From: Bacilli bacterium
GTDB taxonomy: Bacteria; Bacillota_I; Bacilli_A; RFN20; CAG-826
Length of the DNA stretch: 64,000 bases
Assembly: GCA_024408335.1 (NCBI GenBank)
Contig: JAKSVB010000006.1
Location: 1-64,000, forward strand
Reading direction: 5' to 3'
Part shown: one piece after another, positions 1-64,000 of the stretch
Layout: every line of letters begins with the position of its first letter
Numbering within the stretch: position 1 is the first letter of the stretch
Position numbers and translations under genes: made by a program
The notes under the pieces: model-generated
Seen by the model: the letters and a program-made list of their open reading frames with translations, nothing else
The model's database searches: none
Told to the model about the DNA's origin: nothing

Positions 1-1
1 A

Positions 2-1369
2 CTCGCAGACGTCGTATTTGCATTAAGCAAAGAACTTATTAAAAAAGGCGATGAAGTAGTGGTCGTCCTTCCTTACTACACCGCTATCAAGAAGAAGAAT
101 CTCAAAGTCGAAGACAAGGGTTCAATCCATGTCCAGATGTCTTGGAGAAACCAAGGCGCTGAGGTTTTCGAAACCACAATCGATAATGTCAGATTCCTCC
201 TTGTCGAACACAATTATTATTTCGAAAGAAATAACCTCTATGGCTATGACGATGATGGCGAGCGTTTTGCCTTCTTCGCTTTAGCCGCTATGGAGACACT
301 TAAACTCATCGGCTTCAAAGCGGATGTCGCTCATCTCCATGACTGGCAAAGCGCCATGGTCTCCACTCTCATCAAAGAGCAAAAAGACCCATATTTCAAA
401 GACACCAAAACTGTCCTTACCATCCATAACCCAGCCTTCAAAGGCTACCTCGACAAATACTTCCTCAATAACTATTTCAATCTGAGCGATGAGATTTTCG
501 ATAATGGCAAAGTAAGACTCGATGGCATGGTTAGCACCCTTAAAGCGGGTATTGTTTACGCTGACGCGGTCACAACCGTTTCACCAACTCACCGCAATGA
601 GCTTTTGACTCCAGAACTTGGCCAAGGCCTCGACCATATCCTCGAAATGAGAAAAGGAACATTCACCGGCATTGCCAATGGCATCGATACCGAAGAATGG
701 GATCCAATGGTCGACCCTCTTATCGTCAAACACTTCAATCTTCGTAACCTCAAAACAGGCAAGAAAGAAAACAAAGCCGAGCTTCTTAAAGCCTTTGGCA
801 TTAAGGATCATGGCGGACCAGTCTATGGCATGGTTTCTCGTCTTTCCTGGCAAAAAGGCGTTGGCATCATGATTAATTCCATGAGAGACGCTTTAAGAAA
901 AGGCGCTTCTTTGGTTGTCGTCGGAAATGGCGAAGCTGAACTCGAAGCCGCTTGCTACGAACTCCAAAAAGAATTCCCTGAATCAGTAGGCCTATATATC
1001 GGCTATAGCAACGAAATGGCCCATAAAGTCTACGCAGGATGTGACTTTTTCCTCATGCCTAGCTTATTCGAACCATGTGGCATTTCCCAAATGATCGCTA
1101 AGCGTTATGGCACTCTCCCAATCGTCAGATGGACCGGTGGACTCGTCGATACAGTCGTTGGTTATACCAAAGACAATATAAATATTGCTGGCGGAATCGG
1201 CTTTAACGATTATAATGAAGCAGGTCTTTCCTTTGCGATAGAACTCTCTAGAGAGCTCTATGATGACAAAGAATCATACTGGACCTGCGTGAAGAATGCT
1301 ATGCGCGATGACCACAGCTGGGCAAAATCAACTGAGATCTATCAAGCGATTTACCATTCCCTCGCATAA
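2..1369 (+). CDS. glgA: Glycogen synthase (GT5), 5' end cut by window
   Basis: ADP-glucose:1,4-alpha-glucan glucosyltransferase, which extends glycogen in the cytoplasm. The reading frame is open to the left edge. The first visible residues (LADVVFALSKEL) match the region just after the KTGG substrate loop of GT5 enzymes, so only about 15-20 N-terminal residues are missing and the GTG at 59 is not the start. Visible motifs in order are HLHDWQSAMV, TIHNPAFKG, the ADAVTTVSPT segment, NGIDTEEWDP, the C-domain opening GMVSRLSWQKG, and the donor-site block EPCGISQMIAKRYGT followed by PIVRWTGGLVDTV with the conserved E-x7-E spacing. Other glg genes presumably lie to the left. It ends 18 bases before leuS. 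Confidence 0.95.
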   Translation, partial: LADVVFALSKELIKKGDEVVVVLPYYTAIKKKNLKVEDKGSIHVQMSWRNQGAEVFETTIDNVRFLLVEHNYYFERNNLYGYDDDGERFAFFALAAMETLKLIGFKADVAHLHDWQSAMVSTLIKEQKDPYFKDTKTVLTIHNPAFKGYLDKYFLNNYFNLSDEIFDNGKVRLDGMVSTLKAGIVYADAVTTVSPTHRNELLTPELGQGLDHILEMRKGTFTGIANGIDTEEWDPMVDPLIVKHFNLRNLKTGKKENKAELLKAFGIKDHGGPVYGMVSRLSWQKGVGIMINSMRDALRKGASLVVVGNGEAELEAACYELQKEFPESVGLYIGYSNEMAHKVYAGCDFFLMPSLFEPCGISQMIAKRYGTLPIVRWTGGLVDTVVGYTKDNINIAGGIGFNDYNEAGLSFAIELSRELYDDKESYWTCVKNAMRDDHSWAKSTEIYQAIYHSLA

Positions 1370-1387
1370 CTTGTGGGAGGATACATT

Positions 1388-3793
1388 ATGTCTTACAACC
1401 ATAGCGCCATTGAAAGCAAATGGGCTAAGTACTGGGACGAACACGACACATTTAAGTGTGACGTCCATGATTTTTCTAAACCAAAATATTACGCATTAGA
1501 TATGTTCCCTTATCCATCTGGACAAGGTTTACACGTCGGTCACCCAGAAGGATACACCGCTACAGATATCCTTTGCAGAATGCGTCGTATGCAAGGCTAC
1601 AATGTCCTTCACCCAATGGGTTGGGATGCTTTCGGTTTGCCAGCTGAGCAGTTTGCAATCCAAAACAACCAGCACCCAGAAATCTTCACCCGTAAGAACA
1701 TCGCTCACTTCAAAGAGCAAATCAAAGCCTTAGGCTTCTCATATGACTGGTCCAAAGAAACCGCCACAATCGATAGCGGCTATTACAAATGGACCCAATG
1801 GATTTTCATCCAAATGTTCAAGCACGACCTTGCATATGTTGACAATATCCCCGTCAACTACTGCCCAGAGCTTGGCACCGTCTTAGCAAACGAAGAAGTC
1901 ATTGATGGCAAGAGCGAACGTGGTGGCTTCCCAGTCATCCGTATGCCAATGCGTCAATGGATCCTCAAAATCACCAAATACGCCGATAGACTTGAGAAAG
2001 AACTCGAAGGTCTTGATTGGCCAAAGAGCACCCTTGAGATGCAACGTAACTGGATTGGACGTTCAACCGGTGTCCAAATCAGATTCAACATCAAAGGAGC
2101 AGAAGAGCACTTCGACGTCTTCACAACCCGCGTTGACACTCTCTTTGGCTGCACATATTGCTGCCTTGCTCCAGAACACCCACTTGTTAAGAAACTCGTT
2201 AGCGACGCTCAAAAAGAAGCGGTGGAGGCCTATGTCACCGAAGCTAGCAAGAAGAGCGACCTCATGAGAACATCTCTTGAGAAAGATAAGAACGGCGTCT
2301 ATCTTGGCGTCAACGCAATTAACCCAATTAATGGCAAGGAAATCCCTGTTTACGTTGCTGACTATGTCCTTGGCTCATATGGCACAGGTGCTGTTATGGC
2401 AGTTCCAACCCACGATGAAAGAGACTACGCCTTCGCTAAGAAGCATGGCCTTGAAATGATTCAAGTCCTTGAGGGCGATGTAAGCGAAACCGCAATGACA
2501 GGCGACGCTCCTCATATGAATAGTGACTTCGCTAACGGCATGATGATCGCTGAAGCAAAAGTCGCCATCACCAAGAAACTCGAAGAACTTGGCGCTGGCA
2601 AAGAAGTCGTTAACTATAAACTCCGTGACTGGATCTTCTCACGTCAACGTTATTGGGGCGAACCAATCCCAATGATGCACGATAAGGATGGCAATGAATT
2701 CCCAGTTCCAGAAGAAGAGTTACCACTCGTTCTTCCTGAACTTGCTGACTATCAACCAACTAGGGATGGCAAGCCACCTCTTTCCAAAGCAGACGCATCA
2801 TGGCTTAACGTTGAAAGTGATGGCAAAGCACTCGAAAGAGAAACCAACACCATGCCACAATGGGCTGGTTCAAGCTGGTATTACATCAGATATATCGATC
2901 CAAATAACGAAGAAGCAATTGCAGCTCCAGAACTCATTGAGCACTGGCTCCCTGTCGACATCTATGTCGGCGGTCAAGAACACGCTGTCCTTCACCTTCT
3001 CTACGCTCGTTTCTGGCACAAATTCCTTTACGACATCGGCGTCGTCAAATGCAAAGAACCATTCCAAAAGCTTTATCACCAAGGTATGATTCTTGGATCA
3101 AATGGCGAAAAGATGTCCAAATCACGCGGAAACGTCGTCAATCCTGATGATATCGTCGCAAGTAATGGCGCTGACTCACTTAGACTCTTCGAAATGTTCG
3201 CAGGCCCTCTAAGCGAAATGAAACCATGGTCAACCGAATCGCTTAACGGCGCTACCCGTTTCATCGAACGTGCCTTCCGTCTTGTTTCTGAAGAGAATTA
3301 CACCAAGCTCCTTAGCGATGAGAATTCAAAGGAACTCGATTATTCATATAACTTCTTAGTTAAGAAAGTCACCGAAGACTTTGAGGCTCTTGCCTTCAAT
3401 ACCGCCATCTCCCAAATGATGGTCTTCGTCAATGACTGCTACAAAGCTAAGAGCTTATACCGTCCATACATCGAAGGCTTCGTCAAGATGTTTAGCTGCA
3501 TCTGCCCATTCGCTGGCGAAGAGATGTGGGAACTTCTTGGTCACAAGGAAAGCTTAGCTTACGAAGCTTGGCCAACATTTGACGAGAAAGCAATCACTCT
3601 TGATACCGTTAAGCTCGCTTGTAGCGTCAATGGCAAAATGAGAGATGTCCTTGAAGTTAGCAAGACCGCAACTCAAGATGAAGTCATGGCTCTTGCCAAA
3701 GCATCAAGCAAAGTTATGGCATTTGTTGAAGGCCACGAAATCAAAAAAATCATATACGTTCCTGGACGTATCCTTAACATCGTTGTCGCCTAA
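1388..3793 (+). CDS. leuS: Leucyl-tRNA synthetase
   Basis: Class I aminoacyl-tRNA synthetase that charges tRNA-Leu, 801 aa. The HIGH motif is HVGH (residues 49-52) inside [12 protein letters not shown], and the KMSKS loop is at 575-579. The CP1 editing domain is present, with TTRVDTLFG and [15 protein letters not shown], whose Asp normally discriminates the amino acid. I chose the ATG at 1388 because GGGAGG lies 7 bases upstream; an in-frame GTG at 1373 would swallow that ribosome-binding site. The length is normal for a bacterial LeuRS without large insertions. The gene is followed by a strong terminator. Confidence 0.97.
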
Positions 3794-3810
3794 AAAACAA
3801 AAAACTATTA

Positions 3811-3836
3811 AACGGAGCAGATCAGCTCCGTTTTTC
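3811..3836 (+). terminator. Rho-independent terminator after leuS
   Basis: Perfect 8-bp stem AACGGAGC/GCTCCGTT (3811-3818 with 3825-3832), a 6-base loop and a T-run. Confidence 0.9.
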
Positions 3837-3907
3837 TTTGTTTCTGCCAAAATACTTTTTAAGTATCAATATTTGATATTTTTGTTTAAAACACTCATCT
3901 TTTTTTT

Positions 3908-3922
3908 TATAATAAAGGCATG
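3908..3922 (+). promoter_or_regulatory. -10 box of a probable leaderless promoter (GH3 gene)
   Basis: TATAAT at 3908-3913, then exactly six bases (aaaggc), then the ATG at 3920. Transcription would start at or next to the ATG. No convincing -35 is seen. The AAAGG could still act as a poor ribosome-binding site if transcription starts further upstream. Confidence 0.6.
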
Positions 3923-6900
3923 AAAAAGTTGAAAAAGATTTGTTTTGCGTTACTCCTCACGCCTTTTGCGTTTTCGTCTCTTTTGACTCAAAAAGAGCCT
4001 CTCATCAAAGACAAAAACGATCTTTTCGTTGCCGTCTCAAAAGATAGAAGTTCATACATAGAAAGAGGAACGGCATTAAACGCAAAAATCGCAGATGAAG
4101 GATTCGTCCTTCTTAAAAACGACGGAAGCTTACCTTTAGCAAAAGACACAAAGATTTCCTTATGCGGAAAAAGCTCGGTTTCGATCGTTCGTGGCGGAAC
4201 TGGCGCGGCTGCAGGTAGTATTTCTAATGGAGTCAAGGGAATTGATTTGGTTTCTTCTTTGGAAGACGCAGGCTTTAAGGTTAACCCAGACCTCGTAAGC
4301 TTCTATAAGGATGCGAATAGATCCGGAAGTGGACGTAACCATGGCAATGACGGGTGGCGCGGAAACTCAGAGAGCACCGTAGGCGAAACGCCTTGGTCAA
4401 GTTATGACAGTAACCTTTTAGCCACTTTTAATAATTATAAAGATGTAGGCATTCAGGTCATTAGCCGCGTAGGTATGGAAGGCGCTGACATCCAAACGAT
4501 TGACACAACCGATGACGTTAAGTTTGGCTTGTCTAATAAGCACGCTTTAGAGATGTCAGACAATGAGGAATATCTCTTCAATCAACTTCACTCTCTCGTA
4601 GATAAAATAGTCATAATCATCAATGCTCCAACGGTTTTTGAATGTGATGAGTTCTTTAAAGACGAAAAAGTCGCAGGCATCCTTTGGATTGGAAACCCTG
4701 GAGACGTAGGTGTTGGAGCAGTTGGCCGCATATTTAGCGGCGAAGTAAATCCTTCGGGCCGCACAGTCGATACATGGGCACGAGATTTCACCAAGGACCC
4801 AACATTCCAAAATTTCGGAGATAACCGCCAACATGGCAAAGTGCTTCCTGATGCGGCAAAGCTTAAACACCAATCCCTTGATACAATGTTTGCTTCTGAT
4901 GGTGCTCCGATGATGTCTTTCGGAACTGACCGTAATTACACTAGCCACCTAGAACCAAGGTGGTTCGATGAAGAGAACAAGATCGTTAGCGGTGGCGTCA
5001 ACGGCGTTAGACCGGCATCATACGTTTCATATGAAGAAGGCGTTTATGTTGATTATAGATATTATGAAACCCGCTACCAAAATATCTTGAATAAGAACGG
5101 TAAGACCGCAGCCGACTCATGGTATAACGGCGAAGAAGGTGTCGTTTTCCCATTCGGCTATGGCCTTTCATATACCTCGTTTACCCAAGAGATCGTTCAG
5201 GTTAACCCTAAGAAAAAGAGCAAGCTCGATAACACTACCGATATGATTGAGGTGTCTATTAAAGTCACCAACACTGGAAAAGTGGCAGGCAAAGACGCCG
5301 TCCAATTATATTGGAAAGCCCCTTATATCGATGGTGGCATTGAAAAAGCAGACCACGTTCTTTGTTCTTTTGACAAAACGAAAACAATCGAGCCTAACAA
5401 ATCCCAAATCGTCAATCTTTCCTTCCGTCTCCAAGATGTCGCTAACTACGACTACTTAGATGCCAATGGCAATGGCTTTAAAGGTTATGAATTAGATGCA
5501 GGCAAGTATGGTTTGCTCCTTAGCAAGAACGCTCATGAAGCATATGACGAAATTGAATTTGAAGTTGCTCAAAACGGAATTAAGTACCTCAATAACCGCT
5601 TCACTGGAAAAGAAGTCAAAAATAGATTTACCGATAACGGCATACGTTCGTCGATTCCTGGCGTTAACGACATCGAATTCACTAATATGTCACGTCGCGA
5701 CTTTGAAACTACGTTCCCTAGGTTCCCAAGCATTCAAGATAGAACTGTCAAAACCGGTTCAAAATATGAAGAATTCTTAACTCACGAATTCAATATTTGG
5801 GATATCCAAGAAGATAACGATTACACCCTTTTCCCTAGAGAAATGATCGTTAGCGAAACAGAAGCCAAAACAAAAGGATTCAAGCAAGCAAACTCAACTC
5901 TTAGCGCAGAAACCCGCATTCAGTTCGAAACGATGAGGGGCGTTAAGTATGACGATAGCAAATGGGATGAACTCATAAATCAAATGACTTGGTCCGAGCT
6001 TATGTGGTTTATCGAAGACTATCGAATGTCTTCTCCTCAACTTACCGAAATGGGCAAAGGCCGCGCGGCTGAAGGCGATGGTTCACAAAAATTCTACATC
6101 ATTTGGTGGGTTTCCTCGCCGATCATCGCAGCAACATTTAACCCACGACTTGCAAACGAACAAGGCGAATGTATAGCGGATGAAGCCCGCATCACTAACA
6201 GACAAGGATGGTGGGGCCCAAGCGCCAACATTCACCGTTCTCCTTTTGGCGGACGTAACTTCGAAAACTATTCAGCTGACCCTTTCCTTACTGGCAAGAT
6301 CGCTTCAAGCGTAGCTGGCGCAGCATCTAGAAGAGGCGTCTTTGTTCAAATGAGAAGCTTTGGTGTTTATAACCAGGAGAAAAACCGCGAAAGCGGAATC
6401 GTCTTCGTTAACGAACAAGCCCTTCGTGAAATCTATCTCAAAGGCTTTGAGATGGCGGTTACCGAAGCTAATATAAAAGGCTTACTTGGAAGCTACACTC
6501 GCATTGGTTTAGTTGATTCAGCAGCTTCATATTCTCTTAATACTGAAATCCTCCGTAATGAATGGGGCTTCAAAGGCTCAATCCTTTCTGACATGACCCA
6601 TTCTGGCTCACTTAGCATCAATGACAAATGCTACGAAAACGTCACAGCTAGAGTCTTATCTGGTCAAAACTGCCAACTCGATCCAACTGGTTTTAGTGGC
6701 CAAACCGCATCAACTTGGAACGCAAGCAAAGTGTGGTCTGGTGGAACTGGCGCCCCAACATATGAGCATAATGGAACTGAACACATCTCCTTCACTTGGT
6801 GGAATGCTGTTCGTGAAGCCGTCAAAGGCCACTTATACATGACGGCTAACTCCCTTTTAGCGGACAGCAAAAACGTCTTCCTCAAACAAAGCTTCGCAAA

Positions 6901-7327
6901 ATCTCTTGAAGTGAGAAAAGACTTCAAAATGAATATTGAAGAAGACATGCCTGGCCTTGCTATTGGTAGTAGCTATAATGGCTCAAAGATCGTTTCTGTC
7001 TCATACAAAATCAATGAAAACACACCTCTTCCAATGGGCCTTTCCCTTGATGGTGGCGTGCTTAAAGGAAAACTTAATGAAGTAGGCCTAATCAGGTTTG
7101 AAGTCATCGTTCAAGTTAAGCTTGCAAATGAAAGCGGCGATATATTTGCGATAGGCTACGAATTAGAAGCCACCCCAAATGGGTCTAGTAGCGCTAATGA
7201 TGGCAACAAATCAAACGCATCATTTATGACTATTGGCATCGCTACCGGCGTAGTTGCTATTGTAGCTATTGCCATTGTCTCTGTAGTCATCTTCTATAAG
7301 CACAAGAAAAAGGGAAAAGAAGCCTAA
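3920..7327 (+). CDS. Surface-anchored, circularly permuted glycoside hydrolase family 3 protein
   Basis: Large GH3 (beta-glucosidase-type) protein, 1135 aa. An N-terminal hydrophobic signal (residues 1-25) and a C-terminal transmembrane helix (about 1098-1122) followed by KHKKKGKEA suggest an outward-facing membrane-anchored enzyme. Domain order is inverted relative to most GH3 enzymes: the alpha/beta sandwich comes first (EGFVLLKNDGSLPL, residue about 57), then an FnIII-like domain (about 440-545), a long linker, and the TIM-barrel domain (about 690-1010). This inverted order is known in some rumen GH3 enzymes. The nucleophile Asp is present (SILSDMTHSG, D891). The usual Lys-His substrate-binding pair is replaced by R812-S813 in VQMRSFGVYNQE, so substrate or activity may differ from the paralogue at 26522-29503, which keeps KH. 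The sugar specificity cannot be read. Confidence 0.88.
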   Translation: MKKLKKICFALLLTPFAFSSLLTQKEPLIKDKNDLFVAVSKDRSSYIERGTALNAKIADEGFVLLKNDGSLPLAKDTKISLCGKSSVSIVRGGTGAAAGSISNGVKGIDLVSSLEDAGFKVNPDLVSFYKDANRSGSGRNHGNDGWRGNSESTVGETPWSSYDSNLLATFNNYKDVGIQVISRVGMEGADIQTIDTTDDVKFGLSNKHALEMSDNEEYLFNQLHSLVDKIVIIINAPTVFECDEFFKDEKVAGILWIGNPGDVGVGAVGRIFSGEVNPSGRTVDTWARDFTKDPTFQNFGDNRQHGKVLPDAAKLKHQSLDTMFASDGAPMMSFGTDRNYTSHLEPRWFDEENKIVSGGVNGVRPASYVSYEEGVYVDYRYYETRYQNILNKNGKTAADSWYNGEEGVVFPFGYGLSYTSFTQEIVQVNPKKKSKLDNTTDMIEVSIKVTNTGKVAGKDAVQLYWKAPYIDGGIEKADHVLCSFDKTKTIEPNKSQIVNLSFRLQDVANYDYLDANGNGFKGYELDAGKYGLLLSKNAHEAYDEIEFEVAQNGIKYLNNRFTGKEVKNRFTDNGIRSSIPGVNDIEFTNMSRRDFETTFPRFPSIQDRTVKTGSKYEEFLTHEFNIWDIQEDNDYTLFPREMIVSETEAKTKGFKQANSTLSAETRIQFETMRGVKYDDSKWDELINQMTWSELMWFIEDYRMSSPQLTEMGKGRAAEGDGSQKFYIIWWVSSPIIAATFNPRLANEQGECIADEARITNRQGWWGPSANIHRSPFGGRNFENYSADPFLTGKIASSVAGAASRRGVFVQMRSFGVYNQEKNRESGIVFVNEQALREIYLKGFEMAVTEANIKGLLGSYTRIGLVDSAASYSLNTEILRNEWGFKGSILSDMTHSGSLSINDKCYENVTARVLSGQNCQLDPTGFSGQTASTWNASKVWSGGTGAPTYEHNGTEHISFTWWNAVREAVKGHLYMTANSLLADSKNVFLKQSFAKSLEVRKDFKMNIEEDMPGLAIGSSYNGSKIVSVSYKINENTPLPMGLSLDGGVLKGKLNEVGLIRFEVIVQVKLANESGDIFAIGYELEATPNGSSSANDGNKSNASFMTIGIATGVVAIVAIAIVSVVIFYKHKKKGKEA

Positions 7328-7341
7328 TCGAATTAAACACA

Positions 7342-7373
7342 AAGCCGCTAAGGAAAACCTTAACGGCTTTTTT
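7342..7373 (+). terminator. Terminator after GH3 gene
   Basis: Stem AAGCCGCTAAGG/CCTTAACGGCTT with one mismatch, AAAA loop and a T6 run. Confidence 0.85.
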
Positions 7374-7388
7374 GAAAGCACAAACGGT

Positions 7389-8552
7389 TTATTCACCAAA
7401 ATGAATGTGTGATGTTTTTATTTTGTGAAATGTGGCTTTTCCAACTTTGTTTTCTTCTAATACACCGCTCTTTTTAAAACGACCTAGCGCATAGAACAAA
7501 GCTCTTTCGGATATGCCCGTTTCATTAATGATCTCTTGGTTTGATATGCCGTAATTCGACAAAATGGATGATTCAAAAATCAGCTGAAATGCCAAACGTT
7601 CAGCCTTAGAAAATGATTCGTCCGTTTTAATGATTTCAAGAAGTTCAAACTTCTCCTTTAATTCTTTTGCCGCTTTCGAAACGCCATCTTTCAATATTGA
7701 TATTATTTTCAAAACGAATTCGTTGATGCATCCAAATTCGTGTGGCTTTTTTGGGGCGTCGAAAGCTTTGTAATATTTGCTTTTTTGATTTGCGAAAGAC
7801 TTCGCAGTAAGAAACGCCAAAAGATTGTTTTCTTTTGAGTAGATGCCATTTGAAAACAAGAACCTTCCAAATCTTCCATTTCCATCATAATAAGGGTGAA
7901 TGGTTTCAATGACGAAGTGGCATAGGATCATTTTTTCAAGTTCGTTCATATCTGAATTGTATAAATCTAAGAAGAACTGCATGGCTTCGTTGATGTTTTC
8001 TTCGCCGTTAATGCCGTTATCAATTATCTTGACTCCGTCAGTGACGGTGACTTGGCCTTTTCTAAAAAACGTTCCATCAGGTTTATCGTCTTTGCTTAGA
8101 CACCCATCCATCAGACGATCATATGCATCTCTGATGTCTTGCAAAGAAGCGTATGTTTGATTCCCCTCTTCTAAAAGAAGCAAATAGGCTTTTGCGATCG
8201 ATTTAACCTTTTTGTCTTTGGATTTCTCTAAGTTATTTAACGTATAAAAAACATCGTGTCTTGTGGAATTGATATCCTCGATTTTGTTGGTGGAGAGCAC
8301 CTCATCAACTAAAAATGAGATGATGAGTTGTTTCTTGGCAAACTTAGAAAGCTTGGAAGCAAGAGCGTCAAAAGCGAGGCATTCGAGCTCAAGATCATGT
8401 AAAGCATCACTGATTTCGACAGTCTTAGAGTAAAAGAATTCTTTGCCATCGCCTTTTTTGAAAACGATAACGTTCTCGCTTAATCTAAGTGATTTGTAAT
8501 ACGCATCGAAATCTTCTTTCTTCAGCTTGTAATACATTTTCTCTAAGCTCAT
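7389..8552 (-). CDS. Fic family protein with C-terminal winged helix
   Basis: Probable AMP-transferase (Fic domain), 387 aa. The core motif HPYYDGNGRFGR (219-230) has every catalytic residue of HPFx(D/E)GNGRxxR. Upstream, STNKIED (87-93) resembles the self-inhibitory (S/T)xxxE(G/N) helix of class II Fic proteins, with Asp after the Glu. The C-terminal ~60 residues read as a winged helix-turn-helix (SNQEIINETGISERALFYAL). I moved the start from an upstream in-frame ATG (8663) to 8552 because GGAGG sits 8 bases upstream of it. It is a single-gene unit; the repeats upstream (8581-8647) may be its own operator. The target protein is unknown. Confidence 0.9.
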   Translation of the reverse strand: MSLEKMYYKLKKEDFDAYYKSLRLSENVIVFKKGDGKEFFYSKTVEISDALHDLELECLAFDALASKLSKFAKKQLIISFLVDEVLSTNKIEDINSTRHDVFYTLNNLEKSKDKKVKSIAKAYLLLLEEGNQTYASLQDIRDAYDRLMDGCLSKDDKPDGTFFRKGQVTVTDGVKIIDNGINGEENINEAMQFFLDLYNSDMNELEKMILCHFVIETIHPYYDGNGRFGRFLFSNGIYSKENNLLAFLTAKSFANQKSKYYKAFDAPKKPHEFGCINEFVLKIISILKDGVSKAAKELKEKFELLEIIKTDESFSKAERLAFQLIFESSILSNYGISNQEIINETGISERALFYALGRFKKSGVLEENKVGKATFHKIKTSHIHFGE

Positions 8553-8580
8553 TTTTTGTACCTCCGAAATGAATTCTATA

Positions 8581-8647
8581 ATTTGGACTGCAAAAATCAA
8601 TAAAAATTGCAGTCGAAAATGAAATTTTTGATTTGGACTGCAAAATC
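8581..8647 (-). repeat. GGACTGCAAAA repeats in the Fic promoter region
   Basis: ATTTGGACTGCAAAA occurs at 8581-8595 and again at 8631-8645, exactly 50 bp apart. An inverted copy of the core (TTGCAGTC) lies between them at 8607-8614. Three sites directly upstream of a gene encoding its own winged helix suggest operators for autoregulation (inference). Confidence 0.6.
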
Positions 8648-8661
8648 TTTTGTAAAACAAC

Positions 8662-8696
8662 AAAAAATCTAGGCTACTGAGGCCTAGATGATTTTT
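8662..8696 (-). terminator. Terminator of the coaX-ECF operon
   Basis: Perfect 8-bp stem ATCTAGGC/GCCTAGAT with a 7-base loop, bounded by A6 on the + strand (T6 on the minus strand) and GATTTTT on the other side, so it may work both ways. Confidence 0.8.
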
Positions 8697-8711
8697 GAAA
8701 AGTTCTAAGAA

Positions 8712-9284
8712 CTAATTACCGCTTACTGAAGTGGTTTTGTTTTTGGTAACGATTCTGATGATTTTGTAAATAGCAGGGGACATGATGACTGCGATTGCGA
8801 ACTCTATTGCAAAGTTAAGAGTGAATACAACGCCTAATAAAGTCATGACATCTCCTCCGAAAACGCTAAGGAAGAAGAGGATGGTTCCGCCTAAGAAAAG
8901 TCCTGTGTTGATAACTGGAACAACCAAAGAAGCAGCAAAACACGCAACGAGGTCCTGCTTCTTTTTTAGAAGCTTGAATAAGAATCCTGAAACAAGTCCT
9001 GCAAGTCCGGTCTTGAGAACACAAAGAAGGATTGTTAAGAAGACGTTTACTGCTAAGAAACCTGCTGTAGCAGGGTCAAGAACGACTAAGATGCCGTCAA
9101 CTACGCCAAGGAACAAACCGCACCATGGGCCATAGATACATGCTCCAACGACAATTGGAACAAGAGCAAAGTTAAGCTTTAAAGCTGGTGTTGGGATGAA
9201 GGTGCTGAAAGCCCATAATCCCGCTAAGATAGCAGTCAAGATGGCAATGCCTGTCATCTCTCTGACAGTGATTTTTGATTTCAT
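8712..9284 (-). CDS. ECF transporter substrate-binding (S) component, probably pantothenate
   Basis: Integral membrane protein of 190 aa with about six hydrophobic helices. Segments such as LKLNFALVPIVVGACIYGPWCG and GVVDGILVVLDP match the vitamin-binding S components of energy-coupling-factor importers, which share an EcfAA'T module encoded elsewhere. It lies 68 bp downstream of coaX on the same strand, with its own GGAG ribosome-binding site. Co-transcription with pantothenate kinase makes pantothenate (PanT) the most likely substrate, but this is inferred from context only. Confidence 0.8.
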   Translation of the reverse strand: MKSKITVREMTGIAILTAILAGLWAFSTFIPTPALKLNFALVPIVVGACIYGPWCGLFLGVVDGILVVLDPATAGFLAVNVFLTILLCVLKTGLAGLVSGFLFKLLKKKQDLVACFAASLVVPVINTGLFLGGTILFFLSVFGGDVMTLLGVVFTLNFAIEFAIAVIMSPAIYKIIRIVTKNKTTSVSGN

Positions 9285-9352
9285 TTTTGTTTTCTCCTAA
9301 AGAAAAGAAGTAGCCCAAAGATATTGGAGGTATTATTTGTTCTCTTTTGCCA

Positions 9353-10108
9353 TTACTTCCTCTTGTAATAGATAGAAGCCAAACCAAAAAGGGTAAGATT
9401 CTCGTCGTAATTAAATCCATCGAGGTGGTCGATGATGTATCTTGAGTTGCCACCTGTGATGATCTTTTTTAACGGATAGCCCGCTTCTTTTTCGAAAGCG
9501 GCAGCAAACCCTTCGATCTCGAATTCGGTACCATAGATGATGCCGGAATTCATGCAATCTAAAGTGTTTTTACCTACCGCGTTCTTAGGTGCTTTGAGGC
9601 TGATTTCAGGAAGAGCAGCTGCTCCAGAAACCAAAGCGTCGATGCTGATTCTGACGCCTGGTGCAATTGAAAGACCTGCGAAAGCTCCTTCTTTGTCGAG
9701 TAATATGTATTTATTTGCAGTGCCTAGATCAACGATTAAGCACCCTGTTCCATATTTGGTTAAGGCTCCTACGGCATCGGCGATTAAATCTGCGCCGACC
9801 TCACTAGGATAATCAACTTTAAGCTTAAGCCCTGTTTTGAGTCCAGGTCCTAAGGTCAGAGCTTTGACACCCCAATCACTTGCCATATCAACATATAGCG
9901 AAGTCTTACTTGGAACGACTGAGGAAATGATGACTCCTTCAATCTCTCCAACCTCTTTGTGGAGCATCTTGAATCCCGCTCCTTTGACTTTTGCGTCATC
10001 CGCTGAGGTAACGGATGAAGTCTCGAACTTATGGGTCGCGATTAGTTTCTCGCCTTCAAAGACACCAAAGTTCGTCATGGTGTTGCCAATATCGATGGCT
10101 AATAGCAT
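9353..10108 (-). CDS. coaX: Type III pantothenate kinase
   Basis: Phosphorylates pantothenate in the first step of CoA synthesis; 251 aa. The ASKHA-fold motifs are visible: the N-terminal phosphate loop AIDIGNT, the GADLIADA segment (family consensus GADR), the DLGTA loop, and GISIAPGVRISIDAL. The start at 10108 follows GGAGGT; an in-frame ATG at 10135 lies before that site and is rejected. It is the first gene of an operon with the ECF S component. The last CoA enzyme, CoaE, is encoded in this window as a fusion at 44806-46185. Confidence 0.93.
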   Translation of the reverse strand: MLLAIDIGNTMTNFGVFEGEKLIATHKFETSSVTSADDAKVKGAGFKMLHKEVGEIEGVIISSVVPSKTSLYVDMASDWGVKALTLGPGLKTGLKLKVDYPSEVGADLIADAVGALTKYGTGCLIVDLGTANKYILLDKEGAFAGLSIAPGVRISIDALVSGAAALPEISLKAPKNAVGKNTLDCMNSGIIYGTEFEIEGFAAAFEKEAGYPLKKIITGGNSRYIIDHLDGFNYDENLTLFGLASIYYKRK

Positions 10109-10195
10109 TTGGTCTACCTCCGCTCCGACCTCCATCTATATGAAGTGCCGGGCAAGGACATTATATTCTTTAGCGATTTTGGAAGGAAGATGAGA

Positions 10196-10378
10196 CCTAC
10201 ATAATTCTTTGATGTCAGTTATTTCTTTTATCTTTGAGATAAAAACAATAAACTATGTAGGAACACACATTAAGTGTGTTTGACGTTCCTTAATGAGGCC
10301 TTATTGTCATCGATGGTAGTTTGGTAGTTTAGGCAGATGACAAAAGGAACGATGTGGTTGTTTGGTAAGGTACCAAAC
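10196..10378 (+). promoter_or_regulatory. Structured leader region upstream of pepV, class unknown
   Basis: Dense set of perfect inverted repeats. CCTACATA/TATGTAGG pairs 10196-10203 with 10254-10261. AGGAAC (10259-10264) can pair with GTTCCT (10285-10290). GTTCCTT (10285-10291) can instead pair with AAGGAAC (10344-10350), enclosing TTGTCATC/GATGACAA (10304-10311 with 10336-10343). GTTTGGTA/TACCAAAC (10360-10367 with 10371-10378) sits just before the ribosome-binding site. The two possible partners of GTTCCT are mutually exclusive, as in switching RNAs. I do not recognise a known riboswitch family. Confidence 0.5.
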
Positions 10379-10406
10379 ATGTGAGGAAAGGAAGGAAATA
10401 GAAGAA

Positions 10407-11762
10407 ATGCCAAATTGGAATAAACTCGCAAAATCATACGAGAAGAACGCTCTTCTCGCTCTTCAACAATTCATCCGCATCCCAAGTGTCTATGATGCAA
10501 AGACCGTATCAAAAGATGCTCCATTCGGTGCAGATGTCAAAAAAGCTTTAGAATACTTTGCAAAACTCGGAAAAGACTATGGTTGGGAAAGCAAGATCAT
10601 CGATGGATATTGCACAGAAATCACAGTCGGAACAGAAGGACCGCTCATCGGCATCTATGGCCATAGTGATGTTGTCCCAGTTAGTGGAAAGTGGACTCAT
10701 AAACCTTTCGGCGCTGAAATCAAAGATGGCGTCGTTTATGGAAGAGGCGCCTGTGATGACAAAGGACCTCTCTTAGCTGCTTTCTTTGCAACTAAGCTCT
10801 TAGCAGATAATGGCCTCATCAAAGGCTTCCGCGTCAAACTCGTCAGCGGTGGCGATGAGGAAAGAGGCTCAAGCTGTCTTGAACATTACTTCAACGTCTA
10901 CAAAGGCGAAACCCCAAAATTCGGTTTCACTCCAGACGCCAACTGGCCTCTTATCTACGCAGAAAAAGGCATTCATAGATATGATATGACCAAGGAACTT
11001 AGCCTTGATCCAATCATCAATATGGATGGCGGCGTTGTTGCTAATGCTGTCTGCGATTCAGTTCTCGTCACTCTTAAACCAGATGAGAAGTTCGCAAAAT
11101 ACCTCAAAGATAACGCAGTCAAATGTGAAATCACCTCAACCCCAGTTCTCTTAATGGTTAGATTTGTTGGCAAGACCGCCCATGGTTCAACTCCAGAACT
11201 TGGTGAAAACGCCATCAAGAACGCCTTCTATCATCTTGGCAAATTCTATAAGCTCGAAGCTCTTTCAAAGATCGCAGAAGCAATGGCCGATAATAATGGC
11301 CACGCCTTTGGTGGATATAACCATTCCAAAGAACTTGGTGACACAACATACAACTACGGCGTCGTCAAATATGATGGCAAGATCTTAAAGATGACTTTAG
11401 ACTTCAGATTCGGCGAAGAAGCAATGCCTCAAGAACTCGCTAATAAGCTCTTCGCATTTATCGGAATGGAAGCAGAACTCAAAGGCGAAAGCAAACTCCT
11501 CATCTTTGATAAGAAGTCACCTCTTGTTAGTACTCTTATGAAAGCCTACAAGTGGGGCGCTATGGATTTATTCGCTAAGCCTCTTGCAATCGGTGGAGGC
11601 ACTTACGCAAAAGAAGCTCCTAACACCGTCGCTTTCGGTGCTGAATTCAAAAACCACCCAGGCAATATGCATTCACCAGATGAATACATCTATGTCTCTG
11701 ACTTCATCAAAGACATCGCTATTTACGCTAGAGCAATCTACGCATTAGGTACAAAGAAGTGA
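10407..11762 (+). CDS. pepV: M20 family dipeptidase, PepV type
   Basis: Zinc-dependent cytoplasmic dipeptidase, 451 aa. Metal-site motifs of the M20 family are clear: YGHSDVVPVSGKWTHKPF, then GRGACDDKGPLLA with the bridging Asp pair. GGDEERGS carries the catalytic Glu. TPDANWPLIYAEKG and the C-terminal GGGTYAKEAPN are typical of PepV/Sapep. The start at 10407 (MPNWNKLAKSYE) is preceded by AGGAAGGA. A TTG at 10362 in the same frame lies inside the leader hairpin and is rejected. The stop overlaps the GTG start of trmB, so the two are translationally coupled. Confidence 0.92.
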   Translation: MPNWNKLAKSYEKNALLALQQFIRIPSVYDAKTVSKDAPFGADVKKALEYFAKLGKDYGWESKIIDGYCTEITVGTEGPLIGIYGHSDVVPVSGKWTHKPFGAEIKDGVVYGRGACDDKGPLLAAFFATKLLADNGLIKGFRVKLVSGGDEERGSSCLEHYFNVYKGETPKFGFTPDANWPLIYAEKGIHRYDMTKELSLDPIINMDGGVVANAVCDSVLVTLKPDEKFAKYLKDNAVKCEITSTPVLLMVRFVGKTAHGSTPELGENAIKNAFYHLGKFYKLEALSKIAEAMADNNGHAFGGYNHSKELGDTTYNYGVVKYDGKILKMTLDFRFGEEAMPQELANKLFAFIGMEAELKGESKLLIFDKKSPLVSTLMKAYKWGAMDLFAKPLAIGGGTYAKEAPNTVAFGAEFKNHPGNMHSPDEYIYVSDFIKDIAIYARAIYALGTKK

Positions 11763-12376
11763 GATCAAGATTCAAGAAATGGGCTGAGCCCTTCATCAAT
11801 GACCACCCAGAGATAACCCTTACTCTTCCACTTGAAGATAAGAGTTATTTTGAAGGTGCGCCTTTGTATTTAGAAATCGGTTCAGGCAAAGGAGACTTCA
11901 TCGTTTCTCTTGCCTCACGTCATCCTGAAAACCATTATGTCGCCGTTGAACGTGATGTCTCTTCGCTTGGCACCTTAGCAAAGAAAGTCGTCGAGCAAGA
12001 ACTCAAAAACGTCAAAATCATATATCAGGATTTCGATAAAGTTGAACCAGAGCTTCCTCGCGAAGCCTTTGAAGTCATTTATCTTAACTTCAGCGACCCA
12101 TGGCCAAAGAAGAGACATAACAAGAGAAGGCTTACTGCTAAGCCTCGTCTTGAGAAATACCTCACTCTTCTTAAGAAAGGCGCTGAACTTAAACAAAAGA
12201 CAGATAACCCAGGCCTTTACGAATTCACCAAAGAAGAAGTGGTTGGAACTAGTTTCGTTAACATTGTCGATGAGACGAATTACGTCTTCGATGAGGTTAA
12301 TGACGCCATGAGCGAGTATGAAAGAAATTTCAGAAGCGAAGGCAAGCCAATCTATAGGCTTATTTATAAGAAATAA
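11759..12376 (+). CDS. trmB: tRNA (guanine-N7)-methyltransferase
   Basis: SAM-dependent methylation of G46 in tRNA; 205 aa. The SAM-binding LEIGSGKGDFIVSLASRHPE and the family signature NFSDPWPKKRHNKRRLT are intact. The start is a GTG overlapping the pepV stop (GTGA). It is the second gene of pepV-trmB-ytpR; a ytpR/trmB neighbourhood also occurs in B. subtilis. Confidence 0.96.
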   Translation: MRSRFKKWAEPFINDHPEITLTLPLEDKSYFEGAPLYLEIGSGKGDFIVSLASRHPENHYVAVERDVSSLGTLAKKVVEQELKNVKIIYQDFDKVEPELPREAFEVIYLNFSDPWPKKRHNKRRLTAKPRLEKYLTLLKKGAELKQKTDNPGLYEFTKEEVVGTSFVNIVDETNYVFDEVNDAMSEYERNFRSEGKPIYRLIYKK

Positions 12377-12386
12377 GGAGAAAGCC

Positions 12387-12992
12387 ATGTATCGTTTCTT
12401 CTATAACCGCGCCGCTATAGGCGACATCCTCATCGTTGTGATGAATCCAGAAGCACGCGTCGATCACAAAAAAGAACTCGGCAATATCGTTGCTCTATAC
12501 GATGAGAAAGACACGCTTGTCGGAATCAACATCTTTAACATCGGCGAAGTGATGAAAATCAAGGTCAATGGAGTCATCATGATCCCTGATGAAAAGATGC
12601 TTGAGATCATCAATAACCTCTTGACCAAAGAAGGGCTAGAAGCTCTCCCAACCCTAACTGAATCGGGATACAAAGTCGCTCTAGTTACAAAAGTAGAGGA
12701 ACACCCTCTTGATGAGAAGGCTCAAATCCTAGAGTTAAGCTGTGGCGATGACAAATATGAGACAGTGAGTTCATATCCAAACGTCAAAGCAGGTTCAAAG
12801 GTTGTCGTCGCAACGGATGGCACAATCCTCTATGACGGATCATTGTTCCACAAAGCCATCATAAGAAACATCAACAATGACGTCCTCGTCGTAAGCGCCC
12901 CAGAGCTTAGGATCGAAGGTAGCGCCAACGAGGCTTTCCTTCTTGATGATGAACCATCATTCAAAGAAGGCGAAGACTTCTTCCTTAGATAA
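12387..12992 (+). CDS. ytpR: YtpR family tRNA-binding protein
   Basis: 201 aa, the same length as B. subtilis YtpR. The N-terminal half is the DUF4479-type domain (MYRFFYNRAAIGDILIVVM). The C-terminal half (about 95-200) is an OB-fold tRNA-binding domain related to the N-terminus of PheT, with VALVTKVEEHPLDEKAQILELS and AELRIEGSANEAFLL-like segments (here SAPELRIEGSANEAFLL). The cellular role is not established. The start at 12387 follows AAGGAG, 10 bases after the trmB stop. A strong terminator ends this operon. Confidence 0.9.
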   Translation: MYRFFYNRAAIGDILIVVMNPEARVDHKKELGNIVALYDEKDTLVGINIFNIGEVMKIKVNGVIMIPDEKMLEIINNLLTKEGLEALPTLTESGYKVALVTKVEEHPLDEKAQILELSCGDDKYETVSSYPNVKAGSKVVVATDGTILYDGSLFHKAIIRNINNDVLVVSAPELRIEGSANEAFLLDDEPSFKEGEDFFLR

Positions 12993-12997
12993 AAACT

Positions 12998-13036
12998 AAA
13001 GCGTAGTTCCTAGCGAAATTGAGGGCTACGCTTTTT
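12998..13036 (+). terminator. Terminator after ytpR
   Basis: 9-bp stem AAAGCGTAG/CTACGCTTT followed by TTTTTC. Confidence 0.85.
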
Positions 13037-13096
13037 CTTTTTGCCCTCAAAACAACCGGCAAACTTGACAAAATATAGTTGTTTCAGTTCTGAAAA

Positions 13097-13180
13097 CCTT
13101 GGAAAACACACTGTTTTTGATGAAAAAAACCTTGGAAAACACACTGTTTTTGATGAAAAAAACCTTGGAAAACACACTTT
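13097..13180. repeat. 33-bp tandem repeat array without an adjacent ATPase gene
   Basis: CCTTGGAAAACACACTG begins at 13097 and 13130, and again at 13163 (last copy partial), with an exact 33-bp period and identical spacer TTTTTGATGAAAAAAA. It lies between the ytpR terminator and the 3' end of yggS. Arrays of the same style precede ATPase genes at 23970 and 53572, but no gene is left here. Confidence 0.85.
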
Positions 13181-13223
13181 TTCTAAAAGTTATTTATTAT
13201 ATAAATAATTGTTTGAGTCAAAA

Positions 13224-13871
13224 TTAAAGACTAAATCCATCGAAAAGAATTCGTCCCAATCGAACATGCGTTGCTCCTGCTTCGATGGCTTCTTTATAGT
13301 CGTTTGACATCCCCATTGATAGATATGGGATTTTGATCGAAAACTCATTTTCGATCTCTTTCTTTAGGTTAACTAACTTAGTGAATTGGGACATGAGTGA
13401 TTCATGATCGGAATATTTGACGCTCATCATCATTAAGCCAACGATATGGATATTTTTGAATTTCATGGCTTCTTTGACAAACTCCAAAGCGTCTTCAGGC
13501 TTAATACCGTCCTTAGATTCTTCGCCGTTGATTGATACTTCTACAAAGCAATCGAGAGGAGTGTCTCTGTTCTCGTTAATGATTCTTGCTAGTTTAAGAG
13601 AATCGAGGGAGTGGAGGTAATCAATTTTGTTAGCGACCAATTTGGCTTTGTTTGATTGAAGATGTCCAATGAAGTGCCATTTGATGTCATAGTCTTTGAG
13701 GGCCTCATGTTTTTTGAGAAAAGCGTCCACTCTATTTTCTGCGAAGTTGTTGATGCCGTATGAAAGTAGCTTCAAAGAATCTTTGCCATCAACGTATTTT
13801 GTCGCTGCACAGACAACGACCTTACTATCTATTTCGCTAAGTAATTGTTTTAAGTTCTTGTTTGGTTCCAT
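13224..13871 (-). CDS. PLP homeostasis protein, YggS/YlmE/PROSC family
   Basis: Cytoplasmic PLP-binding TIM-barrel protein without known enzymatic activity, 215 aa. The PLP lysine lies in AATKYVDGKD. HFIGHLQSNKAK and the C-terminal phosphate-binding SMGMSNDYKEAIEAGATHVR are family signatures. No ribosome-binding site precedes the ATG; instead TATAAT lies exactly 6 bases upstream, so the mRNA is probably leaderless. It is a stand-alone gene, not next to ftsZ or sepF as in many Firmicutes. Confidence 0.92.
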   Translation of the reverse strand: MEPNKNLKQLLSEIDSKVVVCAATKYVDGKDSLKLLSYGINNFAENRVDAFLKKHEALKDYDIKWHFIGHLQSNKAKLVANKIDYLHSLDSLKLARIINENRDTPLDCFVEVSINGEESKDGIKPEDALEFVKEAMKFKNIHIVGLMMMSVKYSDHESLMSQFTKLVNLKKEIENEFSIKIPYLSMGMSNDYKEAIEAGATHVRLGRILFDGFSL

Positions 13872-13883
13872 GACTAAATTATA
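13869..13883 (-). promoter_or_regulatory. -10 box of a probable leaderless promoter (yggS)
   Basis: On the minus strand TATAAT (13883-13878) is followed by TTAGTC and then the ATG at 13871. No Shine-Dalgarno sequence is visible. The -35 is weak. Confidence 0.65.
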
Positions 13884-14090
13884 GAGGAAAAAGAAGAACT
13901 TAGCTTAACTAATTGTTCGAATTCGGCAAAACTCTTTCAAAGCCTTGTAAAATATAGTAAAAACAAATCATTTGTTGCGTAAATCATCAAGAAATTGTTG
14001 AAAGAATTGATTCATGTAACGTCCAAAAAAATGAAAATTTTGGCCGTTTTTATTGCAATTTATGCCATTTGTAAGGATTTTCTGGATTTA

Positions 14091-14104
14091 TGAAAATCTT
14101 TTCA
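14091..14104. promoter_or_regulatory. Palindrome upstream of the LacI-type gene
   Basis: TGAAAATCTTTTCA: perfect 6-bp arms around TC, 53 bp before the start codon. It resembles a LacI/CcpA operator but lacks the central CG, so it is only a candidate autoregulatory site. Confidence 0.4.
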
Positions 14105-14156
14105 TTGATTTCAGAAATTCGAATATTAAAATATTTGATGTTCGGAGGGCTGAAGG

Positions 14157-15158
14157 ATGAATACAAAAGATCGTGTTACCATATATCAAGTTGCGCAGGC
14201 GGCAGGGGTTTCTCTCGCCACTGTTTCGCGTGTCATCAACAAACAAGGAAACGTCACTGACGCAACAAGAATCAAAGTTGAAGAAACAATCAAACGCTTA
14301 GGCTATAAACCTTCAGGTTTAGCTCAAGCTTTGGCTACCAATAAATCCACCAATATCGGCGTCGTTATCCCAAGCGCTAATTACGTCTACATCTCAAACC
14401 TTCTTAATGGCATCTCCGAAGTCGCCAAAAAGAAAGGCTTCATCCTTTCTCTTTTCACCACATCACACTCTCACGAAGAAGCTCTTTCCATGATTGAAAA
14501 AGTCATCACCTCACACGTTGACGGCGCAATCATCTTTGATGACGAGCTTGATTCAGAGGATGTCATGAAAATCAATTCTTACAGCGTTCCAACCGTCGTC
14601 GTTAATAGCAAACTCGTCGGAGAAAAAGTCGGCTGTGTCCTCTTTAACTACGCTGACGTCTTATCCAAGTACATCGAGAGCTACTACGAAAAAGGTGGCG
14701 ACAAGATGATGACATTCGTCCACGTCCATGATGGAGGCCGACTTCTTAATAGAAATGAGAAAGCCTTCCTTGAAACCCATGAACGTCTTGGAAAGCCATT
14801 CAATGTCCTTAACTGCGATGACTCATACACCAGAACCTATAACGACTTCTGCCAATACTTCAAAAACCACAAAGGCGAATTTCTTATTGTCTATCGTGAC
14901 TCAATCGCTGCCGCAATCGAAAACGCAGCAACCGATACTGGACTTCGTATCCCAGAAGATCTTGAGGTCCTATCACTTGTTGGTACAAAGTACGCAAACA
15001 TTGTTCGTCCAACATTGACTTCCCTCCACATCAATATGGAAGAAGTTGGCCAAAGAGCGATGTACATGTTAATCGATCTCATCAACAACGAACTTGTTGA
15101 GAAGAGCTACAAATTCCAACCAACTCTCATCGAAAGAAACTCAACCATCAAAAGATAA
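14157..15158 (+). CDS. LacI family transcriptional regulator (CcpA-like)
   Basis: 333 aa. The N-terminal helix-turn-helix reads TIYQVAQAAGVSLATVSRVI, followed by the hinge helix (LAQALATNKSTNIGVVIP) and a periplasmic-binding-protein-type ligand domain. Length and organisation equal CcpA, but several LacI-family regulators look alike and the effector cannot be read. GGAGGG and GAAGG precede the ATG. Two good LacI-type operators lie upstream of the GH3 operon at about 29.7 kb, so control of glycosidase genes by this or a related protein is a reasonable inference. Confidence 0.9.
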   Translation: MNTKDRVTIYQVAQAAGVSLATVSRVINKQGNVTDATRIKVEETIKRLGYKPSGLAQALATNKSTNIGVVIPSANYVYISNLLNGISEVAKKKGFILSLFTTSHSHEEALSMIEKVITSHVDGAIIFDDELDSEDVMKINSYSVPTVVVNSKLVGEKVGCVLFNYADVLSKYIESYYEKGGDKMMTFVHVHDGGRLLNRNEKAFLETHERLGKPFNVLNCDDSYTRTYNDFCQYFKNHKGEFLIVYRDSIAAAIENAATDTGLRIPEDLEVLSLVGTKYANIVRPTLTSLHINMEEVGQRAMYMLIDLINNELVEKSYKFQPTLIERNSTIKR

Positions 15159-15171
15159 TGCTAAGAAAACT

Positions 15172-15200
15172 GTCACTAGATAAAACTAGTGACTTTTTTT
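15172..15200 (+). terminator. Terminator after the LacI-type gene
   Basis: Perfect 8-bp stem GTCACTAG/CTAGTGAC, loop ATAAAA, then T7. Confidence 0.92.
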
Positions 15201-15250
15201 GTGCCTTCCACTCTTTATTCGTGTAGAATAAAGCCGAGAGGTAAATTACT

Positions 15251-16501
15251 ATGCAAAACATTGTTGATGATCTTAACTACCGCGGACTTATTGAACAGTA
15301 CTCAAACGAAGAAAACGTCCGTAAATTATTCGAAACCAAACAAACTATCTATTGTGGCTTTGACCCAAGCGCTTCAAGCATGCACGTTGGCAACTACGTC
15401 ATGATCTCAATCCTTAAGCGTCTCCAACAAGCAGGCCACAAAATCATTGCCCTTGTCGGTGGTGCTACCGGTATGATCGGTGACCCAAGTGGCAAATCAA
15501 AAGAAAGAAACCTCCAATCAATGGACGTTCTTCGCGCCAACACCGAATCAATCAGAAACCAACTCGAAAGATTCATTGACCTCACTGACCCAGAGAAGGG
15601 CATGATCGTCAATAACTACGATTGGTTAGGAAACATGCCAATGCTCGAATTCCTTAGAGACTATGGCAAATTCTTCTCAATCAACTACATGCTTTCAAAA
15701 GAAATCGTCTCTTCACGTCTTGAATCAGGCATTTCTTTCACTGAATTCTCATATCAAATCCTTCAATCAATGGACTTCTATCACCTCAGAAAGACTGAAG
15801 GCGTCACCATGCAAATCGGTGGCAACGACCAATGGGGCAACTTAACAAGCGGCCTTGAGCTCATCCGTAAGCTCGATGGCGATAAAGCAGAAGCAGAAGT
15901 CATGACCGCTCACCTTATCACCAGAGCCGATGGCAAGAAATTCGGCAAGAGTGAGAAAGGCGCTCTCTTCCTTGATAGAAACCTCACATCACCATACCAA
16001 CTCTACCAATACTTCATCAACACAACCGATGAAGATGCTGTTAAGTATCTCAAAGTCTTCACCTTCCTCTCACATGATGAAATCGAAGACGTTATCCGCG
16101 AACACTTAACCAACCTTGGCATGAGAGTCGCTCAAAAGAAACTCGCATACGAAGTCACCAAAGACATTCATGGCGTCGAAGCAGCAGAAGAAGCTGTCCA
16201 AATGAGTAACGTCCTTTTCTCAGGCGATGTCGCTGGACTCAATGCCAACCAAATCGAAGAACTTCTTGGTTCTCTCAAAGTCAAGCTTCCAACTGAAATC
16301 AACCTCGTTGATCTTCTCATTCTCTTAGGAAGCGCAAAGAGCAAAACAGAAGCTCGCACCTTCATTTCTCAAAACAGCGTCTCGGTCAACGGAGAAAAAG
16401 TCACCGATATGAATAAGGTCTTCACCATCGCCGATGCAATGGCAGGCAAATACCTTATCGTTAGACGTGGCAAGAAGAACTACTACCTTGGTGAATTCTA
16501 A
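15251..16501 (+). CDS. tyrS: Tyrosyl-tRNA synthetase
   Basis: Class I synthetase charging tRNA-Tyr, 416 aa. The HIGH-equivalent is HVGN (45-48) after YCGFDPSASSM. MQIGGNDQWGN is the tyrosine-site segment, and KFGKS (230-234) is the KMSKS loop. The C-terminal ~65 residues form an S4 RNA-binding domain (TFISQNSVSVNGEKV). GAGAGG precedes the start. No T-box is visible. The stop codon shares one base with the next gene's ATG. Confidence 0.97.
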   Translation: MQNIVDDLNYRGLIEQYSNEENVRKLFETKQTIYCGFDPSASSMHVGNYVMISILKRLQQAGHKIIALVGGATGMIGDPSGKSKERNLQSMDVLRANTESIRNQLERFIDLTDPEKGMIVNNYDWLGNMPMLEFLRDYGKFFSINYMLSKEIVSSRLESGISFTEFSYQILQSMDFYHLRKTEGVTMQIGGNDQWGNLTSGLELIRKLDGDKAEAEVMTAHLITRADGKKFGKSEKGALFLDRNLTSPYQLYQYFINTTDEDAVKYLKVFTFLSHDEIEDVIREHLTNLGMRVAQKKLAYEVTKDIHGVEAAEEAVQMSNVLFSGDVAGLNANQIEELLGSLKVKLPTEINLVDLLILLGSAKSKTEARTFISQNSVSVNGEKVTDMNKVFTIADAMAGKYLIVRRGKKNYYLGEF

Positions 16502-17739
16502 TGATCAAAAAGAAGAGTGGATTTTTATTAACCTTAGGCCTATTGCTTGCTAGCTGTGGAGGAGGATCCTCCTCTTTAAGCTCGAGTGAAGGAAGCTTTA
16601 GTAACGAGTCGCTCTCTTCATCTGAAGTATCATCATCCATCCAAACAATCAAAGGCGATTCAAGTAGGACATACCTCAAGAACGCCCTTGAAACATCTCT
16701 TGCTAAGCGTGGCTCTGAGATGACTTTAACTAACGCATCCATTTCCTCTTCCACCCAAGAATACGAAAAGACCGTCTTTAGTGGTCGAGAAGACTACTTC
16801 GTCAAAAAAGGAAACAAGGAAACCGTCTCTATTAATAATGGCACCATCAAAGCAGTGTCAAACAATAGAAACTCATCTTCTTTCGCTGATTTGAATGCGG
16901 CTTTTTCTATCTTAGGTGCAGACGTCACAATAAATGACGGCGCCGAAAACAAAGAAACCAAAAACCAATCAGGTCACCTTTATCTTGATGACGGAACCGC
17001 CTATTGGGATTTCTTAGGAAGCGATGGACACCGTTCAGAAGAGCTTTTTGACGCTTCTGAAACCTTGTTTACCGCGCTTCTAGAAATCTTGGATTACGAT
17101 GTATCATCCTTCACTCTTTCCGATAAAGCAAAAGTCACTCTCGATAGCGATGTCACGTCCCTACTTGATGACCTTATGCCACTAAGCAAGAATAACGACC
17201 TCCTCCCATCGATTACCGACAAATTCCTAGCTGCCCTCGATTCTAGACTCGGAGTGAACTTCGTTTATTCAGGAACCAAGGACGAGAATGGAAACAAATC
17301 CTATAAGACACTTCTAACCGTAGAAGACCCAAAAGCCATATATGACGCAATATATTCGATGGTAAACGATATTCCAGATATCGCAGATACGATTCTTGGC
17401 TCTGACTTTAGCATCCAAAGCATCCTCGATATGATTGAGGAATTTGAGCCATTCGTGGATTCTATCAAAAACTTTAAATTCGAAATCGCGATGTCTTACA
17501 CCATGTATTCGTTCACTGGACTCAATTTCGATATCGCATTCACTTCGGACGCTTCATATATCTATGCGAATGACGTGGATGACAAATATGAAGTTGGAGA
17601 TGTCGTACCGGCAATCGAATCCTTTGAACTAAAAGGAGATGCGTCCTTCATCTTCGATGACGAAAGAAGCATCACCTTCCCTGATTTCGCTTCATACACC
17701 GAATTCACTCTTCCAAGCAAGAAAGACTCAATAGAATAA
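16501..17739 (+). CDS. Putative lipoprotein of unknown function
   Basis: 412 aa. A type II signal peptide ends in the lipobox LLASC, followed by a Gly/Ser-rich linker typical of surface lipoproteins. The rest has no motif I recognise; it is acidic and shows alternating strand-like segments. The ATG overlaps the tyrS stop (taATG), so it is co-translated with tyrS, a pairing that gives no functional hint. The next gene starts 2 bases after its stop. Confidence 0.8.
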   Translation: MIKKKSGFLLTLGLLLASCGGGSSSLSSSEGSFSNESLSSSEVSSSIQTIKGDSSRTYLKNALETSLAKRGSEMTLTNASISSSTQEYEKTVFSGREDYFVKKGNKETVSINNGTIKAVSNNRNSSSFADLNAAFSILGADVTINDGAENKETKNQSGHLYLDDGTAYWDFLGSDGHRSEELFDASETLFTALLEILDYDVSSFTLSDKAKVTLDSDVTSLLDDLMPLSKNNDLLPSITDKFLAALDSRLGVNFVYSGTKDENGNKSYKTLLTVEDPKAIYDAIYSMVNDIPDIADTILGSDFSIQSILDMIEEFEPFVDSIKNFKFEIAMSYTMYSFTGLNFDIAFTSDASYIYANDVDDKYEVGDVVPAIESFELKGDASFIFDDERSITFPDFASYTEFTLPSKKDSIE

Positions 17740-17740
17740 A

Positions 17741-18733
17741 ATGAAAAATAACGAAAAGAAAAAACTCACATTAGAGGAATACGAAAGAACATATAACGAG
17801 AAAGGCAGCGCGAAGACCGCGAAAGCTTTCCTTACGATCTTTGCCGCCTCAATTGGACTCGTAATATTCACTTGCCTCTTAGTCCTCGTATTAAAGGCTT
17901 TTGATGTCCATTTATATTTTGGAATCGCTTCAGGAACAGTGGCCTTAATTCTTTTCATCCTTTTATATATAGTGCCCCTTGTTAAGATAACGAGACTTGA
18001 GCAGTTCAAGGTTAGGGTCAATAGAGGTGATGTCCATGAATCGATTAGGCATAACCGCAAAATGAGAAAGCATCTCGCGGAGAAGATCGTCGAAGTCCAT
18101 GAGAACGTTGAAGAATGCCTTTGGTATGATGATGTCAATGTCGAAGTCCTTAAAGGCGCTTTGATTGCTAATGACAATGAGCTCATCAAAGACGCTCTTA
18201 CAAAACTCTATTCAAAGCCAATCAAAAAGGCTTCTCACGAGATGATCGTTAGAGCCGCTCTCAAGTGCGGTGGCCTTACCGCTCTTTCTCAAGATAACAA
18301 AATCGATACAGCGATTGTCATCGCCATCAATATGACGCTCATCAAAGATATCGTTTATCTTTATGGCTTCCGTCCTAGCGACACCAAAATGGCGAAGATA
18401 TTCATGACGGTCTTAAGAAACTCCCTCGTCGCTTATGGCGCAGGAAACGCTAAGATCGGCGCAGGAATCGCAAGCACCGTTTCTGGCGCTTTCCAATCCA
18501 TCCCAATTTTAGGCAACTTAATCGGCACCGTAGTTGATTCAACGGTTAACGGATTAATTAACGGCATCCTCACAGTCACTCTCGGATTTGAGGCCATTAG
18601 ATACCTCGATAAGGAATACAAGCTTCAAGATGTCCTTGATGGAGTCGTGGTGGACGAAGGCCAGGCAGGATTCGATGCTGCAGCCAAAGAAGTTAAAGCC
18701 GGACTTACAAAGCTTAATGAGAAGAAGGCGTAA
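17741..18733 (+). CDS. Membrane protein with DUF697/YcjF-like domain
   Basis: 330 aa. Two transmembrane helices near the N-terminus (about 28-52 and 59-82) are followed by a basic cytoplasmic stretch. The C-terminal half resembles the DUF697 (YcjF/UPF0283) domain, with ALKCGGLTALSQDNKIDTA, INMTLIKDIVYLYG and a Gly-rich amphipathic GAGIASTVSGAFQSIPILGN. Such proteins are often linked to dynamin-like or Era-type GTPases at membranes, but no GTPase gene is adjacent. It is the third gene of the tyrS transcription unit. Confidence 0.65.
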   Translation: MKNNEKKKLTLEEYERTYNEKGSAKTAKAFLTIFAASIGLVIFTCLLVLVLKAFDVHLYFGIASGTVALILFILLYIVPLVKITRLEQFKVRVNRGDVHESIRHNRKMRKHLAEKIVEVHENVEECLWYDDVNVEVLKGALIANDNELIKDALTKLYSKPIKKASHEMIVRAALKCGGLTALSQDNKIDTAIVIAINMTLIKDIVYLYGFRPSDTKMAKIFMTVLRNSLVAYGAGNAKIGAGIASTVSGAFQSIPILGNLIGTVVDSTVNGLINGILTVTLGFEAIRYLDKEYKLQDVLDGVVVDEGQAGFDAAAKEVKAGLTKLNEKKA

Positions 18734-18750
18734 CAAACCTTCTTTTTTGT
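18725..18750 (+). terminator. Terminator at the 3' end of the tyrS unit
   Basis: AGAAGG/CCTTCT stem overlapping the stop codon of the upstream gene, followed by T6. Confidence 0.65.
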
Positions 18751-18824
18751 TAGTGTTTTGTCACATTACGAAAACTATAAGAAGTGATTTGCCTGACGGA
18801 TAGTCAGAAAGGTCTTTATACAAA

Positions 18825-18855
18825 TAAAAACGGCCCTATTTCTAGGACCGTTTTT
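18825..18855 (-). terminator. Terminator of rpsD
   Basis: AAAACGG-CCT hairpin with AGG-CCGTTTTT (one G-U pair), loop ATTTCT, T/A runs on both sides. Confidence 0.88.
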
Positions 18856-18882
18856 GCTACATTTGTCTCTCGAATTAACCGA

Positions 18883-19488
18883 TTATAGTAAGCGGTTGTA
18901 GTATTCGATGATTTGAGCTTCGTTGATATCTTTTGGAAGTTCGTTACGTTCTGGTAAACGAGCGAAGACACCTTCGAATTTTTCAGCATCGACTGTGACG
19001 TATGCTGGGAGGGTTGGCTTGCCTTCGAAGCTTTCTTTGACAACCTTGAGTGGTGATTCTTCCTTAAGGGAGATCTTGTCACCGACTTTGCAAAGGTAGC
19101 TTGCGATGTCAACTTTCTTGCCGTTGACTAAGATGTGACCGTGGTTGACGAGTTGTCTTGCACCTGCACGAGTACGGGCGAAACCCATACGGTAGACGAG
19201 GTTGTCGAGACGGCTTTCAAGGATACGGAAGAATGCGATACCGGTAACGGTCTTTTCTTTCTTAGCGAGCATGAAGAGTCTACGGAATTGTCTTTCGTTG
19301 ATGTTGTAGAGCTCTCTGAGCTTTTGCTTTTCAGCTAATTGAGCGCCGTATTCTGATGGCTTTCTCTTTCTTTCTTGGCCGTGTTGACCAGGAGCATAGG
19401 CTCTCTTTTTGAGTTCATCACCAGTTTCGAGAAGTGAAAAACCAAGGTGACGGGATTGTTTCCAAACGGATCCAGTGTACTTTGACAT
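18883..19488 (-). CDS. rpsD: 30S ribosomal protein S4
   Basis: 201 aa. It has the N-terminal SKYTGSVWKQSRHLGFSLLE, RAYAPGQHGQERKRKPSEYG and an S4 RNA-binding domain (ESRLDNLVYRMGFARTRAGA). S4 nucleates 30S assembly. The start at 19488 is chosen because AAGGAG precedes it; an upstream in-frame ATG (19575) lies in the leader. The gene is monocistronic and divergent from ezrA, as in other Bacilli where rpsD stands alone near tyrS. Confidence 0.97.
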   Translation of the reverse strand: MSKYTGSVWKQSRHLGFSLLETGDELKKRAYAPGQHGQERKRKPSEYGAQLAEKQKLRELYNINERQFRRLFMLAKKEKTVTGIAFFRILESRLDNLVYRMGFARTRAGARQLVNHGHILVNGKKVDIASYLCKVGDKISLKEESPLKVVKESFEGKPTLPAYVTVDAEKFEGVFARLPERNELPKDINEAQIIEYYNRLL

Positions 19489-19672
19489 ATTTAATGTCTC
19501 CTTTCTTTGCGAGAACAAATTTGGGAGGGATATCTCTGCTTCCCGGATGTCATTTCTTTTCGGTGACGGTAGCACGTCCTTACTTAAATTATTGAATGAC
19601 GGTCGGGCGGAAGCATAATAACCTGCTAGCTCACGCGGATATAACTTTAGTTATAGATGTAGCGCTTGTCAA
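19489..19672 (-). promoter_or_regulatory. rpsD promoter and long 5' leader, likely S4 autoregulatory
   Basis: The minus strand carries TTGACA (19672-19667), a 17-base spacer and TAAAGT (19649-19644). The ~150-nt leader that follows contains GC-rich helices, for example GACG/CGTC around 19565-19578. In Bacillus the rpsD leader binds S4 for feedback control. Position and structure fit that role, but the fold was not computed. Confidence 0.6.
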
Positions 19673-19754
19673 CAAAAAATAGTTCTAGCGTCCAAAAACC
19701 TTCATAATTTTTCAAAATGACAACAAACATTTACGCATATGCGTGCGCCCATGC

Positions 19755-19769
19755 TATAGTAATTGCATG
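19755..19769 (+). promoter_or_regulatory. -10 box of a probable leaderless promoter (ezrA)
   Basis: TATAGT (19755-19760), six bases (aattgc), ATG at 19767. No Shine-Dalgarno sequence is visible. Confidence 0.6.
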
Positions 19770-21521
19770 ATTAAAAACGAGTTTTTAAGTGTTTATGACG
19801 GTGTCGCAATCGACCCTAAAATATATTTGCCTCTAATCGGCGGGGGAGTGGTTATTGTTTTAATCCTCTTTTTCGTTCTCTATTTCACCATCTTCTCAAG
19901 GGTGAGATTAAAGAAAGCCGCGACAGAGATAATTAGCAGATTCGAAAACGAACACGCCCTTCTTTTCGGCGATATCCTTGCCTATATAAGAAGACTTGAG
20001 ACCATCTCAACCATGAACCTCATCTACGTTGAGGATTACATGAACTGGGATACCAGATACAAAACCATCCGTGATTCGATTGATGCGACTGCTCAAGCAA
20101 CAAGCAACAGCGTTAAAGACCTCCTTGCCGAAGGACGTTTCAAAGAACTAAAGGAATATATCCCAACCGCCAAAAAGACAATCGGCAACTACGAAGAACA
20201 AGTCGAAAGCCTTTATTCATCACTCAAGACCAAATTCCACGTCGAGGATAATGTGACTTCTCTTTCCGTTACCTGCAAAGAAGCTTTTAGAGCGATGAAG
20301 CAGGACTATTACGCAAAACAAAACGACATCTCCATCCTTCACGACACCTTCGAATTCCTTTTCAAGAAGATCGATGGCTTCCTCGTCCAAGCCGAAAACG
20401 ATATCGAAAACGCTAGATATGATGAAGCAGAAACCATTTACCGCTCAACCATCATGCCTGTCGTTGAAACCGCAAGAAGGTTAATCAAAACCCTTCCTGC
20501 CATCTGTTTACAGATCACAAACGTTCTTCCTGATAAGATCGCTACCCTTTCAAACCGTTATGACGAGCTTCTTGAAGCCGGTTATCCTTTAAGCCACATC
20601 ATGACTAAGGGAACCATCACAAGCATGCATAACGAACTCAAGCAAATCACCACTCAGATCTCTAGCCTCGATACCACAGGCGTTGAACTTAGATTCGAAA
20701 GCATCCGCAACAAAATCAGAATTAGCGAAGAGGCTTTTGAAAAAGAAATCGAAGCGAGAAAAGAATTCGAAAAAGAACATGCATCAGTCTCGAATAACGA
20801 CGTCGCAATTCAAAATAGCTATTTGACTCTCATCCACGCCCTCCCGCAAATCGAGAAGATCTTCCTTCTTAGTGATGAAAGCAAAGCAGACCTTGCTCAC
20901 ATCAAGGAGCTCATTAACAAATCAGCTGCTTCTAAACGCAATCTTGATACCTGCATCCATGGTGGCACAAAACAACCTTACAGCGTCCTTCTTGAGATGA
21001 TGAATACCCTCAAGAAAGAAACTGAAGAAGTCACATCCTCAATCGCAGGTTTCTCTTCATACCTCCAGTCCTTAAAGAATGACAGTGAGAAAGCAGAAGG
21101 GGGAGTCAGGACTTATTTCGAAGCAATTAGAGACGCTGAAATCGAAATCAAATCCGCAAACATCCCAGGATTAATTGAAAAGCACAAAGACGATTTTGCT
21201 AAGGCATATGGCACAATTGACGTTCTTTACAAAATCATTAGAACAAAGCCTATTGACGTAAGAAAAGCCAATGAAGTATATGCTGAACTCGCAAGCGTTT
21301 CTGATTCAGTTTTAGCAATGGTCAAGACCGAAAGAGAAGGATATAAGAAAGCAGAAGAAGCAATCGTCTTCGCTAACAGATACCGCACAATAGATAGCAC
21401 CAAAGACGCCGCTCTTTCACAAGCTGAAAATCTTTTCTTCAACGCCTCTTTCTTAGAAGCGTATGAAAGCGCCACAAAAGTAGTCGAATCCTCAAGAGAA
21501 ATACCTACACGCCACAGATGA
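19767..21521 (+). CDS. ezrA: Septation ring formation regulator EzrA-like
   Basis: 584 aa (B. subtilis EzrA is 562). A single transmembrane helix lies at about 20-42, followed by long charged heptad-rich coiled-coil segments that form spectrin-like repeats in EzrA, a negative regulator of FtsZ ring placement. The order ezrA-cysteine desulfurase-thiI is conserved in B. subtilis and supports the call, because sequence identity in this family is low. I start at 19767 rather than at an ATG 24 bases earlier because of the promoter position. The last codons overlap the next ATG (ATGA). Confidence 0.82.
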   Translation: MIKNEFLSVYDGVAIDPKIYLPLIGGGVVIVLILFFVLYFTIFSRVRLKKAATEIISRFENEHALLFGDILAYIRRLETISTMNLIYVEDYMNWDTRYKTIRDSIDATAQATSNSVKDLLAEGRFKELKEYIPTAKKTIGNYEEQVESLYSSLKTKFHVEDNVTSLSVTCKEAFRAMKQDYYAKQNDISILHDTFEFLFKKIDGFLVQAENDIENARYDEAETIYRSTIMPVVETARRLIKTLPAICLQITNVLPDKIATLSNRYDELLEAGYPLSHIMTKGTITSMHNELKQITTQISSLDTTGVELRFESIRNKIRISEEAFEKEIEARKEFEKEHASVSNNDVAIQNSYLTLIHALPQIEKIFLLSDESKADLAHIKELINKSAASKRNLDTCIHGGTKQPYSVLLEMMNTLKKETEEVTSSIAGFSSYLQSLKNDSEKAEGGVRTYFEAIRDAEIEIKSANIPGLIEKHKDDFAKAYGTIDVLYKIIRTKPIDVRKANEVYAELASVSDSVLAMVKTEREGYKKAEEAIVFANRYRTIDSTKDAALSQAENLFFNASFLEAYESATKVVESSREIPTRHR

Positions 21522-22648
21522 TTTATTTTGATAACGCCGCCACAACAAGTCCTCTCCCTGAGGTCTTATCTTTGTACATGGAAAAATGCCAAACCGTAAT
21601 TGGCAATTCTTCAAGCACCCACGCCCTTGGAAGAAAAGCGAATAGGGAACTCGATGAAGCAAGAAGAGAAATCCTTGCCTCTTTTGGCTTAGAGAAAACC
21701 CATAACCTCATCTTCACAAGCGGCGCCACAGAAGGCAATAACCTTTCAATCAAAGGCGTTTGCAAACTCTATAAGAATAGAGGCAACAAAATCATCGTCT
21801 CTAGCGTTGAACACCCATCGGTAACAAATGTCTTCAAAGAACTCGAAAAAGAAGGATTTGAAGTCGTATACCTTCCAGTTAACGAGGAAGGAAAAGTCCT
21901 TCCTTCTTCTTTAGAAGAAGCGATGGACAATAAAACAATCCTCGTCTCGATTATGGGCGTTAACAACGAAGTTGGCTCAATCAATGACATGAACGCTTTA
22001 GCAGACATCGTCCATAAGTACCCAAAAGCCCTTTTCCATAGCGACCTCACCCAAGCGGTAAGCAAGGTCAAGATGCCTTATAACAAGATCGACATGTTCA
22101 CCTATAGCACCCACAAGATCGGTGGCCTTAGAGGGGATGGCGCTCTTATATATTTAAAGAAGATACAGTTCGCTTCGCTCTTTGATGGAGGAGGCCAAGA
22201 AGGCGGCTTTAGAAGCGGAACAGTCGATGTCCCATGCGCTCTTTCTCATGCTCTTGCAGTCAAAGAAGCAATGAAGTCAATGACAAGGAAGATTCCTCAC
22301 GTCAAAGAAATATACGATTATCTAAAGGAAGAACTTGGAAAGCTTGATGAAGTGTCGTTTAACTCTCCAATAGACGGTTCTCCATTCGTTTTGAATATCT
22401 CTCTTAAACACAAGAAAGCCTCCGTTATCCTTGAGGCCCTTTCAGAGAGGGAAATCTATGTATCTAGCGTTTCAGCTTGTTCAAGCAAAGGAGAGCCTAT
22501 TTCTAGCGTTCTTCTTGCTATGAATAGAAGCGAAGGCGACGCTAGAAACTCACTCCGCCTTTCATTTAGCGAAAGCAATACCATAAATGAAGCACAAGCG
22601 TTCATGAAGGAATTCATGGATATCTTAGAAAGGACCATTAACCGATGA
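21518..22648 (+). CDS. Cysteine desulfurase, NifS/IscS type (ThiI partner)
   Basis: PLP enzyme that converts cysteine to alanine and enzyme-bound persulfide; 376 aa. It starts with IYFDNAATT. SGATEGNN is the PLP-phosphate site, and THKIGGLRGDGALIY holds the PLP lysine. GGGQEGGFRSGT and the active-site cysteine region SACSSKGEP are also present. ATGA overlaps at both ends place it in a tight ezrA-nifS-thiI operon. In B. subtilis the matching enzyme (NifZ) supplies sulfur to ThiI for 4-thiouridine in tRNA. Confidence 0.94.
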   Translation: MIYFDNAATTSPLPEVLSLYMEKCQTVIGNSSSTHALGRKANRELDEARREILASFGLEKTHNLIFTSGATEGNNLSIKGVCKLYKNRGNKIIVSSVEHPSVTNVFKELEKEGFEVVYLPVNEEGKVLPSSLEEAMDNKTILVSIMGVNNEVGSINDMNALADIVHKYPKALFHSDLTQAVSKVKMPYNKIDMFTYSTHKIGGLRGDGALIYLKKIQFASLFDGGGQEGGFRSGTVDVPCALSHALAVKEAMKSMTRKIPHVKEIYDYLKEELGKLDEVSFNSPIDGSPFVLNISLKHKKASVILEALSEREIYVSSVSACSSKGEPISSVLLAMNRSEGDARNSLRLSFSESNTINEAQAFMKEFMDILERTINR

Positions 22649-23841
22649 ATTACGATTCACTCATGATTCACTACGGAGAACTCTCCACCAAAGGTGAAAA
22701 CAGAAAGCAGTTCATTAGAGAACTTAACAAAAACATCAGACACGCCATCAAGGAATTCGGCTGCACAGTCACTAATGACCATGATCACACATACGTCAAA
22801 TTCCCTGATGATCCAATGCCTATCATCGACCGTCTCCAAAAGGTAAGTGGCATCCAACGCATATCACTTGTCTATAAATCAAGCAGAGACATCGAAACCT
22901 TAAAGAAAGACGCTCTTGAGCTCATCAAGCTTGAGGAAGGTAAAACATTCAAGGTCGTTGCTAAAAGAGGAGATAAGACATATCCTCTCGATTCTCATGG
23001 GGTAAATGTCGCTTTAGCAGGCATGATTCTAAGAAACACTGAACTTAAAGTCGATGTTCATAACCCTGATATTGTCCTTAAAGCAGACGTAAGAAAAGAT
23101 GCCGTATATCTTTCAAGCCACACATATTACGGCGCTGGAGGATATCCTCTTGGAATGAATGGCAAAGTTATGATGATGCTTAGTGGTGGCATCGATTCAC
23201 CTGTTGCGGCTTATCTTCTTTTAAGAAGAGGCATCAGAATCGAATGCATCCATTTCGCAGCCCCTCCATACACAAGTGATGCGGTTATCGATAAGCTTAC
23301 TGATATCATCAAGCAGCTTAATGTCTATCAAGAAGACATCAAGCTCAATATCATCCCATTCACAAAGCTTCAACTTGCCATCTATCAAAACGTTCCTGAA
23401 CCATACTGCATCACCATTATGAGAAGAATGATGTACCGCCTTGCTGAAAAGCTTGGTAAATACCATCACTGCATCGGCATCGCCAATGGTGAATCGGTAG
23501 GCCAAGTCGCATCTCAAACCCTTGACTCAATGATCACGATCAATAACGTCACTAATTTCCCTGTCATTCGTCCTCTTGCCGTAAGTGACAAAGTCGACAT
23601 AATCAAAATGGCAGGGAATATAGGAACATTTGATATTTCAATTAGACCTTATGAAGATTGCTGCACGATCTTCAAACCTAAGAAGCCAAAAACAAAACCA
23701 AGAATCGATGAATGTGAGTTCTACGAATCAAAATTTGATTGGCAAACAATGATTGAAGAATGTATCCACGACGTCAAATCTATCCTAGTAAGAGATGGAG
23801 AAGTGGTGAATTTTGCAGAAAAAGAACAACAACCGTCTTAA
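22645..23841 (+). CDS. thiI: tRNA 4-thiouridine synthase / sulfurtransferase
   Basis: 398 aa. An N-terminal ferredoxin-like region and a THUMP RNA-binding domain (about 60-165) precede a PP-loop adenylation domain with SGGIDSPVAAYLLLRRG. CITIMRRMMYRLAE and GESVGQVASQTLDS are typical ThiI segments. The C-terminal rhodanese domain of the E. coli enzyme is absent, as in other Firmicutes. It overlaps the desulfurase stop by ATGA, which fits direct sulfur transfer between the two products. Confidence 0.95.
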   Translation: MNYDSLMIHYGELSTKGENRKQFIRELNKNIRHAIKEFGCTVTNDHDHTYVKFPDDPMPIIDRLQKVSGIQRISLVYKSSRDIETLKKDALELIKLEEGKTFKVVAKRGDKTYPLDSHGVNVALAGMILRNTELKVDVHNPDIVLKADVRKDAVYLSSHTYYGAGGYPLGMNGKVMMMLSGGIDSPVAAYLLLRRGIRIECIHFAAPPYTSDAVIDKLTDIIKQLNVYQEDIKLNIIPFTKLQLAIYQNVPEPYCITIMRRMMYRLAEKLGKYHHCIGIANGESVGQVASQTLDSMITINNVTNFPVIRPLAVSDKVDIIKMAGNIGTFDISIRPYEDCCTIFKPKKPKTKPRIDECEFYESKFDWQTMIEECIHDVKSILVRDGEVVNFAEKEQQPS

Positions 23842-23857
23842 TAAGACGGTTTTCTTT
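23831..23857 (+). terminator. Terminator overlapping the end of thiI
   Basis: Perfect 9-bp stem AACCGTCTT/AAGACGGTT with a 3-base loop containing the stop codon, then TTTTCTTTT. Confidence 0.88.
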
Positions 23858-23866
23858 TGGAAAAGA

Positions 23867-23943
23867 AGTTCTAAAGAGTTCTAAAATTTAAAAAAAGTTC
23901 TAAAGAGTTCTAAATCTTGAAAAAAGTTCTAAAGAGTTCTAAA
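23867..23943. repeat. 29-bp tandem repeat array upstream of an ATPase gene
   Basis: AGTTCTAAAGAGTTCTAAA begins at 23867, 23896 and 23925, an exact 29-bp period. Each copy contains GTTCTAAA twice, 10 bp apart (one helical turn). The array ends 26 bp before the ATPase ATG and overlaps its expected promoter and leader. Confidence 0.9.
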
Positions 23944-23969
23944 ATTTTGATGACGAGGAGGACTTTGCA

Positions 23970-25016
23970 ATGAACAATCCATTTTCTATGACATTTGGCT
24001 TGGAACCAACCAATTTAATTAAACGTATAACGGAAAGCGAGAAAATCATTAGTGAGTTTTCGAATGACAATCCTTCAAACCACGCATATGTGATAACGGG
24101 TCTTAGAGGAAGCGGTAAGACGGTTCTCATGTCATATATATCTTCACATTTTAAGGAAATGAAGGATTGGATTGTCGTTGATCCTGGAGTAAAAGACAAC
24201 ATAATAGAAAATGTCGCTTCTGAACTATATGAAAACGGAAAACTCAAAAAGCTTTTCATAAAAAGCGAATTTGACTTCTCCTTTAAGGGAATTTCTTTCT
24301 CCATTCATGGCGAAGAGCCAGTTTCTTCAGCATATGCCCTCCTAAAAAAGATGCTTACCTATCTTAAAAAGAAAGGAAAGAACGTTCTTATTACGATTGA
24401 TGAAGTCGATAATAGCGAACAAATGAAGCGTTTTGTTGAAGCGTATCAAAGTCTTCTTAGAGAGAAATTCCCTGTAAGATTATTGATGACAGGTCTATTC
24501 GAGAATATCGCAAAATTGCAAGATGACAAGAGCTTAACGTTCTTGTATAGGGCACCAAAAGTGCTTCTTGGCCCTCTCAACGAAGGTATCATTAAGTGTT
24601 CTTACAAAGAACTTCTTGGAGTCGACGATGAATTAGCTCTTAAGCTTACGCGCTTGTCAAAAGGCTATGCATATGCCTATCAGACCATAGGATACTTGAT
24701 GTTCGAAAAAGGAGGCAAATCCATCACCGAAATGTTTTTGGCTGAATATGAACAATATTTAGTGGATTACGTATATGAAAAGATAGTGTCAGAGCTATCA
24801 AAAACAGAGAAAAAGATTCTTGCCAATTACGAAGATGATAAGGATATTAAGCTTTCCGAAATAGCGGCTCGAGCCAATATGGACGAAAAAACAATAAGCG
24901 TTTACCGCGATCGCCTCATCAAAAAGGGCATCATAAGGCAAACCAATTATGGGTATACAGAACTGACCCTGCCAAGATTTGCTCATTATCTCAAATTGGT
25001 ATCTTACCTTCATTAA
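23970..25016 (+). CDS. Orc1/Cdc6-like AAA ATPase with C-terminal winged helix
   Basis: 348 aa. Walker A GLRGSGKT (44-51) and Walker B LITIDEVD (D144, E145) are intact. LLMTGLFENI follows as a sensor-like segment. The last ~70 residues form a winged helix (KLSEIAARANMDEKTISVYRDRLIKKGIIR). The family is the AAA ATPase group related to archaeal/Orc1 ATP-binding proteins found in many gut Firmicutes, with no established role. GAGGAGG precedes the ATG. The tandem repeats just upstream are candidate binding sites for its winged helix. It is a single-gene unit with its own terminator. Confidence 0.8.
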   Translation: MNNPFSMTFGLEPTNLIKRITESEKIISEFSNDNPSNHAYVITGLRGSGKTVLMSYISSHFKEMKDWIVVDPGVKDNIIENVASELYENGKLKKLFIKSEFDFSFKGISFSIHGEEPVSSAYALLKKMLTYLKKKGKNVLITIDEVDNSEQMKRFVEAYQSLLREKFPVRLLMTGLFENIAKLQDDKSLTFLYRAPKVLLGPLNEGIIKCSYKELLGVDDELALKLTRLSKGYAYAYQTIGYLMFEKGGKSITEMFLAEYEQYLVDYVYEKIVSELSKTEKKILANYEDDKDIKLSEIAARANMDEKTISVYRDRLIKKGIIRQTNYGYTELTLPRFAHYLKLVSYLH

Positions 25017-25026
25017 CGGCACCTTT

Positions 25027-25054
25027 GAACCCTAATATCTAGGGTTCTTTTTTT
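25027..25054 (+). terminator. Terminator after the ATPase gene
   Basis: 8-bp stem GAACCCTA/TAGGGTTC, loop ATATC, then a T8 run. Confidence 0.92.
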
Positions 25055-25076
25055 GCTAAGAAGGTATTTGCGACAA

Positions 25077-25110
25077 ATAAAAAAGCTACCTAGCGGTGAA
25101 GCCAGGTAGC
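25077..25110 (-). terminator. Terminator of the GH3-membrane protein operon
   Basis: Stem GCTACCT/AGGTAGC with minus-strand T6 following. Confidence 0.85.
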
Positions 25111-25135
25111 AATTTTGTTTTATAGGTTAAGCCTA

Positions 25136-26506
25136 TTATTCTTCTTCAGCAGCGAGAACTGTGATGGTCTTTGATGCTTCCCAATCTTTGTACTTGATTG
25201 TGATATCGAAGATACCTTCTTTAGCTAAGTCGCCGTTTGCGTCGACCATGCCTTCTGGGATTGTCCATTTGACGTCGTTTTCTGCAAGGATCTTTTGATA
25301 TTTAAGGTTCTTGAGAACACGTGAAGCTCTCCAGCTTTCGGTTGAGAAGGTGTCACCAACGTGGTATTCGAGTGATTCGGCACCAGTGTCGATGAGAGCA
25401 CCGATTTCTGGATAGTAGTAGTATCCGCTGATAACCATTGAACGGGTACCCCAGCTAAATCCTAAGTAGATTTGGGTGTAGCGGCAGTAGAAGTCAGTGG
25501 CTTCGTTTGTGATGATTGAGTCGTAGTTGTTGACGTTAGAACGCATGACTAAGCAGTCTTTGATGTCTGCGTCAGCTTCTGCGTCATAGCCACCTTCGAG
25601 AGAAGAGTTGTACCAGTAACCTCTGACTTGGGTGTTTTGTCCGCCAACGTTACCGACGAATAAACCGTCTTCGTATAAGAAGAAGTATGCGAGGGTTTCG
25701 CTGTAGTCGCCTTGATAACCTTCAGCGTAACGGCCTTCGAAGATGTAAACGAAGTGGATATCGTTTCCATCAGCGTCTTTTCTGCCGATCTTGGTGATGT
25801 CAGCATTGTAAGTAAGACCTTTGACTGTTGCGTCATTGAAGTCGTAGCTTTCTTGTTCTTTGACGATGACTGCTTCAGGATCGAAGTCATAATCACATTC
25901 TTCAGCAGCTTTTCTTAACTCTGGAGTGATGTTTGGATCTTCGACAGCCATGCTCTTACCGCCCATGTTGAATGAAGCGATACCGCAAACTGCAGCGAGA
26001 ACGAGAGCGACAGCTGATGAAGCGCCGTTTTTGATAAGCTTTTTACCTTTGAAGGAGCCTTTGATCTCAGCTTGTTGTTCTTCTTCGTTTTTGAATAAAC
26101 CTAAGAATAAAGCAACGATTGATGAGATGACGAGGACGAACAACATGATTAAGTAAACAAGTTGTGTCTCGAAGCTACCACCTTGGTAGTGGACGTTGTT
26201 AGCGACGTCTGCTAATGCTGGGGCAATTAAGAAGATTTCTTTTGCCATAGCGAGTGCGAACATTGCAACAGCGCCGAGTTGTAAGAATCTGACTTCTGGT
26301 GAGAGAAGGACGATTGCTTCGATAAGGAGACCTGCACCTGCGAGAAGTGGGATAACTTCTGGAGCTGCAGCATCCATACCATTGGTTAATGCAGCCTTGT
26401 ATGTTGGTAAGAAGACAAGGATTAAAACCAATGAAATGAGGATGTTGGCACAGACAAGATAGATGCCTAAGCCTTTGTTTTGAAGGTAATCTTTAATCTT
26501 TTTCAT
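25136..26506 (-). CDS. Polytopic membrane protein with extracytoplasmic domain, unknown function
   Basis: 456 aa. About five transmembrane helices lie in the first 185 residues (roughly 14-36, 49-68, 72-95, 110-138, 160-180). A soluble domain of ~270 residues follows, rich in Tyr, Asp and Gly, ending with an Ig-like segment (GIFDITIKYKDWEASKTITV). I recognise no family. It lies 15 bp downstream of the GH3 gene with GGAGGG as ribosome-binding site, so the two are one operon and the protein may act with the glycosidase at the cell surface (inference). Confidence 0.75.
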   Translation of the reverse strand: MKKIKDYLQNKGLGIYLVCANILISLVLILVFLPTYKAALTNGMDAAAPEVIPLLAGAGLLIEAIVLLSPEVRFLQLGAVAMFALAMAKEIFLIAPALADVANNVHYQGGSFETQLVYLIMLFVLVISSIVALFLGLFKNEEEQQAEIKGSFKGKKLIKNGASSAVALVLAAVCGIASFNMGGKSMAVEDPNITPELRKAAEECDYDFDPEAVIVKEQESYDFNDATVKGLTYNADITKIGRKDADGNDIHFVYIFEGRYAEGYQGDYSETLAYFFLYEDGLFVGNVGGQNTQVRGYWYNSSLEGGYDAEADADIKDCLVMRSNVNNYDSIITNEATDFYCRYTQIYLGFSWGTRSMVISGYYYYPEIGALIDTGAESLEYHVGDTFSTESWRASRVLKNLKYQKILAENDVKWTIPEGMVDANGDLAKEGIFDITIKYKDWEASKTITVLAAEEE

Positions 26507-26521
26507 TATCGTTTCCCTCCG

Positions 26522-29503
26522 TTATTCAGCAGCCTCAGCGGCTTCTTTTTTGTCTTTCTTGAAGAATTCAGTGAAGACATATAAGCCTGCTGCAGCAGCA
26601 GTTAAGACACCAACGCCGATGAAAGCGCCGTCAACGACATTCTTCCACCATGGGTGTTGTTGTGCGTAGATTTCTGCATCAGAAACTTCGATGCCACCCA
26701 TGAATGATCTTGAGATAGCGTACATAACGTACTTGTTAGCTCTTTGTAAATCTTTTAAGAGGTCGCCATCGTTGTTGCTTCTGATGAAGTCTTTGAGTTG
26801 TCCGCCACGGTTACCGTCTAAACAGAATAAGTCAGTACCGCAGTGTAACATTGCTGGACCATTTGAGTATTGGTCGTTGTTGCTACCGGTTAATGCGTCA
26901 TCGATGATTAAGCCTTTATAGCCCCATTCACCTCTCATGACGTTCTTCATTAATGGTTCGTGGCAAGCTGCGTATCTTGCACCGATTCTGTTATATGAAG
27001 TCATGATACCTAAGCCACGGCCTTTGGTTAATGCACCTTCGAATGGCTTTAAGTAGATTTCACGGATAGCTTGTTCGTTACAATAAGTGTAGATACGTTG
27101 TCTACCTGTTTCTTGGTTGTTAAGGAAGCAGTGCTTAATGTTCATGATTAAGCCTTTCTTTCTTGCTTCACCAATAACGTTAGCAGCAACGTGGTAGTTC
27201 ATGATACCGTCTTCTGACATGTATTCAGAAGCACGTGAACCGTAAGGGGTTCTGTTGATGTTAGCACCAGGAGCGTTAACACAAGCGACACCAGCAAATA
27301 ATGCTTCTTCGCCATAGAAACCACCGAACTTCTTTTGCATAGCATGGTCGAAAGTTGCGGTGTAGACAGGGCCAGTTGGGAAGCCGGTTGCCCATCTCTT
27401 ATCCTTACCATATTGGAATCTTGATAATAAGCCTTCTGGACCTTCAGCGACTGAGTTACCTGATTTGTTGACTTTACCGACAGCTAAGATACCACGGTTG
27501 TCTGAAACAGAGATAGCTAAGTCATCTAAGTTCATTTGCTTAATGAATTTATCCCAAACATCTTCGCCTTTTTCGCCAGCGAATTTGCCTTCTTCGACAT
27601 ATTCGTCGCCAAGTGGGACGTTAGCCATATCGGAGAATTTGATTTTGACAACATTGCCTTCTTCGTCTTTGACTGGGACGTTGTATTCAACGCCGTCGCC
27701 TTCGGTGAAGCTAGCAGCAGTAGCTGATTTCTGATAGTACTGTTGCATGTTGCCATCTGCTGAAGTAGCTGGGTTGTTGGATTGCTTGGTTGGCCAAGTA
27801 CCTTGCCAGTCTTCTCTTGATAAGTAGGTGATAGGTGTTTTGCTATTTTTGTTAGCAAAGTAGTTGTAGTCAGCATCGTCGAATTGGTTTTCAACAGTTG
27901 TATCGTTGTAGTGTGACTTCTTGTATGTTGTGAGGTCTTCGTCGATTGCGACTTTTGCGACAGCAGCTTTGTTACCGGTAACTTTGTTGCCTAAGTGATC
28001 GGTTAAAGTTGCTTCTGGGTGGGTTTCTGCTAAGACGTTGTTGATAGCTTCGTGTGCGCCGTTACCAACTGAGAAGTAGTAGTCGCCACCTTCTAAGATA
28101 TAGGTCTTGTTAACCTTATTATCATAGGTTGTTAAGAAATATTTCTCGACAGGAACGGTGATCTTCTTTGTTTCACCTTTTGCGAGGTCAACCTTGTCAT
28201 ATGCCATTAAAGCGATAGCAGGTTTGCCTAATTTGTTGGTCTTGTCGAATTCGGTGTATGGAGCGTGGACGTAAACTTGAACTGAAGCTTTACCAGCGAC
28301 ATCACCAGTGTTCTTGACTTCAACCTTGACGTTGTAGGTATCGGTTGCTGCGTCATAAGCGACTGAATCGATCTTTTGGTCGAAGGTTGTGTATGAGAGG
28401 CCGTAGCCGAATGGGTAACCCATTTCGTCTGCGTAGTTCCAACCAGCTTTGTTGATGAATGTACCAGCTGTGCCAGTTGCGTTGCCTTGACCAAGGACTG
28501 CGTCGAAGTAACGTGATTCATAGTATTTGTAACCAACGTAAACGCCTTCTTGGTAGACAGCCATTGCTGATTGTCCGAAGTTGACATATGCAGGTGATGA
28601 GCTTGCGCTTGCTGCAAATGTATCTGGACAGTGGCCTGATGGGTTGATGGCCTTACCTTCTGCATCTTTACCCATTAAGACGTGGACGACACCGCCGACA
28701 CCGTAGTATCCAGGGACGCCCATCCAAAGAGCGGCATCAATGCCATAGTCTTTGTTATCGATCCAGTCCATTGACATAGGCATTGGAGAGTTGATCATAA
28801 CGATAACTTTTTTGAATGTTCCGTTCTCTTTGTATTCTTTTGCTAATTGAAGCAATTTCTTTTCGTCGTCTTTGAGATCGAGTTGACCAGCACTTGGGTC
28901 GGTGTTTTCGGTACCGATACGAACTAATGTGATGATAGCTGCGTCTCCATATTGGGAGAATGAGTCTTTCATCTCATTGGTGTAGAAGTTGCTGAAAGCG
29001 TGTTCGACCTGAGTACCTGGGTTAGTCATCTGAGAGTTAGATAACTTGCTGTAAGCTTTGAAGACGGTGTTGTTGATTTTGAAACCGTTGTTTTTGAAAG
29101 CTTTGTCTAATGAAACGACGAGGTTGGTGTTAGGTGAGGCACCACCAGCGCCTGAACGCATGAATAAGTTTCTTGAACCTTGGCCTAATAAGGTGACGTT
29201 TCTTTCATCTTCGGCTAAAGGGAGAGCACCATTATCGTTCTTTAAGAGGACAGCACCTTGTTCAAGTGACTCTTCGCAGTATTTGTAAGAATCTTTGATC
29301 ATTCTTTCCCAACCTGCGTCTGTCAATTGGCCGTTTTCTGCATATGCTGAACCTTCGACTTTGCCGACCTTTGTTGTGCTTAAACCAAGGACGTCGTTGA
29401 TAAGACCTTTGTATGATTCACAAAGTTGTTCACCAGCTACGAAGGTACCACAGAGCATCAAACCGACAGCAGTGAGTCCTAACCATAATTTTGGCTTTGC
29501 CAT
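26522..29503 (-). CDS. Second surface-anchored, circularly permuted GH3 glycosidase
   Basis: 993 aa, a paralogue of the GH3 protein at 3920-7327 with the same inverted order: alpha/beta sandwich first (QGAVLLKNDNGALPL), FnIII-like domain in the middle, TIM barrel last. It has an N-terminal signal or anchor (MAKPKLWLGLTAVGLMLC) and a C-terminal transmembrane helix followed by KKDKKEAAEAAE. The catalytic core looks complete: the Lys-His pair in NIKHCFLNNQETGRQ and the nucleophile D869 in GLIIDDALTGS. The start at 29503 follows GGAAAGGA; an in-frame ATG at 29785 is rejected. It heads an operon with a membrane protein and has two LacI/CcpA-type operators upstream. Confidence 0.92.
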   Translation of the reverse strand: MAKPKLWLGLTAVGLMLCGTFVAGEQLCESYKGLINDVLGLSTTKVGKVEGSAYAENGQLTDAGWERMIKDSYKYCEESLEQGAVLLKNDNGALPLAEDERNVTLLGQGSRNLFMRSGAGGASPNTNLVVSLDKAFKNNGFKINNTVFKAYSKLSNSQMTNPGTQVEHAFSNFYTNEMKDSFSQYGDAAIITLVRIGTENTDPSAGQLDLKDDEKKLLQLAKEYKENGTFKKVIVMINSPMPMSMDWIDNKDYGIDAALWMGVPGYYGVGGVVHVLMGKDAEGKAINPSGHCPDTFAASASSSPAYVNFGQSAMAVYQEGVYVGYKYYESRYFDAVLGQGNATGTAGTFINKAGWNYADEMGYPFGYGLSYTTFDQKIDSVAYDAATDTYNVKVEVKNTGDVAGKASVQVYVHAPYTEFDKTNKLGKPAIALMAYDKVDLAKGETKKITVPVEKYFLTTYDNKVNKTYILEGGDYYFSVGNGAHEAINNVLAETHPEATLTDHLGNKVTGNKAAVAKVAIDEDLTTYKKSHYNDTTVENQFDDADYNYFANKNSKTPITYLSREDWQGTWPTKQSNNPATSADGNMQQYYQKSATAASFTEGDGVEYNVPVKDEEGNVVKIKFSDMANVPLGDEYVEEGKFAGEKGEDVWDKFIKQMNLDDLAISVSDNRGILAVGKVNKSGNSVAEGPEGLLSRFQYGKDKRWATGFPTGPVYTATFDHAMQKKFGGFYGEEALFAGVACVNAPGANINRTPYGSRASEYMSEDGIMNYHVAANVIGEARKKGLIMNIKHCFLNNQETGRQRIYTYCNEQAIREIYLKPFEGALTKGRGLGIMTSYNRIGARYAACHEPLMKNVMRGEWGYKGLIIDDALTGSNNDQYSNGPAMLHCGTDLFCLDGNRGGQLKDFIRSNNDGDLLKDLQRANKYVMYAISRSFMGGIEVSDAEIYAQQHPWWKNVVDGAFIGVGVLTAAAAGLYVFTEFFKKDKKEAAEAAE

Positions 29504-29679
29504 AATTTTCCTTTCCGCGCTTAAATTTTCGCGCAATTGTTTTTGAGCGCCAAAGAAAGAAGAGTATTCTCCCGATGACGCTAAGATTAAGAATATTATC
29601 TTAAAAAGGGATTGCGTTTTAATCGACAATCTTGCGATAGTGGGATGTGTAAATTTAGTCTTTACAAGACGGTCGCTAT

Positions 29680-29710
29680 TTGAAAGCGGTCTCAATTTTC
29701 TCTCATAATA
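29680..29710 (-). promoter_or_regulatory. GH3 operon -10 box with LacI/CcpA-type operator just downstream
   Basis: TTGAAAGCGGTCTCAA at 29680-29695 differs from the ideal palindrome TTGAAAGCGCTTTCAA at two positions. Minus-strand TATTAT (29710-29705) immediately precedes it, so the operator would cover the start of transcription, a classic repression position. Confidence 0.6.
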
Positions 29711-29795
29711 GTCAAGAATTGCTGTTTTTTGTCGATGGTTCCGTGCTTTAAAGAACATTCGACTGTTCATACAACACGTATTCAATTTCTGCCGT

Positions 29796-29811
29796 TTTTA
29801 AGCGCTTTCAA
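29796..29811. promoter_or_regulatory. Second LacI/CcpA-type operator upstream of the GH3 operon
   Basis: TTTTAAGCGCTTTCAA: central AAGCGCTT is perfect, with two mismatches to TTGAAAGCGCTTTCAA. It is 116 bp centre to centre from the first site, so looping is possible. Confidence 0.55.
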
Positions 29812-30163
29812 AGAGGGGAAAACCAGGGTATTAGCATTTAAAAAATATGACAATTTTGCTTATATTGACCGATTAGTCGTCAAGGAATAAACGACTGCCT
29901 CATTATCAGTCAATTGTTCAAAATGGTTTTGAAACAAAGTTTAATTGTTTCGTCATAATTAGCAGTAGATAGTCAGAAACAATTTAGAAATTTACATTTA
30001 ACAAAGTTCATCAATAACCACCGATATAATTTTGTTAGAGTCTTAATTGATTTCCAAATGAATAGCAGGGGATATTTGACTGAACGTTTTTGAAAGATCA
30101 AACTGCAATTCCTTCTGTAATGTTCAGTCAATTCAAGCCATTTACGAAGTCGTTCTTCTCGTA
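29812..30163. other. Intergenic region without a convincing gene
   Basis: AT-rich spacer between the GH3 operon's control region and rplT. A 64-codon minus-strand frame (29973-30167) has no ribosome-binding site and no recognised motif. AGTCGT/ACGACT (around 29876-29898) can form a small hairpin. I see nothing else. Confidence 0.5.
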
Positions 30164-30192
30164 ACAAAAAACCACTGCGAGATGCAATGGTT
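30164..30192 (-). terminator. Terminator of infC-rpmI-rplT
   Basis: 9-bp stem AACCACTGC/GCAATGGTT with one wobble, minus-strand T7 following. Confidence 0.85.
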
Positions 30193-30213
30193 TGATGTTT
30201 AAGAATTAGAAGC

Positions 30214-30591
30214 TTATTTAGCTAAGGCCTTCTTAGCGGTCTTAACGAGTTCTTCAAAGGCTTTTGGATCTGCGATAGCGAGTTCGCTTAACATTTTTCT
30301 GTTAAGACCTTCGCCAGTCTTTGAAACGATGCCAGCTTTGGTTAAGCCATTCATGAACTTGCTGTAGCTAAGATCATATTGGCGGCAAGCGGCGTTGATA
30401 CGCTTGATCCAAAGTTTGCGGAAGTCGCCTTTACGGTCCTTACGGCTGATAAAAGCGTAGTTGTAACCACGAAGGACTTGTTCCTTAGCGGTTCTGAATA
30501 AAAGGTGTTTTGAGCCTCTGTAACCGGAAGCAGCTTTTAAGATTTTCTTACGGCGGGCATGTGTGACAACACTATTTTTAACTCTTGCCAT
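30214..30591 (-). CDS. rplT: 50S ribosomal protein L20
   Basis: 125 aa, basic N-terminal extension [19 protein letters not shown] followed by [18 protein letters not shown] and [15 protein letters not shown]20 is an early 50S assembly protein and, in Firmicutes, the repressor of its own infC operon through the leader. It lies 20 bp after rpmI. Confidence 0.97.
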
Positions 30592-30611
30592 GGTGATTAT
30601 CTCCTTTTCGT

Positions 30612-30809
30612 TTACTTAATCACCATCATATCGGTGACTCTTCTTGCGTCGCTCTTGCTTAAGTAGTTAGGCATTGCGAGGTGCTTTCTTTGTTTGCGGC
30701 TCTTTCTTGGTGCTAAGTGGCCCATGTTGCTGTGGTGGACTTTAACTTTGCCGGTTGAGCTGAATCTAACACGTTTTGCTAGACCCTTCTTGGTTTTCAT
30801 TTTAGGCAT
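30612..30809 (-). CDS. rpmI: 50S ribosomal protein L35
   Basis: 65 aa, [20 protein letters not shown] and [14 protein letters not shown] are L35 signatures. The start at 30809 (MPKMKT) follows GGAG and overlaps the infC stop by 8 bases, implying coupling. Confidence 0.96.
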
Positions 30810-31371
30810 CTTTCTTCTCCTGTTTCTTTTTTGCTGGCGCCAATATGACGTTGTAACGTTTCTCTTCCCAATATGGCGCTTTGTCAATGGAAGAGACTTC
30901 TTCTACTAGCGAGAGGAACTTTTTCATAACCTCTTCACCTACTTCTTTGTGGGAGAGTTGACGTCCACGGAAGACGACACAGCAACGGACTTTGTTACCG
31001 TCTGTGAGGAATTCTGCGGCTCTCTTTGCTTTTGTCTCAAGGTCATGTTGACCGATGACCGGTGTTAATTGAACCTCTTTTGTTTCAGTAACGTGCTGAT
31101 TCTTTTTTGAGGCTTTCTGCTGCTTTTGTTGCTCATAACGGAACTTCCCATAATTGAGAATCTTGCAAACTGGTGGTTTGGCGTTAGGGGCGACGCAGTA
31201 GAGGTCGAGATCGTAAGACGCTGCTAATTTGTTAGCGGCGATTGAGCTCATGACGCCGAGTTGTTCTCCATTAGGTCCGATTACAAGGACTTCTGGATAA
31301 CGAATGTGTTCGTTGATTGGATCGAAACGTTTTTCAGGGCGTCTACGGTCGTTTGGATTGAAGTAAGCGAT
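30802..31371 (-). CDS. infC: Translation initiation factor IF-3 with ATC start codon
   Basis: 189 aa. N-domain: INEHIRYPEVLVIGPNGEQL, then VCKILNYGKFRYEQQKQ; C-domain: TPVIGQHDLETKAKRAAEFL and CVVFRGRQLSHKEVG. The first ATG in frame (31251) would delete conserved N-domain residues. Upstream of it there is no ATG, GTG or TTG before an in-frame TAG at 31386-31384. A perfect AGGAGG (31385-31380) sits 8 bases before an ATC at 31371-31369, which must be the start. Non-AUG starts (AUU in E. coli and B. subtilis) are known for infC and let IF-3 repress its own translation. Confidence 0.95.
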   Translation of the reverse strand: MAYFNPNDRRRPEKRFDPINEHIRYPEVLVIGPNGEQLGVMSSIAANKLAASYDLDLYCVAPNAKPPVCKILNYGKFRYEQQKQQKASKKNQHVTETKEVQLTPVIGQHDLETKAKRAAEFLTDGNKVRCCVVFRGRQLSHKEVGEEVMKKFLSLVEEVSSIDKAPYWEEKRYNVILAPAKKKQEKKDA

Positions 31372-31527
31372 GGGTTTATCCTCCTAGAAGCAATAAAATA
31401 GCGTGGCAATTTCACCACGCGCACTACTATTTACCTATATAATATAGGTTTCTTGGTAGCCAGAGCCTATTCCCTAGGGGAGTCAGGCGAGTTCGTGGAG
31501 AACTGCTTTCTACTTTATCGACAAGGG
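31372..31527 (-). promoter_or_regulatory. infC-rpmI-rplT leader, L20-type autoregulatory RNA
   Basis: About 150 nt of untranslated leader. Near its 3' end GCGTGG/CCACGC (31401-31406 with 31415-31420) is followed on the minus strand by TATTTTATT, an intrinsic-terminator-like attenuator. Upstream segments (for example CCTATATTATATAGG, 31436-31450) form further helices. Position and architecture match the L20 leader of Firmicutes; the conserved L20-binding site was not verified. Confidence 0.75.
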
Positions 31528-31557
31528 ATATTATCTCCTTCTATTTATAGAAATCAA
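31528..31557 (-). promoter_or_regulatory. Promoter of infC-rpmI-rplT
   Basis: Minus-strand TTGATT (31557-31552), 18-base spacer, TAATAT (31533-31528). Confidence 0.65.
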
Positions 31558-31646
31558 CAAAAAAGTAATAAAATGCAAAAAAAGACGATTTGATTTTTCA
31601 TGTTCTTTTTTGCAATAATATCATCAACATCTAAAAGGAGAGAGAT

Positions 31647-32159
31647 ATGGCAATCCATTATGCTGTATACGACACTCCAATTGGCGACGTCACCATATTA
31701 AGCCAGGGCAAATACTTAACTGGCCTTATGTTTGGTGCTGTTGACCCAATCGGCGCTGTCAATGAAGAAACCGTTCCATTATATGACGCTATCATGTCAA
31801 TCAACCAATTCTTCCACTGCGAAAGACTTGGTTACAATATCCCTCTAAACTTTCTTAACGCCACTGAATTCGAAAAGAAAGTCTATGAATATGTCATGAC
31901 CATCCCATATGCAGAAACAAGAACTTACCAAGATGTCGCTGAAGCGATAGGGGAACCTAACGCCGAAAAGCAAGTAATGAATGTCCTTGGCAAAAACCCT
32001 CTCCCACTTTTTGTTCCATGCCACCGCGTCGTTGCCAAAACCGGTAACTTAGGCGTCTATGTTGGAGGCATTGAGTTAAAGAGAAAGATCATCAACTTTG
32101 AAAAAGCCGTCTTCTCAAAAGACTCCATGGAGCCAAATCCAACAATCAGTAGAGATTAA
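31647..32159 (+). CDS. ogt: Methylated-DNA-protein-cysteine methyltransferase
   Basis: Repairs O6-methylguanine by suicide transfer to its cysteine; 170 aa. The acceptor site VPCHRV (C125) and the downstream GGIELKRKIINFE are conserved. The helix-turn-helix region (TRTYQDVAEAIGEPNAEKQV) normally reads GEVxTYGxIA and AVG.A; here the segment is divergent. AAAGGAG precedes the ATG. It is monocistronic. Confidence 0.9.
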   Translation: MAIHYAVYDTPIGDVTILSQGKYLTGLMFGAVDPIGAVNEETVPLYDAIMSINQFFHCERLGYNIPLNFLNATEFEKKVYEYVMTIPYAETRTYQDVAEAIGEPNAEKQVMNVLGKNPLPLFVPCHRVVAKTGNLGVYVGGIELKRKIINFEKAVFSKDSMEPNPTISRD

Positions 32160-32164
32160 CCAAA

Positions 32165-32193
32165 AAGATACGCTGCGGCGTATCTTTTTTTTT
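32165..32193 (+). terminator. Bidirectional terminator between ogt and the HTH gene
   Basis: Perfect AAGATACGC/GCGTATCTT stem, 4-base loop, T9 on the plus strand and AAAAA before it. Confidence 0.92.
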
Positions 32194-32818
32194 ATTTTTC
32201 GTAATCGCTTTCTAGTAGGTCTTCGATCTTGCACCCTAGTGCCTTAGACAAAGCAAAAAGAGTGACTCCTGACGCTTTACTAATTGAATTGCTCTTTTGC
32301 TCGTAAGAACGGATGTTTCTGATATTGACCCCGCTAAGAGAGGAAAGTGTTTCTTGGGTCATCTTTCTTTCTAAGCGGATTCTTTTTAATGACGTCTCTT
32401 TAGGGAATAATGATGCGATATATGAAACGGTCTTTTCTATAGGGGCTTCATGATATGGGTGATATAAAGAGACGATCTCTTTTAAAGAAATGAAGGAGAG
32501 TATTTCTTCGAAGCTTTTGTTTAGCTGCCACATAGCCAAACTTAGAATCCAACCTGCCCAGTAGTAAGGGGTTCTTGTGGTGGAGACTCTTTTGTAATCC
32601 AAATCCTTCCCCGTTATCTCTATTAGCATCTCTAACGATGACTTGCCGCATAAATAAGTAGGGTTACCGCTTTCGATTTCTAAAGGAATCTTCGATGACA
32701 AAAACGCCTTCGCAAAAAGGTTATGGTCCATTTTTGCTTCGCTTAAAGCAAGATCAAATAGGCCTGCTATATTTCTCATCACATCGTGAAGGTAAGCTTT
32801 GTTGTATGCATTAATCAT
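32192..32818 (-). CDS. Antitoxin-like HTH protein paired with DUF3990 toxin
   Basis: 208 aa. The C-terminal third is an XRE-type helix-turn-helix (RLERKMTQETLSSLSGVNIRNIRSYEQ region). The N-terminal ~140 residues are of a type found with DUF3990 toxins (PTYLCGKSSLEMLIE, YYWAGWILSLAMWQLNKSF). Its ATG overlaps the end of the DUF3990 gene (ATGA). Toxin-first order with overlap is typical of autoregulated toxin-antitoxin pairs. The palindrome over the promoter at 33498-33517 is its likely target. Confidence 0.78.
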   Translation of the reverse strand: MINAYNKAYLHDVMRNIAGLFDLALSEAKMDHNLFAKAFLSSKIPLEIESGNPTYLCGKSSLEMLIEITGKDLDYKRVSTTRTPYYWAGWILSLAMWQLNKSFEEILSFISLKEIVSLYHPYHEAPIEKTVSYIASLFPKETSLKRIRLERKMTQETLSSLSGVNIRNIRSYEQKSNSISKASGVTLFALSKALGCKIEDLLESDYEK

Positions 32819-33489
32819 TTTTTGTTGCCCCTCATGATGTCGATGATGAAAGTCTCGTCACTAGAAAAACCGCTATCTCTATTTGCAAAATAGGCGATTC
32901 GCGAAACACCATCTCTTATTTCCTTTTGGAAATAGAATGATTCCCTGTCCGCTTCCTCGTATCCTAAGAACTCAAGACGAGAGAAAGCAAGAGGGCTTTT
33001 GATGACGATCTGATTACCAAGATTACCAAGCCTTAGTGCGTTAGATAAGGTTTCTAATGATATGGTGTTCGATAAGAAGTCTCTGGCGTAAGAAAAATAT
33101 GAATCATCCGCTCGATAGCCGATTATGATGTCGTAACGAGACAAATCGACAGGATAGTTTTTGATTATGAATTCGTAGGCGTCCATCTCCATCTTGTTAT
33201 CAAACGATATCTTTCTATTAGAAAGAAGGACGCTTAACCAGTGGAGAACGGAATACTTTTTGTCGTTTAAATTAAGGATGTTTAGGCCTTCGATATGGAG
33301 GAGATATTTGTTCGCGTATCCGCCTTCTCTTGCGTCGCACGACCATTCTTTGGCCAAGGAAAGGTGCGGAGTGCAATAAAAACCAAGACCATAGTCGTTA
33401 TGAGGATTTCCTAAACCGAAAGTAGGGGTTTTGATAATCTCATGCGACCCATGATATATGACGATTTCTTTTTCCTTTAAGCTCTTCAT
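32815..33489 (-). CDS. DUF3990 family protein, putative ADP-ribosyltransferase toxin
   Basis: 224 aa. It opens with IVIYHGSHEIIKTP and NDYGLGFYCTPHLSLAKEW, the hallmark of DUF3990, whose fold is related to ADP-ribosyltransferases (His-Tyr-Glu type). The NAD-site and catalytic assignments are from family knowledge, not tested here. No ribosome-binding site precedes the ATG, and the leader would be only about 7 nt. It is first in a two-gene operon with the HTH protein. Confidence 0.8.
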   Translation of the reverse strand: MKSLKEKEIVIYHGSHEIIKTPTFGLGNPHNDYGLGFYCTPHLSLAKEWSCDAREGGYANKYLLHIEGLNILNLNDKKYSVLHWLSVLLSNRKISFDNKMEMDAYEFIIKNYPVDLSRYDIIIGYRADDSYFSYARDFLSNTISLETLSNALRLGNLGNQIVIKSPLAFSRLEFLGYEEADRESFYFQKEIRDGVSRIAYFANRDSGFSSDETFIIDIMRGNKK

Positions 33490-33497
33490 ACAAAAAT

Positions 33498-33517
33498 ACT
33501 AACATTATAATGTCAGT
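33498..33517 (-). promoter_or_regulatory. Palindromic operator over the -10 of the DUF3990-HTH operon
   Basis: Minus strand ACTGACATTATAATGTTAGT, a 20-bp palindrome with one mismatched pair, centred on the -10 box TATAAT. Binding would block RNA polymerase directly. Confidence 0.7.
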
Positions 33518-33534
33518 AAAACAACATAACCCCA

Positions 33535-33559
33535 AAAGAAAAAGGCAAGTTTCCTTGCC
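33535..33559 (-). terminator. Terminator of thyA-dfrA
   Basis: GGCAAG/CTTGCC stem with a 4-base loop, minus-strand T5CTTTT. Confidence 0.85.
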
Positions 33560-33564
33560 CTCTC

Positions 33565-34065
33565 TTAGTATGGTTTAACCTCGTTATTCCTATAGGTTGT
33601 GAACCTAATCATGATGCCGTTTGTTTCGACTGGCTCTGATTCATAGACACATTCCCAAGCAGGAAGTTTGTCGAGATTAGGGAAGAAGCGGTCCGCCTCG
33701 CCTACTGCATCGACCTTGGTAACGAGCACTTCATTGCAGTATGGAAGCATGGTTTCATACATCATCGCGCCACCGATAATGAAGATCTCGTCATTATCGT
33801 ATTTGTGAAGTTCCTCAAAAAGCTCCTCAAGCGAATCGACGATGATGCAGTCATCTCTTTTTTCGCCTCCTGGGAAGAGAACGATGTTGGTTCTTTTCTT
33901 AAGTGGGTTTCCACCAGGGAAAGATTTGAGGGTATTCGAACCCATAACGACAACTTTATTCAAAGTTGTTTCTCTGAAGAATTTCATATCGGCTGGGATG
34001 CTAAACATCAAATCGTTAGCCTTGCCGATTCCCCATTCTTTATCAACGTGAAGTATAGCTTTCAT
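33565..34065 (-). CDS. folA: Dihydrofolate reductase
   Basis: NADPH-dependent reduction of dihydrofolate, 166 aa. MKAILHVDKEWGIGKANDLM is the N-terminal strand and Met20-type loop. VVMGSNTLKSFPGG and IFIIGGAMMYETMLP are the cofactor motifs. The usual catalytic Asp/Glu is in the SIPADMKFF segment. It starts 2 bases after the thyA stop, so both folate enzymes are made together. Confidence 0.95.
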   Translation of the reverse strand: MKAILHVDKEWGIGKANDLMFSIPADMKFFRETTLNKVVVMGSNTLKSFPGGNPLKKRTNIVLFPGGEKRDDCIIVDSLEELFEELHKYDNDEIFIIGGAMMYETMLPYCNEVLVTKVDAVGEADRFFPNLDKLPAWECVYESEPVETNGIMIRFTTYRNNEVKPY

Positions 34066-34067
34066 AA

Positions 34068-34898
34068 TTATTCTGCGACTGGTATTGAGTATTTCTTTTC
34101 GTTAGCGACATAGTCGATGAGTTTGAAGTCTTCGATCTTGAAGTCGTAGAAGTCTTTGACTTCTGGGTTGATCCAGACTTTTGGCGCTGGATATTGAGGC
34201 ATTTCAATGATCTCTTTGACCATATCGACGTGTCTATCATAGATGTGAGCGTCGCTGATGACGTGGACTAATGTGCCTGCTTTTAAGCCTGAGACTTGAG
34301 CAAGCATCATTAAGAGGATGGCATATTGGCAAACGTTCCAGTTATTCGCTGTAAGCATATCATTGGAACGTTGGTTGAGGATGCCATTAAGGGTGTCGCC
34401 AGTGACATTGAATGTCATTGAATAAGCGCATGGGTAGAGGTGCATCTCATGAAGGTCTTCGAAATTGTAGATGTTTGTCATGATTCTTCTTGATGCTGGG
34501 TTATGTTTCAAATCATAGATGACTCTATCGACTTGATCGAATTCGCCTTCTTTGTATTTGTGCTTAATGCCAAGTTGATAGCCATAAGCCTTACCGATTG
34601 AACCTGTTTCGTCCGCCCATTGATCCCAGATATGAGAATCTAAATCGTGGATGTTGTTAGATTTCTTTTGCCAAATCCAAAGGAGTTCTTTGATGCAGCT
34701 TTTGAAGGCTGTCTTTCTGATGGTAAGGATTGGGAATTCTTTCTGAAGGTCGTATCTATTGACGATACAGAATTTCTTAACGGTGTGAGCAGGGGTGCCA
34801 TCTTCCCATTTAGGTCTAACTTGGAGGTTTGTGTCCCAAGTTCCGTTCTCCAAAATATCTTTCATGTTTTCAACGAAAACTTTATCTGCGTAGCTCAT
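34068..34898 (-). CDS. thyA: Thymidylate synthase (ThyA)
   Basis: Makes dTMP from dUMP with methylene-tetrahydrofolate; 276 aa. The catalytic cysteine lies in YPCAYSMTFNV, followed by LNGILNQRSNDM. ISDAHIYDRHVDMVKEII is the C-terminal signature. GAGG precedes the ATG. Minus-strand TTTATT-17-TACAAT upstream (around 34930-34960) is a likely promoter. Oxidation of the folate cofactor by ThyA explains the coupling to dihydrofolate reductase. Confidence 0.97.
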   Translation of the reverse strand: MSYADKVFVENMKDILENGTWDTNLQVRPKWEDGTPAHTVKKFCIVNRYDLQKEFPILTIRKTAFKSCIKELLWIWQKKSNNIHDLDSHIWDQWADETGSIGKAYGYQLGIKHKYKEGEFDQVDRVIYDLKHNPASRRIMTNIYNFEDLHEMHLYPCAYSMTFNVTGDTLNGILNQRSNDMLTANNWNVCQYAILLMMLAQVSGLKAGTLVHVISDAHIYDRHVDMVKEIIEMPQYPAPKVWINPEVKDFYDFKIEDFKLIDYVANEKKYSIPVAE

Positions 34899-35052
34899 AT
34901 TATGTACCTCGCTTCTTATTAATAAGAATTGTATGCGATTTTAAGACTTTAATAAAGCCTTATCAAACGAAAAAGGCCTTTAGTTTTGATGATACTTTAT
35001 GGCTACATCGCAAGAGATTGCGACAGCAAAAGATTTATCGATAAATAATGTA

Positions 35053-35084
35053 TTGTTTTCTCCTCTAAATACAATATAATTGTA
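35053..35084 (+). promoter_or_regulatory. Promoter with palindrome over the -10 (first AbiE-like pair)
   Basis: TTGTTT (35053-35058), 16-base spacer, TATAAT (35075-35080). The palindrome TACAATATAATTGTA (35070-35084, perfect 6-bp arms) is centred on the -10. AbiEi antitoxins are known to repress their own operons through inverted repeats. Confidence 0.6.
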
Positions 35085-35102
35085 GTAACTGGTGCAAACA
35101 AT

Positions 35103-35696
35103 ATGATTTTTACAACAGACATGCTCTTAGAAAAATATAAGGATTATGCGAATCCCTTGGTTAAAATCAAGAGAGAAGCGGATGCTGGCGAGCTCTTTAG
35201 AATCATCAGAGGCTATTATGAAGACAACGTGGACGTTGAGCCTTTTGTTTTAGCTGCTGTCATCCTTTCGCCATCGTATATTTCGTTTGAGACAGCCCTT
35301 GCCTATTATGGGCTCATTCCCGAAAGAGCCTGCGTTATAGCGTCAGCCTCTTATAAAGTAAGAAAGAATAAGCGACACGAAAATATGTTTGGCCACTACG
35401 AGTACTCGGATATTCCTCCTAGAGCCTTTCCAAAAGAGGTGGATTTGGTTGAACTTGATGAATATTACGGCTTCAGGATTGCGTCAAAAGAAAAGGCACT
35501 ATGCGATTCGCTATATAAATGGCCAGTCGTAAGAAGCGTCAAGCAACTAAAAATTCTTCTCTTTGAAGACAAGAGAATTGATGAAGAGGAATTCGATTGC
35601 CTGAACTTCGAAACGATACTGGAACTGTGTCCTCTCTATAAAAAGAACAATCTCAATCTTTTAGCAAAGATGATTAGAAAAAGGAGAAAATTATGA
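35103..35696 (+). CDS. AbiEi-like antitoxin
   Basis: 197 aa. The C-terminal AbiEi-like region reads YISFETALAYYGLIPE and YYGFRIASKEKALCDSLYKWP. This family neutralises the downstream AbiEii nucleotidyltransferase and usually represses the operon with an N-terminal winged helix. No clear Shine-Dalgarno precedes the ATG. The stop overlaps the toxin ATG (ATGA). Confidence 0.8.
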   Translation: MIFTTDMLLEKYKDYANPLVKIKREADAGELFRIIRGYYEDNVDVEPFVLAAVILSPSYISFETALAYYGLIPERACVIASASYKVRKNKRHENMFGHYEYSDIPPRAFPKEVDLVELDEYYGFRIASKEKALCDSLYKWPVVRSVKQLKILLFEDKRIDEEEFDCLNFETILELCPLYKKNNLNLLAKMIRKRRKL

Positions 35697-36550
35697 ATAA
35701 GCAAACCGAAATGATGCTTAGCAAATATAATCCGTCATCATTAAACGAAAAGGAAAACGCGATAAAAGAAGTGCTTCAAGAACTCGTTTTGTCTGCTTTT
35801 AGCAAAACGGACTTTTTCAATAAGGCGGCATTCTATGGCGGCACATGTTTAAGAATATTTCATGGATTAAATCGATTCAGCGAGGATTTGGATTTTGCCT
35901 TGATGGATAGAAACGTTCCGTTTGATTTGTCCTCATACTTTCCTTCTTTAGAAAAAACATTCGAATCTTTTGGAATCAAAATAGACGTTTCAGTCAAAGA
36001 AAAAAGCAAAGAAAGCGGTGTCCAAAGTGCTTTTTTAAAAGGCAATACAGCAACGCTTCTTTTCTACTTCTTTGACAAGGATGGGAAAAGCCTTATCCCA
36101 TCCAACCAGAGGATAAGAATAAAGTTTGAAGTCGATACAAACAATCCGCCTGGTGGCATCGTTAAAAAAGGATATAAGCTTCTTCCAACCCCATATCAAG
36201 TCACGGTTTTTGACGAAACGACTTTATTTGCTGGAAAGATTGCTGCCCTGATCTGCAGAAACTACCAAAACAGAGTAAAAGGAAGGGATTATTATGATTA
36301 TTTGTTTTACCTTTCGAAAGGAACAAAAATCAATTTTGAATATCTTCAAAACAAACTTAAGGATTCAGGCGTAATTGATGATGGATCGTCTTTATCTCTT
36401 GAACAGGTGAAAGAGCTTTTGAGAGAAAGGTTTGAAAAAACAGACTACTCCTTAGCGGTGCTTGACGTCCAAAAGTTTATTAAAGATCAAGACGAATTGT
36501 CTTTGTGGTCAAAAGAACTATTCCTTGCGACTTTAGATGAGCTTAAATAG
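35693..36550 (+). CDS. AbiEii-like nucleotidyltransferase toxin
   Basis: 285 aa. The nucleotidyltransferase core reads YGGTCLRIFHGLNRFSEDLD (GG/S motif followed by the DxD metal site), then KIRIKFEVD-type strand (here RIKFEVDTNN) and KGRDYYDYLFYL, typical of AbiEii/DUF1814 proteins. Members of the family add nucleotides to tRNA or other acceptors and stop growth, often as phage defence. It is coupled to the upstream antitoxin. Confidence 0.87.
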   Translation: MNKQTEMMLSKYNPSSLNEKENAIKEVLQELVLSAFSKTDFFNKAAFYGGTCLRIFHGLNRFSEDLDFALMDRNVPFDLSSYFPSLEKTFESFGIKIDVSVKEKSKESGVQSAFLKGNTATLLFYFFDKDGKSLIPSNQRIRIKFEVDTNNPPGGIVKKGYKLLPTPYQVTVFDETTLFAGKIAALICRNYQNRVKGRDYYDYLFYLSKGTKINFEYLQNKLKDSGVIDDGSSLSLEQVKELLRERFEKTDYSLAVLDVQKFIKDQDELSLWSKELFLATLDELK

Positions 36551-36600
36551 GCACAACATACGAATAATGGAATGCTAGTATATTAGTAATATGCCTTTGT

Positions 36601-36615
36601 TATAATGGCGTTATG
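36601..36615 (+). promoter_or_regulatory. Orphan promoter with a 4-codon reading frame
   Basis: TATAAT (36601-36606), six bases (ggcgtt), then ATG AAT TTG AAT TAG. The same -10-to-ATG spacing as the leaderless genes in this window, but the frame ends after four residues and runs into the hairpin at 36637-36658. It may drive a short RNA or be a remnant. Confidence 0.4.
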
Positions 36616-36631
36616 AATTTGAATTAGGAAT

Positions 36632-36658
36632 GAAAAGCAGGCAGATCTCTCTGCCTGC
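36632..36658 (-). terminator. Terminator of thrS
   Basis: Perfect 8-bp stem GCAGGCAG/CTGCCTGC, 6-base loop, minus-strand TTTTC. Confidence 0.88.
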
Positions 36659-36673
36659 TAATTTGTTTTTGGG

Positions 36674-38575
36674 TTAATAACGAGCGTATGTCTTGATGGA
36701 GTGATGAAGCATCTTCTTGAATTCTTCAAAGGAGACGGTGACGTTCTTTTCTTGACCATATACACGGTAAGTGACTTCGCCGTTTTCTGCTTCTTTATCG
36801 CCAAGAACAAGGGTGAACGGGATCTTCTTGACGATTGATTGTCTCATACGGTAGCCAAGCTTTTCGTTTGAGTCATCAAGTTGGCTTCTGATGCCTTCTG
36901 CCTTAAGGGCCTCATCAAGCTTCTTAGCGTATTCGCCATGGGCTAGAACGTTGACTGGAAGGATGTTGACTTGGACTGGAGCAAGGAAGGTTGGGAATGC
37001 ACCGCCGAAGTTTTCGGTGATGATGCCGATGAATCTTTCGATTGAACCAAAGACGACGCGGTGGAGCATGACTGGCATGACTTTCTCGCCTTTTTCATCG
37101 ATATATGAGCAATTGAATCTTTGTGGGAGGTTGACGTCAAGTTGGATGGTGCCACACTGCCAGGTTCTGCCCATTGAGTCTTTGAGTTTGAAGTCGAGTT
37201 TTGGGCCATAGAAAGCGCCATCGCCTGGGTTGATGGTGTATTCATGTCCGCTAGATTTGCAGGCTTCTGCTAAAGCAGCTTCGCTCTTTTGCCAGAACTC
37301 TTCGCTGCCGATATGATCTTCAGGCATGGTTGAGAGAACGATCTTGTAGCTAAGTCCAAAGACGGTGTAAACCTCGTCAAAGAGCTTCATGATGTTCTTA
37401 ACTTCGTCTTCGATTTGGTCTTGTCTGACGAAGATGTGTGAATCGTCTTGAGTGAAGGCACGGACTCTGAATAAGCCATTGAGAGCGCCGCTAGCTTCGT
37501 GACGGTGGACGTGGCCAGCTTCAGCTAAACGAAGTGGTAAATCCTTATATGAGTGGATGTCGTTGTTATAGATGATCATGGCACCTGGACAGTTCATAGG
37601 CTTGATAGCGAATTCCTTGTCATCGATTTCGGTGGTGTACATGTTCTCTTTGTAGTGATCCCAGTGACCAGAGGTGAGCCAGAGCTCTTTGTTAAGCATG
37701 GTAGGGGTCTCAATGAACTTGTAGCCATAACGGGTGTGGAGGTTTCTCCAGTATTCCATTAAAGCGTTCTTGAGTAACATGCCGTTAGGAAGGAAGAATG
37801 GGAAACCTGGACCATAATCAGAGATTAAGAATAAACCAAGTTCCTTGCCAAGACGGCGGTGGTCATTAAGCTTACGTTTCTCTAAGATCTCGAGATGTTC
37901 TTTGAGGTCTTCTTCAGTGTACCAGGAAGTACCATAGATACGGGTTAATTGCTTGTTATCGCTGTTGCCTCTCCAATATGCGCCAGCGACATTAAGAAGC
38001 TTGAAGTGCTTGATAAGGCCGGTTGATGGGATATGTGGGCCACGGCAGAAGTCGATGAAGTCACCGTTGGTGTAGGTGGTAAGCATCTCATCCTTGTGTT
38101 CTTCGATGAGCTCTTGTTTGTATTCGTTGCCTGCAAATGCGATTCTTGCTTCTTCGGCAGTGATGTCTTTACGAACAAATGGGTTGTTTTCTTTTGCGCA
38201 TTTTTTCATCTCTGCTTCGATTTTTGCGAAATCAGCTTCGGTGATTTTGACATCGCCGAAATCGACGTCGTAGTAATAGCCTTCGTCGATGTCTGGTCCA
38301 AAACCGAATTTGCAACCAGGATAGAGGTGAGTTAAGGCTTGAGCCATAAGATGGCTTGTTGAGTGGTTGAGCATGCTGAATGCTTCTTTAGAACCGATGT
38401 AGATGAGTTTGACTTCTTTTCCACTTTCTAAAGGCATTCTCATGTCTTTGATTTGTTCTTCGACCATGTAGCCGACGACTTTGTTTTTGTTTTCGAGATC
38501 AACGGCTTTTGCTAAATCAAAACCGTTAGCGCCTTCGCTGAGTTCGATCTCTTTTCCTTCGTAGATGATTTTCAT
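36674..38575 (-). CDS. thrS: Threonyl-tRNA synthetase
   Basis: Class II synthetase, 633 aa. It has an N-terminal TGS domain, the editing-domain HSTSHLMAQAL (HxxxH), the class II core (motif 2 around RHEASGALNGLFRVRAFTQDD; motif 3 around VVFGSIERFIGI) and a C-terminal anticodon-binding domain. The start at 38575 (MKIIYEGKEIEL) is preceded by AGAAAGG; an in-frame ATG upstream at 38647 lies in the T-box terminator. Expression is under T-box control. It sits alone between two AbiE-like pairs. Confidence 0.97.
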   Translation of the reverse strand: MKIIYEGKEIELSEGANGFDLAKAVDLENKNKVVGYMVEEQIKDMRMPLESGKEVKLIYIGSKEAFSMLNHSTSHLMAQALTHLYPGCKFGFGPDIDEGYYYDVDFGDVKITEADFAKIEAEMKKCAKENNPFVRKDITAEEARIAFAGNEYKQELIEEHKDEMLTTYTNGDFIDFCRGPHIPSTGLIKHFKLLNVAGAYWRGNSDNKQLTRIYGTSWYTEEDLKEHLEILEKRKLNDHRRLGKELGLFLISDYGPGFPFFLPNGMLLKNALMEYWRNLHTRYGYKFIETPTMLNKELWLTSGHWDHYKENMYTTEIDDKEFAIKPMNCPGAMIIYNNDIHSYKDLPLRLAEAGHVHRHEASGALNGLFRVRAFTQDDSHIFVRQDQIEDEVKNIMKLFDEVYTVFGLSYKIVLSTMPEDHIGSEEFWQKSEAALAEACKSSGHEYTINPGDGAFYGPKLDFKLKDSMGRTWQCGTIQLDVNLPQRFNCSYIDEKGEKVMPVMLHRVVFGSIERFIGIITENFGGAFPTFLAPVQVNILPVNVLAHGEYAKKLDEALKAEGIRSQLDDSNEKLGYRMRQSIVKKIPFTLVLGDKEAENGEVTYRVYGQEKNVTVSFEEFKKMLHHSIKTYARY

Positions 38576-38593
38576 ATCTAGTAACCTTTCTGG

Positions 38594-38809
38594 GCGATGA
38601 AAATAAAAAAACGCCCTGTACTTAAGGACGCTTCCGCGCGGTACCACCTTGATTCACTTTGTTAGAGTGCACTTTCCTTTCTTAACGCGAACAGGATACG
38701 CCTGACTCATCGCCAGGAGCTCAAGAGTGGTACTCCATATACCTATAGGTATTTGAGCATGTCTCCGTCATTGCAATTACTATTATGAAATCACCAAACC
38801 CAATGTCAA
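38594..38809 (-). promoter_or_regulatory. T-box riboswitch and promoter upstream of thrS
   Basis: The minus strand has TTGACA (38809-38804), an 18-base spacer and TAATAG (38785-38780). The leader contains the T-box core AAGGTGGTACCGCG (38650-38637), which pairs with the CCA end of uncharged tRNA. An intrinsic terminator follows (GCGTCCT/AGGGCGT, 38631-38611, then T7). A candidate specifier triplet ACC (Thr) is at 38733-38731 within GAGTACCACTC. Uncharged tRNA-Thr would favour antitermination and raise thrS expression. Confidence 0.93.
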
Positions 38810-38880
38810 TAAAAATGATTAAATCTAATTTTGGATGGGGCGGATATATCATCTGTGTGTTGTAAAATAAACCACAAACA

Positions 38881-38893
38881 ACTATAATATAGT
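38881..38893 (+). promoter_or_regulatory. Palindrome over the -10 (second AbiE-like pair)
   Basis: ACTATAATATAGT has perfect 6-bp arms around one base and contains the -10 box TATAAT (38883-38888). Confidence 0.55.
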
Positions 38894-38908
38894 AGCAAAG
38901 GCAACAAT

Positions 38909-39514
38909 ATGAATTACAATCTTTCTCTTGATGAAATACTAAAATCAAACAATGGGTTCATTAGAACAAAGGATTTGACAAGCAAAGGAATCCCGACAGT
39001 CTACCTAACGAGATATGTAAGAAAGCACGATCTCATAAAAGTCGCCCCTGGTTTTTACGCAGAGAGAAATTGGACAATCGACGGTTACTATTTGCTTCAA
39101 CAATCTTTTCCTGGGTTTGTTTTTTCTTTTAGTTCTGCGATTTTTCTTCATGGGCTTGGAGATATCATTCCTCCTTATTATGAAGTTACTGGCCCTAAGA
39201 ATTATCGACCGATGAAAAGCAAAAGGATTGATGTTGTCACCCATACTGACACAAGGAAAGAAACGTATTCATTAGGTGTTTGTTCTGTTAAAACAGCTTT
39301 TGGCAATCCAGTTAATGCCTATGATATGGAAAAGACCATATGTGATTTAATTAGATTTAAGAGAAATATGGATATAGAAGTCTTTGTTAAAGCGATACAC
39401 GCCTACTCAAAAAGACCTGATAAGAATCTAAATAAACTATATAAGTATGCAGTGATTATGGGTATAGAAGAAAAAGTTGCTTCAATAATGGAGGTTGCCC
39501 TCAATGAAGATTAA
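38909..39514 (+). CDS. AbiEi family antitoxin with N-terminal winged helix
   Basis: 201 aa. The N-terminal domain (SLDEILKSNNGFIRTKDLTSKGIPTVY and beyond) is the AbiEi_4-type DNA-binding fold. FSFSSAIFLHGLGDIIPPYYEVTGP and YDMEKTICDLIRFKRNMD are typical of the antitoxin's C-terminal region. A weak AAAGG precedes the ATG. It overlaps the toxin gene by 11 bases. It is not closely similar to the AbiEi-like protein at 35103. Confidence 0.88.
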   Translation: MNYNLSLDEILKSNNGFIRTKDLTSKGIPTVYLTRYVRKHDLIKVAPGFYAERNWTIDGYYLLQQSFPGFVFSFSSAIFLHGLGDIIPPYYEVTGPKNYRPMKSKRIDVVTHTDTRKETYSLGVCSVKTAFGNPVNAYDMEKTICDLIRFKRNMDIEVFVKAIHAYSKRPDKNLNKLYKYAVIMGIEEKVASIMEVALNED

Positions 39515-40355
39515 TAAACAATCGCTTCAAGATAGAATAAATAACATTTCCAGACAAAAAGGCGTTAGCGCAAATATACTCCTAAAATCATTTTTCTTCG
39601 ATGGTTTTATAAAACGTCTCTCCGTTTCTGATTATGTAAACGATTTCATTTTCAAAGGAGGATTCTTTTTGTCGAAGAAACTTGGAATCGAATATAGGTC
39701 TACTATGGACATTGATTTTTTGGTGAGAAAGATAAATGTTGAGCAAGCGAATATTGAAAGAATAGTCAAAAATATTTGTTCAATCGATGTTGGCGACGGA
39801 ATCAGATTAAACGTATCGAAAACTGCACAAATTAGAAACGATGATTTGTATGGAGGCATCAATGTTTTCATCAAAGCAACATTCGAAAACGTTGTAGATT
39901 ACATAAGCATTGACATCGCAACCGGTGATCCAATTACGCCAAGTGACGTTAGTTTTGTCTACAAAACAGCGCTGTTTAATGAAGAAATACAACTCAGGTC
40001 ATATAATTTCGAAACGGTCTTAGCCGAAAAATTTCAAACGCTTTTGTTGAGGGGCGCATTAAATAGTCGCTGTAAAGATTTTTACGATATACACATCATT
40101 TATCAAACAAGATGGAATGAAATCGACAACGATGCTTTGTGCAAAGCTTTTTCAGCAACCTGCGAATATAGAAACACGATTTTTAATGCAAACAATTCGG
40201 AGGAGATAATCGAGCTGATTTCAAATAGCGCGGTGATAAATCAAAGATGGGCAAACTATTCTAAGAAAAACGATTTTGCTAAGGGAATCATGTTTGAGGA
40301 AATTATCACGTCGATTAAAAAAGTGGCCGAATCGATATTTCGCCCTTTGCCATAG
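39504..40355 (+). CDS. AbiEii nucleotidyltransferase toxin
   Basis: 283 aa. FKGGFFLSKKLGIEYRSTMD followed by DIDFLV gives the GG/S plus DxD nucleotidyltransferase signature. LLRGALNSRCKDFYDIHII is the C-terminal family motif. The ATG at 39504 is preceded by GGAGG; a TTG nine bases earlier is rejected. Second AbiE-type pair within 5 kb, placed on the other side of thrS. Confidence 0.88.
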   Translation: MKINKQSLQDRINNISRQKGVSANILLKSFFFDGFIKRLSVSDYVNDFIFKGGFFLSKKLGIEYRSTMDIDFLVRKINVEQANIERIVKNICSIDVGDGIRLNVSKTAQIRNDDLYGGINVFIKATFENVVDYISIDIATGDPITPSDVSFVYKTALFNEEIQLRSYNFETVLAEKFQTLLLRGALNSRCKDFYDIHIIYQTRWNEIDNDALCKAFSATCEYRNTIFNANNSEEIIELISNSAVINQRWANYSKKNDFAKGIMFEEIITSIKKVAESIFRPLP

Positions 40356-40361
40356 CGCCTC

Positions 40362-40742
40362 GTGATTAATCAAATCGCCGACAACATAAGCATTAGCGAC
40401 TATTCCGATTTCAATAACTATACCCTTTCTGGAATATATCTTTTCATTAATCTGACGAGATATTGCTCCAATGCATTTACTGTAAGACCACTATATTTTA
40501 CTATATATGATATATCCGTCACGAGCGGCTCGAATGTCGACAGCTATCTCTACGTGCTCGACCCATCCTCCGGAAACCAAATGGCCTATCACGTCGAATA
40601 CGACGATGATTCGAACGGCAACATGGATGCTCGACTCGTGGTGGAACTAAGCGATCAGAAGGACTATTACGTGGTTGTGACCCAATTCAACCCGTCTGCA
40701 AGCGTTTCAGATTCCGAAACACTGTCCATAAGATTCAATTGA
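40362..40742 (+). pseudogene. C-terminal fragment of a secreted protein (PPC-like domain)
   Basis: 126 codons. SYLYVLDPSSGNQMAYHVEY, the Asp-rich turn DDDSNGNMD and DYYVVVTQFNP resemble the bacterial pre-peptidase C-terminal (PPC) beta-sandwich seen at the ends of secreted proteins. There is no signal peptide and no ribosome-binding site. The frame is exactly the AbiEii frame and begins just after its stop, so it reads as a stranded 3' end rather than a working gene. It could still be expressed from the GTG at 40362. Confidence 0.5.
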
Positions 40743-40760
40743 GGAAAAGGAGGATTTGCA

Positions 40761-41381
40761 ATGAAGAAAAACAAGGCAATTATAGCGGCATTGTTACCTT
40801 TTATGTTCTCCTGCACAACTGGTCTTGAGCAATATTCACCAGAACAAGTTTTGGATAGCACAAATCCGGAATCTTTAGCGGCCAGCGAAGTGTCTGATGT
40901 AGCGTCAGAATCTATGAAGGATTGGGGATTTAGCGGATCCGCACATGACGATGCCAGCCTCACAAACGGAGAAGATTGCGGCCAAGTAGTTATCAAAACA
41001 ATTATTCAAGGCGTTTTTACCAATGTTGAGTATGATCTGCCAAGGATACTTGAAGTCACGGTTTCGTATGCTAGGCTCGATGAAGGAGAATACCGTTTTG
41101 TGCTTCTTCCAGGTCTTAGCGGAGAAACAAATGCCATAACGATATGCTCAGATTATTTTTCGGAAGATGACAAAAATAGATGTTTTGGCCTGAACAGCGG
41201 AGATATTCCTAGCGATTATAAAACATTCAAAACCGCATTTGATCTAGGGATTTTGAAGACCATTGGAACTGATTGTTTTAGGCTGGCCGTTTGCGATGAG
41301 CGCGGATTTTGTGGGAACCAAAGGTTCGGTTATCGAATATTTTTTAGTGGAGATGAAAAGATTAAATTGTTCGATTGCTGA
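40761..41381 (+). CDS. Putative lipoprotein, unknown function
   Basis: 206 aa. Type II signal peptide MKKNKAIIAALLPFMFSC with lipobox MFSC. The mature part has five further cysteines (ICSDYF, RCFG, DCFRLAVCDERGFCGNQ), unusual for a Firmicute surface protein and possibly disulfide-bonded. No family recognised. AAAAGGAGG precedes the ATG. It lies just behind the PPC-like fragment. Confidence 0.72.
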   Translation: MKKNKAIIAALLPFMFSCTTGLEQYSPEQVLDSTNPESLAASEVSDVASESMKDWGFSGSAHDDASLTNGEDCGQVVIKTIIQGVFTNVEYDLPRILEVTVSYARLDEGEYRFVLLPGLSGETNAITICSDYFSEDDKNRCFGLNSGDIPSDYKTFKTAFDLGILKTIGTDCFRLAVCDERGFCGNQRFGYRIFFSGDEKIKLFDC

Positions 41382-41411
41382 AGACTGACAAATTGAGAAT
41401 ATACGAACAAG

Positions 41412-41451
41412 AAAAAAAGGGGCTGCAAGTTTTTTCCTAGCAACCCCTTTT
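41412..41451 (-). terminator. Terminator of pfkA, probably bidirectional
   Basis: AAGGGGCTGC/GCAACCCCTT stem with one mismatch, minus-strand T7 following, T-run on the plus strand too. Confidence 0.85.
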
Positions 41452-41454
41452 ATC

Positions 41455-42420
41455 TTATTTAAGAAGGTCGATGTTTCTGACAAGTGAGACGTGTTTATCA
41501 CGTGGAAGTGATAAGGCCTCATAAATGTCATAGTCAACGAGTTTGTTAGCGACAAGGCCAATGCATCTTCCGCCTTTTCCTTCGAGGAGGCAGTCAACGG
41601 CGTATGTACCCATACGTGCTGCAAGGACTCTGTCGAATGCACTTGGAGCGCCGCCTCTTTGGACGTGACCAAGGACGTTTGCACGTGTGTCAAATCCTGT
41701 TTCAGCTTGAACTCTCTTTGCGAATTCGTGGATGTCTGGATAAAGCTTTTCGCTAACGATGATGATGGCACGCTTATGTGGGTCGGCCTCTCTCATCTTT
41801 CTAAGTGTTTCGAAGATTTCCTCTTCTGGGATTGGGTGATCTTGGGTAAGAATCATCTCAGCGCCTTCTGCTAAGCCGCAGAAGAGAGCAAGGTCACCGC
41901 ACTTATTACCCATGACTTCGATGATTGAGCAGCGGGAGTGGGATTCGGTTGTGTCACGAATCTTGTCGATGCAATCAACGATTGTATTCATAGCGGTATC
42001 AAAGCCGATTGTGTAATCGGTTGATGCGATATCGTTATCGATGGTGCCAGGAAGACCGATGCAGTTGATGCCCATTTCTGTGAGCTTTTTAGCGCCCATA
42101 TATGAGCCATCGCCACCGATGACGACGAGTGCTTCGATTCCTCTTTTCTTAAGAATCTCGACAGCTTTTTGTCTTACTTCGACTTCTTTGAATTCTGGAA
42201 GACGAGCGGTTCTAAGGATGGTTCCGCCGCGATTGACGATGTCACTGACTGATGAACGGTCCATTGGGTGGATGTCATCATTAACAAGGCCACGGTATCC
42301 ATCGTTGATGCCGTAGACTTCAAGGCCACATGCGAGAGCGCTTCTGACGACCGCTCTAATGGCACAGTTCATTCCTGGGGCATCGCCACCAGATGTAAGT
42401 ATTCCGATTTTCTTGATCAT
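41455..42420 (-). CDS. pfkA: ATP-dependent 6-phosphofructokinase
   Basis: Commits fructose-6-phosphate to glycolysis; 321 aa. TSGGDAPGMNCAIRAVVR binds ATP, PGTIDNDIASTDYTIGFDTA carries the catalytic Asp, and GHVQRGGAPSAFDR is the effector/substrate segment. Gly in the GGDG loop (IGGDGSYMGA) supports ATP rather than PPi use. The start at 42420 is chosen because the homology begins there; an in-frame ATG at 42495 lies in the control region. It is divergent from dnaB. Confidence 0.96.
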   Translation of the reverse strand: MIKKIGILTSGGDAPGMNCAIRAVVRSALACGLEVYGINDGYRGLVNDDIHPMDRSSVSDIVNRGGTILRTARLPEFKEVEVRQKAVEILKKRGIEALVVIGGDGSYMGAKKLTEMGINCIGLPGTIDNDIASTDYTIGFDTAMNTIVDCIDKIRDTTESHSRCSIIEVMGNKCGDLALFCGLAEGAEMILTQDHPIPEEEIFETLRKMREADPHKRAIIIVSEKLYPDIHEFAKRVQAETGFDTRANVLGHVQRGGAPSAFDRVLAARMGTYAVDCLLEGKGGRCIGLVANKLVDYDIYEALSLPRDKHVSLVRNIDLLK

Positions 42421-42512
42421 AGTCTCAAACCTCAAATCACAAGAATTATATGACATTAAAGTCATAATAAGTATCATTTTCGAAATAAACTGCACCCAAG
42501 TTGGAGTAAATT

Positions 42513-42611
42513 TGTTGATAAAATTGTGGAAAACTTAATTATGACCTTTAAATTTCGAAAAAATTGTTCGAGAAAATGTGGATAAATCCCAATTGACTCA
42601 ATTGTGGATAA
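42513..42611. promoter_or_regulatory. DnaA-box cluster between pfkA and dnaB-dnaI
   Basis: Two perfect DnaA boxes (TGTGGATAA, the complement of TTATCCACA) lie at 42577-42585 and 42603-42611. One-mismatch boxes lie at 42525-42533 (TGTGGAAAA) and 42513-42521 (TGTTGATAA). All have the same orientation. Spacings are 12, 52 and 26 bp. Confidence 0.75.
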
Positions 42612-42639
42612 CTGCCAAAAAGAGCCTTGGGGCGTAGAA

Positions 42640-42667
42640 ACTAACCTATCTTTAAAAGATAGTTAGT
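42640..42667. promoter_or_regulatory. Palindrome just before dnaB
   Basis: ACTAA-C-CTATCTT / AAGATAG-TTAGT: 12-bp arms with one bulged base around TAA. It is 9 bases from the ATG at 42676 and may be an operator or a 5' hairpin. Confidence 0.5.
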
Positions 42668-42675
42668 GATAGTAT

Positions 42676-43929
42676 ATGCCCACTATGAAAGTGACCCTCT
42701 CTCCAAGCGATATCTTTGAAATACGTAATCTTAGCCTAATTTCATCGAAAGACTATGAATACGTCCTTGATCTATATGCCCCAATCGTCGGCATCAAAAA
42801 GGTCTCCGTCTATTTCGCAATGCTTGGAGAAAGCAAAAACCAAAAGAAGCCTCTTACATCATTCCTTTCGAAATACCATCTTTCGGCAGGAGAATTCGAA
42901 GGCTCCCTCTCATATCTTGAAGCGGTGGGGCTAATTTCCTCTTATCAAAGAGGAAGGGAATTCATATTCACCCTCCATTCACCAAGAACTCCAGCCCAAT
43001 TCTTTGGTAACGAGCTTCTTTATGGCACCCTCAAAGGGTATTTAAGAGACGAAGAAATAAAAGCGATATCGGATAAATACCAAGTTGGCCCTTCACCAGA
43101 AGAAGGATTCGAGAATGTCAGCGAGAAATTCACTGAGATCTTCGAACTCCATTTCGATGGGCAAGATATCGTCAACGGTCCTGCTACCGGAGATAGAAGC
43201 CTTGGAACCATCCATCTTGGATTCGATCAAAACAAATTCGCTAAAGCCATCCATGACGTGAATCCTAATTTCATCCTTTCGACCCTCACAAAAGAGGAAG
43301 TCACAAGAGTTGGAAGACTCTCGGCCCTCTATTCGTATGAGGAAAGCTCGATGGCGTCATTCGTCCTCGACGCTTATAGAATCAAGAACCCTATCGGAAG
43401 CCGCATCGACTTTGAGAAGCTTGGTAATATCTGCAAAGAGAACGCCTCATATGAATACCTTAAGAAAGAGCCTCTTGCTCCAACCGACAGCGAACTTCAT
43501 GGCGATACCCCAACCGCAAGAGTCATTAGAAGCATGGACCGCATGACTTCACTTGAGTTCTTAGTAAAACTCCAAAGAGGCAACAAGCCTGCTCCAAGCG
43601 ATGTCAAACTCATTGAGACGCTTATCACTGAAATAGGTCTTCCTCAGAATGTCGTAAACGCACTCATATTCCATGTTCTTGCCGTTCAAGATAACGCTCT
43701 TTCTTCAGCTTATGTTACTAAGCTTGGCGCGTCTTTGGTTAGGGCAGGCGTCACGAGCGCTCTTGATGCCATGAATTACCTTAATGGACATGGCAAAGGC
43801 AAAAAGAAGAAGGCATACGCAAAACCTACAGTTGAAAAAACGAAACCAGAAAGCAAACCAGTTAAGGAAACTGAAGAAGATATAAGCGATGAGGAATTCG
43901 AGTCGCTATTCAAGGAAGGAGGCATATAA
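42676..43929 (+). CDS. dnaB: Replication initiation/membrane attachment protein DnaB (Bacillus type)
   Basis: 417 aa. N-terminal winged-helix region (LSPSDIFEIRNLSLISSKDY) and a C-terminal DnaB/DnaD-type domain (TSLEFLVKLQRGNKPAPSDV, LIETLITEIGLPQNVVNALI), then a Lys-rich tail. With DnaD and DnaI it loads the replicative helicase at oriC. The dnaB-dnaI gene pair, 2 bp apart, is the standard Bacilli arrangement. No Shine-Dalgarno precedes the ATG at 42676. An in-frame ATG at 42685 has TATATG exactly 6 bases before it, like the leaderless genes here, and may be the true start. Confidence 0.9.
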   Translation: MPTMKVTLSPSDIFEIRNLSLISSKDYEYVLDLYAPIVGIKKVSVYFAMLGESKNQKKPLTSFLSKYHLSAGEFEGSLSYLEAVGLISSYQRGREFIFTLHSPRTPAQFFGNELLYGTLKGYLRDEEIKAISDKYQVGPSPEEGFENVSEKFTEIFELHFDGQDIVNGPATGDRSLGTIHLGFDQNKFAKAIHDVNPNFILSTLTKEEVTRVGRLSALYSYEESSMASFVLDAYRIKNPIGSRIDFEKLGNICKENASYEYLKKEPLAPTDSELHGDTPTARVIRSMDRMTSLEFLVKLQRGNKPAPSDVKLIETLITEIGLPQNVVNALIFHVLAVQDNALSSAYVTKLGASLVRAGVTSALDAMNYLNGHGKGKKKKAYAKPTVEKTKPESKPVKETEEDISDEEFESLFKEGGI

Positions 43930-43931
43930 AA

Positions 43932-44816
43932 ATGGAAATGTATCTTAAAGATAGAGAAGAAGTTCAAAATGCCTCAAAGAAACCAAACCCAATCCTTGAT
44001 GAGGTCCTTGGCGATTCCCGTTTGATGGCGATACTTAATGGCTTAGGCGCCGACAAAAAAGAAATCGAAGATCATCTTTCCCTCCTTGCCACATATCTTG
44101 ATCAAAGAGATGCGGAAGAAGATCCAAAGCTTCCTGCTCCATATCCAGGACTTAAGATGACTTTGGGTTTAGATAGCTCAGGTCACTTATGCGCTTACTT
44201 TGGCCCTAACGATGAGAATAAGAGAAAACTCCTAATCGAAGCTAACTACCTTTATAGGGATTTCCCTGATGAATGGGTTAAGCTCACTCCTAAAGCTTTA
44301 AAAGGCGAAAGATATAAAGCGATAAGAAACGAAATCGGAAAAACCATGAAAAAAGGTAAACCATGGGTCTTTGTTCGTGGCGAATCCGGTTCAGGAAAAT
44401 CACAATATCTTGCGGCCATATCTAACTATTTCGCAGAAAATGGAGCGACTGTCTGCTTCATGAACGCTAACCAAAGATTCGATGAGCTTAAGACTCTTGC
44501 TCTAAAAAACCGCGACAAGTTCTTGTCGAATATGGAGGCTCTCAAAGCCTGCAAAGTCATGGTCATCGACGACTTTGGAAACGAATACAAATCTGAATAT
44601 GTCCGCGACCAAATCCTCATGCCGATCTTAAGCGAGAGAAGTAGAGCAGGACTTAAAACATATTTCACAAGCCAGTATTCGATTGACGAAATCAAAACGC
44701 TTTACTCGCTTCATGGCTCAACCCTAGAAGGAAGCAAAGTCTCGAAAATCATCGAGAGAAATATCGAAAAAGAAGTGAATCTAGAACCTGGAATGGAATC
44801 ATTCTCTAGAAGATAG
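43932..44816 (+). CDS. dnaI: Primosomal helicase loader DnaI
   Basis: AAA+ ATPase, 294 aa, that loads the replicative helicase with DnaB and DnaD. Walker A is RGESGSGKSQY (about 155), Walker B MVIDDFGNEY. TSQYSIDEIKTLYSLHG is the sensor region and SKIIERNIEKEVNL the C-terminal arginine-finger end. The N-terminal ~120 residues correspond to the helicase-binding domain. AAGGAGG precedes the ATG. Its 3' end overlaps the convergent mutM-coaE gene by 11 bases. Confidence 0.93.
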   Translation: MEMYLKDREEVQNASKKPNPILDEVLGDSRLMAILNGLGADKKEIEDHLSLLATYLDQRDAEEDPKLPAPYPGLKMTLGLDSSGHLCAYFGPNDENKRKLLIEANYLYRDFPDEWVKLTPKALKGERYKAIRNEIGKTMKKGKPWVFVRGESGSGKSQYLAAISNYFAENGATVCFMNANQRFDELKTLALKNRDKFLSNMEALKACKVMVIDDFGNEYKSEYVRDQILMPILSERSRAGLKTYFTSQYSIDEIKTLYSLHGSTLEGSKVSKIIERNIEKEVNLEPGMESFSRR

Positions 44817-46185
44817 AATCAAGCTTCGAATACATATCTTCAAGTGGCCCGTCTCCGTTAAGGATTAGACCGGCCGCTTTTTTTGCTTTTGCTTTAGGGA
44901 AAGACTTATTGAGCTCGATGAACTTATTCACATCGACGCCTCTTTCTTTGAGTCTTTCATAACGTACTTCATCGCTAGTGTCCCTATAGATGATTAGGTC
45001 ACACATCTCTTCTAATGGGGAGCCTATAAGAAGAGGAACATCCAAAAGAATCTTTTCGTGATGGCCATTAACAATAACGTCATTGATATATGAGAACACT
45101 AAAGGATGGATGAAGTCTTCGAGTTTCTTTTTCTTATTTGGATCGCTAGAAACAACACCAAGAAGCTTCTTTTTGTCTAATTTGTTATTGCTTGTCACAT
45201 CGCCAAACATCTTAGAAAGCTCTTTGACGATTTCTTTTTTCTCGTATAGTTCATGCACGATTTTGTCCGCGTCACACGTAAAGAAACCTTTCTTTGAAAG
45301 GTAACGAGCAACTGCGCTTTTACCTGACCCTATAGGGCCAGTGACTCCAACGATTAGAGGATGGCCTTCTTCTTTCTGACAGATAGGGCAATAAGTCGTC
45401 CCTCTTCCTCCGATGAAGATCTTTCTCATTGGAAAATCACATCTAGCGCAAGGTTTATTCGCGTGGCCATAAGCAAGAAGCTCATTTTGCATCCTGCCAT
45501 CCATCCCTTCTTTTGGGTGATAGCTTCTAATCGTGCTTCCTCCTGCTTCGATAGCCTCTTCGAGGATTCTTCTTGATTCGATGAGAATCTTTTCTGATTC
45601 AAGGAGGGTTATTTCCGATGCAGGCTTCTTAGGGTTAATCTTTGTTGCGAAAAGCACCTCGTCATCGTAGATGTTGCCTAGCCCTGCAATGAGGCTTTGA
45701 TCTAGAAGGGCTTCTTTGATCGGGCCATTTTTCTTTTGTAGCCCTTCAAAAAGCTCCTTAGGCGTTAATCCCCAAGGCTCTTTTCCAAGTTTTGAAAGAG
45801 GAGGGGTAACCAAATAATCCGATTCGTTTTTGAGTTCGATAACGCCGAACTTTCTAACGTCGTTGTATCTAAGTGATGTGCCATCAGTGAAGTGATAGAT
45901 GATGATGTCATGCTTATCTGGCTTTATCTCGCTTCTAGACTCAAAGTATTTCCCTTCCATTCGAAGATGGGAAATGATGACCTTTTCATCAGTTAAATGG
46001 AAGACGATGAATTTGCCTTTTCTCGAGCAAGGCAAAAAGGTCTTTCCGATTAATGAAGACTTAAATTCATCGATAGGGGTAAGGATATTCTTTTCTCTAA
46101 TGACGGTGATATCTTTGATGGTCTTATTAGGAACGAATCCATTAAGGATCCTAACGACCGTTTCGACTTCTGGAAGCTCTGGCAT
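44806..46185 (-). CDS. Fused formamidopyrimidine-DNA glycosylase and dephospho-CoA kinase
   Basis: 459 aa, two complete enzymes in one frame. Residues 1-270 are MutM/Fpg: PELPEVETV (catalytic Pro1-Glu2), NIYDDEVLF, and a zinc finger with C246, C249, C266 and C269; it excises 8-oxoguanine. From residue 277, CoaE begins: GVTGPIGSGKS (P-loop 283-290), DADKIVHELYEK and the C-terminal LERG-like region (RLKERGVDVNKF); it makes CoA from dephospho-CoA. The linker is only about six residues. In B. subtilis mutM and coaE are neighbouring separate genes after polA, so this looks like gene fusion by loss of the stop. The ATG lies 1 base after the polA stop. Confidence 0.93.
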   Translation of the reverse strand: MPELPEVETVVRILNGFVPNKTIKDITVIREKNILTPIDEFKSSLIGKTFLPCSRKGKFIVFHLTDEKVIISHLRMEGKYFESRSEIKPDKHDIIIYHFTDGTSLRYNDVRKFGVIELKNESDYLVTPPLSKLGKEPWGLTPKELFEGLQKKNGPIKEALLDQSLIAGLGNIYDDEVLFATKINPKKPASEITLLESEKILIESRRILEEAIEAGGSTIRSYHPKEGMDGRMQNELLAYGHANKPCARCDFPMRKIFIGGRGTTYCPICQKEEGHPLIVGVTGPIGSGKSAVARYLSKKGFFTCDADKIVHELYEKKEIVKELSKMFGDVTSNNKLDKKKLLGVVSSDPNKKKKLEDFIHPLVFSYINDVIVNGHHEKILLDVPLLIGSPLEEMCDLIIYRDTSDEVRYERLKERGVDVNKFIELNKSFPKAKAKKAAGLILNGDGPLEDMYSKLDSIF

Positions 46186-46186
46186 A

Positions 46187-48790
46187 TTATTTAGCGTCGA
46201 ACCAAGTACGGCCGATTCCTTTCTCAACGACGAGTTTGACAGGGAGCTTTACACAGCTTGTCATGATTTCTCTAATTTCTTTTTCGATCACTTCGACTTC
46301 TGATGAAGGGACTGCAAAGACGAGTTCGTCATGGATTTGAAGAACCATCTTGGTCTTGTATCCTTTCTCTTTGAGGTGATTTGCGATTTTGATCATCGCG
46401 ATCTTGATTAAATCGGCAGCGGTTCCTTGAACTGGAGCGTTAAGCGCTGCACGTTTAGCGGCTTCTCTAACCATGTAGGAAGGGTTATTGATATCTCTAA
46501 GATATCTCTTTCTTCCAAACATTGTGGTGACAAAACCGTTGGTGGTACATGTATCGATAATGGAATTGAGGTAATTTCTGATTTCTGGGTAAGCAAGATA
46601 GAAGGAACGGATGATCTGCTCCGCTTCTTTGTTGGAGCAGCCAATTTGCTGCGCAAGACCAAAAGAAGTGGTGCCGTAGATGATTGCGAAGTTAACAGCC
46701 TTCGCTCTTCTTCTCATTAAAGAGGTAACATCTTCTGTTCCAAATATTCTCTTTGCGGTTTCGGTATGGATATCCCTATCTCCCTTAAAGACGTCTATAT
46801 ATGTTTCGCATCCTGAAAGAGCGGCAAGGATTCTAAGCTCGATTTGTCCATAGTCAAATGACATAAGCGATACATCAGGATCATCGTAATAGAAGGCTTT
46901 CTTGACTAAGCGGCCTTCTTCGTCTTTAGCGCTGATATTTTGAAGGTTAGGGGAAGAGGAAGATAAACGTCCTGTGGTGGTTTGGGCTTGGTTGAAGTAG
47001 GTGTGGATCTTGCCGTCCCCTTCAACATGAGGCACCAAGCCATCGATATAGGTGGACATGAGCTTTGCGTATTTGCGGTATTCCAAAAGCTTCTCGATGA
47101 TTGGGTGCTCACCTAATAAGTCATTAAGGACTTCAACTGCGGTGGAGCCTTTTTTCTTGTCTGGAAGGCCAAGTTTCTCAAAGAGAATCACGCCGACTTG
47201 TTTTGGGGATGAAGGATTGAATTCCTCTCCTGCTAAGCGCATGACTTCTTCTTTTGCCTCGTCGCGTTTTCTTGCGAATTCCTTTCCGATTTCTTGAAGG
47301 TCATCTTTCTTTAATGGGAACCCTTCAAGCTCCATCTCGCTTAAAACGAAAGCAAGAGGAAGTTCGATGTTGTGATATAAGTCAAGGGCCCCAACTTCGG
47401 TAAGACCATTGAGGATTTTGGACTTAAGCCCTAAAGCGTGATAGGCCATTTGGCATGTAAGGTTTGGTGAATGAGGATCAAGAAGAGTTGGGTTATCTTT
47501 TGATTTATCGAGATTGATGCCAAATGCGGCATAGACCAAATCTGGGTTTGAGCTTGTGGTGCTATCTAGGAGGTATGCCGCTAAAAGGAGATCGTTAACG
47601 ATGCCATTAATCTCAATGCCATGGTGTTTAAGAACGTATGTTGTCGCTTTTGCGTCATAGACATGTTTCTTGACGCCAGGATTCTTAAGTATTTCTTGAA
47701 GTTCCTTATTGTTAATAAGGGTCTCAAAAGTGAAATAGTAGACCTTCTCTTTTGTGGCGATGGCTAAGCCGCTTTCCTCCGCGTCAGCGGTGTGATAAGA
47801 AGAGAAATCGATATCCAAAGATAAACCAATCTCATCTCCGAAATCGATGCCGTTAATGTCATTACGCTCTTCGAATTCGATTTCTTTCTTCTCTTCTTCG
47901 CCTTTCTTTTTGGAGACTGGAAGTCTTGTAGGGAATTGTCTTAGCTCATAGGTTCTAGCAAAGTCGTTCACTTCTTTCCAGTCATAGCCCTTATAGACGA
48001 GGTCGTTTAAAGAGAAAGGAAGAGCGACATCGGTCTTCATTGTGGCAAGCTCATAGCAGATTCTTCCTTGCTCCGCTCCCGCTAAGATCTTCTCTCCGAT
48101 CTTGCCTTTCATAGTAGGGGCTGCTTCGATGATCTTATCGAATGAGCCATATTCTTGAATGAGTTTAACAGCAGTGACCTCACCCACCCCAGGAATGCCA
48201 GGAAGGTTATCGGATGCATCGCCTCTAAGACCTTTGTAGTCGATGATTTGAAGAGGAGAGAAACCAAACTTCTCCTTCATATTGGCCTCAGTGACGAGGT
48301 CCATATCGCTAAGACCTCTCTTTAAAAGAGAGACGCTGATATTTTTGTCGATGAGTTGGAGGTAATCTTTGTCGCTAGTGTAGACTGTGACTTTCATGCC
48401 TTCTTTGCTAGCGAGTTTAGCGACGGTTCCGCAGATATCGTCTGCTTCGATGCCATGCTCTTCATAGCAAACGATGTTTAGGGCCTTACAGAGTTCTCTA
48501 GAGATTGGGAACTGCTTAATAAGCTCTGGAGGACATGGTTTGCGGTTAGCTTTGTAGGCTTCGAATTCTTGCTTTCTGAAGGTGTTGCCATCCTTATCGA
48601 AGCCGATAAAGATAAGGTCTCCTTCGTTAAGCGAAGAAAGAAGCTTCGCAAGCATATTCGAAAAAGCGAATATGGCATTGGTTGGGATGCCGCTTTTGGT
48701 GGACATTATGGCGCTTGGGTCACCATATGCCGTTGCGTAATAGGCTCTAAAGAGGAGCGAGTTGCCATCGATTACAAGGACGTTTGCCAT
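46187..48790 (-). CDS. polA: DNA polymerase I
   Basis: 867 aa. The N-terminal 5'-3' exonuclease domain has DGNSLLFRAYYA, GIEADDICGT and YTSDKDYLQL. The 3'-5' exonuclease-like domain lacks the FDTET motif (here SLDIDFSS), so proofreading is probably absent, as in other Firmicutes PolI. The polymerase domain keeps motif A (SFDYGQIELRILA), motif B (RRRAKAVNFAIIYGTTSFG) and motif C (QIHDELVF). It follows dnaE by 4 bases and precedes mutM-coaE by 1, one repair/replication operon. Confidence 0.96.
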   Translation of the reverse strand: MANVLVIDGNSLLFRAYYATAYGDPSAIMSTKSGIPTNAIFAFSNMLAKLLSSLNEGDLIFIGFDKDGNTFRKQEFEAYKANRKPCPPELIKQFPISRELCKALNIVCYEEHGIEADDICGTVAKLASKEGMKVTVYTSDKDYLQLIDKNISVSLLKRGLSDMDLVTEANMKEKFGFSPLQIIDYKGLRGDASDNLPGIPGVGEVTAVKLIQEYGSFDKIIEAAPTMKGKIGEKILAGAEQGRICYELATMKTDVALPFSLNDLVYKGYDWKEVNDFARTYELRQFPTRLPVSKKKGEEEKKEIEFEERNDINGIDFGDEIGLSLDIDFSSYHTADAEESGLAIATKEKVYYFTFETLINNKELQEILKNPGVKKHVYDAKATTYVLKHHGIEINGIVNDLLLAAYLLDSTTSSNPDLVYAAFGINLDKSKDNPTLLDPHSPNLTCQMAYHALGLKSKILNGLTEVGALDLYHNIELPLAFVLSEMELEGFPLKKDDLQEIGKEFARKRDEAKEEVMRLAGEEFNPSSPKQVGVILFEKLGLPDKKKGSTAVEVLNDLLGEHPIIEKLLEYRKYAKLMSTYIDGLVPHVEGDGKIHTYFNQAQTTTGRLSSSSPNLQNISAKDEEGRLVKKAFYYDDPDVSLMSFDYGQIELRILAALSGCETYIDVFKGDRDIHTETAKRIFGTEDVTSLMRRRAKAVNFAIIYGTTSFGLAQQIGCSNKEAEQIIRSFYLAYPEIRNYLNSIIDTCTTNGFVTTMFGRKRYLRDINNPSYMVREAAKRAALNAPVQGTAADLIKIAMIKIANHLKEKGYKTKMVLQIHDELVFAVPSSEVEVIEKEIREIMTSCVKLPVKLVVEKGIGRTWFDAK

Positions 48791-48794
48791 AATG

Positions 48795-51700
48795 TTATTC
48801 TCCTAAGTTATGGACTTCCTCGACTACATAGGAAGTCTCGTCTTTTCTTCTTGAGTCCAGATGCGCTTTGATGTAAAGAGGCGCATCGCTCTTAAGAAGC
48901 ACGAAGTTATTGTTGAAGACTTCATCAAAGATGATGAATGAGCCTTCGTTTAAGTCGTCATAAAGTTCCATAAACGCCATCTTCTTGCCGGTTTTCGTAT
49001 TGATGGCCCTTATTGATTTAACGATGCCTGCAGTCACAAATGACCCAGAGGCACTTGATATATCGCCTAAAGGAAGCGCGTTAATCTCTTTGAGTTTTGC
49101 TTCATAGAAGCTTAGAGGTGAGCCGCTAACCATGATTCCTAAGGCCTCGTATTCGGCGGCAAGGTTAATTTGAGGATCATCGTCCCTATCTTCGATTAGA
49201 GGCTTTTCGATTCCTAAATCGAGAAGGAATGATTGACCATTCTCGCCGAACATCATCTCTGAATAGCTGATTGCCGCTGCAGCGCTTGCTCTAAGGGAAT
49301 TTCTTGATGGGTGGAGTGAGTCCAAAGCGCCTGCATCGATTAATCGAACTAACGCAGGCAAGGTGAAGTTACCATAAGGCTTGATTCTTGCGGCGAAATC
49401 AAAGATGTCGGTAAATTCCCCGTTTTTCCTTCTTTCATCGAGGATTGCGGAAGAAAGCTGACCTCCAATACCCTTAATCGCGGTAAGAGGGAATCTAATT
49501 GATGATGATTCGGTGACAAATGATTCCTCGCTCTTATTGATATCTGGAACGGCAAGATGAAGTCCTAAGGCACGGACTTCGCTAAGAGTGTCTTTGAACT
49601 TTGTGGTTGCAGGATCTTGGGAAGCGAGAATCACGCTATAGAACTGTTTTGGGAAGTGGGTTTTGAGATACGCCATCTGACAAGAAAGGACAGCGTAACC
49701 AAACGCGTGGGCTTTGTTGAAGCCATAGTTAGCGAATCTAAAAATGAGATCGAATACTTTGTTAGATAAGGCAAGGTCTTTGCCATTAGCAAGACAGCCC
49801 TTAATGAATTCTTCTTTTTGGGCTTCGAGCTTGCTCATGTTCTTTTTGGAGATTGCTCTTCTAAAGAGGTCAGCCTGGCCATTAGAGAATCCTGCCATCG
49901 CTTTGACGATCTGCATGATTTGCTCTTGGTAGACGATGACACCATATGTTTCTTTAAGAATTGGCTCAAGCTCTTTTGCTAGATACGTAATTCTTTCTTC
50001 GCCATGTTTTCTTCTAGCATAGCTAGGAATCGATTCCATTGGTCCTGGACGGAAAAGAGCGAGGATTGCCGCGACATCTTGGAAAGAAGAAGGAAGAACG
50101 GTCTTGATGGCCTTCTTCATGCCTGCTGATTCAAGTTGGAATAAGCCCATGGTTTTGCCGCTCGATATGATTTTGATTGATTCCTCATCGTCATAAGGGA
50201 TGTCTTCGGCTTTAAGAGTGATGCCTTCATCTCTCTTAACGAGCCTAAGGACGTTATCGATGATGGTGAGGTTAGTTAGACCAAGGATATCCATCTTAAG
50301 GAAGCCTTGTTCTTCGAGGTAATCTTTTTCTAGACATGCGACCGAACCAACGCCTTCGCTAACCATGACAGGCAAGCAGTCTTCAAGAGGGGAATCGTTG
50401 ATGACGATACCTGCGGCGTGAAGACCCGCTTGACGAGGAAGTCCTTCGATTTTCGATGCAAGAGCGACATATTCGAGGAAGTGCTTATCGCTATCGACAA
50501 GCTCCTTGAATGATTTGGATGTTTTGTAATCTTCTCTTAAGGTGAGTCTAGGATCCATGATGGTGGATATAACGAGTTCAATCTCGTTTTGCCTATACCC
50601 ATAGACACGGCCGATATCGCGTAAAGCCTGTTGGGCTTTGATGGTTTGGGTAGTTAAAACATAACCGACATGGTCAAGGCCATATCGAGATTGGATGTAT
50701 CTCACCGTTAAGTCTCTTCTATCGTCAGCGAAGTCGACGTCGATATCTGGAAGAGATACACGTTCTGGGTTGAGGAAGCGTTCAAAGACGAGACCGTATT
50801 TGATTGGATCAACGCCGACAATCCCTAAAGCGAAAGAAACCAAAGAACCTGCGCCAGATCCACGGCCTGGGCCAACTGGGACATCATGGGTCTTTGACCA
50901 GTTCACATAATCCCAGACGATAAGGAAATAATCGGCATAGCCCATCTTGATGATGACATCAAGCTCATAGGCAAGTCGTTCTTTGTAAATAGGGGTAGTT
51001 AAGCTTTTCTTCTCTAAGCCTTCGTTAGCGAGCTTAGTAAGGTATTCAGGGCTTGATAAACCTAAGTCATTAGGGAAACGAAGAAGGCCTCCGCGTTTGC
51101 TGATTAGCTTGAAATCCTTTTGGAATGAAGCGATTTCGAGAGTTCTTTCCATCTCTTCTTTTGAGTAGAACTTGGCGAATTCCTCCTCTTTGAGGAAATG
51201 CTCATCGCCTTTCTTCTCTTTGATTTCGAGGTTTCTTTTTTCTGAGATGGCGTGAACGATTTCGATGGCGATCGCATCTCCCTCCTTTTCGTAAAGGATA
51301 TGAGGGAAAGCGACTAAGTTATGAGAATACGAAAGAGCGAATTCCCTCATATGCGAGATGATTCTTGGATCATGAGGGAGATATGGAAGACCAAAATATG
51401 AATGGGTGAATGGCTTGGTATATAGTTCGATGGATCTTGCTAGCGAAGAAGAATCCTCAACATATCTTCTTTCGAAATAGGAAGGATTAACGGTGATGAC
51501 AAGCGCTAAACCGTAAGCGTATTCTTTGACTTTCTCAAAGCTCATCTTATGTTCGCTAGAGAGCTTTGTGAGCTTTAAGAGATTTCGATATCCTTCTTCT
51601 GATTCGACAAATAGTGAAAGCGTGACTTCGTTGAGGTTGATGTCCATTCCGAAGATAGGGGTGACGCCTGCTTTCTCAGATGCGTGAAAAAACGGAGCGT

Positions 51701-51839
51701 AACCGCTTAAGGATCCATCATCGGTAAGTCCGATTGATGAATAACCGTATTTCTTAGCGAGTAGTGGTATATTAGCGGCCACTAAAGCGCTTTTGAGGTA
51801 TGAGAACCCGCTATAAAGATGGAGAGGAATGAAGCTCAT
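48795..51839 (-). CDS. dnaE: DNA polymerase III alpha subunit DnaE
   Basis: Replicative C-family polymerase, 1014 aa, somewhat shorter than typical DnaE1. It has an N-terminal PHP domain (SFIPLHLYSGFSYLKSALV), GPGRGSGAGSLVSFALG, the catalytic PDIDVDFADDRR, the thumb/fingers segment FQLESAGMKKAIK and a C-terminal OB fold. The PHP His pattern is altered (HLYS for HxHS). In low-GC Firmicutes DnaE extends primers beside PolC, which is not in this window. The start at 51839 has TATACT exactly 6 bases upstream, suggesting a leaderless message; AGAGGG 12 bases upstream is a less likely ribosome-binding site. Confidence 0.95.
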   Translation of the reverse strand: MSFIPLHLYSGFSYLKSALVAANIPLLAKKYGYSSIGLTDDGSLSGYAPFFHASEKAGVTPIFGMDINLNEVTLSLFVESEEGYRNLLKLTKLSSEHKMSFEKVKEYAYGLALVITVNPSYFERRYVEDSSSLARSIELYTKPFTHSYFGLPYLPHDPRIISHMREFALSYSHNLVAFPHILYEKEGDAIAIEIVHAISEKRNLEIKEKKGDEHFLKEEEFAKFYSKEEMERTLEIASFQKDFKLISKRGGLLRFPNDLGLSSPEYLTKLANEGLEKKSLTTPIYKERLAYELDVIIKMGYADYFLIVWDYVNWSKTHDVPVGPGRGSGAGSLVSFALGIVGVDPIKYGLVFERFLNPERVSLPDIDVDFADDRRDLTVRYIQSRYGLDHVGYVLTTQTIKAQQALRDIGRVYGYRQNEIELVISTIMDPRLTLREDYKTSKSFKELVDSDKHFLEYVALASKIEGLPRQAGLHAAGIVINDSPLEDCLPVMVSEGVGSVACLEKDYLEEQGFLKMDILGLTNLTIIDNVLRLVKRDEGITLKAEDIPYDDEESIKIISSGKTMGLFQLESAGMKKAIKTVLPSSFQDVAAILALFRPGPMESIPSYARRKHGEERITYLAKELEPILKETYGVIVYQEQIMQIVKAMAGFSNGQADLFRRAISKKNMSKLEAQKEEFIKGCLANGKDLALSNKVFDLIFRFANYGFNKAHAFGYAVLSCQMAYLKTHFPKQFYSVILASQDPATTKFKDTLSEVRALGLHLAVPDINKSEESFVTESSSIRFPLTAIKGIGGQLSSAILDERRKNGEFTDIFDFAARIKPYGNFTLPALVRLIDAGALDSLHPSRNSLRASAAAAISYSEMMFGENGQSFLLDLGIEKPLIEDRDDDPQINLAAEYEALGIMVSGSPLSFYEAKLKEINALPLGDISSASGSFVTAGIVKSIRAINTKTGKKMAFMELYDDLNEGSFIIFDEVFNNNFVLLKSDAPLYIKAHLDSRRKDETSYVVEEVHNLGE

Positions 51840-51851
51840 AATATAAGTATA
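51837..51851 (-). promoter_or_regulatory. -10 box of a probable leaderless promoter (dnaE)
   Basis: Minus strand TATACT (51851-51846), six bases (tatatt), ATG at 51839. Confidence 0.5.
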
Positions 51852-51983
51852 CCCTCTTTTGTTTCCTATAGGGAACAAAGAGAACAAAGTTTTGGCAGTG
51901 ATTTTAAATGTGCTAAAGAAGATACCGAAGCGTAAAAAATGCCTAGCGCAATACTTCTATTAATGAAACAGAATGACCAAATA

Positions 51984-52086
51984 TGTAGAATTCTACACTT
52001 TTGGTAGTTGTAATTTATTTTAATAAAAATCGAAATTCAACACGCATATCTACCAATTTTGTAGAATTCTACACTTTTGGTAGTTG
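51984..52086. repeat. Two long direct repeats with palindromic core, no adjacent gene
   Basis: The 27-base block that starts TGTAGAATTCTACA and continues ACTTTTGGTAGTTG-like (overlapping by the final ACA) is identical at 51984-52010 and 52060-52086, 76 bp apart. Its core TGTAGAATTCTACA is a perfect 14-bp palindrome. The second copy is also preceded by CTACCAA, complementary to TTGGTAG at the other end. It resembles a tandem operator array whose gene is missing. Confidence 0.8.
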
Positions 52087-52320
52087 CAAAATTTTTTAAA
52101 TGCCACTCTTTCAAAAACATAATTTGTGTCTTGTGCTCTCACATTATCAAACCCTCCGATCTTTCACAAATCAGGTTCCTTGTTTCGTGTGGACTTCTTG
52201 CGGCAAGAAACGCTGAACTTAGTGTAAGTATTGAAGTTCTTGCCGTTAACGAATATGCAATCCTCTTCTAAGATGCTGGGTATTTTTAGGCTACAATCCC
52301 CTAATGACAGCCTTCTAGTT
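52087..52320. other. Intergenic stretch, possible gene relic
   Basis: Together with the repeats, the dnaE-xth gap is about 515 bp. A 64-codon frame (52077-52271, ending VNEYAILF) has no ribosome-binding site and no recognised domain. Nothing else is evident. Confidence 0.4.
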
Positions 52321-52357
52321 TTGAGACTTCCTTTCCTAGTGGTATACTATCCCCATG
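52321..52357 (+). promoter_or_regulatory. Leaderless promoter of xth
   Basis: TTGAGA (52321-52326), 16-base spacer, TATACT (52343-52348), six bases (atcccc), ATG at 52355. Both hexamers are good and there is no Shine-Dalgarno, making this the clearest leaderless case in the window. Confidence 0.72.
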
Positions 52358-53119
52358 AGACTCGTATCATTTAACGTCAACGGCATCCGTGCCATCCTCA
52401 AAAAAGACTTTGAAGAGGATTTCAAAAAGCTTGATGCCGATATCTTTGCAATCGAAGAAACCAAATACACCGAAAAAGAAGGGGAAGAATTCCCTTTCTT
52501 GCCAGAAGGGTATTTCGCATACCAAAGAACATCCAAAGTCCGTAAGGGTTATAGCGGTGTTGCGGTATTCTCGAAGAAAGAACCTTTAAGTGTCCATTAT
52601 GGCCTTCTTGATAACAAATACGACGAAGAAGGAAGAGTCATAACCCTTGAATTCGAAGACTTCTACTTTGTAGGCGCTTATGTACCTAATGCAGGGGAAG
52701 AACTTAAACGTCTCGATTTCAGAATACAGTATGAGAAAGATCTCCTTGAATACTTCAAAGAACTCGAGAAGAAGAAACCGATCGTATACACTGGTGACCT
52801 CAATGTCGCTCACAAGGAAATCGACTTAAAGAATCCTAGTAGCAACCATAATAACCCTGGCTTCACCGATGAAGAGAGGGGATCATTCGAAACCCTTCTT
52901 TCGAAAGGCTACGTAGACACATTTAGAAAACTATATCCAGACACCGTCAAATATTCCTGGTGGTCATATCGCTTTAACTCAAGAGCCCATAACGCAGGCT
53001 GGAGAATCGACTACTTCATCGTAAGTAACATCCTTTTCCCTAAAGTCAAAAACTCACTTATCCTTAATGACGTTTATGGAAGCGACCACTGCCCAGTTCT
53101 TTTGGAGATTGATTTATGA
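52355..53119 (+). CDS. xth: Exodeoxyribonuclease III / AP endonuclease
   Basis: Cleaves abasic sites in base-excision repair; 254 aa. MRLVSFNVNGIRAI carries the metal-site Asn; the Glu is in AIEETKY. VGAYVPNAGEELKRLDFR, TGDLNVAHKEIDL and GSDHCPVLLEI (the Asp-His pair) complete the EEP nuclease core. Leaderless promoter. The stop overlaps the next ATG (ATGA). Confidence 0.95.
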   Translation: MRLVSFNVNGIRAILKKDFEEDFKKLDADIFAIEETKYTEKEGEEFPFLPEGYFAYQRTSKVRKGYSGVAVFSKKEPLSVHYGLLDNKYDEEGRVITLEFEDFYFVGAYVPNAGEELKRLDFRIQYEKDLLEYFKELEKKKPIVYTGDLNVAHKEIDLKNPSSNHNNPGFTDEERGSFETLLSKGYVDTFRKLYPDTVKYSWWSYRFNSRAHNAGWRIDYFIVSNILFPKVKNSLILNDVYGSDHCPVLLEIDL

Positions 53120-53388
53120 TCGATAGAAGTCTTAGAAAGAAAAAGAGCGAACCTGCTTCGGTAACCAAAAAACCCGCCAAAAAGAAAAAGAGCCTTGAAT
53201 GCTATTTCGTAAGGAATCAGAAATACGCGGATGCAGTCAAAGAAGCTTTAGCGAAAAAAGAAGAAGGCTGGACTCCAAGAAACTGGCATTACGAAGCAAC
53301 CACAATGACATTTGTCATTCTTCTTACTAGACCTGAAGGTTACAAAAAGAAAGAGGAAGTGACACAAGTCAAAGAAGAGAAAAAGTAA
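53116..53388 (+). CDS. Small Lys-rich hypothetical protein
   Basis: 90 aa, strongly basic N-terminus (RSLRKKKSEPASVTKKPAKK) followed by a folded-looking core (ECYFVRNQKYADAVKEALAK, GWTPRNWHYEATTMTFVIL). No family recognised. It overlaps xth by ATGA and is therefore translated with it, so a nucleic-acid role is possible but unproven. Confidence 0.6.
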   Translation: MIDRSLRKKKSEPASVTKKPAKKKKSLECYFVRNQKYADAVKEALAKKEEGWTPRNWHYEATTMTFVILLTRPEGYKKKEEVTQVKEEKK

Positions 53389-53398
53389 AGACGTAGCC

Positions 53399-53452
53399 TA
53401 GCTTTTTAAGCGTGACTCGTGTTTTTTAGCACGCTGCAAGCTAAGGTTTTTT
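53399..53452 (+). terminator. Two-part hairpin terminator after the xth unit
   Basis: Outer TAGCTT/AAGCTA (53399-53404 with 53438-53443) encloses AGCGTG/CACGCT (53409-53414 with 53430-53435), followed by AGGTTTTTT. Confidence 0.6.
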
Positions 53453-53521
53453 CCGAAAATGCCGCACGAAAGTATCCGAAAACTCCGCACGAAAGTACCT
53501 GAAAACTCCGCAAATGATTTA
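53453..53521. repeat. 23-bp tandem repeat array upstream of the DUF4143 ATPase
   Basis: CCGAAAATGCCGCACGAAAG-type units begin at 53453, 53476 and 53499 (last one starting CTG), with an exact 23-bp period. It ends about 50 bp before the ATPase start codon. Confidence 0.88.
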
Positions 53522-53571
53522 CAAAACGCTGCATGGATGGTATCCTATGATAGGTAAAAGGTGGCACATCT

Positions 53572-54861
53572 ATGAGCGAATTATTTGAAAAAGAAGAATA
53601 TAGCAAAAGACTTATCGATTCGACCGTTGAGGAATATCTACAAAGCTGTGGAGCAATATGCATTGAGGGACCTAAATGGTGCGGAAAGACTTGGACATCT
53701 GCTTATCACTCTAATAGCGAGTTCTTTGTTGGGGATCCAGATAGAGACTTCGAAAATAGAGAATTAGCGAGAATGAAGCCAAGCCTAGTTTTAAAGGGCG
53801 AAACGCCGAGGATGATCGATGAATGGCAAGAAGTGCCACAATTATGGGATGCGGCAAGAAGCTTTGTTGATAGATCAAAAGAATTTGGCTTATTGATACT
53901 TACTGGTTCCTCCACCCCAAAAACAAAAGGCGTAATGCATACGGGTGCTGGCAGAATCGTAAGCATCAGAATGAACACCATGTCTCTTTACGAATCGGGA
54001 GATTCCTTAGGGTTAGTATCGCTTAAGGATCTTATCGATGGAAAGATCGAAGAGCAACTAGTAGAAGAAGTTGAACTCGAGCACTTAGCAAGACTCATAG
54101 TTCGCGGTGGTTGGCCAAGAAATATCCACGCAAAAAATCCTAATATAATGCCAAAATCCTATGCAGATAAGATAATCAATGGCGATCCTGACGATGAAGA
54201 AAACGGTATAACAAAGAGGCTATCAAGAGATAGACTAGAAAAAATACTGAAATCGTTAGCAAGAAACGAATCCACAACAGCAAGCATTTGCAAAATCGCT
54301 TCCGATATCGAGAACTATGACGGAACAAAGGTTTCACCTGACACCGTTGGAAGATACGTCGAAGAGTTAAAAAGAATGTTTTTGTTTAACGATCAGCCAC
54401 CATTTGAGCCTAACGTGAGATCATCTCTTAGGGCCAAGGGATCGGTAAAAAGACACTTCTGCGACCCATCGCTTGCTTGTGCATTACTAGATTTGAACGA
54501 GAAGAAACTGATTGGTGATTTAAACACATTCGGCTTTCTTTTTGAAGCGCTCGTAGAAAGAGACTTAAGCGTGTATGCGCAGTCCATAGGAGCCAAACTA
54601 TATCATTATCAAAATTATTCTGATGAAGAAATAGATGCCGTTATTGAACTTGATGACGGCAATTGGTGCGCCTTTGAGATAAAACTCGGAGGAAACCGAG
54701 TTGAAGAAGGCGCCAAAAACTTAATAAAGGTATGTAATCACATTGTCGAAAAAGGTGGTAAAGAACCGGTCTTAAAAGCAGTTATCTGCGGTCTTACAAA
54801 CGCAATTTACCAACGAGATGATGGGGTGTTTGTTTTCCCTATAACATGCTTAAAAAACTAA
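53572..54861 (+). CDS. AAA ATPase with DUF4143 domain
   Basis: 429 aa. Walker A is GPKWCGKT (33-40), Walker B MIDEWQEVPQLWD, and LLILTGSSTP a sensor-like motif. The C-terminal DUF4143 region reads HFCDPSLACALL, FGFLFEALVERDL and IDAVIELDDGNWCAFEIK, the latter matching a restriction-like D-ExK pattern. The family is very common in gut bacteria and archaea, with no settled function. AAGGTGG precedes the ATG. It has its own repeat array and terminator, like the ATPase at 23970, although the two proteins are not close homologues. Confidence 0.88.
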   Translation: MSELFEKEEYSKRLIDSTVEEYLQSCGAICIEGPKWCGKTWTSAYHSNSEFFVGDPDRDFENRELARMKPSLVLKGETPRMIDEWQEVPQLWDAARSFVDRSKEFGLLILTGSSTPKTKGVMHTGAGRIVSIRMNTMSLYESGDSLGLVSLKDLIDGKIEEQLVEEVELEHLARLIVRGGWPRNIHAKNPNIMPKSYADKIINGDPDDEENGITKRLSRDRLEKILKSLARNESTTASICKIASDIENYDGTKVSPDTVGRYVEELKRMFLFNDQPPFEPNVRSSLRAKGSVKRHFCDPSLACALLDLNEKKLIGDLNTFGFLFEALVERDLSVYAQSIGAKLYHYQNYSDEEIDAVIELDDGNWCAFEIKLGGNRVEEGAKNLIKVCNHIVEKGGKEPVLKAVICGLTNAIYQRDDGVFVFPITCLKN

Positions 54862-54940
54862 TGAATAGAAACTGTTTGGAACTTTCGTAGCCGAATAACT
54901 GTGATTGTCTTTTCAATTGACGAATATTGATTTAGTTAAA

Positions 54941-54974
54941 CAAAAAAGGAAGCGCCGACGATTGATCGGCGCTT
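54941..54974 (-). terminator. Terminator of the feo operon, probably bidirectional
   Basis: Perfect AAGCGCCGA/TCGGCGCTT stem, 7-base loop, minus-strand T6. Confidence 0.88.
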
Positions 54975-55008
54975 TCTTTGTACATATGGAGAAATGATCT
55001 AGAACGCG

Positions 55009-55215
55009 TTATTTGTTTTCTTTTGAGCAGCCGCAGTGGCATTTCTTGTTGTGCTTATGATACTCATCAACACGCTTTTTCCCTTTGCCGCCCCACCATT
55101 CACAATCGCTTCCGATTGCTGGTTTGCCTTGAAGCTTTCTTCTTATTGAAGAAGAGATGAACCACCATAAGAATGCAGCGGTTCCTGCGATAACAATGAT
55201 CTCAGTTGGGTGCAT
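55009..55215 (-). CDS. FeoB-associated Cys-rich membrane protein
   Basis: 68 aa. One N-terminal transmembrane helix (TEIIVIAGTAAFLWWFISSS) precedes a cytoplasmic tail with CEWWGG and KCHCGCSK cysteines. This small family is found next to feoB in Firmicutes, with an unproven helper role in ferrous iron uptake. The start at 55215 follows AGGAGG and overlaps the feoB 3' end by 14 bases. Confidence 0.85.
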   Translation of the reverse strand: MHPTEIIVIAGTAAFLWWFISSSIRRKLQGKPAIGSDCEWWGGKGKKRVDEYHKHNKKCHCGCSKENK

Positions 55216-57499
55216 TTTGAAGTTCCTCCTCTTTCTTTTTCTTTTTGTCGTAGTATCCCACTCCAAGAAGCGCAAGAGCGAAAAGTGGGATGATGATGGT
55301 GAGAGTCCAAACGTAATCGATCATAAGATAGACTGCGGTTGAGACGATATATGAGGTAGCAAGCCAGAAGAGGATTGTTCCCCAGAATGATTTCTTGTTG
55401 CTAATTGTGCCTTTAGCTGCTCCGACCGCGGCCATGCATGGAACGGTAAGAAGGTTAAAGACGACGTAACCGATCATGCCTCCTAATGTCCAGTTTGTAT
55501 TGGCTAGAATTGCACTCATCGCATCAGCGCCTTCGGTGATGACTTCACCTCCAGAGAGGACTGCACCCATTGAACCAAGGGTACCAACGACATTCTCTTT
55601 GGCGATAAGACCATTTAACGCAGCGACGCTGAAGACATATCCGTTTGAACCAAGTTGAGAACCGAATCCGCATGGAGTGAAGATTGGCTGCATGAATCTG
55701 CCAATACCGACGATGATCGAATCGCTTAAGTTATAAGTTTCGCTAGTTGGGATGAAGTTAAATGTCCAGGTGAAGTTAGATAAGATCCAGACAAGGACGC
55801 TTGTGAAAAGGATGATGGTGAAGGCCTTTTTGATGAAGTGCTTTGCTTTGTCCCAAACGTGAGCGAGAACTGCTCTAAGCTGTGGACGGTGATAAGCAGG
55901 AAGCTCCATGATGAATGGGGTGATTGGCTCACGAACGGTTGTTTTGTTCATGATGATAACGGCAGTGACTGCAGCGGCCATACCAAAGACGTATAAGCCT
56001 AAAACAGTGAGTGATGCATTAAGTCCAATTGCGGCCGCTAAAGCGCCAGTGACTGCTGTGATAACAGGAAGTTTCGCAGAGCAAGTGAAGAATGGAATGA
56101 CTCTGATGGTCTTGAGTCTTTCTTTGTCGCTTCCGAGTGTTTTGGTGTTAAGGATTGCAGGGACACTGCAACCTAAACCCATAACCATAGGAAGGAAGAT
56201 CTTACCATTGATGCCGAATTTTCTGAAAACTCTATCTAATGCATAAGCGACACGTGCCATATAACCGCTGTCTTCAAGGATTGAGAAGAAGAAGAAAAGA
56301 CACATGATGACTGGCAAGAAGCCGATGACGGCGAATACGCCAGCAAGGACGCCATCGCAAAGGAATCCAATGACCCACTCTGGGGAAGAGATGGACATTA
56401 AGCCCATTCTGATACCTTCGGTGATGATGGTGCAAACGCCTTCAACAGCGGTTTGAAGCATGATACCGATGCCATTGATGCCGCCGCTTGTCCAGATAAG
56501 CCCCTCGAATGGTACGACAGCTTCTTCGAGTATTCCTTCTCCGAAGCTAATGAAGCCTGGGTATCCTTCGCCAAAGTTGACTCCAAAGGCTCCAAGGAAG
56601 AAGAGGTCTTCACTGAAGACGAGTTCGAAGACGAGGAAGAGAACGAGGACAAGGATTGGGAAGGCGAACCACTTATGGGTGAGAACCTTATCGATCTTGT
56701 CACTGAAGGTCGCTTTCTTTTTCTCTTCGCCCTTAAAGATTTTCTTTGTAGGGAGAAGCTCGTTTTTGATGTAGTTGTATCTGATTTCAGCGCTTCTGGA
56801 TTCGAAGTCTTTGTATGAAATGACCTTCGTTGCTTTTGAAGCGTGTTTCTTGAATTCGATTTCGTCTTCTTCAAGCGCTTTGATAGCGTGGAAGAGAGGG
56901 TGACGACTATCCTCTTCTTTATAGACTTTGTAAGCTTCGCCGATAACGCTTTCGAGATCGCTTTTCTCACAGACTGAACGGCCCTTTCTTTGCTTATGGC
57001 TTTCGATGACGGCAGCTTTCATAAGCTCATCAAGTCCTTCCATGTGGAGAGCGCTAATTAGCACTACAGGGACACCAAGCTTCTTTGATAAGGCTTTGAC
57101 ATCAATCTCTTCGCCGTTCTTTTTAAGAACGTCGGTCATATTAAGCGCGACGACAATAGGTACGTCGAGTTCAAGAAGCTGAGTGGTGAAGAAGAGGTTT
57201 CTCTCGAAGTTTGTTGCATCTACGACGTTGATGATGCAATCAAGCCCTTCTTGGAGAAGGAAGTCACGAGAGACGATTTCCTCATTTGAATATGGAGAGA
57301 GGGAATAGATGCCTGGAAGATCAACGACATTGATGTTGTGCGCAGGATCTTTCTTATATTGGCCTTCTCTTTTTTCAACGGTGACGCCTGGCCAGTTACC
57401 AACGTAAGCGGTGCTGCCAGTAAGAGAATTGAAGAGAGTGGTCTTACCGCAGTTAGGGTTACCCGCTAAAGCGAAAGATAATGTTTCTTTTTCTTCCAT
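55202..57499 (-). CDS. feoB: Ferrous iron transporter FeoB
   Basis: 765 aa. The N-terminal G domain has GNPNCGKTT (G1), a Thr in NWPGVTVEKREG (G2), DLPGIYSL (G3) and ALNMTD (G4). A helical insertion domain follows, then about eight transmembrane helices with two Gate segments carrying conserved Cys (GLGCSVPAI, FFTCSAKLPV). Imports Fe2+ (possibly Mn2+). It starts 2 bases after feoA and is followed by the Cys-rich accessory protein. Confidence 0.96.
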   Translation of the reverse strand: MEEKETLSFALAGNPNCGKTTLFNSLTGSTAYVGNWPGVTVEKREGQYKKDPAHNINVVDLPGIYSLSPYSNEEIVSRDFLLQEGLDCIINVVDATNFERNLFFTTQLLELDVPIVVALNMTDVLKKNGEEIDVKALSKKLGVPVVLISALHMEGLDELMKAAVIESHKQRKGRSVCEKSDLESVIGEAYKVYKEEDSRHPLFHAIKALEEDEIEFKKHASKATKVISYKDFESRSAEIRYNYIKNELLPTKKIFKGEEKKKATFSDKIDKVLTHKWFAFPILVLVLFLVFELVFSEDLFFLGAFGVNFGEGYPGFISFGEGILEEAVVPFEGLIWTSGGINGIGIMLQTAVEGVCTIITEGIRMGLMSISSPEWVIGFLCDGVLAGVFAVIGFLPVIMCLFFFFSILEDSGYMARVAYALDRVFRKFGINGKIFLPMVMGLGCSVPAILNTKTLGSDKERLKTIRVIPFFTCSAKLPVITAVTGALAAAIGLNASLTVLGLYVFGMAAAVTAVIIMNKTTVREPITPFIMELPAYHRPQLRAVLAHVWDKAKHFIKKAFTIILFTSVLVWILSNFTWTFNFIPTSETYNLSDSIIVGIGRFMQPIFTPCGFGSQLGSNGYVFSVAALNGLIAKENVVGTLGSMGAVLSGGEVITEGADAMSAILANTNWTLGGMIGYVVFNLLTVPCMAAVGAAKGTISNKKSFWGTILFWLATSYIVSTAVYLMIDYVWTLTIIIPLFALALLGVGYYDKKKKKEEELQNAPN

Positions 57500-57501
57500 C
57501 G

Positions 57502-57723
57502 TTATTCTCCTTTCCTAACTGTTAATTTGCTTGCGGTTCCATAATCTAACGCAAGACGTGATTCTTTGATTTTAATGATGAGCCCACGATTGTCTTTAGA
57601 GAGAATCTCAATCTCTTGGCCTGACACTAAGCCAAGCGATTCAAGGTGTCTTTTCGTTTTTAAAGGCAAATCGACGTTCACTAGGTATGATGCCTTATTA
57701 AGTTCTAATTCAACAAGAGACAT
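57502..57723 (-). CDS. feoA: FeoA family protein
   Basis: 73 aa SH3-like protein (LPLKTKRHLESLGLVSGQEI, GLIIKIKESRLALD) that supports FeoB. AGGAGG precedes the ATG. First gene of feoA-feoB-Cys-rich protein; the TTAGTN4ACTAA operator sits just upstream of its ribosome-binding site. Confidence 0.93.
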   Translation of the reverse strand: MSLVELELNKASYLVNVDLPLKTKRHLESLGLVSGQEIEILSKDNRGLIIKIKESRLALDYGTASKLTVRKGE

Positions 57724-57737
57724 ATGTTTTCCTCCTA

Positions 57738-57753
57738 GTTAGTCGCAACTAAC
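57738..57753. promoter_or_regulatory. DtxR-family operator candidate 1 (feoA side)
   Basis: GTTAGTCGCAACTAAC, perfect 6-bp arms, located directly downstream of the feoA promoter (minus-strand TTGATT 57789-57784, 16-base spacer, TATTAT 57767-57762). Confidence 0.75.
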
Positions 57754-57808
57754 CAACAACAATAATACAAACATTGTTTAATAAATCAAGAGCAAAGTGT
57801 CAAAAAAA

Positions 57809-57824
57809 GTTAGTTTTGACTAAT
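57809..57824. promoter_or_regulatory. DtxR-family operator candidate 2
   Basis: GTTAGTTTTGACTAAT: the same TTAGTN4ACTAA core, upstream of the feoA -35. Confidence 0.7.
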
Positions 57825-57878
57825 TTCTTGATTTTTAAGCATTAGTCCTCGCTTTTTCTTGACCCCTAGAGATAAAAA

Positions 57879-57892
57879 TTAGATGAAACTAA
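57879..57892. promoter_or_regulatory. DtxR-family operator candidate 3 (regulator side)
   Basis: TTAGATGAAACTAA, one mismatch to the core, about 90 bp before the regulator's start codon. Confidence 0.55.
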
Positions 57893-57979
57893 GTGATATT
57901 AAAGAAAAGAAGTGGCGACTATGCGGATATTGACAAATTAGTGATGTATAACCAAAATAATATTAATTAGGAGACGAGT

Positions 57980-58360
57980 ATGCCAGATACAAGAGAATCT
58001 GCTGAAGACTATTTAGAAAGAATCCTGATCCTTCAAGAAGAAAAAGGAATAAAGGAAGTTCATGCGGTCGATATCGCAAATTCTTTTGGCTACTCAAAAC
58101 CTAGCGTATCCGTCGCGATGAAAAAGCTCGAGGACCAAGGGTATGTCGCAACAGGCCCTAAATCACAGCTATATCTCACTCCAGCAGGGGAAGAGATAGC
58201 AAGAGCGATGTATGAAAGACATCAAGTCTTAAGCGGACTCTTCATGTCACTTGGTGTAAGCGAAGAGATCGCATGCAAAGATGCTTGCAAAATCGAACAC
58301 GACCTATCCGACGAAACGTGGCTTGCGGTAAAGAAAGCTTACGAAACAAAGATCAAATAA
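57980..58360 (+). CDS. DtxR/MntR family metal-dependent regulator
   Basis: 126 aa. N-terminal winged helix (VHAVDIANSFGYSKPSVSVAMKKL) and a dimerisation/metal-binding domain (KSQLYLTPAGEEIARAMYERH, CKIEHDLSD). No C-terminal SH3 domain, as in MntR-size members. Ligands such as the E-x2-H of ERHQVL and the CKIEHD segment fit a metal site. Divergent to feoA with shared palindromes, so it probably represses feoAB when iron or manganese is sufficient. GGAG precedes the ATG. Confidence 0.9.
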   Translation: MPDTRESAEDYLERILILQEEKGIKEVHAVDIANSFGYSKPSVSVAMKKLEDQGYVATGPKSQLYLTPAGEEIARAMYERHQVLSGLFMSLGVSEEIACKDACKIEHDLSDETWLAVKKAYETKIK

Positions 58361-58397
58361 GCGAACTACGTTTCGATGGCTTTACCTTTAGGTTCGA

Positions 58398-58481
58398 TCA
58401 AAGTTTTTGGTCTCTTTCAATTTGTTGAAGGCTTCTGATAGTTTTTAATACTCCGGTTTCACCGTCAACATATGGATCGCG
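58398..58481 (-). pseudogene. Possible fic toxin remnant after the RelB antitoxin
   Basis: The short frame RDPYVDGETGVLKTIRSLQQ resembles the first residues of Fic proteins that follow RelB/DinJ antitoxins (DPY...GxxVLKN), then ends at a stop after 27 codons. There is no start codon and no catalytic HPFx motif. The match is short, so this call is tentative. Confidence 0.35.
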
Positions 58482-58485
58482 TGAG

Positions 58486-58806
58486 TTATTCTTTTTGATG
58501 CATCCTCTTGATTGCAAATTCATAAGTTTCCAAATCGATGATTTCTTTTTGGAGGAGTCCAAGGAGCGTTTTCGCTTTCTCGGATGGCAGCCCGGAATCC
58601 ACTGTGCTAACACCGATAGCGAAATCGATCAGATTATCCGTTTCTGGCAACGATATTTCGAAAGGTATTCCCTTTCGCAGTGAAACTTGACTAAGAAAAA
58701 GCGAGATAGCATAGCTTGTTGTGATACCTAATTTATTGAAGATTGCTTCGCATTCATTTTTTACGTTTGGCGAGACTCTTGTGTGTACAATTGAACTTTT
58801 TTCCAT
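58486..58806 (-). CDS. RelB/DinJ family antitoxin
   Basis: 106 aa. Ribbon-helix-helix N-terminus (VHTRVSPNVKNECEAIFNKLGITTSYAIS, LFLSQVSLRKGIPFEI) typical of DinJ. No RelE/YafQ toxin follows; only a possible Fic fragment lies downstream, so the antitoxin appears orphaned. No strong Shine-Dalgarno was seen. Confidence 0.82.
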   Translation of the reverse strand: MEKSSIVHTRVSPNVKNECEAIFNKLGITTSYAISLFLSQVSLRKGIPFEISLPETDNLIDFAIGVSTVDSGLPSEKAKTLLGLLQKEIIDLETYEFAIKRMHQKE

Positions 58807-58977
58807 ATATTCGTCCTTGGCAGTATTGTATCACTTTTGTTATACACATTCAAACACAAGACAATTTGTATTTGATTATAATTCGGGTGTATTTCATTCT
58901 TCTTTAAAAAGTAAGTACGAAGAGCAAAGAACCACATTGCCGCTTTTTCTTTTTTTGAAGGCCATACAACGTAGCCG

Positions 58978-59031
58978 TACCCTAAAGGGTAAGTTAATTC
59001 GGTCGAAACCGACTCGGTCGCCACCGAATTA
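58978..59031. repeat. Compound inverted repeat
   Basis: TAATTCGGT/ACCGAATTA (58995-59003 with 59023-59031) encloses an inner ACCG/CGGT helix (59008-59011 with 59015-59018). Directly before it, TACCCT/AGGGTA (58978-58983 with 58986-58991) forms another near-perfect palindrome. No T-run follows, so it is not a simple terminator. Confidence 0.5.
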
Positions 59032-59050
59032 GCGAAAACAAGCGATAAAC

Positions 59051-59069
59051 AAAAAGCCCTATAAGGGCT
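59051..59069 (-). terminator. Terminator of the NifX-like gene
   Basis: AGCCCT/AGGGCT stem, 3-base loop, minus-strand T5. Confidence 0.85.
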
Positions 59070-59082
59070 AATTGATTATGTC

Positions 59083-59604
59083 CTAATCGTGATGATGGCA
59101 GTCGCAGCCTTCTTCGTGGCAGTGGCATCCTTCATCACCATGGTCGCAGTCACATTCATCGCCGCCATGGTGATGTTCATGGCAACATACCTCATGTTCG
59201 TGATGGTGATGTCCACAACATCCTTCGTGGTGATGGTGGTGTTCACAGCCACATCCTTCTTCGTGATCTAACTGTAGAGGTGAATTATGCACTAACTGGA
59301 TCTCATTATGAATGAAAGCCTGCACGACCATATCAAGGTTGCCTCTAACTCCTGCGAAGACTTCGATTCCAATCTTGTTAAGCGTATCTACAGCCTTCTC
59401 GTTGATTAACGCCGCAACGACGGCGTATACCCCAACGTCCTTAAGCGTCATAGCGATCTCTTCTTCATTTTCGGAATTATTGAGGATCTCGCTTTTTCCA
59501 AGAATCGTCATCTCTTCTGGATCGACGTCATAAAGCTTAAAGTATCTTGCTTCGCTAAATTCCATCATCATTTCTTCATCGATTGAAGGGCAGGCAATTC
59601 TCAT
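59083..59604 (-). CDS. NifX/NifB-type metal-cofactor-binding domain with His/Cys-rich tail
   Basis: 173 aa. Residues 1-112 are the dinitrogenase iron-molybdenum cofactor family fold (MRIACPSIDEEMMMEFSEAR, VYAVVAALINEKAVDTLNKI, GIEVFAGVRGN). Residues 113-173 are almost entirely metal ligands: 21 His and 12 Cys in 61 residues. Stand-alone members of this family occur in non-nitrogen-fixers with unclear roles in Fe-S or metal handling. The tail would bind several Ni, Zn, Fe or Cu ions. I start at 59604, 9 bases after GGAG, rather than at the ATG six bases earlier. It lies close to feo and the DtxR-type gene. Confidence 0.85.
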   Translation of the reverse strand: MRIACPSIDEEMMMEFSEARYFKLYDVDPEEMTILGKSEILNNSENEEEIAMTLKDVGVYAVVAALINEKAVDTLNKIGIEVFAGVRGNLDMVVQAFIHNEIQLVHNSPLQLDHEEGCGCEHHHHHEGCCGHHHHEHEVCCHEHHHGGDECDCDHGDEGCHCHEEGCDCHHHD

Positions 59605-59938
59605 AATCATTCACTCCTATTTTGTCGCATTCATTAAAGCAAAAAGTGAGGAAAACGCAAGAGAGGAACGTAAAAACATAAAAATACTGCTAACAAAGCT
59701 ACAAACCTTCTGATAACGGCATTTAGTTAAGCCCCACTAAAATCAAAGAAAACAAAAAATACTCCAAAATATCGAAAAAACTCGTTAATTCCTAATGTTT
59801 TGGAAATAACAAGAGAAAAAAGAAGTGATGTTTGAGCCACTAGTCGAGCGAAATAATCGCCTCCCACAAGGGACAATACGCTAAAAAGATGGTCATAAGT
59901 TTAGAAGAAAGGCACACAATAATTTGTAATTTTCAATT
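59605..59938. other. Intergenic region without a recognised gene
   Basis: AT-rich stretch between divergent genes. TTAGT and ACTAA occur 8 bases apart at 59723-59740, too widely spaced to match the operator core. No open frame with a ribosome-binding site was found. Confidence 0.5.
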
Positions 59939-59956
59939 CTTTAGTCTAAACTAAAG
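59939..59956. promoter_or_regulatory. DtxR-family operator candidate 4
   Basis: CTTTAGTCTAAACTAAAG, perfect 7-bp arms containing TTAGTN4ACTAA, about 50 bp before the ATG of the next gene. It is the same core as in the feoA/regulator intergenic region. Confidence 0.68.
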
Positions 59957-60006
59957 CAATAAAGCACCCTTTTTACTTTGCTGTAAGAAAGGAGAACACC
60001 CGCACT

Positions 60007-60363
60007 ATGAAGAAAAAAACACTTATTACAATTGCCGCAATAGAGGTCGTAATTCTCGTCTTCTGTCTCATCGTATCAATCATGGTTATGACCACAATTG
60101 ATCCTCTTGGAAACAAAGAACTTAACCTCTCGAATAATGGACCACTCATCGGTACCCTCCAAAATAGCCCAGTGCTCTTTGGATTCGCTATCGTCCTTCC
60201 AATCTTCGTTATCTTCGTCATCGATGGTGTCTACCTCATCATGTACGCAGCAAAACGTGAATCAATGCTCAGCGAACAAGAAAAGAAAGATCTTCTTGAA
60301 GAAGCAAAGAAACAAGCAAGAGAAGAAGCACTTGCTGAAATCAAGAAAGAGAAAAAGGAATAA
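60007..60363 (+). CDS. Small two-helix membrane protein, unknown function
   Basis: 118 aa. Transmembrane helices at about 6-30 and 56-80 flank an extracytoplasmic loop. The C-terminal ~35 residues are a charged helix (SEQEKKDLLEEAKKQAREEA) likely in the cytoplasm. AAAGGAG precedes the ATG. The perfect TTAGTN4ACTAA palindrome upstream suggests metal-dependent control with feoAB, but the protein itself has no recognised metal motif. Confidence 0.7.
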   Translation: MKKKTLITIAAIEVVILVFCLIVSIMVMTTIDPLGNKELNLSNNGPLIGTLQNSPVLFGFAIVLPIFVIFVIDGVYLIMYAAKRESMLSEQEKKDLLEEAKKQAREEALAEIKKEKKE

Positions 60364-60381
60364 CTTCCAATTAACAAGCAT

Positions 60382-60410
60382 AGCCAACCATGAAGGTTGG
60401 CTTTTCTTTT
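60382..60410 (+). terminator. Terminator after the small membrane protein
   Basis: Perfect AGCCAACC/GGTTGGCT stem, 5-base loop, TTTTCTTTT. Confidence 0.9.
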
Positions 60411-60496
60411 GCTTCCATCATATTTCCATTAAGACTGGAATTCTTCTCGTCTCTAAAACATATAATATTTACGAACCGATATGAAAGGAGCCACCA

Positions 60497-60988
60497 ATGA
60501 ATAAACGACAAGACTTGTTTCAAGAATACCTTGAAAAGAAAGACAAAAACCAATTAGTCCAAAATGCGTTAACTGATAGTTCATATAAAGCATTCGCGCA
60601 AAATGGCGTAAAGAAGAAAAAGGATCCCGATAAATTTGCCGAGGTCCACTCAATAACGGACAATCAAAACCTTTCCACTCTCGGTGATGCAGTAATTAAG
60701 TTATGTTACTGCGATTTGCTTCTTGAAGATGAAAAACTAACTAAAACCAAGGAGAAACTGGAGTCAGATAAGGTTTTGGTTGAGAAAGTTGCAGAGCATT
60801 ACGATCTTATTAAATACATAAATAAAGATGACAACAATAGTGACTTGCCAAGGGATTATGCGTATAAAGGAGAAGGGCACAAATACATCGCAACAGCGGT
60901 AGAGGCTATGGTTGGGGCGATATACAAAGATAAAAATAGAGATCTCAAACCAATCATCAAGCTTTTAAAAAGTTGGATGGATTTCTAA
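60497..60988 (+). CDS. RNase III-like single-domain protein with reduced active site
   Basis: 163 aa. ALTDSSYKAF matches the ALTHxSY start of the RNase III domain, NLSTLGDAVIK the signature motif, and HKYIATAVEAMVGAIYKD the second acidic motif. There is no double-stranded-RNA-binding domain. Aligned to classic RNase III, the acidic residues become Q57, S60, D64, T133 and E136, so only D64 and E136 remain. That is the pair kept by Mini-III (MrnC), which matures 23S rRNA. It may be a Mini-III variant or a separate subfamily. GGAG precedes the ATG. Confidence 0.75.
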   Translation: MNKRQDLFQEYLEKKDKNQLVQNALTDSSYKAFAQNGVKKKKDPDKFAEVHSITDNQNLSTLGDAVIKLCYCDLLLEDEKLTKTKEKLESDKVLVEKVAEHYDLIKYINKDDNNSDLPRDYAYKGEGHKYIATAVEAMVGAIYKDKNRDLKPIIKLLKSWMDF

Positions 60989-60995
60989 AGAAATG

Positions 60996-61021
60996 GCTTT
61001 CGGTAATTCGAAAGCTTTTTC
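60996..61021 (+). terminator. Terminator between convergent genes
   Basis: GCTTTCG/CGAAAGC stem, 6-base loop, T5. Confidence 0.78.
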
Positions 61022-61501
61022 TTATTCGCATTCTTTGATATCGAGGCTATTTAAGAGGTTCTTGAAGTTAAAGTTAATTAGGCTATTTAAGAATTCGATG
61101 CATATCTCATATTCATCGAATCCGATATCAAATGAATGCTTACTAGTCATCCAAGCGTAATTAGATGAGCATGTTGCCTTTTTCGCGGCCTTAATCTTCT
61201 CAATAAGGTCTTTGTTCTTCTTTTCAAATTCTTTGGCTTCTAGGGGATAGTTTAGATGAATTGATATGCCCGTATCTTTAATGTCCCCTAGAAGAGCGTT
61301 TAAGTAATTGGTAATAAGAATAAACCTAGCGTTAAGGGTCGCTACGAAGCGTAAGTAATAGAAAGACTCAAGACCATACATATACTTCTCATATGGATCA
61401 TATACGCGTGCACGTAACTCTTCTGGCATGTCTTTCTTTAAATCGTAGAAGCAGAAGTTGATGTTCTCTAAAGCAGTTAGTTGAGCATCCTCAATTGTCA
61501 T
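61022..61501 (-). CDS. Hypothetical cytoplasmic protein
   Basis: 159 aa, predicted mostly helical, with many Tyr and Phe (NINFCFYDLKKDMPEELRAR, SFYYLRFVATLNARFILITN). No signal peptide, membrane segment or recognised motif. A strong GGAGGAGG precedes the ATG, which supports expression. Convergent with the RNase III-like gene. Confidence 0.65.
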   Translation of the reverse strand: MTIEDAQLTALENINFCFYDLKKDMPEELRARVYDPYEKYMYGLESFYYLRFVATLNARFILITNYLNALLGDIKDTGISIHLNYPLEAKEFEKKNKDLIEKIKAAKKATCSSNYAWMTSKHSFDIGFDEYEICIEFLNSLINFNFKNLLNSLDIKECE

Positions 61502-61574
61502 TAGCCTCCTCCTTGATTATTTGTAACATCAAGAGGCAAGGCAAAGCATTCCTAGAGCGACTGATAAAAAGAGT

Positions 61575-61603
61575 AAAAGAAAACCCGCTCACGAGAGCGA
61601 GCG
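61575..61603 (-). terminator. Terminator of the first TasA/SipW-type gene
   Basis: CGCTC/GAGCG stem, with minus-strand GGTTTTCTTTT following. Confidence 0.7.
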
Positions 61604-61631
61604 CGTAATCAATTGATTAATCAGTAAGAGA

Positions 61632-62570
61632 TTAAGCGGTAAGACCAACGAGTTGGAATGACATATCAACTGCGTTTGCTTGGACAGCTGCTTCTGGAGT
61701 TGCTGTACCTTCGCACCAAACAACGAAACGAAGAACTTTAGTATCTGTTAAGCCTTTGATAAGTAATTGGTTATTTGGGCTTGCTGTTGCAAGAGCGACG
61801 CCGCCTTGGATGTCAGCTGTTTGACGAATAACTTTAGTTGTGGACATTGAGTTTTCGGCTGTTAATGTTCCAGTGCCATCGATTGGGCAGACTGCATGAC
61901 CATCAGCTTCTTTGTCGGAAGTGTGGTTTGTATAGTCAGTTGTAGAAATGAATTTTTTGTGTGAGTTATTTGTGTATAAGAAGACACATGTAGAAGCTAA
62001 GCTGCCTTCTGTGTTGGTGTCGGCAAAAATTGCGAGTCTGTAGTATGCAGAGTAATCGTTTGCTGCACCATCGTGTGCTGCGAAGATAGCAGCTGATGAG
62101 AGATAGACGTCGATTGGGTTACCAGAAGTGTTTGTGACATCTAATGACCATTGGACTTTAACCATTTGGGTGCTGTTGATTCCAGACATTGCGCCAGTTT
62201 CTTGGACGAGCTTATCAACGACATAAGAGCCTGTGCCAGTGCTGTCAACGACGGTTGCTTTGTAGAAGTTGATACCGTCTCCGCTTGAAACGTCAGCGAG
62301 TTCTTTACCGGCGGTTGGGCTAACAGCGCAAACGTTATCAGCAACGCTGTATGCGTCTCCGTTGATGTTTGTGTCTGCTGCATCACCGGTTACAAATGTG
62401 TGCTTACCGATTTCAAGAGAACCTTCAGCAGCGCCAACTTTGAAGTTTTGAGCGCCAACTGTTGCAGTACGTTGTGTTGTGAACCATGCGAAGCCGCTAA
62501 CAGCAGCTGCGCCAGCTGAGATGCCGAGCATTGAAGCAAGGCCTAAAATCATTTTTGAACGATTTTTCAT
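61632..62570 (-). CDS. TasA/camelysin-like surface protein with SipW-type signal
   Basis: 312 aa. The N-terminus (KMILGLASMLGISAGAAAVS followed by GFAWFTTQRTATVG) is the SipW-dependent signal found on TasA, CalY and camelysin, which form or modify extracellular fibres. The body is rich in Thr, Ser, Ala and Asn beta-strands and ends LRFVVWCEGTATPEAAVQAN and MSFQLVGLT. AAAGGAA precedes the ATG. It is paralogous to the next gene, sharing the N-terminal signal region, VSSGDG and the C-terminal block. A SipW signal peptidase is not in this window. Confidence 0.85.
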   Translation of the reverse strand: MKNRSKMILGLASMLGISAGAAAVSGFAWFTTQRTATVGAQNFKVGAAEGSLEIGKHTFVTGDAADTNINGDAYSVADNVCAVSPTAGKELADVSSGDGINFYKATVVDSTGTGSYVVDKLVQETGAMSGINSTQMVKVQWSLDVTNTSGNPIDVYLSSAAIFAAHDGAANDYSAYYRLAIFADTNTEGSLASTCVFLYTNNSHKKFISTTDYTNHTSDKEADGHAVCPIDGTGTLTAENSMSTTKVIRQTADIQGGVALATASPNNQLLIKGLTDTKVLRFVVWCEGTATPEAAVQANAVDMSFQLVGLTA

Positions 62571-62602
62571 TTTGTAATTCCTTTCATGAGCTGTGATAAG
62601 AC

Positions 62603-62752
62603 AAAAAGCCCAGTTAAATTGTTCTGGGTTCTGATGGATTTGATTTATTTACCGTCGGAGTGACCGTCCGACCATACTTTATGAGGAACGAGGGCTAATC
62701 GTTTTCTCCTCTAAAGACAAGATTAATATACTCCTTTATTCGATGGTTGCAA
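62603..62752 (-). promoter_or_regulatory. Promoter and structured leader of the first TasA/SipW-type gene
   Basis: Minus strand TTGCAA (62752-62747), 16-base spacer, TATATT (62730-62725). The ~150-nt leader holds GTCGGA/TCCGAC (62654-62659 with 62667-62672) and then GCCCAG/CTGGGT (62608-62613 with 62624-62629) followed by T5, which looks like an intrinsic terminator ahead of the coding region. Confidence 0.55.
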
Positions 62753-62889
62753 CATTAATATTTATATTAATAACATTTTGTTTTGTTTCGTTTGTTTGCT
62801 TGAGACAGAGCGAGGTGACGAAATGTGAGATTAGTGTGCAAATCTCGCATGATGTCTCTTCTTATATATACGCTTATGCACGTTGCACA

Positions 62890-62924
62890 AAAAGAAAACC
62901 CGTCCTTTGAAGTGAACGGGTTTT
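62890..62924 (-). terminator. Terminator of the second TasA/SipW-type gene
   Basis: AAAACCCGT/ACGGGTTTT stem, 12-base loop, minus-strand TTTTCTTTTT. Confidence 0.88.
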
Positions 62925-62944
62925 GATATTATTGGGTATTAAAC

Positions 62945-64000
62945 TTAGTTAGCTTTGGTAAGGCCAACGAGTTTTAATGATAAGTCAACACCGTTTGATG
63001 CAACGACCGCTTCATCAGGAGTTGATGTACCTTCACACCAAACGACAAATCTAAGGGTGTGGCTGTTGTCTTTTACTGGGCTTGTTGTGCTTGCGATTAA
63101 ATCTTCGATCAAAAGTTGGTTGTTAGGCTTGACACCGTTTGCAGTTGAAGCAGCTGGGTCGGTTGAAGAAATGATTGCTGCAGATGTGGAGATGAAATCA
63201 TTAGCTGTTAAGGTTCCTGAACCATTACGAGTTGCTGTTGTCTCAGGGTCATCATCTTCGAGAGCAGCCTTGTCTTCTGCTTTAACGTAGCTTGTTTTGC
63301 CAGCTGCTGAATAGAAGTAAACAAGAGTGTCATCGGTAGCATTGCTGACATCGTTTAAATCATAGATAGCTAATCTGTAGCAGCTTGAATAGTCAATAGA
63401 TGTGACAATTTCAACACTTCCAGCAGGAGCATCTGTGAATGAGATCTTTCTTTCGGCAGGAGTTGCTGTGTATTTGGCTGCTTCTAATGTTGTATCGCCA
63501 ACCTTGACGGATTCGATTTTGTCAAAAGCGGTAGGGAGAACGAAATCCTTTGCTGTACCGTCGCCAACAACGTTTTGTGTTGTTTTGCTGTTTGCGAGGT
63601 TTTGTTTGAAAATTGGGCCGTCGTTGCTAGCAAAAACGTTTAACTTAGTACCAGGGCCAACATTTTCGACTTTGACGTTCCAAGAAATATAAACCATTTG
63701 GTTGGTGTTAACTTTTGATTTTGAACCGTCTTCAAGAACGATGTGGTCAACTGATTGTTTGTTGGTTGAAAGAAGAACTTTGTGGAATGTTTTTCCGTCG
63801 CCGCTTGAAACGTCTTCGAGTTCGCCTGTGCTTGGGTTGATTGCAACTGTATTGTTTGCGTTTGTTTCGATTGCGCAGTTAACTAAACTACCGGCTGATG
63901 AGATTTTAAGAGTACCGTCGCCAGATCCGACTTTGAAGTTTGATGCGCTGATGTCTGCAGTTCTTTGGGTTGTGAACCATGCGAAGCCGCTGATAGCAGC
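62945..64000 (-). CDS. Second TasA/SipW-type surface protein, N-terminus beyond window
   Basis: At least 351 residues; the frame stays open to base 64000, where it reads AAISGFAWFTTQRTADISAS, the SipW-type signal end. The shorter frame beginning at the ATG at 63697 is therefore internal. Its paralogue follows downstream. Shared blocks are EDVSSGDG, SCYRLAIYD and LRFVVWCEGTSTPDEAV. Unlike the paralogue, it carries an extra ~60-residue segment before SCYRLAIYD (DGTAKDFVLP, VKVGDTTLEAAKYTATP, ISFTDAPAGSVEIV) that resembles a beta-module common in phage tail fibres. Confidence 0.85.
   Translation of the reverse strand, partial: AAISGFAWFTTQRTADISASNFKVGSGDGTLKISSAGSLVNCAIETNANNTVAINPSTGELEDVSSGDGKTFHKVLLSTNKQSVDHIVLEDGSKSKVNTNQMVYISWNVKVENVGPGTKLNVFASNDGPIFKQNLANSKTTQNVVGDGTAKDFVLPTAFDKIESVKVGDTTLEAAKYTATPAERKISFTDAPAGSVEIVTSIDYSSCYRLAIYDLNDVSNATDDTLVYFYSAAGKTSYVKAEDKAALEDDDPETTATRNGSGTLTANDFISTSAAIISSTDPAASTANGVKPNNQLLIEDLIASTTSPVKDNSHTLRFVVWCEGTSTPDEAVVASNGVDLSLKLVGLTKAN

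Follow-up and report, generated by a model that had tools for sequence, protein, structure and literature searches.

An ATPase gene and its upstream direct-repeat array in a Bacilli bacterium as a putative autoregulated single-gene module

The locus and its ATPase

The window analysed here, the whole stretch of 64,000 nucleotides, carries on its forward strand a compact unit made of a repeat array and one ATPase gene. The array, a putative private operator, comprises three 29-bp units at 23868-23943, each with two GTTCTAAA half-sites whose starts lie 10 bp apart (pairs at 23868/23878, 23897/23907 and 23926/23936), all six half-sites pointing in one direction. TRF reported a period of 29, 3.0 copies and 89% matches. 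Allowing up to three mismatches, the pair GTTCTAAAGAGTTCTAAA was found exactly three times in the whole window, and three such pairs were reached in none of 100 dinucleotide shuffles. The final half-site ends at 23943 and, following a gap of 26 bp, the ATPase gene (23970-25016, 348 aa) starts with an ATG at 23970; a ribosome-binding site AGGAGG, assigned from sequence, lies 8 nt before it (23956-23961). Terminator-like hairpins were located at 23831-23851, where the upstream thiI-like gene ends, and at 25027-25047, after the ATPase gene. The original prediction of repeats, gap, ATPase and flanking terminators held in these respects.

A sigma-70-type promoter, TTGAAA-17-TAAAAT (23917-23945, forward strand, 10/12 matches), is among the best matches of its type in the stretch. 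The last two half-sites occupy its spacer, with the TAAA of the final one forming part of the -10 box, a layout that recurs in many homologues. Within the genome itself (G000), the sole site of the motif pair is the array; two more matches with two mismatches were not above the control count. Likewise, the GTTATGAAA word of other members was found only at the own locus in G027 and G099 and was absent from G013 and G259.

In many congeners (L136-L142, L154), a convergent rplT comes after the thiI-like gene. This neighbour is missing in the window, and the region has therefore been rearranged. No clean empty site was found for the window's copy, as thiI in congeners precedes other genes, often convergent rplT, and the right neighbour differs too.

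The encoded protein met the Pfam ATPase_2 model (PF01637) with 34.8 bits (gathering score 33.2), and NPHP3_N, AAA_14, NB-ARC and the winged-helix model HTH_24 also scored over their cut-offs. Walker A (GLRGSGKT, residues 44-51, 24099-24122) is conserved, G47, G49 and K50 being invariant in alignments of 44 and 70 members; Walker B is intact as well, with K50 and D144 invariant in two homologue alignments. An AlphaFold2 model built on an alignment of 70 homologues (mean pLDDT 88.5) places a winged-helix domain at the C-terminus (residues 278-332, 24801-24965), with helices at 278-284 and 295-301, the recognition helix at 306-319 (EKTISVYRDRLIKK, 24885-24926), whose residue 311 varies together with the word of the array, and a wing spanning 322-332. 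Structural neighbours were ranked by Z score, and a Foldseek list was also made. Closest among solved structures were PABY2304 (Z 20.5) and SSO1545 (Z 19.5), followed by plant NLR resistosomes, Aeropyrum ORC2 and CED-4. The NBD-HD-WHD architecture of STAND NTPases is present, some 300 residues aligning with CED-4 and NLRs at Z 18-19, and the model predicts a stripped STAND core of nucleotide-binding domain, helical domain and winged helix, with nothing more. A segment of the helical domain is conserved as GYAFAYQ, without proline, and its equivalence to the STAND GxP motif is not established.

A conserved insert, FSFSFxGxSFSI, was observed inside the ATPase domain (residues 98-113, 24261-24308) in a part of low model confidence. 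In 70 homologues S104 is invariant and G107 nearly so; the insert might conceivably be an oligomer or DNA contact.

The protein had also been called Orc1/Cdc6-like, which held only as far as the fold is concerned. Orc1/Cdc6 family models scored far under their cut-offs (TIGR02928, 17.3 vs 181.3 bits; PF24389, 15.1 vs 27), showing a protein near Orc1/Cdc6 in fold and not a member of that family. As 22 of 37 genomes of the genus lack the gene, an essential initiator role is unlikely. No Rep family scored over its cut-off in Pfam or NCBIfam, and PHROG gave weak matches only. The test for a LuxR-type HTH was not met (GerE, 20.3 bits, cut-off 23.5), the protein stopping after the winged helix, and no MerR model was among the 25 Pfam matches shown. 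Nor was the PADLOC PDC-S01 test met, which returned a weak P-loop match only (E=1.4e-6, residues 19-63).

Arrays, promoters and recognition helices in homologues

The ATPase is present as a single copy in its own genome. A search with the single protein as query found nothing, and an alignment was needed to find related loci. Relatives were detected in 67 of 279 genomes of the order, with a patchy spread, and in 15 of 392 genomes of a phylum-wide sample, all within the same class. They include uncultured Bacilli and Lachnospiraceae such as Butyrivibrio, and distant relatives lie on plasmids of Pseudobutyrivibrio, Collinsella, Lactobacillus, Bifidobacterium and Arthrobacter. Full-length relatives do occur on plasmids; most members, however, are on genome contigs and not on known plasmids. 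Several relatives are pseudogenes with internal stops. A phage origin was considered and rejected, with just one partial match among 50,697 phage records.

Array and gene are seen to transfer jointly in three sets of loci. Two loci from different genera (L051 and L054) are 96.5% identical around the gene (-160 to +143), and their flanks are unrelated. Three loci from three genera (L005, L043 and L046) share about 95%, and two of these sit beside different tRNA genes. For L017 and L045, from two families, homology runs from the first half-site to the stop codon. As a yardstick, full-length thiI proteins within the genus are 48-77% identical to the window's copy. Array and gene are thus inherited together and move between genera as one, as shown by computation. 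Several copies lie directly 3' of tRNA genes (upstream flanks of L005, L043 and L003; Pro and His by anticodon reading), and L004 adjoins an apparent tmRNA end. The ends of tRNA genes and of tmRNA are usual integration spots.

Upstream regions (150 bp) of the homologues were compared with shuffles (p<0.02). A significant direct-repeat array was found upstream of 72 of 76 homologues and in none of 76 coding controls; absence of the repeats upstream of homologues, which would have refuted the original prediction, did not materialise. Summed over the 76 homologues, repeat spacings peak at 10, 19/20, 29 and 39 bp. A set of 115 arrays has a median of 6 half-sites per array and ends at a median of 24 bp from the ATG, and 685 half-site orientations are direct vs 61 inverted. 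Nearly all further homologues in Bacilli and Lachnospiraceae also carry arrays; those of a few (L004, L010, L062, L096) are degenerate. The words vary widely (GTTCTAAA, CCTAACAAA, GTTATGAAA, GTATGAAA, AATGACAAA, TATACACAA, GTTGCACAA, GTTCACAAAA, GTTATAGAAA and others), and the computation shows a geometry that is fixed while the sequence is free.

A strict promoter match accompanies 53 of 120 arrays, the remaining 67 being without a promoter of that pattern. For 43 of the 53 recognisable promoters at least half of the -35/-10 spacer lies inside the repeats, compared with 26 expected by circular shift; an example of such nesting is TTGACA[AAAGTTATAACAAGTTA]TAAAAT. The CCTAACAAA group has its array just downstream of the -10 box, and in six of the 53 members the bulk of the array is upstream of the -35 box. 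An RNA-level role of the repeats was rejected, given that many members have the array lying over the promoter or upstream of it.

Covariation of the repeat word with the winged helix was looked for, with a positive outcome. Recognition helices with SVYRDRL accompany CTAA or TAAC, SQ/SK/SRYR accompany TATGA, QVYK accompanies GACAA, and NNYR and QNYR accompany TACACA or TGCACA. The rules linking word and residue came from the first 74 genes, so that a genuine test is provided by the later 42 alone. Overall, TATGA was present with Q, K or R at residue 311 in 14 of 15 cases and with other residues in 1 of 101. Among the later-examined genes the corresponding counts were 4/4 and 0/38, and after thinning to <60% identity the association retained a median p of 2e-6. 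SVYR occurred with CTAA, TATAA or ATAAC in 40/40 cases vs 14/76. A further rule, S[ST]YR with TATAG, was first seen in the later 42 genes. Pairing of Q, K or R at 311 with the guanine in the word is chemically plausible, as far as can be inferred.

Windowed and single-column partial correlations turned out to be lineage-dominated and were replaced by thinned tables and a nearest-neighbour test among distant pairs. For this lineage control, each protein was matched to the one most similar to it in helix residues 305-316, considering only proteins of low overall identity. With identity limits of <50%, <45% and <40%, this nearest neighbour predicted the word better than all 300 random sets of 12 ATPase columns, and with <42% better than 299 of 300; the same effect had first been seen in a smaller gene set. 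Windows around residues 70, 187 and 265 also score well, and the covariation signal is in part lineage, which limits it. That the array word covaries with the recognition helix is shown by computation, without binding data.

The second unit at 53.5 kb

A second unit of the window, at 53.45-54.86 kb on the forward strand, consists of an array of 2.7 x 23 bp (TCCGAAAACTCCGCACGAAAGTA, 53452-53512, a TRF-type repeat call with a period kept in homologues) and the gene of a 429-aa ATPase with AAA_14 and DUF4143 domains (53572-54861; Pfam, PADLOC). This protein met the PDC-S01 test (PDLC04790, E=2e-54, residues 9-427, PADLOC); a PDC label denotes a candidate defence system only. For its 30 best relatives, 23 bp was the best repeat distance in 28, and 24 were significant. 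Eight relatives on plasmids or phage scaffolds, the plasmids being from Bacteroidota, Chlorobiota, Actinomycetota and Bacillota, all had 23 bp as the dominant period (8/8). Promoter nesting in the DUF4143 family is weaker (10/17 vs 7.7 expected). The link between both units that had been suggested in the original prediction held, in that the same design is present in a different ATPase family.

The principle of a private array appears wider than either family. A bolder reading joins both into one claim. In this reading, the ATPase_2-winged-helix and AAA_14-DUF4143 families, both large, patchily distributed and of unknown function, would share a transferable module with its own operator array. 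Each family would keep its own geometry (10/19/29 or 23 bp) while the array sequence diversifies freely, and the module's own winged helix would do the reading; specificities would act like phage or plasmid immunity or incompatibility classes that insulate copies in one genome, and the ATPase would be a minimal STAND switch with a true DNA-reading winged helix. Taken jointly, we lean slightly against this claim. In a test of paralogue exclusion, the array words of 21 same-genome pairs differed no more than those of random pairs (p 0.38-0.52), and incompatibility is therefore unsupported by that test.

Some further repeats were observed. Three more ATPase genes of other subfamilies in the own genome (L279, L282 and L284, on contigs C13, C2 and C13) have upstream private direct repeats with the words TTGCGGTGAAGGGGGTAAAAAGGTGCCTTGACCGCAA, CTACAAAAACNNCANGAACTTGCAAAAAAAGTAGATAGA and AAAAGTGTGGCAAAACACAAAAAA, respectively. 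In the window, a 33-bp tandem repeat at 13093-13182 (2.8 copies, 98%) is intergenic, flanked by a gene whose end is at 12992 and by a YggS-like gene of the opposite strand, with no adjoining ATPase gene; it could be the orphan array of a lost unit. A 175-aa ORF on the minus strand (59083-59610) encodes a His/Cys/Glu-rich tail, a 33-bp repeat at the DNA level, and its product is probably metal-binding, as inferred from sequence alone.

Proposed mechanism and comparison with known systems

The best explanation of the first unit is a self-contained, autoregulated single-gene module, the ATPase of which reads its own array and represses through it. We consider this likely (probability of roughly 0.77), in the absence of binding or expression data. 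In short, the C-terminal winged helix would read the GTTCTAAA half-sites, and protomers would align head to tail along the array, one helical turn apart. As the array overlaps the best recognisable promoter of the gene, bound protomers would occlude it and repress their own transcription. The array would be private, being the sole target found in the genome, with a word that drifts along with the recognition helix while the 10/19/29-bp spacing is kept. As in STAND proteins, the nucleotide state (ADP/ATP) may act as the switch, here for occupancy of the array.

The array, its presence in homologues, its geometry, the covariation, the lack of other sites, the promoter overlap in many members and the joint transfer are computed results. 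Physical binding, cooperative head-to-tail assembly, repression over activation and nucleotide switching of occupancy are inferred only. Repression in particular is argued from array position alone: half-sites mostly fill the -35/-10 spacer where a promoter is recognisable, and autorepression is therefore the best reading. The original prediction, which took the repeats for an operator that the ATPase reads or for its assembly platform, is supported, with protein binding inferred and not shown.

A role of the defence or selfish-element type is a possibility raised by the accessory distribution and the DUF4143 ATPase neighbourhood, and no more than a lead. Among the neighbours of 80 loci, 8 of 101 genes were of the AAA_14 type, together with single AbiEi and restriction genes and otherwise mostly housekeeping genes. 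The AAA_14 neighbours hint at shared islands, a defence island being merely suggested.

Of the rival explanations, a positive operator survives best and is nevertheless unlikely. The ATPase would activate its own promoter after an inducing signal, resulting in a self-amplifying switch. The STAND regulators MalT and IniR are activators, and the six members with most of their array upstream of the -35 box would fit. On the other hand, most members with a clear promoter have their -35/-10 spacer filled with half-sites, and others have half-sites downstream of the -10 box. Both positions suit occlusion; where the array is just after the -10 box, an activator is not expected. In addition, -35 boxes are often near consensus (TTGACA), like those of promoters needing no activator.

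Secondly, the array could be an iteron-like assembly platform for replication, partition or transposition of a small mobile element, promoter control being secondary. In favour are the fold near archaeal Orc1/Cdc6, the phased direct repeats, the joint travel of array and gene and the full-length relatives on plasmids. This is, however, very unlikely: no replication or transposase gene is a regular partner among the neighbours of L165-L244, most members are on genome contigs rather than known plasmids, transferred stretches differ in length and have unrelated flanks, and the array follows promoter geometry. The functional likeness to iterons and a replication initiator in the original prediction is likewise not supported, because the arrays sit on the promoter of their own gene and the motif has no other genomic site.

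Finally, tandem duplications are common in AT-rich intergenic DNA and half-sites share letters with -10 boxes, but the repeats as by-products of promoter duplication or slippage without a protein site, alike among relatives through ancestry alone, are all but excluded by a spacing held at 10/19/29 bp though words differ and by words that follow the recognition helix, both between proteins of <45% identity and in the genes retrieved later.

ATPases of this kind, whose function is unknown, are widespread in microbes of the gut and the environment, which often carry several copies. A private operator with a readable recognition code (residue 311 and its neighbours against the word) offers an entry to the family. 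Targets are predictable from sequence, and binding and self-control are approachable with one protein and one short DNA; under the autorepression reading, DNA occupancy could serve as a readout of the STAND nucleotide switch. With more than 100 natural protein-operator pairs, the set is also well suited to studying the DNA code of winged helices.

Among known proteins, archaeal PABY2304 (PDB 2qen) and SSO1545 (PDB 2fna), both Pfam ATPase_2, share the order of ATPase and winged helix and the length of about 350 aa, but identity is only about 15%. No description of upstream repeat arrays or self-regulation for the ATPase_2 family was found in the open-licence literature searched, which does not prove novelty. 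With CED-4, Apaf-1 and NLR resistosomes of animals and plants, the core of NBD, helical domain and winged helix superposes (Z 18-19). The winged helix of those ATPases is mainly a nucleotide-switch element, whereas the recognition helix of the window's protein varies with the DNA word, and sensor repeats and an effector domain are lacking.

MalT and IniR similarly join a STAND ATPase to a DNA-binding domain and act at promoters; a MalT structure (8bob) was among the structural matches, and IniR is an SSO1545-like STAND ATPase that induces iniBAC as an activator (PMC5760070). Both have a large sensor domain and a LuxR-type HTH and activate other genes, whereas the window's ATPase has neither a sensor domain nor another target. 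Plasmid iterons and Rep proteins offer phased direct repeats beside the gene of their binding protein. Iteron-bound Rep proteins commonly autorepress. In contrast to that system, no replication function or Rep domain was seen here, and the members are mostly lone genes on genome contigs.

The DUF4143/AAA_14 (PDC-S01) units resemble the first unit in having a private array directly upstream, with free sequence, fixed geometry and in some a nested promoter; they differ in the 23-bp period, an extra C-terminal DUF4143 domain and the other ATPase family. Lastly, BldC of Streptomyces uses a winged HTH to bind, in head-to-tail fashion and with varying copy number, direct repeats that measure roughly one turn (9 bp; PMC5859096). 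Unlike the window's ATPase it is MerR-like, has 68 residues and no ATPase, and controls many genes; for how the window's array might be filled, it serves as a working model.
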